NCBI GenBank assembly: GCA_947568835.1
Contig: OX387611.1
Span: forward strand, 11,508,350-11,572,349
Direction: 5' to 3'
Length of the DNA: 64,000 bases
Source of the DNA: Protonemura montana
Lineage: Eukaryota > Arthropoda > Insecta > Plecoptera > Nemouridae
In this document: positions 1-64,000 of the stretch, piece by piece
Position numbering within the stretch: the first letter of the stretch is position 1
How the letters are laid out: every line of letters begins with the position of its first letter
Program-made: the position numbers and the translations under genes
The notes under the pieces: model-generated
What the model was told of the DNA's origin: nothing
Database searches by the model: none
The model's input: only the letters and a program-made list of their open reading frames with translations

Positions 1-2530
1 TGAACGACATACCAAGATCCGTAGAAACGGGACTCTCAGATCACTTAGCCCAAAGGATAGCCATTACAATGACAGCTGATAAACAAGAGACACGCTATGT
101 ATATGCAAGGAAAATCTCCGATTTACAGATTCAAGAATTGGCGGCAGAGTTAAGTGTGAAAGATTGGAACATGGTGTACATGGGAGCCACCATAGACGAC
201 AAATTTGGCATTTTCCTTGCAATTTTCCTGGAAGCTTACGAAAGACTTTACCCCAAAAGAAAACAGCGTGAAGTCACAAGAAATATCCAAAGAAAAGAAT
301 GGATGACGGAAGAAGTAAAAAAAAGCGTGCGAAGAAAAAAGAAAATTATTCATTCTCACCAGGAAAAGAAATGGTGGACGGTATAAGGAAGATATGAAGA
401 TAGCAAGAAAGAACGCCCAAAGAATGGTGAGGAAAATCAAGAAAGACCACAACGAAAGAAAAATGCAAAGTGCGGCAAACAAGAATAAAGCGACATGGGA
501 TATTATAGACACTAATACAGGAAAACAGAAAACGAGGAGTCAAGTAGATTACAAGAAGTTAAGTGTGCAGAAAAATGGAAAACTTGTAACAGATCCAGAA
601 GAGGTTGCAAACACCTTGAATGAATATTTTGCGACAGTAGCTGCAAGAACAATGGGAGATACCGCAGTCTCTCTACAAGATTGCGAAGTGAAAATGGGAA
701 ACAGAAAGTGGGAAAGACAATGGTCTTGGAAGTTACAGATGAGAGGGAGGTAATGCAGATAATAAGGGAACTCAAAGAAAAAAAAATCCTTCGGGTGGGA
801 TGAGGTCCCAAGTAAGGTAATTAAAGGGGTAAGCTTACAAATTGCCACCCCTGTAGCCCACCTTATCAACTTCACATTCATGACCGGCCAATTTCGAACT
901 CAAGCAAAATGGGCAATAATTAAAGCAATATATAAGAAAGGCGCAAGGACGAATATAGATAACTATAGACCGATCGCACTCACTAGTTTTTTTTTCAAAG
1001 ATACTGGAAAGAGTTTTCTTAATTAGACTGACTAACTTTTTAACGGAAAACAAAGTAATATGCGCGAGCCAACACGGATTTCGAAAAGGGTTTTCAACAG
1101 CTTCGGCAATTTGTGAAATGGTTAGTAGAATAACAGAGGCATTGGAAAAAAGGTTACATGTTAGTGCAATCATGTGTGATCTCACTAAAGCATTTGATAC
1201 TATATACCATGCGGTGTTACTAGAAACAATTAAATTCTATGGGATCAAAGACAAAGCAGGGGAATGGTTGCAATCATACCTGACTGGCAGGGAGCAGAAA
1301 GTGATTATTAACACCGTTAAAGGAAATGTGTCGTCCAGATGGGAAACTAGCCCAACAGGAATCCCGCAAGGCTCATTATTGGCTCCGACCCTATTTAGTC
1401 TATACATAAATGACCTCCCGACTAATTTAAACTGTCTCATGGCCAATGCTATTTTATATGCCGATGACACAAGTCTACTGGTTGCAGGCAGTAGTGCAGA
1501 AGAACTAAGAGATAACATGGCCCAGACCCTGGACGACATAGGAAAATGGTTTCAGCCTAACATGCTTAAATTAAATGTAAACAAAACCAATGTCATGAAC
1601 TTTAAGTCGAGGGAGAACCAGCAACCACGATAACAGAGCAGGCGAATGAAACGGTGGAAGAGTGTCCTTTTCTAGGAGTGCAGATTGATTATAGATTAAA
1701 TTAGAAGGATCACGCGAGAAAGATTATTAATAGGCTAAACTCGGCTTGTTTTGCCTTAAAAATGCTAGCAAACCATGTACATAACACCACATTGAAAATT
1801 GCTTTTCATGCAAATTTAAAATCCATACTTAGCTATGGAATAATTGTATGGGGTGGGTGGCCAGCAGCAAATAAGGTGTTAATTACCCAAAAAAAAGGCT
1901 GTTAGGATAATAAAGGGAGTAAGGAGAAGGCGATCGTGTCGTAAATTATTTAAAGAGTTGAAAATATTGACGGTACCCAGTCTATACAATATAGCTGTTC
2001 TATTGTTTATGAAAGATAACCCGGAGCGATTCCAAAAGAACAAAGATATACATGATCGTGATACTAGGGGCAAAGATCACCTTCGTCCTAAAAAAAGTAA
2101 AACTGAGGTAGGAAGAAGAGAAATTTCACACATGGGACCAATATTTTTCAACCATCTGCCGACGAGTCTTAGAGAAAATCGTCTAAATAGAACAGAGTGC
2201 AAAAAAAAACAGTGAAAGGTTTTCTTATTGCCCATAGTTTTTATAGCACTGACGAGTTTTATTTAGAGACAATTGTAAATGTGAATACTGTTTCAATCGA
2301 TGAAACTTTTTTATAAATTTTGATTTAGTTTTTAGTTTCAGATTTAGATGTTTGATTTAGTTGCACATGTTTTTGCACACATTTTTTCAACTCTTTGACA
2401 ACTTTCAATGCTCGTAAGATTTATTTTTTAAAATACCTTGCATTAAGAGCGTGTAGATATGTATGCAATATGTACAATGAAAGAAAAAAAAATTAAAAAA
2501 AAAATTAAATAATAAATAAATAAAATAATT
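1..2530 (+). mobile_element. Decayed non-LTR retrotransposon (LINE, Jockey/CR1-like), 5' end outside window
   Basis: A degenerate LINE runs in from the left edge. The first bases encode the end of an APE-type endonuclease (a GLSDH motif near base 35), followed by a basic linker readable at 69-386 and 394-753. A reverse transcriptase core lies at about 1000-1633, and the C-terminal end, with a typical GP-x-F-x-NHLP motif, is at about 2130-2215. The reading frame shifts several times (for example near the T-run at 988) and stops interrupt it, so the copy is dead. The 3' end is A-rich with ATAAATAAATAAAATA at about 2505-2525. The clade call (Jockey/CR1 group) is inferred from motif spacing only. 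Confidence 0.88.
1000..1633 (+). pseudogene. Reverse transcriptase domain of the LINE, frame-broken
   Basis: The longest intact stretch (1118-1633) shows RT motifs in order: DLTKAFDT (catalytic Asp block A), a GIPQGSLLAPTLFSLYINDLP-type block B, and YADDTSL (catalytic Asp pair). This is followed by the KWFQPNMLKLNVNKT thumb-side motif. The upstream block (RPIALTS, ...QHGFRKGFST) is in another frame, so an indel separates them. The active-site residues survive but the protein cannot be made as one chain. Confidence 0.88.
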
Positions 2531-2693
2531 GTTTAAGTCGCTCCTGTTTTTCAAATTGATGCATATTTTAGAATTTATTTGTAATTTTACTGTCATGGCT
2601 GTTGTCAGGAAATCCATAGACTACACCTTGTTTATTTATTTTAACTGCAACTGTCATCTTCGTATTGTGTTAAAATTTGTATTGATTTTTTAT

Positions 2694-2950
2694 AATTAAC
2701 AACACTATAACCGTCATAAAAACTGATGTCCAAACGGGGACTCAAACCTCGATCTCCACCTCTCGCGGGTGTTGCTCTAACCAATTGAGCTACTTGGAAA
2801 CTTGCTTTTTGAGAGGATTTTAGTGTATTTGATGAGAATGACAGTTCTCCAAGGATTAGAACCATGAGGCTGTGAATACTCACAGTCACTCTGATTCTAG
2901 TGACGCTATATCACGTCACAACCTGTCAATCTCGAGTAACTACAATTAGA
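2694..2950 (-). mobile_element. tRNA-derived SINE, minus orientation
   Basis: On the minus strand a tRNA-like segment (about 2800 down to 2729) shows an A box (TAGCTCAATTGGTTAGAGC) and a B box (GGTTTGAGTCC), the split Pol III promoter of tRNA genes. The same extended sequence recurs at 9148-9400, 29760-30105, 37490-37745 and 53915-54228, with a conserved flank reading CAGAGTGACTGTGAGTATT. The dispersed, degenerate copies show this is a SINE family and not a functional tRNA gene. Confidence 0.8.
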
Positions 2951-3393
2951 CTTTGGCTGCTTTTTTGGACGTCTTTGCTCTTTATTAGTAATTGACGAGA
3001 AGAACTAATCTTCAATTCCACTAGATCCCAAAAATTTCTTTGTTTCACGTATTTCGGCCAAATCTATCAAATAGTTTTTGTACGAAAAAAGATTCCGGAA
3101 AGGTCACATTTGTTGACCCAAAACGCCATTTTTTTAACACGATTAATTTGAGCGTTTTTGGCCAAGATTACAACATTGTAGCGTGAAGTTGACCGACCTT
3201 ACTGAACCGAAATGATAATAGCAATTAAATATGATACATTGTATTATTAAAAATCGGTATCATATCAATTCAATGACCCGGATTCCTATACTATCGGATT
3301 CGATCCGATCTTGGCCCGTCATGTTTTAGCACATAAAGCTAGGTGCATTGCTTATAGTACCTAACCCGCAGTAAAATCTCTTTTACCTAACCA
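2951..3393. other. Non-coding interval
   Basis: No coding potential, RNA gene or repeat recognised between the tRNA-like SINE and the 5S-like dimer. Confidence 0.5.
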
Positions 3394-3549
3394 AGTGCAG
3401 TGTTGATTAACTTTGGTGATCTCACGAGGACCGGTGTTTCCAACACGCCAAACCGTTCGGTGGTCATCCATCCAATACCTGACTCAGCGCAGTGTCGCTT
3501 AACTTCGTTGATCTCACGAGGACCGGTGTTTCCAACACGCCAAACCGTT
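3394..3549 (-). repeat. 5S rRNA-derived SINE head, tandem dimer, minus orientation
   Basis: Two adjacent copies on the minus strand of a segment resembling animal 5S rRNA: ACACCGGT, CTCGTGAGATCA, the box A-like AGTTAAGC(A/G)AC and the box C-like GGATGG(A/G)TGACC. These are the blocks of the 5S internal control region. The same head begins the full-length SINE at 43288-43725. The far 5' and 3' stems of real 5S RNA are absent, so this is not a 5S gene. Confidence 0.75.
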
Positions 3550-4041
3550 ACTTTATCAATATATAAAAATATTTTTATTTTAAGATAGATGGAAACTCGC
3601 GAGCTTTTTCTCTTGCTGCATTTTTGTCGTTGAATCAATAAATAATCCAAGTTCAAAACTGTGAACCATGTTCTTGAAAATAAAAATGTATGCACTCTAA
3701 GGTTAGGTTCGAGATAAGTTCTGAACCCCAAGTCTAGACAAGTTTATTTCGCTTTGCCCTCTAGTCTATCGGAGAGTATTTAAAGGACCACCTTCAATTG
3801 ACATTTAAAAATTACTGTATGTGAGGAACATCAATTAATTAAGGATCCCGTGAAAAAGAAAAATCTAAAAAAATGCGGTGCACATTTCTCGCACTTTTTC
3901 TTTTTGGCGCGAAGCTCCGTGCGTGACGTCAGAGATAGGGAGTCTGCAGCGGCAGTCTGCAAGACTGTAAGACGCGCGCTGCAGAGTCGGTAGGGTCGGC
4001 GCGCTCGCGATAGTGTCGCATTGTTTCATTGAAGTGTGGCA

Positions 4042-4317
4042 ATGGCTGGACCTTTCAGTTTAGACCCGAAGTTTACTCAGAGCGAGATTGAAGAAAATAT
4101 TTGCAAAAAAGCCGATGAAAGGAGACTACAAGAATCCTTTGTAGGGCGAGCAGGAAACACCTCGTGGTGTACGTGTGGTAACTGCGTTGCAATGGACAGC
4201 GACGTAGAATCGCATTGCTGTAAAGAGCCACCACAAATACGAGCGTTGTGCCAGAATGACGAGTGCATTACCGAGCACGGGTCATTCGACGTTATCACGA
4301 ATGACGTTATCCGTTGA
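4042..4317 (+). CDS. Truncated Cys-rich protein resembling the P2X7 intracellular 'ballast' domain
   Basis: This is a 91-residue ORF from ATG 4042 (a GTG lies in frame 6 bp upstream). The first half is charged and helical-looking. The second half contains W-C-T-CGNC, then a CC pair, then C...CITEH-x-x-F. This order of cysteines and His is the pattern I associate with the zinc-binding C-terminal ballast domain of P2X7 receptors (P2RX7_C family), also found in many stand-alone invertebrate proteins. Only the N-terminal part of the domain is present; the ORF stops at 4317, overlapping the end of the antisense THAP ORF by 36 bp. No P2X channel domain is present. It lies within a transposon, so it is probably element cargo rather than a host gene. 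Confidence 0.65.
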   Translation: MAGPFSLDPKFTQSEIEENICKKADERRLQESFVGRAGNTSWCTCGNCVAMDSDVESHCCKEPPQIRALCQNDECITEHGSFDVITNDVIR

Positions 4318-4719
4318 CGGCTCGTTCAAATAATCTGGCACATGGTCCAATAACTCCTCTTTCTCCTTATTGATCAAAAACATGGACTTCTGACGCTTTT
4401 TCGGTGGAGGACAAACATTCGAATGTGATTTACCAGTCATGAGCAACGACGGGACTGCCGTTTTCTTCAAAATGGGTCTGGATTTCACTGCATCGCCCAT
4501 CAATTGCAGTTTTAGTTTGTTGCGAATTTCAAAATCATCTTCTTGAAAATGTGCGGAACAAACACACGAGGATTTTCTTGGGACAAAATCTGTCCGATTA
4601 ACTTTATGCAACCATTGCCGATACATCCCAGGAAACTTATTCTTATCTGGAAATTTGTGGAAAGAAAATGGGCCTTTCGTGTTCGAACACTGATACACAA
4701 CACAATGATTGTTCACCAT
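4282..4719 (-). CDS. THAP-type zinc finger protein inside the TTAA element
   Basis: A 145-residue ORF on the minus strand with ATG at 4719. The N-terminal ~70 residues are a THAP domain: C-VVYQ-C (C-x4-C), SFHKFP, a W-L-x-K-x-NR segment, then C-SAHF (C-x2-H) and later an AVPS-type motif corresponding to the family AVPTIF box. THAP domains bind DNA through this C2CH zinc site and occur in P-element-like and Kolobok transposases and in host regulators. The tail after residue ~95 is short, basic then acidic, with no transposase core. Either the element encodes only the DNA-binding part or the catalytic region was deleted. The frame is intact. Confidence 0.88.
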   Translation of the reverse strand: MVNNHCVVYQCSNTKGPFSFHKFPDKNKFPGMYRQWLHKVNRTDFVPRKSSCVCSAHFQEDDFEIRNKLKLQLMGDAVKSRPILKKTAVPSLLMTGKSHSNVCPPPKKRQKSMFLINKEKEELLDHVPDYLNEPSTDNVIRDNVE

Positions 4720-5484
4720 TATTCTGCAGTTGGTTCACTTATAAAGTAGCAATCGTTAGACATAGCACACATAGACAAATATACGAGACAAATATAGTAA
4801 CGAGAAAAAACAATCCTACTCGCAAAGAGGTATCGCACGAACTAACTGGCAGCAGCCGCGGCAACCGGGCAGCGCTTGCTAGCCCTGCAGACTACCTATC
4901 TCTGACGTCACTAGCGGAGCTTCGCGCCAAAAAGAAAAAGCGCGAGAAAATATGCACCACATTTTTTAAGATTTTTCTTTTTTACGGGATCCTTAATTAA
5001 TTGATGTTCCTCACATACAGTAATTTTTAAATTTCAATTGAAGGTGTTCCTTTAAGATGCTTTCTTTCTGAGTTTCTTTGACGTTTTTACTGAAAACATC
5101 TTCTCAATTCTAGTCAAGAAGTCTTTACACTGTTCGAACTGCGTGCTATCATCTTAGAGCTGGCTGTCGCCCTTAGTCTTTACACTGGTAATTCTTACCA
5201 TATTTCTTGCTTTTTTCATCTTCTTTACCTTCTTTACAATTTTTCTTCAAAACTGGTACTAAAATCTTCTACTTTGAGTTGATATTTCTTAAAAAAAATG
5301 AGTACCTTACATCGCATTTTGAGGGAATTAACTAGTTGTAACTCACTGGATCCTTGACTTGATTGATAACTAGGAAATAGTTGTACTAATTGTATTTCAA
5401 AGTGACCGAACTGTTAAAATTGGGTTATATGGTACTGATTTTTAGACTCATGCCTACTTTATCTAAATTAGCACTTTGTTTTGA

Positions 5485-6430
5485 CAAAAACTATTTGAAT
5501 TGGGTTTTGAATGCTAAGTGAAGAACAATTAAATTTCCCGACGTTTCGTAACTTGTACCTGTTATTTCTTCGACAATTTTCCGATAAAAAAAAAAAAAAA
5601 GTCTCAAAACTATTACCTAGTTCAAGCTTCCTAAATGCAATAACACATATTCTTAAGAAAAACTATTTGAAATGGGTTTTGAATGCTAAGTAAACGACAA
5701 CTAAAATTCCCGACGTTTCGTAACATGTAGGTACTATAGTTACTTCTTCAAGGGTTAGAGCAGTCCTGACAATTTTCCAATAACAAAAGAACCACATAAA
5801 ATTATAACAATTACCTAGTTCAAGCATCCTAAATGCATCTAAATAAAATAATCAGGATCAATAACTTAAAAACAAATGTATTTTGTATAAAATCCCGAAG
5901 GATAAGGATAAATCAAGTAAACATGAGTCTAAAAACCATCATAACACATATTATTATTATTATTTTTATTATTGGTCAGTCATTACTAGCCTAAGATTGA
6001 CATGATCGCCGTCCCAATATTTTCAGGTGGATCGTTATGCTACCCATTCTTCCAGACGAGACACCCGTATCCAGTGCAGGTTTTTCCCGTCTTCCCAGTT
6101 AACAACGTCCATTTGGAGGTAAGAATCATACCTGTTCGAGCCTCAATCTTGAGTTCGTATGATATACAAGTTTCAGAAATTATTTGATACTATTCTACAA
6201 AAGCTGGGTCTAAAAATCAGAGTTAAAACGTAACCCCTAACAAATATCGGTGGAAATTTGTTTTCACTATGTTAAAAAACCGTGAAAATCTGGAAAACTG
6301 TCTGTTTGTGCGCTCTGGTCGAATGAGGGGAAGGTTAGACTAGAATTGACAAAACTATTTTAGTTGGGCTCGGAATGCTAAGTGAAGAACAACTAAATTT
6401 CCCAACGTTTCGTAACTTGTACCTGTTACC
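5485..6430 (+). repeat. Dispersed ~110-130 bp repeat, three copies
   Basis: Segments beginning near 5485, 5652 and 6342 share AACTATTTGAAT/ATGGGTTTTGAATGCTAAGT followed by a CCCGACGTTTCGTAAC block. A fourth partial copy lies at 15965-16020. There is no coding potential; the origin is not recognised. Confidence 0.6.
6027..6118 (+). CDS. Orphan coding exon 1 of an unrecognised gene
   Basis: A 92 bp segment bounded by a good acceptor (TATTTTCAG) and donor (GAG|GTAAGA). Read with two leading bases it encodes 30 residues containing LCYPFFQTRHPYPVQVFPVF. It ends in phase 0, matching the phase-0 start of the candidate exon at 7633-7752 on the same strand. No family is recognised. The 5' part of the gene is not identified. 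The call rests on splice signals, phase agreement and codon-like composition only. Confidence 0.4.
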
Positions 6431-6843
6431 GTTGAGTGTAGGTTATAGGTAGAGTTTCAACGTCAATGTTAAAGTCTCTGCGTGAAAAATGACTACCTTA
6501 CCGACAAAAATGCAGAGTACCGGACAATCACGTTAAGTGGAGCCACTGTCGTATGAATTTTAATTTCGATATTTCTCGTAGGTTAACTCACTTTTGAAAC
6601 TTTTCATGCTCAAACAATCTTCATCAATGTTTACCTCAATGATTGATAAACACATGTAACGATATTCATAAGCGAGTAACCTACTATAAATATCGAAATT
6701 AAATTTCATACGACAGTGGCTCCACTTAACGTGAACTTCCGGTACTCTGCATTTTTGTCGGTAAGGTAGTCATTTGGCGGCCATTTTTCACGCAGAGACT
6801 GTAACATTGACGTTAAAACTCTACCTATAACCTACACTCAACG
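6430..6843. mobile_element. Fold-back MITE with 7 bp target duplication
   Basis: The 414 bp element is almost entirely an inverted repeat of about 180-200 bp arms. The left end CGTTGAGTGTAGGTTATAGG is mirrored at the right end, and the inner blocks GACTACCTTACCGAC and AGTGGAGCCACTGTCGTATG are mirrored too. The 7-mer CTGTTAC flanks it directly on both sides (6423-6429 and 6844-6850). A second complete copy is at 30354-30717 with a different 7 bp duplication. There is no ORF; the superfamily is undetermined. Confidence 0.88.
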
Positions 6844-6850
6844 CTGTTAC

Positions 6851-7632
6851 TTTATCAAGGGTTACACTAGGATTAATTTGAGTTTGCCACTTTCTGGGGT
6901 GCTTGTACCAACCTAGAAAACATGACACCACGATGCTACTGTTAACTATCCGATTTAAAAGCAACAAAATAATGTTTTTCTTTGGTTGAAACATTTAAAA
7001 TAATTTCAGGAAAACAAAATATTTAATGAAAAACAATCAATGTTTATCAACCAAAGTTAAAATTAATATATTTTGGATTACTTTTAACTTTTATCAGATT
7101 TTGGCAGGAAACCAAGCTCGCAAACTGCTTTTTGGCAGCCATTGCTAGAATCCGCTAGTGTACGGTAGGTATTTAGCAGAAGTCACTAGCACTTTTAGCT
7201 TTGCATTTAAGTTCTTATTTTTCAATAGAATTAATTTCACGTAAATAAACTGATAAATTCACAAAGAATTTAAGTGCATGATGCATTGTTCGATCATAAT
7301 TTTCTGGTTAATTTCAAACTCCCCGGTGAAGACTGGCTTTATTTTGCATTCTAAAGTTGGCAATATGTAGTCAGAGTTCACCAGGTTGTGGCAAAGTAGG
7401 GCTAACACAACTGTAAAGTAGTCCTTGACAAAGTAGCCGGTACAAGTTACGAAAAGTTGGTCAATTAAATTTATTAATACAAATAATAAATACAATAACT
7501 TTCAATTTTATTTTTACACATTCCTACATTCAAATTTCTCACAAAATTGACAGTTTCTACGACTTAAAAAACCGAGAAATAATTGTGAACAATTTGTAAT
7601 TTGTAATTTGTGGTCTCTGTGACATGTTCCAG
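6851..7632. other. Non-coding interval
   Basis: AT-rich sequence with no recognised gene or repeat before the next candidate exon. Confidence 0.45.
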
Positions 7633-7752
7633 AAACTTGCACATTTGACTAACCAGCAACGGGCTTGGAACGTCAACAAGGGGTACGCACAGGCTGTCGC
7701 CAACGCATATGCGTCAGGCTACAGCACCTACCCTAGCCATGGCTCGTACAAG
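7633..7752 (+). CDS. Orphan coding exon 2 of an unrecognised gene
   Basis: A 120 bp segment between an acceptor (ATGTTCCAG) and a consensus donor (AAG|GTAAGA), open in phase 0 and encoding 40 residues rich in Ala, Tyr, Ser and Gly (for example GYAQAVANAYASGYSTY). It is in phase with the candidate exon at 6027-6118. A last exon could begin at the acceptor near 8011 or 8015, where short frames run to a stop, but the choice cannot be made from sequence. It might belong to a gene whose start lies left of the window. No homology is recognised. Confidence 0.4.
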
Positions 7753-7776
7753 GTAAGAATCATACAGAGTATATAC

Positions 7777-7962
7777 CGAACGGTTTGGCGTGTTGGAAAC
7801 ACCGGTTCTCATGAGATCACCGAAGTTAAGCAACACTACGCTGAGTCAGGTATTGGATGGGTGATCACCGAACGGTGTGGCGTGTTAGAAACACCCGTCC
7901 TCGTAAGATCACCGAAGTTAAGCAACACTGCGCTGAGTCAGGTATTGGAACGGGTGACCACC
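7777..7962 (+). repeat. 5S rRNA-derived SINE head, tandem dimer
   Basis: Two head-to-tail ~91 bp units, each starting GAACGGT(T/G)TGGCGTGTT and containing the 5S-like AAGTTAAGCAACAC and GTATTGGA...GGGTGACC blocks. It sits in the presumed intron after the orphan exon at 7633. Confidence 0.75.
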
Positions 7963-8346
7963 AAACCAGTTCTGATTGGAAATATTTGTTCAAGGTGCTG
8001 CAATTTTGCAGACAGCTATTTGGCAAAGTCAGTGCATGTTGATAAAATCTGTGATAGTCAAGGTTCGTGCATTTGTAAAGGACGCTGATAAAAAAAATAA
8101 TCGTCTTATTAATTATTTTAATTTTTTTGTTAAATGTTGTCAATGAATGTATGACCTTATTTGATCTCCCCCCACGTTTCCACTTGAAAACATCAGCTAA
8201 TAAGATCGCAGGATGATTTAGAGGCCAGAGATTTGGGAGAAAAAACTGACGATTTGCGTCAAAACTGGTCAATTCGAAGGTTATCTCTTTTTCCTTTTAA
8301 AGCTAGCACCCAAGTGTCCCCAGACACATTATTGCCGGCCTCAACG

Positions 8347-11300
8347 ATGAAGTACCAACTGATTCTTGCGGTATTGGTTTTTCTGGTGGTAGCTGGTAAG
8401 TCTTCTGTTTCAATTCTACCCTTTTTTTATTTAGTTTTGTGTTCGGAGTGGTTTTTAAGATAAAACAATTTACTAACCTTTCAAGCAACAGAGTGGAACC
8501 TTGTCTTCTTTTTCTAATATCACTTTTATTGTTATTTTTGATCAATTTCGCTCATTTTTTAAGGCTAGTCCTTTTTTTTTAAGTTTTGGAACCCCAAATG
8601 TTTTTGGAATTAAATCACCTTAAAAGATCGTTAAGAGAGAATTTTGAATTCATTTTTTTTAAATCGATTTTATTTTTCATCCATTACTTAAAACATGAAG
8701 ACAATATTTAATTTAAGGCACGTGACTTGATTGTGCCAAACCATTTAACTTCTTCTTCGTACTCCTTATCAATTGCCAGCTGTGTTTTACTATCATCCCG
8801 TCTCAAAAATTGATACCCAAACGGAGACTCGAACCCCGATCTCCACCTGTCGCGGAAGTTGCTCTAAACAATTGAGCTATTTGGACACTGGCTTTTTGAG
8901 ACGATTTCAAATTCTTGATTGATCAAATTCTCACGCGTCTCAAAAATCATATGCTAGAAGAACCAAGTTCCAGGGCCTGATCGGCCCTGAGTGAAGGAAA
9001 TTTTAGATTATATCTCTTCTTGTTTCCTTATGCGACCATTCTTTGCAAAATTCTATACTTTATGCTAAAATTGATCACATCGAATTCGAATGACATTCCC
9101 TTTCATTTTATAAAAATACGTTTGTTTCACAGTCAATACTCTTTAAGGATGAAATCTTATTAAAATTGCAAACGCTTGCAATGCGCGGGGTATTTTATTA
9201 TTAACAACACTGTAACCGTCTCAAAAATTGATGCCCAAACGCGGCCTCCAACCCCGATCTCCACCTTTCGCGGGTGTTGCTCTGAACCATTGAGCTACTT
9301 GGACACTGGCTTTTTGAAAGGATTTTAGTGTATTTGATGAGAATGACAGTTCTCCAAGGAGTAGAACCATGAGGCTGTGAATACTCACAGTCACTCTGAC
9401 ATTTGCTTACCTCCGCAGTGCATACCAACGTTACCATATTCGTAACCACGAAGAGCAAATTGTGTTCTTATTTTTCTAGATGTTGCCCAAGCGTGTTGCT
9501 CGTTCATAATTCATCCTCCGGTCGCAGCAGCACCACCACCGCCGCCACCACCGCCACCACCGCCACGAACTAAAACTACAACACCCATACCAGAGACAAC
9601 AACAACTAGACCAGCAGTATCTACACCTGGCATGGTAAGTACCGAGGTCTGACCTAGTATCTTTCAAAGTTTCACTGCTAATCACACGTAAACTTCTAAC
9701 GAATCTCCACCAACAGATAATTAAAGTGTAAGGTTTCGCTAATCAAAGTAAATTATTAATTATTTTGTGGTGTTTAACGACGCGTTGTTTTGACATCTTG
9801 CCTTGCGACACTGGTCTACTGGCGTCGGTGAATGAGTGGATGATGATGAGATGATGATGATGAACCTAACGTAGCCTAGAAAGGAGGAGGGGAAACTCGG
9901 TGCCGGCACGTAGCCTAATCCTGTCAAACAGCACCAAGGGAATCACCGGCTTAACGTCCCTTCCGAAGGACGGTACAACGCGAAAAACAGGATTCCTCCA
10001 CAAATCCATGCTGTCGAGAGGTTGATAAGCACGGCGAGTGGAGTTGCTGTACTAACTTTCATTGCTCAGCCTCTCTCCCAAACAGAACTGGTCATGTGTA
10101 TGATGGTCACCCATCCAATACCTGACCCAGCGCAGTGTTGCTTAACTTTCATCCCTCCAACCTCTCTCCCGAACAGAACTGGTCATGTGTATGATGGTCA
10201 CCCATCCAATACCTGACCCAGCGCAGTGTTGCTTAACTTCGGTGATCTAACGAGAACCGGTGTTTCCAAAACGCCAAACCGTTCGGTTAAGCAAAGTGAA
10301 CACGAAGCCAAGAGTTATGATTGGAAACAATGTTTAATTACGATGTAGTTGTTGTTCCGGCGGACCGGTAATAAAACTTGAAGGACAGAAGTCAACTGAC
10401 TCTCCTCAGGGTCGCAGCCCTTCTGGATCGTCTGCCCATCTACCTGTCCCGGTATGAGGGACAGGTTACTAACCGCACAAAGTGGCGGGAACGGTCTAGA
10501 GGGCATGGGAATATACAGAAATTCCAAATTGATGATACTTTTTAATGGGTGTAGTAATCTCTTTGTACGGGTTTTACCAACATTTCTAGTTGATTCTATT
10601 ATTTGATTGACTTTAAATAGAAACCTGAATTTCTTAAAAGCTTCCGAATTGGGAGAGCGGGAAGACTTGAAATAAATAGTGTGTGAACTGCGTAACGTTG
10701 CGTGCACCGGCCACTACACCTCTTAAAACCGGCGAACTGCTTTAAGTAATTAGCATAAACAGTGAAGTCAAAATAATTAACTGAGAGCCATGTTTTCTAG
10801 CTCACAATCAATTTTTTACCGTCAAACCCATGCTCACCTGTGTTTTTTTTTTCTTTATATTTACTTACTGAATCATTAATTTTTCTTCACTTCTCTTTCA
10901 TTACCTGAGTTCTTTCAAAGTTCTAAAGGTAAACAGGGCTGCACATTTGAATAGAGAGTTTAGACTTGGTCAGGATTTCCTTGGTGCAATTCTGTTCGGG
11001 AGAGAGGTTGTAGGGTTGAAGTTAAGAAACACTGCGCTGAGTCAGGTATTGGATGGGTGACCATTATACACATGACCAGTTCTGTTCGGGAGAGAGGTTG
11101 GCGGGATGAAAGTTAAGCAACACTGCGCTGAGTCAGGTATTGGATGGGTGACCATCATACACGTTATCAGTTCTGTTCGGGAGAGAGGTTGGAGGGTTGA
11201 AAGTTAAGCAACACTGCGCTGGGTCAGGTGTTGGATGGGTGACCATCATACACATGACCAGTTCTGTTTGAGAGAGAGGTTGGAGGGATGAAAGTTAGTA

Positions 11301-14300
11301 CAGCAACTTCACTCGCCTTGCTTATCAACCTCTCGACAGCATGGATTTGTGGAGGAATCCTGTTGTTCGCGTTGTACCGTCCTTCGGAAGAGGCTACCTG
11401 CCGGCACCGAATATTCTCTATATTAGTAAATCTGGTTCAAAATATTTTTGTCAGCTGAATGATCATCTCCGTAGGATAAACGATAGGAATTATCCTGACT
11501 GTCTCTATATCTTTGTGATTCTTTGGACAATAAAATTATTATTATTATTATTATTATTATTGTCACAGTCAGAGTTTTCCGTTTTCATCTAAACTACACG
11601 TTTTCTTTTTATCTTAGCACTGAAATACTGGACCTAACCAGACTAGGTTATGTATTTGATCATCCTCTATCATCACCCACTCATTCACCGACGCCATAAG
11701 ACAAGTGACACATGGCTCGTTGTTAAAACAGTGCGTCTCTAAACTTCACATACACATTTTTGTTTTGTTTTAAATAATTTTTATTTTCACCCAACAACAG
11801 GTATAAAAATGTTTGATTTAAGGTATTTTGCTTGATTATGCCAAATCAATTTCGTCTTCTTCATGCTCTTCTTCATTTTTGTTTTTATTTACCAACTTCT
11901 TCAATATCTTCATATCTATCCAGCTTTCTACTTCATTCCATTTTCCATCTCTTTCTTCCACATCATCTTTACTTTTTCTTCTTCCCCTTCTTCTTCCCCT
12001 TCTCTGATATTCCAAGTTTAAATTCTTTCTTGGCGATCTTTCTTCCTCTATTCTCATCATTTTTCCAAACAATTTCAACCTTTCTTTCCCAATTTTAAAA
12101 CCTAATCTCTCTTTATTTATTCGTTTTCTCATTATTTTGCTTTCAATATTTTCCAATTTGGTCACCCCTTCAATACTTCTTATAAACTTCGTCTGCGTTG
12201 CTTCCATTATTTTTTTCTCCGTTCCATTAAAACTCCACGATCTACACGCAGACATTAAAATAGGTTCATAATACATCTTATACATTATCTTATAAAAACT
12301 GTACAATGCTTTGCCCCCGTGAAAACCAGGAAAGAATCTAGTTTTTAAACCAAGTTAAATGACTTTTTATTTTAAAATTGTTTTTATCATATGGACATCT
12401 CATATGGATATCTCTAAATCATTATTTCTTGATCATTCCGGACAACAAACTACATACGTACATACACACATATTAGAACTTTGCATTTTTTTGGGAAGTT
12501 TTTGTCCCAAATTACCAACAACCAAAAAGCATTAAATAAATCAATCTAAGTACATTTGTTAATCCATGAACTCTTTACAGACAGTTTCAAAATGGACATG
12601 GTACTTACGTCAAGGGTTCCCAGTCCCAAAATCCAACCCAGATGCAACCGGCTACCTGAACTTCCTTGGAGTGGGAAACTACAAAGTGCATCGCGGTGGA
12701 AAATCATGGGACAAGGCGCTGGAAATTTGCGCGTCGGAGGGATCCATCTTGGCCGTCATCGATAACAATGCTGAGGCGACGGTCATCAAGGTATAATTAC
12801 ACACCTCTTAGTTCAATATGCAAAGATTGTTTTCAGGCAGCTATATAAACTATATTTTCCTGTAATTGGGAGGTTGCCATGAGATCAAAATCTCAGGAAA
12901 GACGGTTTGTGTCATTAAAAGCTAGACCAGAGTTTCCCAAAATGTCGAAATCAACACACAAAAAAGAAAACCTGACCAAATTCGAACCTTAAAAACTGTC
13001 AGCAAATAAACAGAGAAGGCCTAGGATAGTTTTTTTTTTTAAATATATTTTATCTCGCACTTTTTATGCGCCTGCCATTGGAAAGCTGAGAACATTTGGT
13101 TAGCTTTAGGTGGCAAAAATGCATGAAAATGAAGCCATTCAACTCATGGGGTTGTCCATTCTTAGAATTCAAAATAATTATTTCTGAAATGTGTCCAGTA
13201 GCAATGTGACGCTCTCCCGAAAAGTACTCCGCGTGTCCTTTTACCCGTACCCCAGGGGGTTAACCTAGGAAAACACCGCCCTAGGGCTTCGAATGCGATT
13301 TTAGTTCCCTTGTTTTTAAGTACAGTTCTTCATTAGTGGTAAATAAAAAAAATAGGTGCTTGCTGACGAAAGCCTGAAAGAACGAATTTACATAAGATGT
13401 GGGAAATTACAATAAATAAATACATTTTTTCGAATGCTAATTAAAATGTCTAAAAACACGAATGGGAACATTTCACTGTCATTTTCAGCAAGTCATCATC
13501 GGCGCAACAATGTTCGGGAACTTTGTTACCATTTCTGACATGTACTACTACTGGATCGGTGCCAAGGAGTTTGGTACCAATATGAGATTCCGAACTATAC
13601 TAGGTGAGTTAGTAACTCAGAGTTACCAAGTGTTATTTGCAGTTATCCTGCAACAACCGTCTATCATTCGAGATAAAAACGGAATTTAAAGATTAGATTG
13701 GACGGGTGACCATCATACACATGACCAGTTCTGTTCGGGAGAGAGGTTGGAGGGATGAAAGTTAAGCAACAGTGCGCTGAGTCAGGTATTGGACGGGTGA
13801 CCATTATACACATGACCAGTTCTGTTCGGGAGAGAGGTTGTAGGGATGAACGTTAAGCAACACTGCGCTGAGTCAGGTATTGGACGGGTGACCATTATAC
13901 ACATGACCAGTTCTGTTCGGGAGAGAGGTTGTAGGGATGAAAGTTAAGCAACACTGCGCTGAGTCAGGTATTGGACGGGTGACCATTATACACATGACCA
14001 GTTCTGTTCGGGAGAGAGGTTGTAGGGATGAAAGTTAAGCAACACTGCGCTGAGTCAGGTATTGGACGGGTGACCATTATACACATGACCAGTTCTGTTC
14101 GGGAGAGAGGTTGTAGGGATGAAAGTTAAGCAACACTGCGCTGGGTCATGTATTGGACGGGTGACCATTATACACATGACCAGTTCTGTTCGGGAGAGAG
14201 GTTGTAGGGATGAAAGTTAAGCAACACTGCGCTGAGTCAGGTATTGGACGGGTGACCATTATACACATGACCAGTTCTGTTCGGGAGAGAGGTTGTAGGG

Positions 14301-14858
14301 ATGAAAGTTAAGCAACACTGCGCTGGGTCATGTATTGGACGGGTGACCATTATACACATGACCAGTTCTGTTCGGGAGAGAGGTTGTAGGGATGAAAGTT
14401 AAGCAACACTGCGCTGAGTCAGGTATTGGACGGGTGACCATTATACACATGACCAGTTCTGTTCGGGAGAGAGGTTGTAGGGATGAAAGTTAAGCAACAC
14501 TGCGCTGGGTCATGTATTGGACGGGTGACCATTATACACATGACCAGTTCTGTTCGGGAGAGAGGTTGGAGGGATGAAAGTTAGTACAGCAACTTCACTC
14601 GCCTTGCTTATCAACCTCTCGACAGCATGGATTTGTGGAGGAATCCTGTTTCAGCCTTCTGCTTTTCCTTTCACGAATGTCTTGTTTTCTTCCATAGGAG
14701 AATATCTGGGTAGCCCAAGCTACTTGAATTGGTCGCCAGTGAGTCCCCAACCAGACGAACCCGGGAATTTCGACTGCGTCGGGTTTATGCATGACGGGCA
14801 CAACTTCGACGCCGAATGCGCCGAGGAGTACGGATTCGTTTGCGAGAAGGTCATATAG
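8347..14858 (+). CDS. Secreted C-type lectin, galactose-type QPD motif; five exons
   Basis: Exons: 8347-8395, 9480-9634, 12581-12790, 13489-13603, 14698-14858. They join in phase to 229 codons plus stop. Residues 1-16 are a hydrophobic signal peptide (MKYQLILAVLVFLVVA). Exon 2 gives a short Cys segment and then a linker of 11 consecutive prolines and many threonines, suggesting an O-glycosylated stalk. Exons 3-5 make the C-type lectin domain: NYKVHRGGKSWDKALEIC, YYYWIGAKEFG, and a QPD calcium/sugar motif before N-x-DCVGFMHDG and the final YGFVCEK. QPD predicts galactose-type specificity; the usual second WND site reads NFDAEC, so calcium binding may be altered. The closest style known to me is insect hemolymph LPS-binding lectins, which act in immunity. 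Introns 2 and 4 hold SINE arrays. Confidence 0.9.
8700..8775 (-). repeat. Short 3' fragment of an RTE-like LINE
   Basis: The sequence TTAAGGCACGTGACTTGATTG(T)GCCAAA matches the end of the larger LINE fragment at 11812-12306 and the piece at 48183-48260. Only the 3' end is present, as expected from 5' truncation. Confidence 0.55.
8800..8935 (-). mobile_element. Partial tRNA-derived SINE
   Basis: The minus strand shows GTAGCTC-like A box remnants (about 8880) and GGTTCGAGTC as B box (about 8830). It is the same family as 2694-2950, in lectin intron 1. Confidence 0.7.
9148..9402 (-). mobile_element. tRNA-derived SINE in lectin intron 1
   Basis: Near full-length copy, minus orientation. The terminal block GCAAACGCTTGCAATGCGCGG leads into the tRNA-like part (about 9228-9302) and ends in the CTCACAGTCACTCTGA flank shared with the other copies. 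Confidence 0.78.
9767..10286 (-). mobile_element. 5S-headed composite SINE, minus orientation, with duplicated head unit
   Basis: Read on the minus strand it begins CGAACGGTTTGGCGTTTTGG and contains the 5S-like control-region blocks twice (units near 10190-10280 and 10100-10190). It continues through the body (GACAGCATGGATTTGTGGAGG, CCGTCCTTCGGAAGGGACG, GTGCCGGCACCG) to the tail GTCGTTAAACACCAC. The layout matches the reference copy at 43288-43725. Confidence 0.8.
10287..10989. other. Lectin intron 2 sequence, unassigned
   Basis: A 130-codon minus-strand frame (10315-10707) starts with ATG but has no recognisable domain or splice partner. I see no supported gene here. Confidence 0.4.
10990..11753 (+). 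mobile_element. 5S-headed composite SINE with ~3 tandem head units, interrupted
   Basis: Three to four 91 bp units (10990-11290) precede the SINE body (TTAGTACAGCAACTTCACTC to CTGCCGGCACCG near 11408). The body is then broken by about 220 bp of a different repeat (11409-11627). The SINE 3' part resumes with CACTCATTCACCGACGCCAT near 11690. Confidence 0.72.
11409..11627 (+). mobile_element. LINE 3' tail with (TTA)n, inserted into the SINE
   Basis: The segment ends GGACAATAAAATTATTATTATTATT-like (11525-11562), a common 3' end of CR1/Jockey-type LINEs, and splits the surrounding SINE body. Only the 3' end is present. Confidence 0.5.
11812..12306 (-). pseudogene. C-terminal fragment of a LINE reverse transcriptase ORF (RTE-like)
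   Basis: A 156-codon minus-strand frame reads YEPILMSACRSW, KKIMEATQTKFIRSIEGVT and a run of RRGRRRGRRKSKDD. These resemble the conserved LINE C-terminus (PILTYG-x-x-W, ...FLRRIEG-x-x-, RRRGRPR). The upstream RT core is missing, so it is a 5'-truncated copy. It ends in the TTAAGG...CTTGATTATGCCAAATC motif also seen at 8700 and 48183. Confidence 0.7.
12800..13480. other. Lectin intron 3
   Basis: Intronic sequence without a recognised repeat or gene. Confidence 0.5.
13699..14655 (+). repeat. 91 bp tandem array of 5S-derived SINE head, ~9-10 units, ending in truncated SINE body
   Basis: The unit GACCAGTTCTGTTCGGGAGAG...GTTAAGCAACACTGCGCTG...GTATTGGACGGGTGACC repeats every 91 bp from 13699 to about 14578. 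The copies are nearly identical, with a GAGTCAGG/GGGTCATG variant alternating. The array runs into the SINE body (TTAGTACAGCAAC...GGAATCCTG) that stops at about 14650, about 47 bp before lectin exon 5. Each unit carries box A-like and box C-like parts of the 5S internal promoter. Confidence 0.88.
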
Positions 14859-14963
14859 ACTTGCTTGGTAACGAGGTCTTCAGATGTGGCTGGTGCAGTT
14901 GCAGACAAAACCTATTGAAACCGCAAGCTTGTAAGACAATACATCATGTTTGATAATGTATTT

Positions 14964-14969
14964 AATAAA
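14964..14969 (+). terminator. Polyadenylation signal AATAAA of the lectin gene
   Basis: AATAAA lies about 106 bp after the lectin stop codon (TAG at 14856-14858), on the same strand, in AT-rich sequence. The position is suitable for 3' end formation. Confidence 0.6.
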
Positions 14970-16900
14970 CGTTTAGAAAGCTTTGAAAATATATTTTTAT
15001 TAATTTCCTTTCAGCTGAGATGTTAACAAACTGTAAGATGGCGTCGGATTTGCATTATTTCTGCTACCTATAAAGCCATTGGCTGACACCCGATTGCCTT
15101 AAAAAAACTGCCCAAAGTGAGAGTCTCCCAATAGATAAAAATGTCCCGAAATGAAACTTCCTAAAAACATTGTTCACTGTGAAATGCACTAGGAAGAATC
15201 TAGTTAAAAAAAAAAGTTAAGTAACTTTTTACTAGAAAATTGTTTTTATCATAGGGAAGAATTCATTATGGAATTTAAAAGCTTTTAAAAAACTGTAAAC
15301 ATTCGTTGACTGTCTGTAAATCGTTATTTCTTGATCATCCCGGACAATAAACTACATTATTATTATCATTATTATTGAGTTAATTGACTCGGTTTACTTC
15401 CACCTGCCAGACACCTTACCATTTGACGCCATCCCAAGCTAGCAATTCTGGTAAGGAACTTAAAGTCCAAGCCGTTGATTTACAAAGGCAACATATGTTC
15501 TATACCAAGATGTAATCACCTTACACCAAATAATGTATTCTATGCTTACATTTTGTCCGTGTTTGACGTTTCGGAAATTTCAGAATGTTCACTGATTTCC
15601 ACGATGCCGATGAAGGTTATGGTGTGACACTTCGAAAGCGCGGGTACTTTCACAACAGAAGTTTTGGCGTAATCGTTTTCCATTGATAAAAAAGCACAAT
15701 TCAAACTTTTCGTTGGCTTTCTTTGCATGAATAATTAGCAAACTATAAACAATCTTGTGATGTGCAACATTAGCCGCCATTTAAATTGATTCAATCCCGA
15801 GTTATGCCTCTGATCCTAGTAAAAAGCAGAAGTTATCTCAACTCTGAAGTTTGGCTCTGACTCGAGATTAAAATATTTTGTAAAATGCAAAGAAAAGCAT
15901 CTAATCCTGGATTATCCTTAACTCCGATCCGTAACTCCGGAGTCAACAATGTTGTAAAACCGGGTCTAAGAAAAACTATTTGAAATGGGTTTTGAATGCT
16001 AAGTAAAGGGCTACTAATTTTAATAGGATAAATCAAGTAGACATGAGTCTAAAAATCATCATCTTCGACTCCTCTTGCATCTTTCTCTTGTGGAAATGAT
16101 AGTGTCACCACTCCTACAGACCACCTCAGGGAAACATATCTCTGTCAAAATGAGCGTTGTGAATTATTAAAATTACCTGTGTTCGCTGATTTCAGTGACT
16201 TTATTACAGGATAAAAACTTTACAGCCATTTTTAACACAGCCAAACATGTAGCCAAACACACCAACAAACAAACGAACAAATAAGCAAAAACCAGAGCAA
16301 TCGAAATCTTATTTGTGCCGCATTATCAAATCTTGCGAGTTTAAATGTCATGAAAACATTGAAAAAAAAAACAATTTTCCAGATTTTAATCGCTTCTGAC
16401 TCGACATTTAAAAATAAATCCTACACTTGATCGATATCAAGTATGCCTTGACTGCATGATTTGAACAAAAAGTGCTCGTCTGACCTGTCATTAGATTTCT
16501 GATCGATATCTAGTGGCAATCACAAATGCTCGTTTTAATGCAGTATCACTAAAAGTTATGCTTCTGAGAAAACAGTGTTTTCTTCGAGTGCAACCAAAGC
16601 TTTGGTCCGCTGAATCTTAAGCTAAAATTCGCTGATCTTGAAGTAAGCATAATTACTAACCTAGATACACTCAGATTTTATATTTTTAAATTTAATTCAA
16701 TCGTACCTCTAAAGCAAACACTCTTACACTATCTAGAATTTTGTCAAGTGCACACCTTTTTCATTTCTCTTTGCTATTCTGTTGCTATTCTTTTCGTTTT
16801 TCATTTTATTTACTTACAGCTTGGGAGCAGATACAAGTGTATATCGTAGGCCTCCGGTGGCTGAATAGTAATTATATAGTAATAGTAATATGTAGTGGGT
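14970..16900. other. Intergenic region between lectin and P-protein genes
   Basis: AT-rich, with no supported gene. A partial copy of the 5485-type dispersed repeat is at about 15965-16035. A 63-codon minus-strand frame at 15589-15780 has no recognised domain. Confidence 0.5.
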
Positions 16901-17012
16901 TCTTTTAGTTGTTAGCCTTCAGCTCTCTTCTTACTTCTTTTACATCGTTAGTCGGCAATTTGTTCCAAAGTCTGGAAGCCTGGCCAAGAAACGAGTGGAG
17001 CCCTATGTCGTT

Positions 17013-17381
17013 TCAATACCGTGTCAGCTCGATCTTCCAGGGGTGGTCGTTCTTTCCCAGAAATTTGGCTGGGAGAGTTAGTCCTTTGATGTCGTTCCAT
17101 GCAGGTGCTCCAGATAGGGCTTTGTTGAGACAGCGGAGTGTTGCTTGACCTCTTCTGTTGGCCAAGGACTCCCATTCAAAGTCAGCTACGAGCTGACTGA
17201 CGCTTACGTGGGGACGTTGGGTCTTCCTGTCCCAACGCTTGTGGTTTTTTGCGACTGATCGGGCCGCTTTTCGTTGCACACTGTCATACTGCTTGAGTTG
17301 GTGTGTTTTGTGCGGGTCCCTGATACTGGAGCAGTATTCCAGTAGAGGCCGTATCAGGGACTGGTAGGCATGCGACTTCAC
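17013..17381 (-). pseudogene. CR1/Jockey-like LINE C-terminal fragment
   Basis: A minus-strand frame reads AYQSLIRPLLEYCSSIRDPH, VQRKAARSVAKNHKRW, and WESLANRRGQATLRCLNKAL. These match the canonical C-terminal thumb region of CR1/Jockey RT proteins (YKSLVRPxLEYASSVWDP, VQRRAARFV, LGWxxLxxRR). The RT core is absent and the frame is lost upstream of 17385. This is a dead 5'-truncated copy extending down to about 16900. Confidence 0.85.
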
Positions 17382-17429
17382 TTGTGTCGTGATTCCTCAG
17401 AGGTTTCTCACGCTTAAATGGTTTCTTGA

Positions 17430-17805
17430 CCATTCTTGAGGTTTCTTGACGCTTAAATACGCTTAAAAACACCTGTCGAACGCTGTCAAAGGTTAACAAA
17501 CGCCCTTTTACGCCTAGAAACACTGAAAAGTGCCTAAATAACGCTTTCAAACGCCTAAAACACACAATTTTAGCGCCATAAACGCTTAAGATCACCTTTG
17601 AGACGCTTAAATACGCTTACAAACACCTGTCGAACGCTGTCAAAGGTTAACAAACGCCCTTTTACGCCTAGAAACACTGAAAAGTGCCTAAAAAACGCTT
17701 TCAAACGCCTAAAACACACAATTTTAGCGCCATAAACGCTTAAGATCACCTTTGAGACGCTTAAATACGCTTACAAACACCTGTCTAACGCTGTTAAAAG
17801 ATTAA
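17430..17805 (+). repeat. 154 bp tandem repeat, ~2.3 copies
   Basis: The block CACCTGTCGAACGCTG recurs with a 154 bp period (near 17470, 17624 and 17778), each time with the internal AACGCC / ACGCTT motifs. The copies are nearly identical. No ORF or known element. Confidence 0.8.
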
Positions 17806-17886
17806 AAGATAAAAGATTTTAAAAGATTCTGACTTCCAAAATTACCTTTTGATGAAGCTAAATTTAAAAATAGCACAATAAAGTTT

Positions 17887-17975
17887 AAAAAAATCTTTAA
17901 ATTGCAAACTCTTGCAATGCGTGGGGTATTTTTTCATTATGAATACTAGTTCCGTCTCGAAAATTGATGCCTTAA
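17887..17975 (-). repeat. Terminal fragment of the tRNA-derived SINE
   Basis: The motifs GCAAACTCTTGCAATGCGTGG and CCGTCTCGAAAATTGATGCC are the end blocks of the SINE family at 9148-9402; the tRNA-like part is missing. Confidence 0.6.
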
Positions 17976-18403
17976 GTGGCTATCATCAACTAACGCTAAT
18001 TCCGTGAGGTTACATTTGCTCGACTTTCTAGCACAGGTCTTTTTATTCTGATTTATGATTCGTTTTTAATTATAACAGTGATTAACCACAGCAAGTACAT
18101 AAATAAATTGTATCGGAAAAATAATTAACTATGGATTGTCTTAACACATAAGAAGCCACCAATTTCTTAACACCTTTTTCACGTTTCTTAAGCCACCTTT
18201 TCCTAGTCTTAGATTAGGTTAAAGTAAGTTTACGGGTTTAGTTGCAAAAAGGTTCAGGCATTTCGTTTGCATTATGTAAAGGTAAAACTTAAGCCAGGTT
18301 AAGGTTACGTTCAGGAAATACTTGTGTTAAGATTCTCAACCGCCTACCATGCTTAAACTATCCGCCACTGTTTAAAGTCGCTCTTTTGTCTTAAATCGAC
18401 AGC

Positions 18404-18455
18404 ATGGCACAAAGACATGCGGTGGACTTTCAGCCCCCAAGACGCAGTCAACCTG

Positions 18456-18486
<31 letters not shown>

Positions 18487-21400
18487 AGTGCGCAGGCCGT
18501 TTTGGAAGCGAGAAGGCGGCTTGAACTTTAAGCGAGAGAAAAAACGATATTTTATCGTAACGCTGATGCTAGCATTGTGGTTCACATTCACGGTAAGGAC
18601 GATATTATTTTAATCCTGGAAATTAAGCTTACCTAGTCAAAGGTGTACCCGGAGCCGGCAAGTAGCCAGCTCCTGTCTAATAGCACTAATGACCGGTCAC
18701 AGCTTAGCCTTGTCCTTTTGACACACTGTGTTGGCTGCTCCTGTCCAACAGCACCATGGACCGGCCACCGCTTAGCCTTGTCACTTTGACACACTGTGTT
18801 GGCTGCTCCTGTCCAACAGCACCAAGGACCGGCCACCGCTTAGCCTTGTCACTTTGACACACTGTGTTGGCTGCTTCTGTCCAACAGCACCAAGGACCGG
18901 CCACCGCTTAGCCTTGTCCCTTTGACATACTGTGTTGGCTGCTCCTGTCCAACAGCACCAAGGACCAGCCACCGCTTAGCCTTGTCACTTTGACACACTG
19001 TGTTGGCTGCTCCTGTCCAACAGCACCAAGGACCGGCCACCGCTTAGCCTTGTCCCTTTGACATACTTTGTTGGCTGCTCCTGTCCAACAGCACCAAGGA
19101 CCGGCCACCGCTTAGCCTTGTCACTTTGACACACTGTGTTGGCTGCTCCTGTCCAACAGCACCAAGGACCGGCCACCGCTTAGCCTTGTCCCTTTGACAT
19201 ACTTTGTTGGCTGCTCCTGTCCAACAGCACCAAGGACCGGCCACCGCTTAGTCTTGTCCCTTTGACACACTGTGTTGGCTGCTCCTGTCCAACACCACCA
19301 CGGACCGGCCACCGCTTAGCCTTGTCACTTTGACACACTGTGTTGGCTGCTTCTGTCCAACAGCACCAAGGACCGGCCACCGCTTAGCTTTGTCCCTTTG
19401 ACATACTTTGTTGGCTGCTCCTGTCCAACAGCACCAAGGACCGGCCACCGCTTAGCCTTGTCCCTTTGACACACTGTGTTGGCTGCTCCTGTCCAACAGC
19501 ACCAAGGACCGGCCACCGCTTAGTCTTGTCCCTTTGACACACTGTGTTGGCTGCTCCTGTCCAACAACACCAAGGACCGGCCACCGCTTAGCCTTGTCAC
19601 TTTGACACACTGTGTTGGCTGCTTCTGTCCAACAGCACCAAGGACCGGCCACCGCTTAGCTTTGTCCCTTTGACATACTTTGTTGGCTGCTCCTGTCCAA
19701 CAGCACCAAGGACCGGCCACCGCTTAGCTTTGTCCCTTTGACACATTGTGTTGGCTGCTCCTGTCCAACAGCACCAAGGACCGGCCACCACTTAGCCTTG
19801 TCCCTTTGACACACTGTGTTGGCTGCTCCTGTCCAACAGCACCAAGGACCGGCCACCACTTAGCCTTGTCCCTTTGACACACTTTGTTGGCTGCTCCTGT
19901 CCAACAGCACTGTTATTATTATATTTTCTATGCGTGTGGTCCTCAACATACAGGACTTGTTCCAAACGTACATGTTACGTTTCGCAGGAAAGGTAGTCAC
20001 TTTGTTCACTTGTCCTGCTCAATATGCTGACACGTCATCGAACAATTCCCTTAGTAAATATCTGTTATTTGTGTTTCATGCTCGCGTTCTGTCGCAGATT
20101 CTCATGATGATCAACGCAATCAAGGTTGAAAACATTCACCACTCGATCGTGAGCGTCGCCGAGGGAGGCTCGAGAAGTATCCTTTACACATACCAGAACA
20201 CAATTGATTGGTTATTAGGGTTTAACTTCGCACTGTATTGACATGTGGCCATGCGGCACTGGTCTAATGGCGTCAGTGAATGAGTGGATGATGACGAGGA
20301 TGATGATGAATCTAACCTAGCCTAGAGAAAAGAGTAAAAATCCGGTGCCGGCACGTAGCCTTCTCCTGACGAAGAACACCATGTGGACCACCGACTTAAC
20401 GTCCCTTCCGAAGGACAGTGCAACTCGAACAGCAGGATTTCTCCACAAATCCATGCTGTTGAGAGGTTGATAAGCAAGGCGAGTGAAGTTGCTGTACTAA
20501 CTTTCATCCCTCCAACCTCTCTTCCAAACAGAACTGGTCATGTGTTTAGCAAAACACAACCATCTTTCAAATGATAAAATGAGGTGAAAAAAAACGTTTC
20601 TCAAATCGATCAAATTATCAGAACACGACGACTTTTTTGCGATCATGATTGATTTTTAATTTTGAAAAGTCTGCTGAGTTAGCCTGACCATGAAACCAAT
20701 TTCAAAAATTAAAATTAAATAATTTTCTGCCATTTTTGCACCTTTTTCAACTTTCAACCCAATTTTTGCACCCTCGCTCCTAACGAAATATTTTGTCTTA
20801 GTCCAACTTTACGACAGCCTGCAAAATTACAATCTTTTAATTTTTTAAATTGGTTTCACAGACAGAATATCTCAACTGGCCCCATTTTCAAGTAAGAGAA
20901 GCGTTTCCTTAGCTGCCTTGTTCCAGGCGTGTGGTTAGATCGACGGATCGTCGGCGGCGAAATTCTCACCGAGCTGAAAGGACCGTTTCTCAAGCCGGTG
21001 AGTTCGTAAACTAGACATTTTCCGAGCCCCTAGATGACAACGCATCACGTTTCCAAGCTTACAAAAAGGACCAGGACCCAAAAAGGAGAGTTTTAGGTTA
21101 ACTTCGTAATTTAAAGATGACCAGCCAATCAGAGACGGAGTTCTCAGTTTCATGCGTTGTTACCATAATGATATCAACTTTTGGTTAAACAAGAAATTTG
21201 CTGCGTGGATCCCCCGAAATATTTTAATCGATTGAATTGACTTTAACTTAACTTAACTTAAGCTGTTTTTTGCATTTGAACTTAAAAGACACATTAAAAT
21301 CGACAGCTATCCAAATATATGGTTGACCATTAAGGTCTAGCTTACTGATCTATATTTTAATACAATTTGTTATTAATAATATTTATGATTATGGTTATGG

Positions 21401-24400
21401 TAATTATGAAGTTTTGTTATATAAATGGTTGTGCAAGATGCAAATTGATGATTTAAGAATGGCAGGAACTATTGAATCTAATATTGAGAGCGAGATGATG
21501 AATCGCTTGAGAAAGTTAGTGAAAAACGTCGGTATTCCTGCCCGAGCACCGATCAGCAGGCGGCCACTACCTCCCATTTCCGACAGGAATCTGATAGTGT
21601 CTGGACAAGTCGGCGATGCAGGGCTGGTAGATTGTCTTTTTCTCATCGTCGACCACAATTTACACACTTTTTGCTTGTGAATCTACCCTAGTATCGAACT
21701 ACCATAGCGCTTATGTTAACCACTATCTGGCCGCCAAAATGACTACGGTACCGCGACAAAAATGGAGGATGCCGTTGTTTAGCCTGAAGGTTGAGAAATC
21801 GGCCATTATAGTGGCAGGAAGTCGATTGAAAAAGAGCAGCGCTTTTGAAAGTTGACAACGTGACTGACCGAAACCTTTCCTCCACAGTTCACAGAACCTG
21901 GAGAAGGTACACGCGAACTGTCGGTTGTTTTGGAGAGAGTCACATTTAAGAAAGCTCCTCCCAGCAACCTTTACACCACCGAGCTGGAAGATATAGAAGA
22001 AACGAAAGTGAGTACGTACCTAAATGCAGACAACGGACAGTAAGGGAATTGAAAGAGAGCAAATATCACAGTGAAGTATATTTGGAGGTATATTATGAGA
22101 TTGTTTAAAAGAACATTTAACATTATGGAGGTCATCTACAAACCCAATGCGTCTACATAACAAGCCATTCTATATGCCAAACCTAACCTAACCTACAGGG
22201 ACAGATGAGCATAACCTAAAATAACCTTACATAGGAACTCGATGACTTCAGAATGCAGATTCAATGTAGGGTTATTTCATCATTTTACTATTCCACTATT
22301 ATTTCACCATTTCTCGCAAAATATTCTCATTTGAGACTGGTTTACGTTCAATTACGAATGCTTGCCTTCATGATTATTTACTGATTATTTAATTGTAGAT
22401 GTTTGAAATTTTACGGTCGCAAGCGCCATCGGGAGGCAACTCCCGTTACCACGTGTTGCCGACTAGTTTGCTCACCAGAAATCTTAACATAAACGCTGGC
22501 TCTCTAAATCAACCAACAAATCAATGCTCTAATCTTTGATGGACCTGTAGAATCTAAAATTATTTCTCAATCAGGAAATCAGCAAAGAGTGGGTCCTTTC
22601 TCTTCTGCCACGGCACACGGCCGACCTTCAAGTGATGATGAAACACCAACGCCTCATGAGCATACGGTCCGGCGTCAGGTGGGCAATTCAGACACCATCT
22701 TGTATTGCAGACACACGTGCTAGGCGGCCATTTTGACGCACAGCCAACAATACTAGTAACAGCATTTTTGACAGGCCTGTATCATGGCGGGTATCATGCT
22801 GTATCATGCTCTCCACCGGGTTTGCACCAGCTCCGAGCGAGAGCGCTCCCACCCGAACAAATGACCACTAGCTGTCAGTGTTAATTAATTTGTTTTACAA
22901 TATCACTGTTGAAATGTTCGGAGCTCTCCTGATGTGCACTGGGGCGATCTGCGTGTTCGACTAGGGATGTGACTCTGTCCCAGTGCAACTTTCACGTGTT
23001 CGACTGGGCATGTGGCTCTGTCCCAGTGCAACTTTCACGTGTTCGACTGGACATGTGACTCTGTCCCAGTACAACTTTCACGTGTTCGACTGGACATATG
23101 ACTCTGTCCCAGTGCAACTTTCACGTGTTCGACTGGGCATGTGACTCTGCCTCAGTGCAACTGTCACGTGTTCGACTGGAGATGTAACTCTGCCCCAGTG
23201 CAACTTTCACGTGTTCGACTGGGCATATGACTCTGTCCCAGTGCAACTTTCACGTGTTCGACTGGGCATGTGACTCTGCCCCAGTGCAACTTTCACGTGT
23301 TCGACTGGGCATGTGACTCTGCCCCAGTGCAACTTTCACGTGTTCAACTGGGCATGTGACTCTGTCCCTGTGCAACTTTCACGTGTTCGACTGGGCATGT
23401 GACTCTGCCCCAGTGCAACTTTCACGTGTTCGACTGGGCATGTGACTCTGCCCCAGTGCAACTTTCACGTGTTCGACTGGGCATGTGACTCTGCCCCAGT
23501 GCAAATTTCAAGTGTTCGACTGGGCATGTGACTCTGCCCCAGTGCAAATTTCACGTGTTCGACTGGGCATGTGACTCTGTCCCAGTGCAACTTTCACGTG
23601 TTCGACTGGGCATGTGACTCTGCCCCAGTCGAACATTGTAATAGTACTAGAAATGAATGTCCTATCTAAATATTTGTAAACTCACTTTGCTTTCACTGCA
23701 GCTTGCTGTAGTTGGGTGGATGGGAAATGGACTGAAAATCCCAGGCGATTGACAGCCATTGCGTGGCTTACTTATGCACCGACTAGCAGTAGATTGGCTC
23801 ATCATCAGATTATATCATTCGCTACTGACATCTGATGGCTTCCAGATACAAAAAATCGAACTTCAGTCAGCACCTGCAAACAAAATCCATTGCTGTTAGG
23901 TACCTAATCAAAGTTACTGCAAAGTACAACTTAGCTAAATAGCTAAATGATTGTAACTTACCTGAACTTCCACCGTCAGACTTGATGGCCTGCTTTGATG
24001 TGGCAAGTGTGGTCTCAACTCTTCAATTATTACGGCTTTTGGCAGTCTAAAAATGTGCATGAATCCTAATTCGTCCATGGTAAATGCGTCGACACGAATA
24101 TTTAATTGTCTCGGTCGCCTCAATGCAGCTCTTTCCTCTCTTTCAATATTGGCAACTAGCTCGAACGCTTGCCTGGCGTCCATCTTTGTTTTGAAATCAC
24201 ATGCGGATGTCAATCTGTCAGCCTAACAGCTGGCATGGGAAGGTCGCATGAGCGCGCGTATTCAAATTCAAGACTTGCAATCCACAAAATGTTTATACGG
24301 AATTGAACTTTATCGCATGTACGGAATAAGTCGAGACTAGGCATCCTAGTGCAAACCCTGTGGAGAGCATGACGTCATCTAGCAAGTTTCAAACCCTCTC

Positions 24401-27400
24401 TGGTGCAGATCAACCGAAAACCTTTCCAAAACTAGATTGACAGTTTCTTTGAAGTCATTTGTCATATTATTTCTGTCTAAAACACCAGTGTTTTGTGTCC
24501 CAACAAAGTTTCAACAAAGAACTGGACCGAGTTCGCTTCCAGCTGAGCAATACGCTCGAGGGTGGCGTCGCCGTACTTATCGACTACGAGACGCAGCCAA
24601 TACTGGAGACGCCCGGTAGGTTTAGCTAGCAGCTCTTGGTCACCTATCACTGATATCTACTTATCTCTTAACTTACATACTTATGGAGAAAAGGAAAGTT
24701 CCATGTTTATCCATGATCTTTGGGGCAAATCACTGTGCTTTCTCCGATAAACCGAATACATAAAGCCCATTGGGTTCCTTTCCTCCAAACTCAACCTCAT
24801 CTCTTTTCCTGAAATTTCCCATTGGCCAGGCGTGGCGACGGCAATTGTCCTTCTTATTGGACTGTACATCATCATCGGCTTTGAGTTGGTTCACCGTGCG
24901 CTGGCAGCGCTGATGGCCGCGATGATGGCGATCGCAGCGCTATCTGTGTTTGGCCAGGCAAGTCGCACTATCTTTGCACCTACCCCTAGGGTCTGTTGCA
25001 ATATCGTGAGATGTGTTTCCCGTAGACCTTTATCTTGGACAGAGTCTAAAAGTTAATAAGCAAGGCGAAAAAAGCTTTACTAACGTCAATGCTCTAATAA
25101 AGGTCACGAACAGAACTGGTCATGTGTATGATGATTACCCATCCAGTACCTGACTCAACGCAGTGTTGCTTAACTTCGGTGAGCTCATGAGAATCATTGT
25201 GAGGTCCTAGTTAGTTATTAGTTTGTCCCAGACCTATGCGGCCCGATCAGTGCTCTCGCATTTGTATTTATTTTATCAAATTTGGTTTTTCTAACAATAT
25301 CAGATATGTAACAAATGCATTTAAAAAAAAAAAAAAGAAAATCGTAAGCGAAATCTAGATGAAATCTTCTTTAAATTGCAAACGCTTGCAATGCGCGGGG
25401 TATTTTTATTATTATGAACACTATAACCGTCTCAATAATGTATGTCCAAAAGGGGACTCGAACCCTGATCTCCACCTTGGCCGCAATTGGTGGGTATCGA
25501 AGTACCCAGGTAGTTGGCAAGTGGTGATCGGGCTTCGAGTCCCCGTTTGGGCATCAATTTTTGAGAGGGTAGCAATGTACCTAATAACAAAATAATCATA
25601 TATTTGAATGATTAAACGTACTATTAGTTAAATACATTTTTAATGTATCGGGCAGTTTGACCAAGTCTTGTTTCTTCCGAACCAGCGTCCCGAGCTTATG
25701 ACAGTCGTCGAGTGGATTGATATGGAAACCATGTTGTTGCTGTTCTCCATGATGGTCATCGTCGCAATCCTCACTAAGACAGGGATCTTTGACTGGCTCT
25801 CGGTCGTCGCCTTCCAGGTACCGTAGGGTCTCAGTAAATTCTCAGTCTGTACAATCGTTGAGTGTGCAGGTTCTAGGTAGAGACAGAACGTTAATGTTAA
25901 ACCGTTGAGTGTGCAGGTTCTAGGTAGAGACAGAACGTTAATGTTAAACCGTTGAGTGTGCAGGTTCTAGGTAGAGGCAGAACGTTAATGTTAAACCGTT
26001 GAGTGTGCAGGTTCTAGGTAGAGACAGAACGTTAATGTTAAACCGTTGAGTGTGCAGGTTCTAGGTAGAGGCAGAACGTTAATGTTAAACTGTTGAGTGT
26101 GCAGGTTCTAGGTAGAGGCAGAACGTTAATGTTAAACCGTTGAGTGTGCAGGTTCTAGGTAGAGACAAAACGTTAATGTTAAACCGTTGAGTGTGCAGGT
26201 TCTAGGTAGAGACAGAACGTTAATGTTAAACCGTTGAGTGTGCAGGTTCTAGGTAGAGGCAGAACGTTAATGTTAAACCGTTGAGTGTGCAGGTTCTAGG
26301 AAGAGACAGAACGGTAATGTTAAACCGTTGAGTGTGCAGGTTCTAGGTAGAGACAGAACGTTAATGTTAAACCGTTGAGTGTGCAGGTTCTAGGTAGAGA
26401 CAGAACGTTAATGTTAAACCGTTGAGTGTGCAGGTTCTAGGTAGAGGCAGAACGTTAATGTTAAACTTTCTTCGTGAAAGATGGTCGCCAATTGACTACT
26501 TTACCGACAAAAATGCAGAGTACCGGAACACCCCGTTAAGTGGAGTCACTGTCGTATGAAATGTAATTTCGATATTTCTCATATGTAACTCGCTTTTGAG
26601 ACTTTTCATGCTCAAAAGATCTCCATCAATGTTTACCTCAACGATTGATATGCACGTAACCAAAACAAATGTGGCATTCCATGGCAGTTCAATAAATTTT
26701 TTGGATAATTGACCGTCACCTATTGGAAATCGATCAAACTTGGTACGATGGTGAAAGTCAATCTGTGGATTCGGTGTTTAGGTGACGCGTGGGAATCTCT
26801 GGCCCATGATCTTCACGCTGTGCATTTTCGCGGGGATCGCGTCATCCATTGTTGACGTCGTCACCACAGTGCTGCTGATGACGCCAGTCGCCATACGGTA
26901 AAATAAAAAACAATTGACATTTATAAGCGGTTCGACCTTTTGAAGACACCGGTTCTCGTGAGATCACATGAGTTAAGCAACACTGCGCTGGGTCAGGTAT
27001 TGGATGGGTGACCATCATACACATGACCAGTTCTGTTTGGGAGAGAGGTTGGAGGGATGATTGTTAAGCAACACTGCGCTGGGTCAGGTATTGGATGGTT
27101 GACCATCATACACATGACCAGTTCTGTTCGGGAGAGAGGTTGGAAGGATGAAAGTTAAGCAACACTGCGCTGAGTCAGGTATTGGATGTGTGACCATCAT
27201 ACACATGACCAGTTCCGTTCGGGAGAGAGGTTTGAGGGATGATAGTTAAGCAACACTGCGCTGAGTCAGGTATTGGATGTGACCATCATACACATGACCA
27301 GTTCCGTTCGGGAGAGAGGTTGGAGGGATGATTGTTAAGCAACACTGCGCTGTGTCAGGTATTGGATGTGTGACCATCATACACATGACCAGTTCTGTTC

Positions 27401-30400
27401 GGAAGAGAGGTTGGAAGGATGAAAGTTAAGCAACACTGGGCTGGATTAGGTATTGGATGTGTGACCATCATACACATGACCAGTTCCGTTCGGGAGAGAG
27501 GTTGGAGGGATAATAGTTAAGCAACACTGCGCTGGGTCAGGTATTGGATGTGTGACCATCATACACATGACCAGTTCCGTTCGGGAGAGAGGTTGGAGGG
27601 ATAATAGTTAAGCAACACTGGGCTGGATTAGGTATTGGATGTGTGACCATCATACACATGACCAGTTCTGTTCGGTAGAGAGGTTGGAAGGATGAAAGTT
27701 AGTACAGCAACTTCACTCGCCTTGCTTATCAACCTCTCGACAGCATGGATTTGTGGAGGAATCCTGTTGTTCGCGTTGTACCGTCCTTCGGAAGGGACGT
27801 TAAGCTGGTGGTCCCCTTGGTCTTCGACAGGAGTAGGCTACGTGTTGGCACCGGGTTTCCTTTCTTTTCTAGAGTAGTATATGTTCATCATCATCCACTC
27901 ATTCACCGACGCCATTAGACCAGTGCCGCATGACCAGATGTCAAAACAGTGCGACGTTAAACACCACAAATCATTCGATATCAAGTTCCTCGTGGGTGAC
28001 TTTTAGGTTATGCGAAATGCTGAAGCTGAACCCGAAGCCGGTGCTGTTGTCGATCGTGTTCTCGGCAAACATCATCAGCTCGTTGACTCCTGTCGGTGAC
28101 CCGCCTAACATCATCTTGAGCAGCCATCCAGACGTCAAAGCGGCGGTGAGTACGTTGTCCCAGTATTTTATTAAGAGAATTTTTCCGATTCTAAGACATG
28201 CTATGGGTTTACTTGTACCAATCTCTGAAATACCATGTTTACGGGAAAAAAATCTGAAAAAAAAACGTGTGGTTGCTATCGCCCATTTTCTCTTTGGCGG
28301 CTTTCTGTGGTCTCTCCACCAATACTTTCTTTGAATGTTGACTTCGATGTCATCATAGTACCTTATAGCCAAAGTAGCTATCACAGTATCTCATTTTCCT
28401 GCAATCTTAGAACAACCGTATCTCACCATCTCACCATCTCACCATCTCATCATCTCAACATCTCACCATCTCAGCATCTCAGCATCTCAGCATCTCAGCA
28501 TCTCACCATCTCACCATCTCACCATCTCATCATCTCACCATCTCACCATCTCAGCATCTCAGCATCTCAGCATCTCACCATCTCACCATCTCACCATCTC
28601 ACCATCTCACCATCTCACCATCTCACCATCTCACCATCTCACCATCTCACCATCTCACCATCTCACCATCTCACCATCTCACCATCTCACCATCTCACCA
28701 TCTCACCATCTCAGCATCTCACCATCTCACCATCTCAGCATCTCACCATCTCACCATCTCACCATCTCACCATCTCAGCATCTCACCATCTCACCATCTC
28801 AGCATCTCACCATCTCACCATCTCACCATCTCACCATCTCACCATCTCACCATCTCACCATCTCGGCATCTCACCATCTCACCATCTCAGCATCTCAGCA
28901 TCTCAGCATCTCAGCATCTCAGCATCTCAGCATCTCACCATCTCACCATCTCAGCATCTCACCATCTCACCATCTCACCATCTCACCATCTCAGCATCTC
29001 ACCATCTCACCATCTCAGCATCTCAGCATCTCAGCATCTCAGCATCTCAACATCTCAGCATCTCAGCATCTCACCATCTCACCATCTCACCATCTCACCA
29101 TCTCACCATCTCACCATCTCACCATCTCACCATCTCACCATCTCACCATCTCAGCATCTCAGCATCTCAGCATCTCAGCATCTCACCATCTCACCATCTC
29201 ACCATCTCACCATCTCAGCATCTCAGCATCTCAGCATCTCACCATCTCACCATCTCACCATCTCACCATCTCACCATCTCAGCATCTCACCATCTCACCA
29301 TCTCACCATCTCACCATCTCACCATCTCACCATCTCACCATCTCACCATCTCACCATCTCAGCATCTCACCATCTCAGCATCTCACCATCTCACCATCTC
29401 AGCATCTCACCATCTCACCATCTCACCATCTCACCATCTCACCATCTCACCATCTCACCATCTCAGCATCTCAGCATCTCACCATCTCACCATCTCACCA
29501 TCTCAGCATCTCACCATCTCACCATCTCAGCATCTCAGCATCTCACCATCTCAGCATCTCAGCATCTGACCATCTCACCATCTCACCATCTCACCTGCAG
29601 TGTCCCAGTTTCTCAGCTTATGTGTCAACCATTGGTTTCCATTTTAAACGATCAAAACTGCTGCATTTTGTATTCTTATTATTATAAAAAAACGCAACTA
29701 CTCTCTCAAAAATTTCTTTCAAAATTTTTGAAAAAAAATTTGAGTTTAAAAATTGATCTCAAAAATTTAGATCAGATTTCACATTATAAAACGCATTCAA
29801 CGAATAATTGTAGTTATTCGAGATTGACAGGTTGTGACGTAATATAGCGTCACTAGAATCAGAGTGACTGTGAGTATTCACATCCTCATGGTTCTACTCC
29901 TTGGAGATCTGTCATTCTCATCTAATACACTAAAATCATTTCAGAAAGCCAGTGTCCAAGTAGCTCAATGGTTCAGAGCATCACACGCGATAGGTGGAGA
30001 TCGGGGTTCAAGTCCCCGTTCGGGAAACATTTTTTGAGAGGTTATTAGTGTTCCTAATAATAAAATACCCCGCTCATTGCAAGCGTTTTGCAATTGTAAT
30101 CAGATTTCACTGATTATTGTTACATTACATTGAGTGTTTTGCCATTACATTGTTATGGCAATGGACCATCTGGCTCTGGTCTAATGGCGCAGGTGAACGA
30201 GTAGTGATTATGATGATTATGCATCTAACATTCACTGGATAGGAGTATGGAACCAGCTATTATTTTTTTCAATATTTTTATTTATTTATTTATTCTCACA
30301 CTTAGGAATTGTACATGTTCTATGATTGCCGGTTGTATGGTGTCTGGTTAAAGCGTTGAGTGTAGGTTATAGGTAGAGTTTCAACGTCAATGTTACAGTC

Positions 30401-33400
30401 TCTGCGTGAAAGATGGCCGCCAAATGACTACCTTACCGACAAAAATGCAGAGTACCGGAACATCACGTTAAGTGGAGCCACTGTCGTATGAAATTTAATT
30501 TCGATATTTATAGTAGGTTACTCGCTTTTTAATATCGTTACGTGTATATCAATCGTTGAGGTAAACATAGATGGAGATTTTTTAAGCATGAAAAGTCTCA
30601 AAAGCGAGTTAACCTACGATGTTCCGGTACTCAGCATTTTTGTCGGTAAGGTAGTCATCTTTCACGCAGTGACTGTCACATTGACGTTGTTTCTCTACCT
30701 AGAACCTACACTCAACGGTTAAAGTTAGCTACGTTATTTACAGGGCTAGTCTTTTGGATTATTCCGTCTTTGGTTTTCTTTTAACCAACGTCTAAATTCC
30801 TTTGCGTTCTTGAGGAAGGGGCCCATGACCATGGCAGAGAGTTCGTTCCACAGTATGTTCCACCCCCTACCAAGAAATTGAAGGTGGTGGTTAACACAGA
30901 GGGTGGTTTTGTCGCAGGGCGTGGGTTTCGTCACGTTCGTGATGCACATGGCACCCTGCGTGCTCATCTCGACCGTGGTGTTATTTCTCCAGCTTCGATA
31001 TTGCTTCTACCGGCACGCGACCAAAATGCAGGCCGAAGAACCCACAGGTAAACTGCTTTATTTACAGCTGCTTTATTGCACGCCATTCCACTTTAAATCT
31101 GGCTTGATGCACATCATTAAGGCTTAAATTCTGCCTAATCCACGCCATAGTGCATGAAATCTGGCTTAACCCACGCCATAGTGCATGAAATCTGGCTTAA
31201 TCCACGCCATAGTGCATGAAATCTGGCTTAATCCACGCCATAGTGCATGAAATCTGGCTTAATCCACGCCATAGTGCATGAAATCTGGCTTAATCCACGC
31301 CATAGTGCATGAAATCTTGCTTAATCCACGCCATAGTGCATGAAATCTGGCCCAATGCACGGCATTATCCATGAAATCTGGCCCAATGCACGGCATTATC
31401 CATGACATCTGGCCAAATGCACGGCATTATCCATGAAATCTGGCCAAATCCAAGCTATTTATAAAAAAGAGACACCGATCCAAATTGTTCTAAGATACAA
31501 CTGTGTGATATTATTGCTCTACCTATATGCGTTCTATTAAACCAGCGGCTCTAAACCACACTATTAATTCATTCAAACATTACCGGCAAATATAATTTAG
31601 CTTAAAATACAATAGTTGTTAAATAACGTATTCTCTAACAAACATTGTGAAATATTTCGTACAAAGTTGTTTGTTCCTGGAAAGAAGAAAATAAAATATT
31701 ATTATTGATTAATTATTATTATTAATTAATTATTCAGTTATCTTGGAACTGTGTTATGTATCTCTCTCTCCTATCACAGTTTTTTTTTCGATTTAAATGA
31801 ATGGATTTTGGTTTTGGTTGCATTATAATTTAACCTTATCACGTAACGTAAACAATCAGCGAGATTAGAGGCAAGTTTGTTCGGATTTCTTCATTGTAAA
31901 AATAATCTTATCCTTCGTATCTGTATTTAGCATTCGTAGCCCACTAATTTAAAAATGACTGTCAGATTTGGGTCGGGATGGGTGACCCAAATGGGTCAAA
32001 TAAAGCAATATTTTCTAATCCAGGACACAACATGAAATTTTACGATTTTCTTTAAAGTAATTATAAACTGCAAGCAATAGTCGTTTACAGATGATTCCGT
32101 TGACAAATATCTTAACATAAATTAATCAAGATATTTAATAAATAATTAACATTGAAAAAAAGTAAAGCTAAAACAAATGTTTGAATGCCCAGTATTACAA
32201 TTGTCTTGCAGTACAGTGGGAGTTAAATCAATTGCCATGGCAACAAGCAATAACATGCAGTGAAAGTCTGCTGTTACTGAGAGTTAGGAGCTTAACTCTA
32301 AGTTTAAAAACAATGTATTACCGGGTATACTTCTTTCAAATAGGAATCTGACTTACGTGTCTAAATGAAAAAAAAAGTAAAAAAAAAAACTACGGTAGTG
32401 ACCCGAAAGCGAGAAACTCTGCCAGTCGAACACGTGAAAGTTGCACTGGGGCAGAGTCCCATGCCCAGTCGAACACGTGAAAGTTGCACTGGGACAGAGT
32501 CACATGCCCAGTCGAACACGTGAAAGTTGCACTGGGGCAGAGTCACATGCCCAGTCGAACACGTGAAAGTTGCACTGGGACAGAGTCCCATGCCCAGTCG
32601 AACACGTGAAAGTTGCACTGGGACAGAGTTACATGCCCAGTCGAACACGTGAAAGTTGAACTGGGGTAGAGTCACATGCCCAGTCGAACACGCGAAAGTT
32701 GCCCTGGGACAGAGTCACATGCCCAGTCGAACACGTGAAAGTTGCACTGGGGCAGAGTCACATGTCCAGTCGAAGACGTGAAAGTTGCCCTGGGACAGAG
32801 TCACATGCCCAGTCGAACACGTGAAAGTTGCACTTGGACAGAGTCATATGCCCAGTCGAACGCGTGAAAGTTGCACTGGGGCAGAGTCACATGCCCAGTC
32901 GAACACGTGAAAGTTGCACTGGGACAGAGTCACATGCCCAGTCGAAGACGTGAAAGTTGCCCTGGGACAGAGTCACATGCCCAGTCGAACACGTGAAAGT
33001 TGCACTGGGGTAGAGTCACATGCCCAGTCGAACACGTGAAAGTTGCACTGGGACAGAGTCACATGCCCAGTCGAACACGTGAAAGTTACACTGGGACAGA
33101 GTCACATGCCCAGTTGAACACGTGAAAGTTGCACTGGGACAGAGTCACATGCCTAGTCGAACACGCAGATCGCCCCATTGCATACTCGGGGCGCACTGGG
33201 ACAGCCAGTCGAATACGCCAAATTATTAAACAATAAAAAAATCATAACAATTCCATGAATTCATATCATGAGTTCCACAATTACTCTACTACTTCAGGCG
33301 CGCCTACACAATCAAAACACTTCCATTTAACTTCAATTAAAACAATTATGATAACGATCACAAGTGCGATTGCGGCGATAATGACGGGCACCCACACATA

Positions 33401-36400
33401 AGCCACGGATATGAAGTCACCATTTGGTCCCACACTTCTCGTGCACCTCTCTTTGGCAAGACTGGTCGTTACGATCCTCCCCTTCAAATCTTCTGGAGAA
33501 CCACAAACCAACTCCGAGCGAAATTCGCGCAATTCGTACACGCCAAACATGTTGACCAAGAAATTACAGTTGCAAGTCCAAGGATTTTCGGTTATGTCAA
33601 TGGCAACTCTGTTGTCCATTTGTAGAAGTTCGTGTTCGAGTTTGTTCAGTTTGTTTCGCTTTAGATTCAGTCGCATGAGTTCGTTGAGTCTTGAAATATC
33701 TGCCAAATTCGCGAAAGTTTCCACTGCGTTTGATTCTAAATTCAAATACGTGATTGTATTTAAATTTGTGAAAAATTCTTGTGGAAGTATCCTCAATAAA
33801 CAGTTGCTGAGGTCGAGTTTCTTTAAGGTAACGAAATTGAACCCTTGGGACATAACAAAAAACGGATTGTCATTTAAATAAAGCTCGTTAAGAGTTTGTC
33901 CGATTGGGTTAAATACGCTGGACCGAATAGTTGACAGATTGTTATGTGACAGATCAAGGATTTTAAGATCTGTCAAAAAATGAAACGCTCCGTCGTCAAT
34001 TTCATGGATATAATTGTGCGACACGTTCAAATCCATGAGTTTTAGTAAGCTATCGTCGTGAAATGCATTGTCGTTTAAAATTTCTATGCCATTGCCGGAC
34101 ATGTCCAAGATTCGCAGGTCAAGATCGCCATTTTGTTGAAACGCATCGTAGAGGTTGGAACACTTGGCCTTCGTTAGTGGCCCTAGTTCGGTGTCTTCAC
34201 ATTCACAATCAACTGGGCATTGAGCAGAAATTGCTAACGGCCCAAACATAACCAAAAAAAGAAACAATTTTAACGCTGGCATAACGTACACGATAAGAGT
34301 ACTGTAGCACACTGAAGGTTGATAAGCAGCAAAATGCATTGAAGTAGGCAGGCTTGATAAAAATGTTGAATGATCGAACTTATCTATGTAGTTTAAAATG
34401 TGTTTTAAAATATTTACCGGGCCCTTGAGATGTGATTGATTACACGCGCAAATAATAAACCCAAAGTAAATGCCGCCTTTGATACTTTTATTCAGTTTTT
34501 GAGGATTATAGTTCAGGAGTTTTAGGGTCAAGGTTATACAAAAAAAGTTTCCAGCTGAATTTTGTAGGAAATGTTTACAACATCCCTGAATCTCCCCGAA
34601 TATTGTCATATAAGTTAATAAAAAAAAACCTCGGCGTAATTTTTTTTGACCCCTACCTAATGGTGAATTAGGGGTAAGGGCTGATTTCTTTTTCACTGCT
34701 ATCTAGCAGTGTTGTAGTGACTCAGCCTCGGTGCAACTTTCACGTGTTCGACTGGGCATGTGACTCAGCCCCAGTGCAACTTTCACGTGTTCGACTGGGC
34801 ATGTGACTCTGTCCCAGTGCAACTTTCACGTGTTCGACTGGGCATGTGACTCTGCCCCGGTGCAACTTTCACGTGTTCGACTGGGCATGTGACTCTGTCC
34901 CAGTGCAACTTTCACGTGTTCGACTGGGCATGTGACTGTGCCCCAGTGCAACTTTCACGAGTTCGACTGGGCATGTGACTCTGTCCCAGTGCAACTTTCA
35001 CGTGTTTGACTGGGCACGTGACTCAGCCTCGGTGCAACTTTCACGTGTTCGACTGGGCATGTGACTCTGCCCCAGTGCAACTTTCACGTGTTCGACTGGG
35101 CATGTGACTCTGTCCTAGTGTAACTTTCACGTGTTCGACTGGGCATGTGACTCTGCCCCAGTGCAACATTCACGTGTTCAACTGGGCATGTGACTCTGTC
35201 CTAGTGTAACTTTCACGTGTTCGACTGGGCATGTGACTCTGTCCCAGTGCAACTTTCACGTGTTCGACTGGGCATGTGACTCTGTCCCAGTGCAAATTTC
35301 ACGTGTTCGACTGGGCATGTGACTCTGTCCCAGTGCAACTTTCACGTGTTCGACTGTACATGTGACTCTGCCCCAGTGCAACTTTCACGTGTTTGACTGG
35401 GCATGTAACTCTGCCCCAGTGCAACTTTCACGTGTTCGACTGGGCATGTGACTCTGTCCCAGTGCAACTTTCACGTGTTCGACTGGGCATGTGACTCTGC
35501 CCCAGTGCAACTTTCACGTGTTCGACTGGGCATGTGACTCTGTCCCAGTGCAACTTTCACGTGTTCTACTGGGCATGTGACTCTGTCCCAGTGCAACTTT
35601 CACGTGTTCGACTGGGAATGTGACTCTGTCCCAGTACAACTTTCACGTGTTCGACTGGGCATGTGACTCTGTCCCAGTGCAACTTTCACGTGTTCGACTG
35701 GGAATGTGACTCTGTCCCAGTGCAACTTTCACGTGTTCGACTGGGCATGTGACTCTGTCCAGTGCAACTTTCACGTGTTCGACTGGGCATGTGACTCTGT
35801 CCTAGTGTAACTTTCACGTGTTCGACTGGGCATGTGACTCTACCACAGTGCAACTTTCACGTGTTCGACTGGCAGAGTTGCTCGCTCTCTGGTCACTTCC
35901 GGTACACTTTTCCAATCCGACTGGGAGCGCTCTCGCTCGGAGCTGGTGCAAACCCGGTGGAGAGCATGACGTCATCGAGCAAGTTTCAAACCCGCCCTGG
36001 TGCAAGCCAGTCAAAAGAAGCAGAATATTTATTCAGCTGATCTCAAACCTGGATAGAGCATGGGATTCATAAGCCAATCAAAATTGAAGTAATTCAATCT
36101 ACTTTTGATAAAAGCTACGATGCCCTGATTCAGAGGTGTCCCTATAATAACGATGCTTATTTGACAGTTTTTTTTTAACTTATCTTCAACCAATTTTGAT
36201 AGTTAACGTGTATAAACTACGAAAACCACAAAACTACAGATGAAAATACTTTCGGGACCTTCGAGAAATCAAAATTATTAAGCTAACTGGTTTGACTACA
36301 AAGACTTTCCGTTGAGACTCTATCTAGGTTATTTCAGACAAATGGATTTAAAATATAGATTACAGAATTTTGCTCAAATTAAATTATAACCCTTTATAAG

Positions 36401-39400
36401 TCTTTAGACTCATTGCTACTTTATCTAAACTTAGCACTAATTTCGACAAAACCCAGTTCAAAAAGTGTTTGTCAAATTCTAACTTTTTTGCCAACCATTT
36501 CAGAGCACGAGCTCACCGTATGGAAACGGACTGCTTCCATGCTGTCGCTTTACACCCGGGACGAGCAAGAAGTCAACAAAGCTCTTAACACTCAAGTGAA
36601 AAAACTCCGTGCTATGAAGCGAGACAGCGAAATGTCAACTGTCACCACGTTGACGATGCAGTCGGAGGTCGTCAACCATCATGAGCACCCAAAAAGCACC
36701 AGCTTCGAGTACCGTACCATTCTGAAGGACATGCGGCAAAAGGTTAAAATTAATTGATTTTATAGATAATGCCTCGGTATTCGTTGATATTTAATGATCA
36801 TCTGATTTGATGACACGGTTTGGCGTGTGGAAACACCGGTTCTCGCGAGATAACAAGAGTTAAGCAACACTGCGCTGGGTCAGGTATTGGATGTGTGACC
36901 ATCATACGTTTGACCAGTTTTGTTTGAGAGAGAGGTTGAAGGGATGAAAGTTAAGCAACACTGCGCTGGGTCAGGTATTGGATGGGTGACCATCATACAC
37001 ATGACCAGTTCTGTTCGGGAGAGAGGTTAGAGGGATGAAAGTTAAGTAACACTGCGCTGCGACAGGTATTGGATGGGTGACCATCAAACAAATGACCAGT
37101 TCTGTTCGGGAGAGAGGTTGGAGGGATGAAAGTTAAGTAACACTACGCTGAGTCAGGTATTTGATGAGTGACCATTATACACATGACCAGTTCTGTTCGG
37201 GAGAGAGGTTGTAGGGATGAAAGTTAGTACTGCGACTTCACTCGCCTTGCTTATCAACCTCTCGACAGCATGGATTTGTGGAGGAATCCTGTTGTTCGCG
37301 TTGTACCGTCCTTCGAAAGGGACGTTAAGCCGGAAGTACCCTTAGCAATGTTTCCTCATATTTGTCGAAGGTTTAGGGCGCAAAAACCAGTGGTTGTGCA
37401 ATATTGAAAGGAAATTAAAATTTCTGTGTGCCACATAACGATGTTAAGACCGTCCCCGATTGTATTTGCTTAAAGGAATTAAAAGTGTTTTAGGATGAAA
37501 TCTTATTGAAATTGCAATGCGCGGGGTATTTTATTATTAACAACACTTTAACCGTCTCGAGAATTGATGCCCAAACGCGGACTCGAACCCCGATCTCCAC
37601 CTTTCGCGGGTGTTGCTCTGAACCATTGATCAATTTGGACACTGGCTTTATTGAGACGATTCTAGTGTATTTGATGAGAATGACAATTCTCCAAGGAGTT
37701 TGGGCATCAATTTTTGAGACGGTTATAGTGTTGTTAATAATAAAAATTGAAAGTGTTTACTTTTTATAAATCGTCAAATATTTGAAATTATGTAAGAAAA
37801 TAAAAATTTTGGTGGTACATTTGTTGATTTAAACCGTTTTTTTTTAAATAACGCCGATCAATTCTTCAGTGACATTTATTTCATACGTTGGTAGCAATAG
37901 GAAGGAAACGTCTGTAATCGTAATTTTGTTACGAAGCCAGTGTAACTCGAACTCATCCTAACGCCCTTACATTGTAACACTGGTTTAACACTTTTGTAAT
38001 GTTTGTGCACCTGCTTAGCGAGTTGTGTGCTCATAGCTTAAAGGTAACACTTGCGCCTTCGTACCGGCACCGCGTTTCCCCTCCTCCATTCTAAGCTAGA
38101 CTAGGTTCATCATCACCCACTTATTCACCGACGCCACTTAACAGTTCCACAGATACCGTTACCAATTTAGTGCATCGTTAAACATAAAACATTAATCTTC
38201 ATCCCCCAGTACCCGATCCGCGACAAGGTGCTGCTGATCAAATGCTGCATATCGGTGACGTTCGCCATAAGCTTCTTCATCATCGGCCACTCGGCGAAAG
38301 CCATCAACCTGTCACTGGGCACGGTTGCCTTTCTTGCCGCAATGCTCCTGATGATCCTTGCTGACAAGGAGGACTTGGATGGCGTCCTTGCCAGGGTAGA
38401 GTGGGCTACACTCGTCTTCTTTGCGGGGCTTTTCATTTTCATGGAGGTTAGTTGTCTTGTTCAATTTTAATTTAATATAAATTATAATATATTATAAGCA
38501 TGGAAAAAAATAAGTTCCTAATGCAGGGATGACATAGTATTGAATAAATATTTAAATATAGCTGGATATCAATTCAAAGTCGTTCGGAAACGTACAGATG
38601 ATGGTCTCTAGTAGCTCGTTGTCCATATGTCTTTGGGCCAGTTTTATAATATCCAGTTAGAGTGATAACTAAATTCTGATAAGTCCGTAACTGGCAACAT
38701 AACTTAACATAACATAACATTAACGTAACATAAAACAACTGGCTCTATGAGGGTTTGGTAGGATTTTTGTTTTTTGTGACTCACTACTTCAAAGATGTTA
38801 TTTACTTTTCCCGGCAGAGGCGCTACCAGACATTTTAGAGTGACGTGTGTTCCAACTGTAATATTTTTAAAACATTACAAATCATTCCCCTTATTTCCTT
38901 CCTTTCCCATATGATTATAATTTTTTGCATTACCAAGATCTTTCGTTTTCAGAGCTATTATAAGGATTAATAACAGGCCTTCATGTACTTACTCTATAAC
39001 TACTTCGAGATGGTGTTTATGAAAAGTATGAAACCCAACCTAACCTATAATGAAGAAGAGGAAACCGATTGCCGGCACATAGCCTACTTCTGTCGAAGAC
39101 CAAGGGGACTACCGGCTTAACGTCTCTTCCGAAGGACGGTACAACGCGAACAACAGGATTCCTTCACAAATCCATGCTGTCGAGAGGTTGATAAGCAAGG
39201 CGAGTGAAGTTGCTGTACTAACTTTCATCCCTTCAACCTCTCTCCCAAACAGAACTGGTCATGTGTATGATGGTCACTCATCCAATACCTGACTCAGCGC
39301 AGTGTTGCTTAACTTTCATCCCTCCAACCTCTCTCCCAAACAGAACTGGTCATGTGTATGATGGTCACTCATCCAATACCTGACCCAGCGCAGTGTTGCT

Positions 39401-42400
39401 TAACTTTCATCCCTCCAACCTCTCTCCCGAACAGAACTGGTCATGTGTATGATGGTCACTCATCCAATACCTGACCCAGCGCAGTGTTGCTTAACTTTCA
39501 TCCCTACAACCTCTCTCCCGAACAGAACTGGTCATTTGTTTGATGGTCACCCATCCAATACCTGTCGCAGCGCAGTGTTACTTAACTTTCATCCCTCTAA
39601 CCTCTCTCCCGAACAGAACTGGGCATGTGTATGATGGTCACCCATCCAATACCTGACCCAGCGCAGTGTTGCTTAACTTTCATCCCTTCAACCTCTCTCC
39701 CGAACAGAACTGGTCATGTGTATGATGGTCACTCATCCAATACCTGACCCAGCGCAGTGTTGCTTAGCTTTCATCCCTCCAACCTCTCTCCCGAACAGAA
39801 CTGGTCATGTGTATGATAGTCACTCATCCAATACCTGACCCAGCGCAGTGTTGCTTAACTTTCATTCCTTCAACCTCTCTCCCGAACAGAACTGGTCATG
39901 TGTATGATGGTCACTCATCCAATACCTGACCCAGCGCAGTGTTGCTTAGCTTTCATCCCTCCAACCTCTCTCCCGAACAGAACTGGTCATGTGTATGATG
40001 GTCACTCATCCAATACCTGACCCAGCGCAGTGTTGCTTAGCTTTCATGCCTCCAACCTCTCTCCCGAACAGAACTGGTCATGTGTATGATGGTCACTCAT
40101 CCAATACCTGACCCAGCGCAGTGTTGCTTAGCTTTCATCCCTCCAACCTCTCTCCCGAACAGAACTGGTCATGTGTATGATGGTCACCCATCCAATACCT
40201 GACCCAGCGCAGTGTTGCTTAACATTCATCCCATGTTTGTTCCAGTGTCTTCAGATTCTCGGTTTGATGGATTGGCTTGGTGGGCATATGGAGGCTGCCA
40301 TCCTCAGCGTGGGGAAAGATTACCGATTGCTTGTTGCCCTCATGCTGGTGTTGTGGGTGAGTGTACTTAAAACAATAATGAATGATAGGTACGATTGACA
40401 CACTTTTTTGCCACTGGATTCTCTAAATAACACAATGTTGTTTAAAAGACTGACTTATCAAGAGTGAAAACATGACTGTGCATGCAGCCTGCCAAGAACC
40501 CATTTTGTCCCATCGCATCCTGGATAGCGTGAACCCTGCCCCCATGTCCCATGTCTCGTGTCCCAGTCTTGCCTGGACCCTGCCTCCATGTCCCACGTCT
40601 CGTGTCCCAGCCTTGCCTGGAGGTCGTGGGGTATGAACCACACCATGGCTGTGCTTGCAGCGTGCCAAGAACCCACCCTGTCCCATCGCTACCTGCCTAA
40701 CGTGGACCCTGCCCCCATGTCCCATGTCTCGTGTCCCAGCCTTGCCTGGACCCTGCCCCCATGTCCCATGTCTCGTGTCCCAGCCTTGCCTGGACTCTGC
40801 CCCCATGTCCCATGTCTCGTGTCCCAGCCTTGCCTGGACCCTGCCACCATGTCCCATGTCTCGTGTCCCAGCCTTGCCTGGACCCTGCCCCCATGTCCCA
40901 CGTCTCGTGTCCCAGCCTTGCCTGGAGGTCGTGGAGTATGAACCACATCATAGCTGTGCTTGCAGCTTGCCAAGAACCCAACCAGTTCTATCTGTGTATA
41001 AGACACCAAAATTTCCTCTTACAGATGTCGGCGTGTTGTTCCGCTCTCATGGACAGCGTGCCTCTGATGTCGATGATGGTCAAAATTGCCGTCCGCCTGT
41101 CGCAGACTCCTGCTCTGCTCCTGCCTCTACAACCAATGGCTTGGGCGTTGGCGTTCGGCTGCTGCTATGGAGGTACATGATCCAATCTGTCTCTTTGATA
41201 CAATTTTAGCGTTTACGACTGAACTGGTGCATGACGTCATGCTCTCCACCGGGTTTGCATCAGATCAAGGGTGCACCAACCCAAACACGTGATCACCATG
41301 CTGTCAGTGCATTCATTTGTTTTCCGATTGCACCGTCCAAATTCTGATAGCAAGAAAAGAGCACCGGGAGTAACCCAAGAGCGAGCAACTCTGCCAGTCG
41401 AACACGTGAAAGTTGCACTGGGGCAGAGACATGCCCAGTCGAACACGTGAAAGTTGCACTGGGACAGAGTCACATGCCCAGTCGAACACGTGAAAGTTGC
41501 ACTGGGACAGAGTCACATGCCCAGTCGAACACGTGAAAGTTGCACTGGGACAGAGTCACATGCCCAGTCGAACACGTGAAAGTTGCACTGGGGCAGAGTC
41601 ACATGCCCAGTCGAACACATGAAAGTTGCACTGGGGCAGAGTCACATGCCCAGTCGAACACTTGAAAGTTGCACTGGGGCAGAGTCACATGCCCAGTCGA
41701 ACATGTGAAAGTTGCACTGGGGCAGAGTCACATGCCCAGTCGAACACGTGAAAGTTGCACTGGGGCAGAGTCACATGCCCAGTCGAACACGTGAAAGTTG
41801 CACCGAGGCTGAGTCACATGCCCAGTCCAACACGTGAAAGTTGCACCGGGGCAGAGTCACATGCCCAGTCGAACACGTGAAAGTTGCACTGGGACAGAGT
41901 CACATGCCCAGTCGAACACGTGAAAGTTTCACTGGGACAGAGTCACATGCCCAGTCAACCACGTGAAAGTTGCACTGGGGCAGAGTCACATGCCCAGTCG
42001 AACACGTGAAAGTTGCACTGGGGCAGAGTCACATGCCCAGTCGAACACGTGAAAGTTGCACTGGGACAGAGTCACATGCCCAGTCGAACACGTGAAAGTT
42101 GCACTGGGGCAGAGTCACATGCCCACTCGAACACGTGAAAGTTGCACTGGGACAGAGTCACATGCTCAGTCGAACACGTGAAAGTTGCACTGGGACAGAG
42201 TCACATGCCCAGTCGAACACGTGAAAGTTGCACTGGGGCAGAGTCACATGCCCAGTCGAACACGTGAAAGTTGCACTGGGGCAGAGTCACATGCCCAGTC
42301 GAACACATGAAAGTTGCACTGGGGCAGAGTCACATGCCCAGTCGATCACGTGGAAGTTGCACTGGGACAGAGTCACATGCCCAGTCGAACACGTGAAAGT

Positions 42401-45400
42401 TGCACTGGGACAGTCACATGTCCAGTCGAACACACGAAAGTTGCACTGGGATAGAGTCACATGCCCAGTCGAACACGTGAAAGTTGCACTGGGGCAGAGT
42501 CACATGCCCAGTCGAACACGTGAAAGTTGCACTGGGACAGAGTCACATGCCCAGTCGAACACGTGAAAGTTGCACTGGAGCAGAGTCACATGCCCAGTCA
42601 AACACGTGAAAGTTGCACTGAGGCAGAGTCACATGCCCAGTCGAACACGTGAAAGTTGAACTGGGGCAGAGTCACATGCCCAGTCGAACACGTGAAATTT
42701 GCACTGGGATAGAGTCACATGTCCAGTCGAACACACGAAAGTTGCACTGGGATAGAGTCACATTCCCAGTCGAACACGTGAAAGTTGCACTGGGGCAGAG
42801 TCACATGCCCAGTCGAACACGTGAAAGTTGAACTGGGACAGAGTCACATGTCCAGTTGAACACGTGAAAGTTGCACTGGGATAGAGTCACATTCCCAGTC
42901 TAACGCGCAGATCGGTCCAGTCAATACCTGGAGCGCATCGGGGCAGCCAACCGATTACTCCCTGTGGTGTTGCTGTTTATATAGCACTGGTCTAATAACT
43001 GGCTATTGATTAATGACAAGCTGATGATGAAGCTAGTCTGCAGGGAGCGCGACTACTAGCACGGTGCGATAACTTAAGTTACAACGCTTCTTGCCACTAC
43101 TAGATTACCCTTACTACCCAACTACCTGTCTAGATGGAGGTCCTGGATGGGTTACCTATCAATTCAGGTATTATTTCCGTTTGTATGTACTCGACGTACG
43201 CCTGGGTTTTTAGGCAATCCGCGTGGCATAACCGTAACATAAATTGCCTACCACTTCAGGCATTGTTCCTGTAGGTGACTTGGTATCATTATTATTATTT
43301 GTGGTGTTTAACGACGCACTGTTTTGACAACTGGCCCTGCGGCACTGGTCTAATGGCGTCGGTGAATGAGTGGATGATGATGAGGATGATGATGCACCTA
43401 ACCTAGCCGAGAAGGGAGGAGGGGAAACCCGGTGCCGGCACGTAGCCTACTCCTGTCGAAAAGCACCAAGGGGACCACCGGCTTCACGTCCCTTCCGAAG
43501 GACGGTACAACTCGAACAGCAGGATTCCTCCACAAATCCATGCTGTCGAGAGGTTGATAAGCAAGGCGAATGAAGTTGCTGTACTAACTTTCATCCCTCC
43601 AACCTCTCTCCCAAACAGATTGGTCATGTGTATAATGGTCACCCATTCAATACCTGACTCAGCGCAGTGTTGTTTAACTTCGGTGATCCAACGAGAACCG
43701 GTGTTTCCAACATGCCAAACCGTTCGGTGACTTGGTATCGTATTGATGGGTTGTTTTACACAATCTCCTCGGGTTCTTACTAATTGTTGTCGACTGTTTG
43801 TTACCTAGGGAATGGTACTCTGATTGCGTCTGCTGCCAACGTGGTGTGTACGGGGGTTGCTGAACAACACGGCTACAAGATCACAATGTGGCAGTTCTCA
43901 AAGTAGGTCACCGCTTTGCACTCTTGATCCTTAAAACTGGCGCAAGTCAAGACACTAAGAAGTTTTTTTTTACATTAGGTTTTTTAAGGTTAGTTTACGG
44001 ATTCTATTTAATGAATTTTGCCAAATAAAATGGTTAGAAAAGTTTTGAATTCTGGGTTTAAATTGCTACACGAAACTTTAATGTAAAGGAGCCTCGAAAA
44101 TTACTGACTGAACCAAACAAAATTTAAGCAGGCCAGAAATAAAGTTACCGTCATTTCGAATGCTAAACATTTTTTTGTTTGTTTTTTTTAGCTTAAACTT
44201 CTTGCAATTGAGGCGTACTTGTGCTCGATACATTTTAACCATCAGATTGATACAAAAGTATCAAATATCTGTGCAAGCTTTGTCTGTGATAGTCTTTGCC
44301 TCGTAAGGATGGAATATCTGTGCAAGCTTTATCTGTGCTAGTCTTTGCCTCATAAGGATGGAATATCTGTGCAAGCTGTATCTGTGTTAGTCTTTGCCTC
44401 ATAAGGATGGAATATCTGTGCAAGCTTTATCTGTGCTAGTCTTTGCCTCATAAGGATGGAATATCTGTGCAAGCTGTATCTGTGTTAGTCTTTGCCTCAT
44501 AAGGATGGAATATCTGTGCAAGCTTTATCTGTGATAGTCTTTGCCTCATAAGGATGGAATATCTGTGCAAGCTTTATCTGTGGTAGTCTTTGCCTCATAA
44601 GGATGGAATATCTGTGCAAGCTTTATCTGTGGTAGTCTTTGCCTCATAAGGATGGAATATCTGTGCAATCTTTATCCGTGGTAGTCTTTGCCCACAAGGA
44701 TGAAATATCTGTGCAAGCTTTATATGTAGTAGTCTTTGCCTCATAAGGATGGAATATCTGTGCAAGCTTTATCTGTGGTAGTCTTTGCCTCATAAGGATG
44801 GAATATCTGTGCAAGCTTTATCTGTGCTAGTCTTTGCCTCATAAGGATGGAATATCTGTGCAAGCTTTATCTGTGCTAGTCTTTGCTTCATAAGGATGGA
44901 ATATCTGTGCAAGCTTCATCTGTGGTAGTCTTTGCTCCATAAGGATGGAATATCTGTGCAAGCTTTATCTGTGGTAGTCTTTGCCTCATAAGGATGGAAT
45001 ATCTATGCAAGCTTTATCTGTGTTAGTCTTTGCCTCATAAGGATGGAATATCTGTGCAAGCTTTATCTGTGGTAGTCTTTGCCTCATAAGGATGGAATAT
45101 CTATGCAAGCTTTATCTGTGTTAGTCTTTGCCTCATAAGGATGGAATATCTGTGCAAGCTTTATCTGTGGTAGTCTTTGCCTCATAAGGATGGAATATCT
45201 GTGCAAGCTTTATCTGTGGCAGTCTTTGCCTCATAAGGATGGAATATCTATGCAAGCTTTATCTGTGCTAGTCTTTGCCTCACAAGGATGAAATATCTGT
45301 GCAAGCTTTATATGTAGTAGTCTTTGCCTCATAAGAATGGAATATCTGTGCAAGCTTTTGCCCCACATGGATACACCTGTGTAAGCTTTTGCACCAGTGT

Positions 45401-45579
45401 ACTGTAGTTTTCAGCTTAGTTATTACATACCTATAGTGTACAGAGCTCTTCTAACTTCAAGCTGTTAATATTTTTATCTGCTTTTCAAATCTAGGTTCGG
45501 CTTACCAGTGATGTTCGTGAGCGTTTTCATCGCCTCTATCTACCTCATCATTTGCCACGTGGCACTGACGTGGCACTGA
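18404..45579 (+). CDS. OCA2: P protein (OCA2 family) membrane transporter, complete, 18 exons, 752 aa
   Basis: Exons: 18404-18592, 20098-20176, 20862-20891, 20927-20997, 21888-22007, 22575-22678, 24509-24615, 24830-24957, 25686-25817, 26782-26897, 28007-28145, 30918-31047, 36504-36742, 38210-38446, 40246-40356, 41025-41172, 43809-43902, 45495-45579. Total 2259 nt with all phases agreeing. The N-terminus has a poly-Asp run (residues ~19-27), then TM1 (~48-63), a luminal domain, and a transporter core of about 11 helices. Family matches: [15 protein letters not shown] (~285-299), VGDPPN (388-393), [14 protein letters not shown] (~590-603), GGNGTLI and NVVC-x-G-x-AEQHGY. OCA2 proteins control melanosome/pigment granule pH and anions; insect relatives are hoepel genes. 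Odd features: the Asp-Asn motifs read D345-V346 and D654-S655. Intron 8 starts GC. Exons 2 and 3 are the least certain. Confidence 0.93.
18640..19915 (+). repeat. 68 bp minisatellite, ~18 copies, intron 1 of the P gene
   Basis: The unit is TGTTGGCTGCTCCTGTCCAA followed by CAGCACCAAGGACCGGCCAC and CGCTTAGCCTTGTCACTTTG, repeated every 68 bp with few differences. The first unit starts GGAGCCGGCAAGTAGCCAGC, resembling the SINE body (GGTGCCGGCACGTAGCCTAC) seen at 43430. The array therefore appears to be amplified from a SINE fragment. Confidence 0.9.
20215..20548 (-). mobile_element. 5S-headed composite SINE lacking most of its head
   Basis: Minus orientation. The tail (GTTTAACTTCGCACTG, a variant of GTTTAACGACGCACTG) and the whole body are present through TTGAGAGGTTGATAAGCAAGG. 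The copy stops in the linker AACAGAACTGGTCATGTGT, so the 5S control region is missing. P gene intron 2. Confidence 0.75.
21380..21880. other. P gene intron 4, unassigned
   Basis: An 88-codon plus-strand frame (21414-21680) has no recognised domain or splice partner. A MITE-like motif (CTGGCCGCCAAAATGACTAC) lies near 21727. Confidence 0.35.
22960..23640 (+). repeat. 43 bp minisatellite array A, ~16 copies, intron 6
   Basis: The unit is GTGACTCTGCCCCAGTGCAA then CTTTCACGTGTTCGACTGGGCAT split over 43 bp. Every unit includes CACGTG, an E-box palindrome. The array starts right after GGGGCGATCTGCGTG. P gene intron 6. Confidence 0.92.
23935..24192 (-). pseudogene. First exon of a PIF/Harbinger (HARBI1-like) transposase
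   Basis: The minus-strand frame, probably starting at the internal Met near 24183, reads [38 protein letters not shown] and EELRPHL, ending TVEVQ at a perfect donor (CAG|GTAAGT). This matches the N-terminal part of HARBI1-like nucleases, where the next exon normally begins with the ALRFYATGS motif. The downstream DDE exons are absent: the next sequence is the 43 bp minisatellite. It is a stranded exon, not a functional transposase. Confidence 0.72.
25050..25195 (-). repeat. 5S-headed SINE fragment (head and linker)
   Basis: On minus: TCATGAGCTCACCGAAGTTAAGCAACACTGCG, split by its Pol III-like blocks, then the AACAGAACTGG linker and the start of the body. P gene intron 8. Confidence 0.65.
25350..25570. 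mobile_element. Two inverted partial tRNA-SINE copies joined tail to tail
   Basis: The left part is a minus-strand SINE end with a B-box remnant (GGGGACTCGAACCC near 25454). The right part is a plus-strand copy ending CTTCGAGTCCCCGTTTGGGC (25527-25551) and ATTTTTGAGAGG. The arrangement suggests a nested or rearranged insertion. Confidence 0.55.
25852..26468 (+). repeat. 47 bp minisatellite, ~13 copies, made of a MITE terminus
   Basis: Each 47 bp unit reads ACCGTTGAGTGTGCAGGTTC then TAGGTAGAGACAGAACGTTA. This is a variant of the MITE end CGTTGAGTGTAGGTTATAGG TAGAGTTTCAACGTCAATG found at 6430 and 30354. The last unit leads directly into MITE interior sequence (GACTACTTTACCGAC near 26497). P gene intron 9. 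Confidence 0.9.
26469..26660 (+). mobile_element. Half copy of the fold-back MITE
   Basis: The blocks GTGAAAGATGG, CCGACAAAAATGCAGAGTACC and GTGGAGTCACTGTCGTATG match the left arm of the MITEs at 6430 and 30354. The right arm is missing after the CAACGATTGATATGCACG loop. Confidence 0.75.
26927..27966 (+). mobile_element. 5S-headed composite SINE with ~8 tandem head units
   Basis: It begins with the 5S-like ACACCGGTTCTCGTGAGATC (26946), then about eight 91 bp units to 27690. The body (GACAGCATGGATTTGTGGAGG, CCGTCCTTCGGAAGGGACG, GAGTAGGCTACGTG) follows, and the tail ends GCGACGTTAAACACCACAAA. P gene intron 10. It is the most complete plus-strand copy with an expanded head. Confidence 0.85.
28419..29594 (+). 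repeat. 8 bp microsatellite-like array (ACCATCTC/AGCATCTC), ~147 copies
   Basis: Monotonous 8 bp units alternate between ACCATCTC and AGCATCTC, with rare ATCATCTC, AACATCTC and GGCATCTC. Because no frame of the unit contains a stop, it creates a 444-codon open frame with a 24 nt (8 residue) period, which is not a gene. P gene intron 11. Confidence 0.95.
29760..30105 (+). mobile_element. Full-length tRNA-derived SINE, plus strand
   Basis: From 5' to 3': CAGATTTCACATTATAAAACGC, the AGAGTGACTGTGAGTATTCAC block, then the tRNA-like part (29957-30025) with A box TAGCTCAATGGTTCAGAGC and B box GGTTCAAGTCC, then AATAATAAAATACCCCGC and CATTGCAAGCG. It lies in P gene intron 11 in sense orientation. Confidence 0.8.
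30160..30240 (-). repeat. Tail fragment of the 5S-headed SINE
   Basis: The motif CTCTGGTCTAATGGCGCAGGTGAACGAGT is the minus-strand form of the SINE tail (ACTCATTCACCGACGCCATTAGACCAG). Confidence 0.55.
30354..30717. mobile_element. Fold-back MITE, complete copy with 7 bp target duplication
   Basis: Inverted arms run CGTTGAGTGTAGGTTATAGG at the left and CCTAGAACCTACACTCAACG at the right. Flanking duplications GTTAAAG are at 30347-30353 and 30718-30724. Same family as 6430-6843, 364 bp long. P gene intron 11. Confidence 0.88.
30740..30885 (-). pseudogene. LINE C-terminal fragment
   Basis: The minus-strand reading [19 protein letters not shown][13 protein letters not shown] resembles the LINE C-terminal motif (F-x-R-x-x-x-x-WN-x-LP...-x-x-S-x-x-x-FK-x-x-L). 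It abuts P exon 12 on the opposite strand. Confidence 0.5.
31122..31455 (+). repeat. 31 bp minisatellite, ~10 copies, intron 12
   Basis: The unit is AATCTGGCTTAATCCACGCC ATAGTGCATGA. The last three to four copies carry the variant CCAATGCACGGCATTATCC. The array starts about 75 bp after exon 12. Confidence 0.9.
31456..32390. other. P gene intron 12, AT-rich filler
   Basis: No gene, RNA or repeat recognised. Confidence 0.5.
32425..33190 (-). repeat. 43 bp minisatellite array B, ~17 copies, minus orientation
   Basis: Same unit as array A, read on minus. Its lower-coordinate boundary (GAGAAACTCTGCCAGTCG) and upper boundary (CACGCAGATCGCCCC near 33170) match the boundaries of arrays A, C and D. 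It lies immediately downstream of the LRR gene. Confidence 0.92.
33281..34282 (-). CDS. Leucine-rich-repeat type I membrane protein, intronless, nested antisense in the P gene
   Basis: A 333-residue single-exon ORF, taking the Met at 34282 because a signal peptide follows at once ([16 protein letters not shown]). The frame is open 138 codons further upstream but without protein-like features. Order: LRRNT cap (CPVDCEC...C), about seven LRRs ([98 protein letters not shown]), and LRRCT cap ([10 protein letters not shown]...C...C). A transmembrane helix ([19 protein letters not shown]) follows, with a ~15-residue tail. Such proteins act in cell adhesion or as receptors; the ligand is unknown. 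It sits in P intron 12 on the other strand, between inverted 43 bp arrays. This suggests a retrogene or transposon-captured gene. Confidence 0.9.
   Translation of the reverse strand: MPALKLFLFLVMFGPLAISAQCPVDCECEDTELGPLTKAKCSNLYDAFQQNGDLDLRILDMSGNGIEILNDNAFHDDSLLKLMDLNVSHNYIHEIDDGAFHFLTDLKILDLSHNNLSTIRSSVFNPIGQTLNELYLNDNPFFVMSQGFNFVTLKKLDLSNCLLRILPQEFFTNLNTITYLNLESNAVETFANLADISRLNELMRLNLKRNKLNKLEHELLQMDNRVAIDITENPWTCNCNFLVNMFGVYELREFRSELVCGSPEDLKGRIVTTSLAKERCTRSVGPNGDFISVAYVWVPVIIAAIALVIVIIIVLIEVKWKCFDCVGAPEVVE
34716..35875 (+). repeat. 43 bp minisatellite array C, ~27 copies, plus orientation
   Basis: Same unit as arrays A, B and D. It begins about 430 bp upstream of the LRR start codon and is inverted relative to array B on the other side of that gene. 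It ends at CGACTGGCAGAGTTGCTCGC, the boundary shared with B and D. Confidence 0.93.
35876..36010 (+). mobile_element. Terminal segment shared with the Harbinger-like element and array D
   Basis: It contains GTGCAAACCCGGTGGAGAGC ATGACGTCAT and then AGCAAGTTTCAAACCC and CTGGTGCA. The same order occurs at 24345-24410, and on the opposite strand at 41233-41265. It marks the end of the unit containing array C. Confidence 0.6.
36811..37348 (+). mobile_element. 5S-headed composite SINE with ~5 head units, 3' truncated
   Basis: It starts with CACGGTTTGGCGTGTGGAAAC, followed by five 91 bp units with the 5S control-region blocks. The body runs to GGGACGTTAAGCCGG and is then lost. P gene intron 13. Confidence 0.8.
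37490..37745. mobile_element. tRNA-derived SINE, minus, followed by an inverted end fragment
   Basis: The minus-strand copy has a B box at about 37580 and a degraded A box near 37630. It is followed by a plus-strand copy of the SINE 3' end (TTTGGGCATCAATTTTTGAG, 37700-37720). P gene intron 13. Confidence 0.68.
38036..38186 (+). repeat. 3' half of the 5S-headed SINE
   Basis: It contains GTACCGGCACCGCGTTTCC, CCACTTATTCACCGACGCC and CATCGTTAAACATAAAAC, the body and tail motifs. It ends about 24 bp before P exon 14 and so supplies part of the intron's 3' region. Confidence 0.65.
38447..39030. other. P gene intron 14, first part
   Basis: AT-rich sequence with a short TAACATAACATAACA-type microsatellite near 38700. 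No gene is visible. Confidence 0.5.
39035..40232 (-). repeat. 91 bp 5S-derived tandem array (~11 units) with SINE body, minus orientation
   Basis: The SINE body (39050-39220, minus) is followed by about eleven 91 bp units to 40232. The last unit ends 13 bp before the P exon 15 acceptor (exon from 40246), so array-derived sequence makes up the likely branch-point region. Confidence 0.88.
40494..40985 (+). repeat. 44 bp minisatellite inside a larger repeated block, intron 15
   Basis: The core unit CCATGTCCCATGTCTCGTGT CCCAGCCTTGCCTGGACCCT repeats every 44 bp (about seven times). The flanking block GAACCACACCATGGCTGTGC...GCCAAGAACCCA occurs at 40632, 40935 and, in a shorter form, near 40478. 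Overlapping open frames on both strands are by-products of the composition. Confidence 0.87.
41225..42960 (-). repeat. 43 bp minisatellite array D (~35 copies) with shared terminal segment, intron 16
   Basis: The terminal segment GACGTCATGCTCTCCACCGG GTTTGCAT (41237-41264) is followed by the AACTCTGCCAGTCGAACACG boundary and then about 35 minus-oriented 43 bp units to 42905. It closes with CGCGCAGATCGG. It is the longest of the four arrays; unit-level deletions occur (for example near 42410). Confidence 0.92.
43288..43725 (-). mobile_element. Full-length 5S rRNA-headed SINE with 14 bp target-site duplication
   Basis: This is the reference copy. GGTGACTTGGTATC flanks both sides (43274-43287 and 43726-43739). 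On minus it starts GAACGGTTTGGCATGTTGG, and the 5S-like head carries TCACCGAAGTTAAACAACAC and GGTATTGAATGGGTGACC. Then come the ~50 bp linker, the body (TGTCGAGAGG reverse, CCTTCCGAAGG, GTGCCGGCAC) and the tail GTCGTTAAACACCAC, ending in an (AAT)n run. A 5S-derived Pol III promoter, simple-repeat tail and target duplication define a SINE3-type retroposon. P gene intron 16. Confidence 0.9.
44270..45360 (+). repeat. 49 bp minisatellite, ~22 copies, last intron of the P gene
   Basis: The unit GTCTTTGCCTCATAAGGATG GAATATCTGTGCAAGCTTTA TCTGTGGTA repeats every 49 bp with a few single-base variants. It ends about 135 bp before exon 18. Confidence 0.93.
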
Positions 45580-46400
45580 CATGGCGTCTTAACTGCACGT
45601 TACGTAGGCTTCACGAGACAATGATCTTCAATTGAAAGTCACAGTGAAGGAAGTTTCTTCAACCTGACCTTGCAGCGTGATATTAAAAGATCAAGAAAGA
45701 GGCTTAAAAAAGATGTCAGCACCTTTGGAATAACGTCAGTATCGATCACAATTGGAAGATCCATCGTTGGAAAGACGTGTTAGATATTATTGTGAAGAAA
45801 TATCCACAAGAGAAATGTATTTTTTCTAATTGATATTGGCTTTTCTTTAGCAAATACAAGAATGTGGTGTACTTGCACTGTAAACATTTACCAGTTAGAA
45901 TTTCGTCGAGCGCAAACCAAGTTTCTAGCTTGCAGATAGAGAGCATTCTTTTACACGATGTTTTTTATGTCCTAGACTTCTTTTATCAAACGGCTCTTAG
46001 AAAGAATATCATTTTCAGTATTATTAAGTACCTAATTTTTTGTTTCATTGTACTCAAAGAAACTGCATTGGCATTTAAAAGTAGCCCGGGTATAAAATTG
46101 GGAAAAGTTGTTTGAATTATTGATTGTGTATGGTGAAGGCTGATGAACTTATCTTTATAAAACAGCAGTTAGATGTAAGAAATCTGTCTCATGCGATGGT
46201 TGGTCGCTGCTACGAGGCGTGACGTTTGAGTGGAGAAGCTCACTGGACATTACTGGGTCTCAATTCTAAACTAGAGCTTTGCTAACGCAATTTGTTAGAT
46301 GAGTGTAGCGATATTTTGGGATGACAAAATGTGAAGCCGATTCATTGTACAGATCAAAGTAAAACAGCCAAAATTCACAAAATGACGTCGGAAATGTGTA

Positions 46401-46418
46401 AATAAAAAGAGAAATAAA
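46401..46418 (+). terminator. Candidate polyadenylation signals of the P gene
   Basis: AATAAA occurs at 46401-46406 and again at 46413-46418, about 820 bp after the P gene stop codon, within AT-rich sequence. No closer canonical signal was seen. Confidence 0.45.
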
Positions 46419-46572
46419 ACATAAATTATCTAAAAATTAATTAATTTTTATGTATTTCATATCTTTGCAAAATATGACGAGTAAATATGAAATACTTTTC
46501 GCAGGACAACTCCGAAATAGTTTGACCAAAATATAAAAATGTTCGGAAATATTTAATAGGTTCAAAACTGTC

Positions 46573-46752
46573 CGACAGATTTGGCGTGTTGAAAACACCG
46601 GTACTCGTGAATCATCGATGTTGAGCAATACTACGCTGGGTCAGGAATTGGATGGGTGACCATCGAACGGTTTGTCGTGTTGAAAACACCGGTACTCGTG
46701 AATCATCGATGTTGAGCAATACTACGCTGGGTCAGGAATTGGATGGGTGACA
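46573..46752 (+). repeat. 5S rRNA-derived SINE head, tandem dimer
   Basis: Two units with TTGGCGTGTTGAAAACACCGG or the variant TTGTCGTG, and the control-region blocks TGTTGAGCAATACTACG and GGAATTGGATGGGTGAC. No SINE body follows. Confidence 0.7.
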
Positions 46753-46961
46753 TTCGTTTAAATCTGCCCGTTGCCGTTTTTAATTCATTTGGAAATCGGG
46801 CTACCATCCTCTGAAACCGTAATTGCTTTCCTCTGAAGATTAAGTATTTGCAAAACATCGAGGGAAACTCACTGATAAAAGCATTAGGACTGATAAAAAA
46901 CACAATAATATTGCGTTGCTCTTACCGCCTCTGCTTTGAATATCCAGATGACATATGCTAT

Positions 46962-47205
46962 CAGCTGTTACCGAACCGCAACCAGCAGCATATTCAGATT
47001 GAACATTGCGGATATTTTCGAACCCTTGCTTTAGAACCCGATTTCTAAGAGTTAACGGTCAATTTTCCAAAAAATTGGTTGAATTAACATTAACCCATGT
47101 TCGACTGCGCAGATAATTCTCGATGTAGCCTCTTCAAGGGTACTATAATATCCGGCATGTTCAATCTGAATATGCTGCTGGTTGGGGTCTGGTTCAGCTG
47201 TTGAG
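46962..47205. repeat. Inverted repeat with ~55 bp arms
   Basis: The left arm CAGCAGCATATTCAGATTGA ACATTGCGGATAT (about 46983-47014) is mirrored at 47148-47200 by ATATCCGGCATGTTCAATCT GAATATGCTGCTGG. The two arms are separated by about 140 bp. Probably a fold-back element remnant. Confidence 0.7.
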
Positions 47206-49960
47206 GTTACCTTAACCTAGAAACAAAAATTCTATAAACGGAGACGCATTTCTTGGAAAATGTACTAAAATACGATCAGATAAAATCTGTCTTAATGGTA
47301 TTGGTTTAAGTGTGGTAGAAGCGCATTAGTCTTAAGTGTTACTATAATGCTGACACAATTCTGGGTGCGATAGGTTAGACTGGACAATGCAGAAAAATGT
47401 GAGTTATTTAGGTACTTTCTTTTTACAGTGTGCGGCCAAAATTGGATATGTCTACACCACATATTATGTACAATAATTTTTGTTCTACGGTATTATCTTT
47501 GTTCTACTCCAATGAGCGGCACCGGATGACTGATGTCGGAATGACTAAAGTTGTTTTTAAGTTTGACATGTTCAAATAACAATTTTGTAATTGTTCACAT
47601 TGAATAAATAAAATAATAATAATTATTATTATTAATTTGAAAGAATTCAACATTAATCAAATCAGATTGCGCATTACAATCACAAGCAAAAATATGGGCA
47701 CAGTTTTCCATGCTCAGGGAATAAGAATTGGTTTAATTTTAATGTTTCTTGAGCCTAGGTACATCGCCTTATGTCAAAATGTCAAAGTCACACAATCACT
47801 CCAAGGACAAGCAACTTTGTGAAATTTACTGAATTCTTTGAAAATTTTAGAGCTTTATGAGTAGAAGTGAGAATGGTATCAGAAAGGCCTTTACTAGATC
47901 GATAAACTATTCACTGTTGCATCTGTCTGCGTTGTCTTTTTTGGATGCTCGCTAATGTTAAGTACTGTTAAGTATCTTACAGCTTTGGTCATGCACACCT
48001 GTCATCTGCGTCTTGGTAGATCTTACTACTACAATATTTTTAAACTAAAGTTTTGTAGATGCAGACAATGTAGATATAGTTGTAGGTAGATTCCAATTTA
48101 TCACAGCCTTTTTTTTTTTTGATACTTGTAGACAGGGCAGAATTGGCAATTGTTAAAGAAGAGCCACGAGAACTAGAGGATGTTTAATTTAAGGCATTTA
48201 GCTTGATTATGCCAAATCATATTTCGTCTTCTTCATTCTCCTTTTCATTCACCAACTAATAGGGTTTTTAGTCCTAAAATGGACTTGTCCCCTTATTTCG
48301 GCAGAGATCGCTGTGCCATCTGAAATAAGACTGAATAAGACTGAAAACAATTTTGTTTTTTTACGAGTCTCAGAACTATTTGACTGCTTTGGCGACGTTT
48401 TATGTCTGCCTGTGTTCATTTACAAAAGGAATTAATGTATTTTACAAAGTAGGTCAATTTGAATTAAATCACTGTTAATAGTCAAAGAATATAGAACCTA
48501 ACAGCTCGTTAATTCATTTTTTTGGCAACAGCCGATCAGAAAATATATTTTGTTAACAGTCTGTTAATTATATAACGTGCCGCTGAATAACCCGCGATAA
48601 AAATTACGAGTGTAAATTGCTTTCTATTCTTCAGAAAATATGAATCTGTTTCTTCTAGAAATGTATGGCAGCCAGAATATTTGAAAGACATCAGATCTTT
48701 CTGTTATCATTTGAAGTAAGCTATAATCACTCTTGCTAAACCAAGTCTCCTTATAACGATATATATATTTTTTTTATGTTAATGATTCTATCCATCTAAA
48801 TGCTAATTAAGCAGATTTACCAGCAAAGAAATTTGCAGTTTGTAATGAATATAATAAACACCTTCCTACCTTTAGGTTTTGTTGCCTATTTTAATTTTGA
48901 TAATTTTTTTGACCAAATTTTAATGAGAAACTTTTGGCAAACTTCTAAGGGCAGCAGCTCTAAGTTGTCCTGAACATATTCCAAAAATTTCAGCTTATTG
49001 TCCAACATGGGTAGCAAATTTGTAAAATTTATCCGTTTTTCCTCGCCTATAGCTTTTGTTGGTGCATTTCCTCGTAGTATTTAATCCTCTTACGCTTCAC
49101 CATCCATCAATTAACAAAAATGATAACATTCTTAATAACAGTTTATTTTATAAAACAAAACAAATTAATTATTACACGTAAGAATAATCTACAGAAACAT
49201 TTTCTTTTACATAATAGTATTTGGCGTTGACGTGAGCCTAGTTGACCTGTACATTGCGAAAGATTACAATCACGACAGCGGGGGCAAGATTTTAATCAAT
49301 TTACACTCCGCTTTTGCTATCATGGCTTGACGTCAACACTGAAGTTCTTTATCAATACTTTTGACAGCGCCATCTTTATTAAAATATCGATTGCATAACC
49401 CAGAATTTAATTGCAATTTATACATGACATCTACTTTAAAATTGTAGGTTACAGATGGCCAAGACATATTTCAACTATTTCTTGTGATAGAGAAGAGGAA
49501 AGAAGGAATACATCTTAAAGAAGATAAAAAACCTGGTTGGGATAGATACAGAGAATGGTCGCCTTTTTCACTTGTGGTAATAGAATCTTTTGCGACTTAA
49601 CCGAAACGTTGTTTAACTCTGAATTTATCGCAACCATATTTTTTAGCCTTGCTAAGTTGCGTTCATTCTGTTCTCTTCCCCATTGAATGAACCTGCCTTT
49701 TGGCAATCTTGCCCTTATATGATTTCTATAACACTTTCGAAATACTAACTCAATGCAAGACTTCATGATCTACACCTTGTAAACGGCGAATCCCGTTGCT
49801 AGAGTTGCCAGCATCTGCAAACATGGCCACGCTTGTAGATGTTCGGTACAAGTAAAAGGGATTAGGTAACCTACTGTGGCTCCCTCCCCCCCACACCCCT
49901 GGAAGCTACCTTAGACACACACACAGATCATTCACTAAAACTCTGCAAACCCGTTAAAAG
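47206..49960. other. Intergenic region between the P and PI-PLC genes
   Basis: AT-rich, no supported gene. A short 3' LINE fragment (TTAAGGCATTTAGCTTGATT, 48188-48207) matches the one at 11812. Small open frames (for example 47637 and 49515) lack domains or splice partners. Confidence 0.5.
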
Positions 49961-49967
49961 GGTTGCA

Positions 49968-50405
49968 AAACAAGTAACCCGTGCCCGGTATCGAGCAGTT
50001 CATCACAATGTAATAGTAATGTGTGGGTGAAACAAGGATTACCATGGCAATCTAAAACAAGTAACCCGTGCCCGGCATCGGGCAGTTCATCACAATGTAA
50101 TATTAATGGGTGGGTGAAACAAGGGTTGTCATGGCAATCTAAAACAAGTAACTCGTGCCCGGCATCGGGCAGTTCATCGCAATGTAATAGTAATGTGTGG
50201 GTGAAACAAGGATTGCCATGGCAATCTAAAACAAGTAACCCGTGCCCGGCATCGGGCAGTTCATCACAATGTAATAGTAATGGGTGGGTGAGACAAGGGT
50301 TGTCATGGCAATCTAAAACAAGTAACCCGTGCCCGGCATCGGGCAGTTCATCACAATGTAATAGTAATGGGTGGGTGAAACAAGGGTTATCATGGCAATC
50401 TTAAA
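49968..50405 (+). repeat. 87 bp tandem repeat, 5 copies, frame-preserving
   Basis: The unit begins AAACAAGTAACCCGTGCCCG and repeats every 87 bp. As 87 is divisible by three, one frame stays open across five units, giving a 29-residue repeat (WVKQGLSWQSK...PASGSSSQCNSNG). The frame has no ATG start and stops at 50404, so coding is unproven. Confidence 0.85.
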
Positions 50406-50455
50406 TAGTCTCTGCTGACAAGTGAACCTGGCCATTTGGTTCGTAACTTAAGTCA

Positions 50456-50792
50456 GAGTCTCGGCGCTAATATACAACTATCTTCGCAAACATTCCTGAC
50501 AGACAATCACTACACCGACAAAAATAGTAGTAGCCTAGAGGTAGAAACACCATCGTTTCGAGTATTAACACATTTACTTTCGTTCTCGCAGATTACTCGC
50601 AAGTGAGACCAGTTTACGCTCGATCAATCTTTATTGATGCGTACCGAAACGTTTGAAATACACTTATCGATATTTTGAGTCGTTGGCGTTTGTTAAAAAG
50701 GACGTACGCAAGCGCAATCGTGTAGCATCCTCGGTTAGCAACACATTGCCGGCTCGTTTGCTCGGAACGTTCGATATTAGCGCCGTTGACTC
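50456..50792. mobile_element. Short inverted-repeat MITE
   Basis: The terminal motifs GAGTCTCGGCGCTAATAT (50456) and, on the other strand, GAGTCAACGGCGCTAATAT (from 50792) form inverted repeats around 337 bp without an ORF. An AATAAA on the minus strand (50635-50630) inside it could serve the neighbouring PI-PLC gene. Confidence 0.65.
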
Positions 50793-50838
50793 ACAATAAA
50801 CCCAAATGCTGCAGCTATATTTGCACGACATTATCCAC

Positions 50839-53800
50839 CTAGCTGCATGTCAGCTGTCTTGCCCGTCTTCTATTCCACTTGATAGCTTCTTCAACGACGC
50901 CCGTGCTCCTGAAGAAATCGACGGCGAGCACATTGACTTCTGCACCCCATCTGCCGCGGAACCACGACGTGACGTTGTGGTTTACGAGGTGAGCCATGCG
51001 ACGGAGTCCGCCCAGCTGGTCGGTTAGAAGCGTCCATGGGGTTGGAGTAAGCTCCGCCATCGCTGCCCAGGGCTTGGGTCCGGGCATTCTAAGGAACAGA
51101 TATCATTGTTAGACTTGGTTTTTCTGAGGTTTTGAGAGCTATTATTGTTTGATTGTTTTTTGTGTTAACAATGTCTGGTCTTTAGGACAGGTTTGTGAAA
51201 GAAACCACTTTAAAACCACAAAGTCATTGTTAGAATTGTTTTTCTTGATATAAAACGACCCCTAAAAATTGGCTATTTTGTTACTTGGGGCCGATTTTAG
51301 CTACACAGTTTACATCTTGCTGAATCTGCGTTTCAGGGAGGTGATTTTAAGGTCGTTTTAAAGTGATTTTTCCCGTTTAGCTGATATTTTGAGAGATTCA
51401 AAAGAGAATCTGTGGATAAATACACAAAGAGGTTAATTTAAATTTGAATTTGGTGATGATTCAGGAAGGCTTTGTCCTATCACATAAAATTAATTTAATT
51501 TAGCAGCCGTCACTATTTTCTCTCTGTCCAAATCACCGTTTAATAACTATTATTTAGAAGTCAAAGTAAGTAAACCCATTGATATTTTGTTTGTATTTCC
51601 AAGTCACCAAATAATCCGTTTCGAAGCAAACACATTGTTAAAAACTACATTTTCCTCGCTCTTCGTGTGTTGTCAAAATTGTTTGGATTGCAATTAAAAA
51701 AATATCATTTTTTTAAAGTAAATTACTGCACCGGTTAAAATCACCTCTTAACGGCGTTCAAGAGCGTTTAAAACGGTGTTGGTGAAATAAATTGTGTTTA
51801 AATAAATTAAATACCTTGAACTAATAATTGTGGGTAAAAATGCTAAATATGTCAGTTTCTTTGGACTATTGACCCTGTATTTTTTTTAGTTATATGCATT
51901 TAGGGTGCCTAGACCAGGCATCGTTTATCTTTTTTTAATCTTTATATAAAACAACAAAACCATCGAGTCAATCAATTAAAAAACATACCAGATCTAAGAT
52001 GAGAGATTTCGTAGGTATTCTGCAAATTGCATGCAAATAGGTCAGACCATTTGGCAGATATTGAAGTATTTTTATCAAAAATGTTGTCGAAAATGTTCGC
52101 AAATGTTTTGCAAACGAGATCAACTTTTTATCCTGGCGCCCAAATCGTAACTGCACAAGCGAATCACCTTTTAAGTCGCATGGTCCCACCAAGATGATTG
52201 TATAACGCCTCCAACGACTGAACGTTGCCCCATCTATGTTCGACAGCGGGCCAGAGCAGCGTGTTGGCCACGACTACTCGCGGGTCGTCATAAGTTACAA
52301 TCAGTCTCCGTCCTGAAGCCCACACGTCCTCTAGACGAGCTTCCCACGTTAGCGACGGTAGCGCCATCAAGGGGCCGAGTTCTCGAACGAGCAGGCCAAC
52401 TAGCTTTAGATGTACCTCCAGACCAGAGCCAAAACCTGGTGATAATAACACATTTTAAGAAAAACAAATTTTTGAAAACTGGATTTTTTAAAGCTAATTA
52501 AAAACAACAGATTTTTCTAACGTTTTAGAACGTATGACTGCTTCTTGATCGAGGGTGAAAGCAGTTCTGATAATTTTCAGTTATGTCAAGTTTCTAAGGT
52601 TCTAAGGTTATTTACAATATCCAGCCTCTTGCCACCCTATTCACAATATCCAGCCTCTTGCCACCCTATTCACAATATCTAGCCTCTTGCCACCCTATTC
52701 ACAATATCCAGCCTCTTGCCACCCTATTCACAATATCCAGCCTCTTGGCATCCTATTCACAATATCCAGCCTCTTGCCACCCTATTCACAATATCCAGCC
52801 TCTTGCCACCCTATTCACAATATCCAGCCTCTTGCCACCCTATTCACAATATCCAGCCTCTTGGCACCCTATTCACAATATCCAGCCTCTTGGCATCCTA
52901 TTCACAATATCCAGCCTCTTGCCACCCTATTCACAATATCTAACCTCTTGACACCCTATCCACAATATCCAGCCTCTTGGCATCCTATTCACAATATCTA
53001 GCCTCTTGCCACCCTATTCACAATATCCAGCCTCTTGGTACCCTATTCAAGTAAGAGATAAAACTCACCAGGATTAAATTCCTGCAGGTCTAGTACGACC
53101 ACCTCGTTTGTTCGCTGCATGTATGTCTTGATTTGCGAAAACACCTCAGCGAGCGGGTGAATACGTTTCACTCCATGGTTTGCCCACCACTGCACGACGT
53201 TGTGCTTGTAATAGCCGACGCGGAGGTCCAGGTAGCGAACGCCGTGGATCAACTGCGATACTATGTTTTCTTCCTGAGCAAAGCCGGAAACAGAGGTTAA
53301 ATTACAATCTAGCAAAAATCAAAATTCATATTTATTTTAACTGCATTTTTGTTGTGTAATCATGGAATTATTATATAGGTTCCAAGATGTTATCTTTGTG
53401 AATCTTGTCTTACAGTTTCTAACAAAAAACTTCCAAGATGCAGCAGAAACTAAAGGCTATTTACGTATTTTATATATTCAAAAGAAAGTGATTTTGTTGC
53501 CCAGCTTCATTATTAGCCTATCATTCACCGACAGCTAATGGACTAGTGCCATAGGGACAGCAACAACATAGTGTCAAATGGACAAGGCTTAGCTGTGGCC
53601 AAAATTTATCTTTGCCCACATTTTATACCCCACCTGCGTAATTGAATATTTTGTGACAAGCGTCTCTCGTTCTGCGCCCCCATATCGCTGATACGCCGCC
53701 GAATCATGAGTTCCCGGCAAAAACATATGCTTGAGTTTCATCCGCTGAAGCTCGTCTTTCAAGTCCCACATCCAAGTCGGCTGCGTTCGGAGGCAGCTTG

Positions 53801-56231
53801 ACGCGAGGACGCTTCCGTTGCGCATGTAGGCTGCCCAGTAGCCGAGGCAGTGGGCCGAGAAGCCAAGACTCTCCCATTGAACGGTGGAGGCCTGAGATGC
53901 AAACGAAGAATTAATACTTTGCGCATTGCAAGCATTTGAAATTTAAATCAGATATCATAGCATAAAAGGCATTCAACATCGATTTAAATTGAAAATGGAG
54001 ATTAAATGGATGTGATGCAGTACAGGGTCACTGGAATCAGAGTGACTGTGAGTATTTACAGCCTTATGGTTCTACTCCTTGGAGATCTGTCATTCTCATC
54101 AAATACACTGAAATCCTATCAAATATTATGTGTCAAATTAGCTCGTGGGTTAGAGCAACATCCACAACAGGTGGAGATCAGGGCATCAATTTTTGAGAGC
54201 TTATTAGTGTTCATAATAATAAAAAAAATGGTAAGGTCATCGTACAGGGGTGGAAAGAGGTTAGGGTTGTATTAAGAGTTTTCTTTAGATGTTTGTTCTG
54301 TTTAACAACGCACTGTTTTGACAACGAGCCCTGTGGCACTGGTTTGATGGCGTCGGTGAATGAGCAGATGATGAATCTTAACGCGGCTAGAAGGGCTGAA
54401 AGGGAAACCCAGAAACCCTGTTAATACAGGTAGTCCATTGTAATATGTAAAAGTCTTAGAGCTGCAATAATAATATGGATAATTCTACATAAAATAATAT
54501 TATTGGTGGCGATAAGATGTATTATTAATGCTCACGGATAATACATATTAAATGAATATCGATTGTATAAAATTTTGAATATGTTTCAGCAATATATCTT
54601 AAACAGCTAAAAATTTCAAGGCTAAAACTAAAAACAAGCTATTTCCTGATTTATAATTTAAAAAAGTGAAATTGATTTGAATTTGTATTTATATCTGTGT
54701 CAGTGAGAACAAAAATAAGACTTAACTAGTTACCAAATGAGCTCGTTATAGTTAATATTTAATGCATTTCTGATGACCAAATTAGCAGGTAAGTTTTTGC
54801 TCTGGCTAACTGTCACTTTCCTTGGTGTTACGTTTATGATCAGGTGATTACTCAAGGTGACTGGCAGCATTATGCACAGTGTGATAATGAAAGTGTGTGA
54901 CCTAGTGGGTGAAAGTCAAGTACACCTGCTGTAGAAGAAACATTGCATCAGGTGAAATCGAGAGAAGTAGACAGAATGCTAGACAATAACACAGTGAAAG
55001 TTTAATGTCGATCATTTGTTAGGCTTATCGAAAGGGGTAGCTTTATAAGGGAATTAACATTGAAATATTTTCTTTGTCATTTTTAGTATGTCTAGGCAAA
55101 AAGTCAAAAATCCATTTCTGGTAAATTTTTATGACAGAAGCTGATTTAATTTTTTTATGGATTTTTTTTTTTTTTTTTTCTCTTTAAATGTGTAATAGCC
55201 AGGTGCTTTTTGCTAAAATTTTGCACTGATGTTCATGCAACTTTTTGTGGCTCATCATGTCAAAATAGTGTAAAAAATAAGAAGTTTATGAGCTAGAGCC
55301 CAAAAAGACTCCAAACAGGTAATTTCTAAGAATTAAATTTATTATGGAGAAAAATATATCCTAACATCTGAGAAATTGTCTCATATTGACCCGTAATGTT
55401 TGCTCAGATTACAGCAGTGCACGTGAATGTGCAGCAACTGAATTTCAGTCTACTCCCAAATCAACCGCTTTTATAAAGTACGTTTGAAATAAAATCATAT
55501 CGGTCTAAACTTAAAAGAGCAGACTGCAGAGCGACTCTATAACAATGCTTTCGAGAACTCATTTATTTGACGGCAAACAACTGAGCTTTGCCTCGCAAAC
55601 CCGACAACGCTAGCAAGCCATCTAGAATGAGTTATCTTGAGGGATGAAAGCAACACTGCGTCGAGTCAGGTATAGGATGGGTGACCATCATACACATGAC
55701 CAGTTCTGTTTGGGAGAGAGGTTGGAGAGATGAAAGTTAGTACAGCAACTTCACTCGCCTTGCTTATCAACCTCTCGACAGCATGGATTTGTGGAGGAAT
55801 CCTGTTGTTCGTGTTGTATCGTCCTTCAGAAGGGACGTTAAGCCGGTGATCCCCTTCGTGCCCTTCGACAGGAGTAGGCTACGTGCCGGCACCGGGTTTC
55901 CTCTCGTTCTAGGCTAGGTTACACATTCACCGACACCATAAGATCGAAGCCACAGTTTCTGTCGTCAAATCAGTGCGTCGTTAAACACAGCAAATCAATG
56001 GAATATCCCACTATGCCTGAATGTTGGTCGGGCTGTGACCCTCCTCTGTGGAAACGTTCCGAGACAGCAGCGGTCTCGAGAGCTGCCGAGGGTCGGTCTG
56101 GAGCAACGCGACCGTGTCACCGGGCTTTGGTTCTGCGTGCCACCACGACAGGATCAGCTGTCGCGGTGGCGACGTCGTAACTAGCGGTGAGACTGTCAAC
56201 GCAACGCCGAGGTCCCAGCATGACGCCAACT
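50839..56231 (-). CDS. PI-PLC X-domain-containing protein, 5' end not found
   Basis: Exons on minus: 56231-56017, 53891-53634, 53273-53069, 52435-52168, 51088-50839. They join in phase to about 397 residues and a stop. The first exon encodes an N-terminal extension (ALTVSPLVTTSP...LILSWWHA). The second has CLGYWAAYM, C-x-RTQPTWMWDL and the first catalytic histidine in LPGTHDSAAY. The third has RYLDLRVGYY and WWANHG (second catalytic His) then VVVLDLQEFNP. The fourth has LIVTYDD and WGNVQSLEALYNHL; the fifth has VNVLAVDFF and EEAIKWN. This is the PLCXD family, related to bacterial PI-PLC, which cleaves phosphatidylinositol head groups. The catalytic His/Arg set is present. Intron 1 starts GC. 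The start codon and any signal peptide lie further upstream, possibly beyond the hAT insertion. Confidence 0.9.
51100..52160. other. PI-PLC last intron
   Basis: AT-rich intron, no repeat or gene recognised. Confidence 0.5.
52606..53050 (+). repeat. 29 bp minisatellite, ~15 copies, intron of the PI-PLC gene
   Basis: The unit CCACCCTATTCACAATATCC AGCCTCTTG repeats every 29 bp, with CCACC/GCACC/GCATC variants. It ends about 20 bp from the PI-PLC donor at 53068. Confidence 0.93.
53915..54228 (+). mobile_element. tRNA-derived SINE, plus strand, degraded
   Basis: The family blocks GCGCATTGCAAGCATTTG, AGAGTGACTGTGAGTATTTAC and a diverged tRNA part (A box TAGCTCGTGGGTTAGAGC near 54139) are present. 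The B box is deleted. It lies in the PI-PLC intron. Confidence 0.72.
54296..54420 (-). repeat. 3' fragment of the 5S-headed SINE
   Basis: The minus-strand tail motifs are visible on plus as GTTTAACAACGCACTGTTTTG and TGGCGTCGGTGAATGAG. The body is lost after about 54415. Confidence 0.65.
54430..55630. other. PI-PLC intron, unassigned
   Basis: AT-rich intron with T-runs and no recognised gene or repeat. Confidence 0.5.
55639..55995 (+). mobile_element. 5S-headed SINE, near full body, truncated head
   Basis: It starts inside the control region (GCAACACTGCGTCGAGTCAG) and continues through the linker, body (GACAGCATGGATTTGTGGAGG) and tail (GTGCGTCGTTAAACACAGC). It ends about 20 bp from the GC donor of the PI-PLC exon on the other strand. 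Confidence 0.8.
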
Positions 56232-57115
56232 CTGCAAAATGAGTTTTTTTTTATCTAGTTTTTATCTTATTGCTAAGTGTTTTTACGAGATATGCCAAAA
56301 CAGCAACACTAACACTAATTTTGATTAGTTGATTCGGTGTATGGACGAAGAAATAGATTTTAAAAAAATACCTACGTTCATTGGGTAGGGGCAAGAAGGA
56401 ACACAACTTACCAAATCTGAATAAGCTAAAATAGTTTATGAAATCATTATGGTTATGAAAGGCGAAGTGGTTCAGAGCCGCGATCTGATGGTGGTGCAGT
56501 TAACGATTGTGCTCTGATTCAATAGACTTTTCTACCAACTTCTTCAGGGCTGTACCATTGACCCAGATCCTTTTTAGGACCAAAAGTCTATCGCAGATCA
56601 GAACCGTCAACTATTACACCATTATGGTTATGTTGTCACCTAGACTAGCGAAATAGTCTTCTCTCAAAACATCGTACATCTCTGCATATAACTCCACCGC
56701 TTCTTTCGTTGTGAACTTTTGTTCCTATTTCCTATTTCATTTACCAGCCTCTTGGCTCTCTTTCGTTTGTATTAAAAAAAAGTAAGCTCCTAAACTTAAG
56801 AAGATAATGAAACATTCACTCAAGTAAGTGGATATACCTTTGCTTAATAATTCGGGGTAAATCCCTATGGATAGACAAAATGGATAAGTTGCAAAATGTT
56901 GAGCACATATGATCAGTGATGTATTGGTCAATGCACGCGGGTGTACGCAGTCCACCCACTATTAATTTTATTTTTGGCCGTACCCCCACTTTAACCTTTG
57001 AGGGAACGCAGGTGAACGCACGGGAAAGCAGTATTAAATTATGATTATTCGAAATATCCTGCACTTCTTTATTTTCAAGGCGAAAATATCCCAGTTAAGG
57101 GTTTTATTTCTAACT

Positions 57116-60100
57116 AGCAGAACCCGATGCCTAACGGCACCTTAAGATTTTGAGGGATTGTGCATTTTGGTTTTAATGTAAAGCCTCTAATGGGACCACA
57201 ACCAAAAGTACCCCCATTTATTTTATTTGAAATTTGCCGCTTATTTCACTTGGGGTCACTGCATTGTGGAAACTCTGTGAATTCCAAAGTGACCACGATG
57301 ACAATTTCGAAAACAAACGACGTTGGCTGTCAAAAGATTTCCGTGAAATATTTCTTAGAGAGTGAAACTTGTGAAATACCTTTTACATCTCCACCAGATA
57401 TGGCTAAAAACCTGTTAAATGAACTGATAAGCACTTAAAATTGACAAAATGTAAGTTTTTTCGGTAATTAAGTTGTTTGACATTGTTTGAGAACTGTCAA
57501 AACCTTCCCTTGCCAGCCAGTTTTAAATAAAATTCATAACGAAAATCCCATCAAATCACCGTATAAATGTCGCGTTGGGTCGAGCTCTGAAGTCATGTAA
57601 GATTTAAAATTATTCCCAGCAATGTTTGACTGGTTTCTAAAAAGTATTTGATGTTCTAATCCTTTTTGACGTTTGAATATCCTGAATGCACTGCCGCAAA
57701 GATAAGTTTAAGAATTCGTTCACCCTGCAGTGGTCAAAAAACCAAACAAATGAATGCATCTGTCAAACTTTTTGCAAAATTATTTCTATTTCACTTAAAA
57801 CGAACGTAAATAACAGCGTTTGTGCTCAATTTCTTCAATAACTTTCATAGGCATGCATGAAGAGTATTACCAAACTGCTGCAGGTCATTTAAAGGCAAGT
57901 TTTGAATGAAATAAAAATCGAACTGTGAGACATGGCTCCAATTTTCCTAGGCAGGAAATTTCAAACACAATTATCAATATTTCACCAAAAAAACGCTTTC
58001 AAATCACCCTCAAAGTGTCACAATAGGATAGAGATTTTAATTTTGAACAATTATAACCCAATTGCACACGTTTTTAACCAAATTTCGCAATTTAAATCAA
58101 CATGTACAGAAAAATGTTACCCCAGCTGGTAGCCAGCCAGAGACAAACTAAAAAGTTGAACATCGCAGATTTAAGCAGAACCCGATGCCTAACGGCACCT
58201 TAAGATTTTGAGGGATTGTGCATTTTGGTTTTAATGTAAAGCCTCTAATGGGACCACAACCAAAAGTACCCCCATTTATTTTATTTGAAATTTGCCGCTT
58301 ATTTCACTTGGGGTCACTGCATTGTGGAAACTCTGTGAATTCCAAAGTGACCACGATGACAATTTCGAAAACAAACGACGTTGGCTGTCAAAAGATTTCC
58401 GTGAAATATTTCCTAGAGAGTGAAACTTGTGAAATACCTTTTACATCTCCACCAGATATGGCTAAAAACCTGTTAAATGAACTGATAAGCACTTAAAATT
58501 GACAAAATGTAAGTTTTTTCGGTAATTAAGTTGTTTGACATTGTTTGAGAACTGTCAAAACCTTCCCTTGCCAGCCAGTTTTAAATAAAATTCATAACGA
58601 AAATCCCATCAAATCACCGTATAAATGTCGCGTTGGGTCGTGCTCTGAAGTCATGTAAGATTTAAAATTATTCCCAGCAATGTTTGACTGGTTTCTAAAA
58701 AATATTTGATGTTCTAATCCTTTTTGACGTTTAAATATCCTGAATTCACTGCCGCAAAGATAAGTTCAAGAATTCGTTCACCCTGCAGTGGTAAAAAAAC
58801 CAAACAAATGAATGCATCTGTCAAACTTTTTGCAAAATTATTTCTATTTCACGTAAAACGAACGTAAATAACAGCGTTTGGGCTAAATTTCTTCAATAAC
58901 TTTCATAGGCATGCATGAAGAGTAATACCGAGCTGCTGCGGGTGAGTAAAAGGCAAGTTTTGAATCAAATAAAAATCGAACTGTGAGACATGGCTCCAAT
59001 TTTCCTAGGCAGGAAATTTCAAACATAATTATCAATATTTCACCAAAAAAACGCTTTCAAATCACCCTCAAAGTGTCAAAATAGTGTGAAGATTTTAATT
59101 TTGAACAATTATAACCCAATTCCACACGTTTTTTACCAAATTTCGCAATTTAAATCAACATGTACAGAAAAATGTTACCCCAGCTGGTCGCCAGCCAGAG
59201 ACAAACTAAAAAGTTGAACATCGCAATTTAAAGCTTTTATATAAGGTTAACTAGCAGAACCCGATGCCTAACGGCACCTTAAGATTTTGAGGGATTGTGC
59301 ATTTTGGTTTTAATGTAAAGCCTCTAATGGGACCACAACCAAAAGTACCCCCATTTATTTTATTTGAAATTTGCCGCTTATTTCACTTGGGGTCACTGCA
59401 TTGTGGAAACTCTGTGAATTCCAAAGTGACCACGATGACAATTTCGAAAACAAACGACGTTGGCTGTCAAAAGATTTCCGTGAAATATTTCTTAGAGAGT
59501 GAATCTTGTGAAATACCTTTTACATCTCCACCAGATCTGACTAAAAACCTGTTAAATGAACGGATAGGCACCTAACATGGACAAAATGTAAGTTTCTTTG
59601 GTAATTAAGTTGTTTGACATTGTTTGAGAACTGTCAAAACCTTTCCTTGCCAGCCAGTTTTAAATAAAATTCATTATGAAAATCCCATCAAATCAGCGTA
59701 GAAATGTCGCGTTGGGTTGTGCTCTGAAGTCATGTAATATTCAAAATTATATCCAGCAATGTTTGACCGATTTCTTAAAGTATTTGACGTTCTAATCCCG
59801 TTTGACGTTTAAATATCCTGAATGCACTGCCGCAAAGATAAGTTTAAGAATTCGTTCACCCTGCAGTGGTCAAAAAACCAAACAAATGAATGCATCTGTC
59901 AAACTTTTTGCAAAATTATTTCTATTTCACTTAAAACGAACGTAAATAACAGCGTTTGTGCTCAATTTCTTCAATAACTTTCATAGGCATGCATGAAGAG
60001 TATTACCAAACTGCTGCAGGTCATTTAAAGGCAAGTTTTGAATGAAATAAAAATCGAACTGTGAGACATGGCTCCAATTTTCCTAGGCAGGAAATTTCAA

Positions 60101-62460
60101 ACACAATTATCAATATTTCACCAAAAAAACGCTTTCAAATCACCCTCAAAGTGTCACAATAGGATAGAGATTTTAATTTTGAACAATTATAACCCAATTG
60201 CACACGTTTTTAACCAAATTTCGCAATTTAAATCAACATGTACAGAAAAATGTTACCCCAGCTGGTAGCCAGCCAGAGACAAACTAAAAAGTTGAACATC
60301 GCAGATTTAAGCAGAACCCGATGCCTAACGGCACCTTAAGATTTTGAGGGATTGTGCATTTTGGTTTTAATGTAAAGCCTCTAATGGGACCACAACCAAA
60401 AGTACCCCCATTTATTTTATTTGAAATTTGCCGCTTATTTCACTTGGGGTCACTGCATTGTGGAAACTCTGTGAATTCCAAAGTGACCACGATGACAATT
60501 TCGAAAACAAACGACGTTGGCTGTCAAAAGATTTCCGTGAAATATTTCCTAGAGAGTGAAACTTGTGAAATACCTTTTACATCTCCACCAGATATGGCTA
60601 AAAACCTGTTAAATGAACTGATAAGCACTTAAAATTGACAAAATGTAAGTTTTTTCGGTAATTAAGTTGTTTGACATTGTTTGAGAACTGTCAAAACCTT
60701 CCCTTGCCAGCCAGTTTTAAATAAAATTCATAACGAAAATCCCATCAAATCACCGTATAAATGTCGCGTTGGGTCGTGCTCTGAAGTCATGTAAGATTTA
60801 AAATTATTCCCAGCAATGTTTGACTGGTTTCTAAAAAATATTTGATGTTCTAATCCTTTTTGACGTTTAAATATCCTGAATTCACTGCCGCAAAGATAAG
60901 TTCAAGAATTCGTTCACCCTGCAGTGGTAAAAAAACCAAACAAATGAATGCATCTGTCAAACTTTTTGCAAAATTATTTCTATTTCACGTAAAACGAACG
61001 TAAATAACAGCGTTTGGGCTAAATTTCTTCAATAACTTTCATAGGCATGCATGAAGAGTAATACCGAGCTGCTGCGGGTGAGTAAAAGGCAAGTTTTGAA
61101 TCAAATAAAAATCGAACTGTGAGACATGGCTCCAATTTTCCTAGGCAGGAAATTTCAAACATAATTATCAATATTTCACCAAAAAAACGCTTTCAAATCA
61201 CCCTCAAAGTGTCAAAATAGTGTGAAGATTTTAATTTTGAACAATTATAACCCAATTCCACACGTTTTTTACCAAATTTCGCAATTTAAATCAACATGTA
61301 CAGAAAAATGTTACCCCAGCTGGTCGCCAGCCAGAGACAAACTAAAAAGTTGAACATCGCAATTTAAAGCTTTTATATAAGGTTAACTAGCAGAACCCGA
61401 TGCCTAACGGCACCTTAAGATTTTGAGGGATTGTGCATTTTGGTTTTAATGTAAAGCCTCTAATGGGACCACAACCAAAAGTACCCCCATTTATTTTATT
61501 TGAAATTTGCCGCTTATTTCACTTGGGGTCACTGCATTGTGGAAACTCTGTGAATTCCAAAGTGACCACGATGACAATTTCGAAAACAAACGACGTTGGC
61601 TGTCAAAAGATTTCCGTGAAATATTTCTTAGAGAGTGAATCTTGTGAAATACCTTTTACATCTCCACCAGATCTGACTAAAAACCTGTTAAATGAACGGA
61701 TAGGCACCTAACATGGACAAAATGTAAGTTTCTTTGGTAATTAAGTTGTTTGACATTGTTTGAGAACTGTCAAAACCTTTCCTTGCCAGCCAGTTTTAAA
61801 TAAAATTCATTATGAAAATCCCATCAAATCAGCGTAGAAATGTCGCGTTGGGTTGTGCTCTGAAGTCATGTAATATTCAAAATTATATCCAGCAATGTTT
61901 GACCGATTTCTTAAAGTATTTGACGTTCTAATCCCGTTTGACGTTTAAATATCCTGAATGCACTGCCGCAAAGATAAGTTTAAGAATTCGTTCACCCTGC
62001 AGTGGTCAAAAAACCAAACAAATGAATGCATCTGTCAAACTTTTTGCAAAATTATTTCTATTTCACTTAAAACGAACGTAAATAACAGCGTTTGTGCTCA
62101 ATTTCTTCAATAACTTTCATAGGCATGCATGAAGAGTATTACCAAACTGCTGCAGGTCATTTAAAGGCAAGTTTTGAATGAAATAAAAATCGAACTGTGA
62201 GACATGGCTCCAATTTTCCTAGGCAGGAAATTTCAAACACAATTATCAATATTTCACCAAAAAAACGCTTTCAAATCACCCTCAAAGTGTCACAATAGGA
62301 TAGAGATTTTAATTTTGAACAATTATAACCCAATTGCACACGTTTTTAACCAAATTTCGCAATTTAAATCAACATGTACAGAAAAATGTTACCCCAGCTG
62401 GTCGGTCGCCAGATACAAACTAAAAAGTTGAACATCGCAGATTTAAGGCTTTTATATAAG
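57116..62460 (+). repeat. Five tandem ~1.06-1.08 kb units with a 2136 bp higher-order period
   Basis: Units start at 57116, 58174, 59253, 60310 and 61389 with the motif AGCAGAACCCGATGCCTAAC. Spacings alternate 1058, 1079, 1057, 1079. Two sub-types alternate: the 1079 bp type ends in GCTTTTATATAAGGTTAACT, which the shorter type lacks. By eye the pair at 58174-60309 is repeated as 60310-62445 with no difference noticed, so the last duplication copied a dimer. The final unit diverges near 62400. Confidence 0.92.
57190..57438 (+). CDS. Small ORF repeated in each tandem unit, function unknown
   Basis: An 82-residue ORF from ATG 57190 to a stop at 57438, starting MGPQPKVPPFILFEICRLF and containing several Cys. 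Equivalent ORFs are at 58248-58496, 59327-59575, 60384-60632 and 61463-61711. Units 1, 2 and 4 encode identical protein (a C/T change near 57353 and 58411 is synonymous); units 3 and 5 differ by a few residues near the end. No domain is recognised. Preservation may reflect recent duplication rather than selection. It lies inside the hAT element. Confidence 0.35.
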   Translation: MGPQPKVPPFILFEICRLFHLGSLHCGNSVNSKVTTMTISKTNDVGCQKISVKYFLESETCEIPFTSPPDMAKNLLNELIST

Positions 62461-62760
62461 GTTAATAAACCACTTACATAAAAATAAACCTAGCAAGAAT
62501 GCCACTGTTTGCGAACGTACTTAGAGTGGGTAGACTGGAATTATGTCGGCGTCGCGACTTGCAACAAAGGGGTTAGTTAGAACCATATTACTGTTATCAC
62601 TTAGGGAAGTCGGTAGCCGCTTTCGCGCCGTCGCACGGCGGTGCAAGCTCTCAGAAGCAAGCCCGCTTCAAATAATAAGAATTCGCAGGAAAGACAAAAA
62701 TACAAACAGTAACCAAAATGCCACATACGAGCCACACTGGACGAGTTAGTTCAATTCAAG

Positions 62761-62919
62761 ATGCAGAAGAGGAAGCAAGTGGATTTGCATTCCCTTTGGG
62801 GCCTTGCTCCTCCTAAAAAACCAAAATTTGGTTTGGGAGAAGTTGAAGACACCACCAACGTCGCATCACGCAGCAGCAAGGAGCTTAATGAAAAAGAGTC
62901 ATTGTGGAAACTGATATAA
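62761..62919 (+). pseudogene. Possible hAT transposase N-terminal fragment
   Basis: A 52-codon ORF beginning MQKRKQVDLHSLWGLAPPKK and ending at a stop at 62917-62919. Many hAT transposases start with a short Lys/Arg-rich segment of the form KRKQ-x-x-L-x-S-x-F...PPKKP just before their zinc finger, and the surrounding element has hAT ends. The zinc finger and catalytic core are absent. The match is short and could be chance. Confidence 0.4.
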
Positions 62920-63384
62920 TCTCCTCAACGCGAAAGTACGCGCGTATCTATGGGTAGTTTCAACAAAAATTAAAACCAGTATCCGATTAAAATGATTGAC
63001 TTTCTTTTACCAAATTCCCGAATCCCCACCAAATTTAAAGACTGCAAGTTGCAACAATGTGGGAAGGTGTAGACATGAGAGGGCGGCATTAATTTAATTT
63101 TCTCAAAATCATTACGTAATTAAAAATGCAGTTCTGACCATGTCATTCCAAGCCCAATTTCATCGTAAACTCGTAGATTGACTCCAAAAGAAACCTTAGA
63201 ATAAAAATTCACTTGGAGCTGCGCCCGAAGCCCCCTATTTTCCACTCTTTCGGTGCATTCGCCTTGGGTCTCCTCCTCCCCCTCCCCCCCCCCCACCCAC
63301 CCACCCCGCCCGCCGACACAAAAAAAATGGGTCATTTTTGCGTACCCCCACTAAAAATTTTACGAATACATCACTGCATATGAT

Positions 63385-64000
63385 TGTGAGGAGAATTTGC
63401 CAACAATGCCCTCGAGGTGTATCACTGCAAGGTTTTACCACGAGATCTCCGAAATAAAAGTGAACTAGACCAACACATTAAGTCGTTATGTTTGTTAGAT
63501 TTTAGTCGTTTTTGATACAGAAGTAATTTGATGGAATATGTCACTGCTTAGCTGAGAATCTTCTTTTTTATTATTAAAGTCACATAGTCGAAATATGACA
63601 TAGGTATTTCTGTTTTCTAGAGTTATTTTGCCTCTCATGTTTTTTTTCGAGTTCAAATCTCTGTTTTTTCCTCGTTGTTTACTTCATTGTTAAAGCAATT
63701 TGTTTTCTTTTAATTCAAATGTAACAAATTACCGACCGTTCATGCGTATACCTACATTTATGCCTTGTAATGCAATCAAAACTCAAGGCCTTGATCTTTA
63801 TTGCATATCATCATTCAGCTTGTATACTTTTTTCAAAGCAATTCCCCTACATAAACAGATTTTATTGAATGATAATATCAGGCGATAGCGAACTTTTTGA
63901 AACAATTAACATACCGTGCAGATTTCCAAGGAATCTGTTTTAAACAAAAAAAGATTTCAAAAGATGGCAAAATAAATATAATAAATGCAAATCTATTAAT
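63385..64000. other. Right-hand end, nothing recognised
   Basis: AT-rich sequence outside the hAT element with no supported gene, repeat or RNA. The missing 5' exon of the PI-PLC gene was looked for on minus and not found. Confidence 0.5.

Follow-up and report, generated by a model that had tools for sequence, protein, structure and literature searches.

A shortened copy of a young and probably Kol0-type Kolobok transposon, with genes for a THAP transposase and a P2X7 ballast-like protein, in an insect genome

The closest described systems are the Kolobok transposons of the Kol0 type, the KolX protein of which is reported to be similar to residues 476-595 of the P2X7 receptor, with seven conserved cysteines and the ballast fold (Kojima & Bao 2022; PMC9587614). 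In the available text of the same paper, P2X7 is derived from a P2X4-like gene that was fused with KolX. The ballast domain had been followed across animals by Rump et al. (2020; PMC7016195), and the accessible part of that study leaves the link with transposons unnoticed and describes the domain as perhaps absent from flies, bees, and beetles. Furthermore, internally deleted copies of a Kolobok transposon are mobilised in trans in Xenopus, according to the available sections of another report (PMC6004289).

The locus considered here lies in a stretch of 64,000 nucleotides (the window), in which a 1268-bp element (positions 3784-5051) was read directly from the sequence. Very probably, this element is non-autonomous and arose by internal deletion from a young Kolobok of the Kol0 type, and its parent carries convergent genes for a THAP-DDE transposase and KolX. 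Its gene content and termini fit the Kol0 placement, and KolX, which is related to the C-terminal P2X7 domain, is a putative zinc-ballast protein. TTAA target site duplications were found, in the sequence and by copy comparison, at 3780-3783 on the left and at 5052-5055 on the right. The terminal inverted repeats of 170 bp (left, 3784-3953, plus strand, starting with 5'-AGGACCACC; right, 4882-5051, minus strand, ending with GGTGTTCCT-3') have boundaries in common with other copies and are 92.4% identical over 171 columns. Both the TTAA flanks and the inverted ends had been recognized in the initial annotation, in which the latter were estimated at about 180 bp. Between these ends, the minus strand contains a truncated transposase ORF of 145 amino acids (4282-4719), consisting of a THAP DNA-binding domain (PF05485, E 3.6e-15 in Pfam) and a linker; its first 136 amino acids match the intact transposase and the DDE core is absent. 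The plus strand contains a truncated KolX ORF (4042-4317; P2RX7_C or ballast domain) of 91 amino acids from its ATG, of which amino acids 1-86 correspond to the intact protein of 180 amino acids and the remainder stems from the deletion junction. Both ORFs were delimited with the ORF list, Pfam, and copy comparison, and agree with the minus-strand THAP frame and the plus-strand cysteine-rich frame proposed earlier, the intact version of the latter being a P2RX7_C protein. The cut version itself matched P2RX7_C (PF20478) with an E value of 7.5e-4 and 19.9 bits, which is below the curated cut-off of 23.5 bits, and its P2X7 match in the PDB (E 0.1) was outranked by an unrelated protein (E 0.095).

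Compared with its parent, the window copy consists of the element up to position 518, a 10-nt filler at the junction (4302-4311, a copy of the neighbouring GACGTTATC, as revealed by copy comparison), and the element from position 2688 onwards, all sequence in between being absent. The convergent arrangement with a 36-bp overlap of both ORFs, as previously claimed, is thus present in the window copy, but the overlap is an artefact of the internal deletion, as the two genes converge with their ends 107 bp apart in the full-length copies. An overlap by design between the convergent genes was therefore ruled out. If the window copy has any products, these would be a truncated KolX and a protein limited to the THAP part, and the copy would depend for its mobility solely on the activity of others. 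Elsewhere, the window contained four 5S-rRNA-like matches (3437-3553, 7786-7881, 10167-10287, and 43610-43727), one of them at about 230 bp from the element, which are likely 5S-derived repeats. At 28229-29847, there was a long tandem repeat, strongly skewed towards C over G, in which the open frames overlap and read as repeated units.

With the window element as query, at least 23 places were retrieved from the host genome (258 Mb) and all of these were compared with the longest form; the copy counts of this family (family A) are lower bounds, as the best candidates were scored. The left inverted end alone, used as query, yielded no additional place among the best 40 of 47 candidates. The places comprised four full-length copies (3427 bp, one of them 3433 bp), 17 copies that were deleted but two-ended, and two single-ended copies. 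All 21 two-ended copies had TTAA on both sides, which is the target site of Kolobok elements. They represent 20 distinct sites, since two full-length copies (L009 and L012) have common flanking DNA, reflecting either a duplicated chromosome segment or one place that was assembled twice. Sixteen of the 21 two-ended copies were identical in their last 740 bp, over which the mean divergence was 0.06%, indicating very recent movement of the family. In addition, identical deletion junctions were encountered at different sites (397/2527 at three sites, 773/2649 at three, and 772/2639 at two), indicating that the deleted copies, too, have been moved. One copy (L019, 375-2293) has a right end on either side, the two in inverted order, and is flanked by TTAA; a pair of right ends thus seems sufficient for insertion.

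A genome-wide search for P2RX7_C gave 24 matches, namely 13 in family A, ten in a family B, and one in a family C, and the KolX and transposase genes of families B and C converge in the same layout as those of family A. Family B (L043-L049, L051, L052, and L060, on contigs C4, C12, C28, C11, C14, C15, C1, C2, C13, and C16) is found on nine large contigs, 31-106 kb away from their ends, as well as on a contig of 65 kb. These copies are near-identical, via large duplications near contig ends. The transposase of family B is in pieces and its KolX is stop-free in seven of the ten copies. Domestication of KolX in this subtelomeric family is unsupported, because stops occur in three of the ten copies and because KolX (9 of 600) and the transposase pieces (14 of 866) have about equal proportions of variable sites. 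Family C (L080) is 3535 bp long and has TTAA ends, an open THAP transposase frame of 723 amino acids, and KolX on the opposite strand. All three of its deletion copies that were read (L081, L082, and L083) keep the long THAP frame and the KolX start; the first of these (L081:1987-3945) has TTCA, not TTAA, on both sides. Finally, a family D (L079:125-3746; three matching places) has TTAA ends and an open THAP transposase frame of 733 amino acids, its right boundary being confirmed by another copy and its left boundary following from the matching ends. KolX was looked for in this family D element and none was found, indicating that KolX is not required by every Kolobok of this genome. Family D is a natural comparison as to whether KolX is needed.

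The way in which these deletions are distributed may be read as a sign that deletion copies, the window copy included, were retained as THAP-only repressor genes and are more than debris, as is the case for the KP repressor of the P element, which, according to the available part of a report on P elements (PMC7776569), sets the precedent. This reading is unlikely. In its favour, the THAP codons were kept in all 21 two-ended copies of family A, and each of the 11 distinct junctions leaves more of the transposase side than of the KolX side. If a simple uniform model is assumed, THAP would be retained by chance with a probability of 0.005 and the asymmetry would arise with one of 0.0004; this null model is crude, and the junctions 772/2639 and 694/2639 are perhaps non-independent. 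The long THAP frame retained by the three family C deletion copies points in the same direction. However, a need in cis for right-end sequence would give the same pattern, and the copy built of right ends only was indeed inserted at a TTAA site. Under the preferred reading, a non-autonomous Kolobok copy that is moved by its relatives, Kolobok and P element biology suggest that the THAP domain would bind the long inverted ends and that the DDE core would cut and join at TTAA, the transposase presumably being provided in trans by the full-length copies.

The intact plus-strand KolX of 180 amino acids matched PF20478 with an E value of 5.2e-18 and 66.1 bits, well above the 23.5-bit cut-off, and covered positions 64-191 of the 192 positions of the P2RX7_C profile. 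Against the PDB, it retrieved four P2X7 sequences (best E 3.9e-7, human residues 473-593) and one unrelated chain (E 0.31), whereas a profile of KolX from families A, B, and C retrieved P2X7 only, up to an E value of 1 (4/4 distinct sequences, best E 9.6e-11). KolX was intact in all four full-length copies of family A that were found, indicating that the cysteine-rich ORF is part of the element. Hence, both the profile search and the search for longer relatives that had been proposed in the initial annotation turned out in favour of its view of this ORF. Between families A, B, and C, KolX showed 34-41% identity over aligned codons, with differences mostly at third codon positions and saturated dS. 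The seven cysteines, which mark the second gene of Kol0 elements, were invariant in the three families, apart from one that is missing in a single family B copy (L060). Outside the host, two scans of viral contigs (viral_contigs) gave two and 25 pattern-matched stretches and no relative of KolX, a tblastn search against 50,697 phage records gave no match, and a comparison with PHROGs gave a single weak match (E 0.045). A search for a P2X channel gene in the host genome gave no match and control queries were equally silent.

KolX, retained by three families and lacking in one, most likely has an assisting or regulating role in transposition, and it may be seen as an accessory protein that is useful and not indispensable. 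A more specific and quite improbable proposal is that KolX serves the Kolobok transpososome as a subunit that binds guanine nucleotides and that P2X7 has inherited its GDP site from a former role in the control of transposition. In that case, the nucleotide-binding part of Kol0 would be a separate protein, in contrast to the domain built into the P element transposase. The latter, a THAP-DDE enzyme as well, needs GTP for end pairing and target joining, which acts through a binding domain in the enzyme (PMC7776569, available part), and the P2X7 ballast binds GDP and GTP for no known reason, as far as the available text goes (PMC9859053). Concerning the five GDP contacts of rat P2X7, a reading of the alignment revealed equivalents of R546 and R578 in families A, B, and C and of H547 in families A and B, which speaks for the proposal, whereas R574 and K583 have an equivalent in none of them and family D lives without KolX. 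Among the matches listed, there was no open-access paper linking P2X7, the ballast, transposase, and GTP.

On the minus strand, the full-length copies contain a transposase frame of 583 amino acids with THAP and weak Mutator/MULE matches in Pfam; this first exon is stop-free in three of the four copies and is followed, after an intron of 117 bp, by a second exon, giving a spliced product of 689 amino acids. This product aligns unbroken with the intronless, single-exon transposases of families C and D, the splice fitting exactly. Blocks common to the three transposases are GDGQ, TDRHRG, DVWH, a stretch rich in H and C, and LESYHN. The alignment thus contains the C/DxxH signature and later zinc finger of a Kolobok DDE transposase, with motifs that were placed by eye and catalytic residues that are putative. 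The THAP domain, a further Kolobok character, was found in the transposases of family A (PF05485, E 3.8e-14), family D (1.4e-9), and family C (3.9e-15). Similarly, the termini of these three families are AGG...CCT, in line with the 5'-RR...YY-3' termini of Kolobok (PMC9587614) and the AGG termini described in Xenopus (PMC6004289). An assignment to piggyBac, with its TTAA target, or to the THAP elements of the P type instead of Kolobok is highly improbable. Although TTAA is common to piggyBac elements and THAP is common to P elements, the Pfam scans returned neither piggyBac nor P profiles and gave the weak Mutator/MULE matches instead, and the 5'-AGG termini and the DVWH signature argue against it. 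The KolX-like proteins of piggyBac reportedly lack most of the seven cysteines, all of which are present here. As to P elements, their target site duplications are 8 bp long, according to the available part of the report mentioned above (PMC7776569). Lastly, it is extremely unlikely that the cysteine-rich ORF entered a THAP element from the host, either as a chance insertion or as a piece of a P2X7-like host gene. The cut and sub-threshold ORF of the window might suggest it, but this ORF is intact and at the same position in the four full-length copies, by which a chance ORF or host-gene fragment was ruled out, and the same convergent position is seen in two families with such divergent KolX sequences.

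The suggestion of the initial annotation that mobile elements may carry the P2X7 ballast domain, which could account for its fusion to a channel gene, is right and is supported by these data; it is not new, having been published in 2022 (PMC9587614, available text). What is new is a very young KolX-bearing insect family in which the THAP end has survived in every deletion copy. An independent host thereby confirms that Kolobok carries the ballast domain as a separate gene, with three families in the same layout, and a family with mostly identical copies is a practical system for probing the role of KolX. If the host is a holometabolous insect, its KolX also bears on the remark of Rump et al. 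concerning such insects. As to the host, (CCTAA)n, a telomere of the TTAGG type, was found at one of the six contig ends read, and the insect odorant-receptor family had at least 129 matches in the genome (127 of 362 candidates scored), which identifies the host as an insect.

In comparison with known systems, the window copy resembles KP, as described in the available part of the P element report (PMC7776569), in that an internal deletion leaves a truncated transposase bearing THAP; KP belongs to another superfamily (with 8-bp duplications) and is a demonstrated repressor, whereas such a role would be a guess here. Family A shares THAP and DDE domains, AGG termini, TTAA, and internally deleted copies with the Xenopus Kolobok and T2-MITEs, as far as the latter are covered by the available sections, which make no mention of P2X (PMC6004289), and differs from them in that its deletion copies occur in small numbers and are long (1.1-1.9 kb). 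KolX and the P2X7 ballast (PF20478) have the WCxCGxC, CC, CI, and PSC cysteine blocks and the RH-AY and IR-x-FP blocks in common, the match extending over the full length of the intact protein, whereas KolX is a free-standing transposon protein without the channel part. Finally, although family A differs from the described Kol0 elements in its inverted ends of about 170 bp, the intron of its transposase, and the deletion in the window copy, and occurs in an insect, whereas the Kol0 hosts mentioned in the available text are vertebrates, annelids, cnidarians, and sponges, it shares with Kol0 elements of the Kolobok-1_XT type the TTAA target, the 5'-RR/YY-3' termini, the DxxH DDE transposase, and KolX (PMC9587614).
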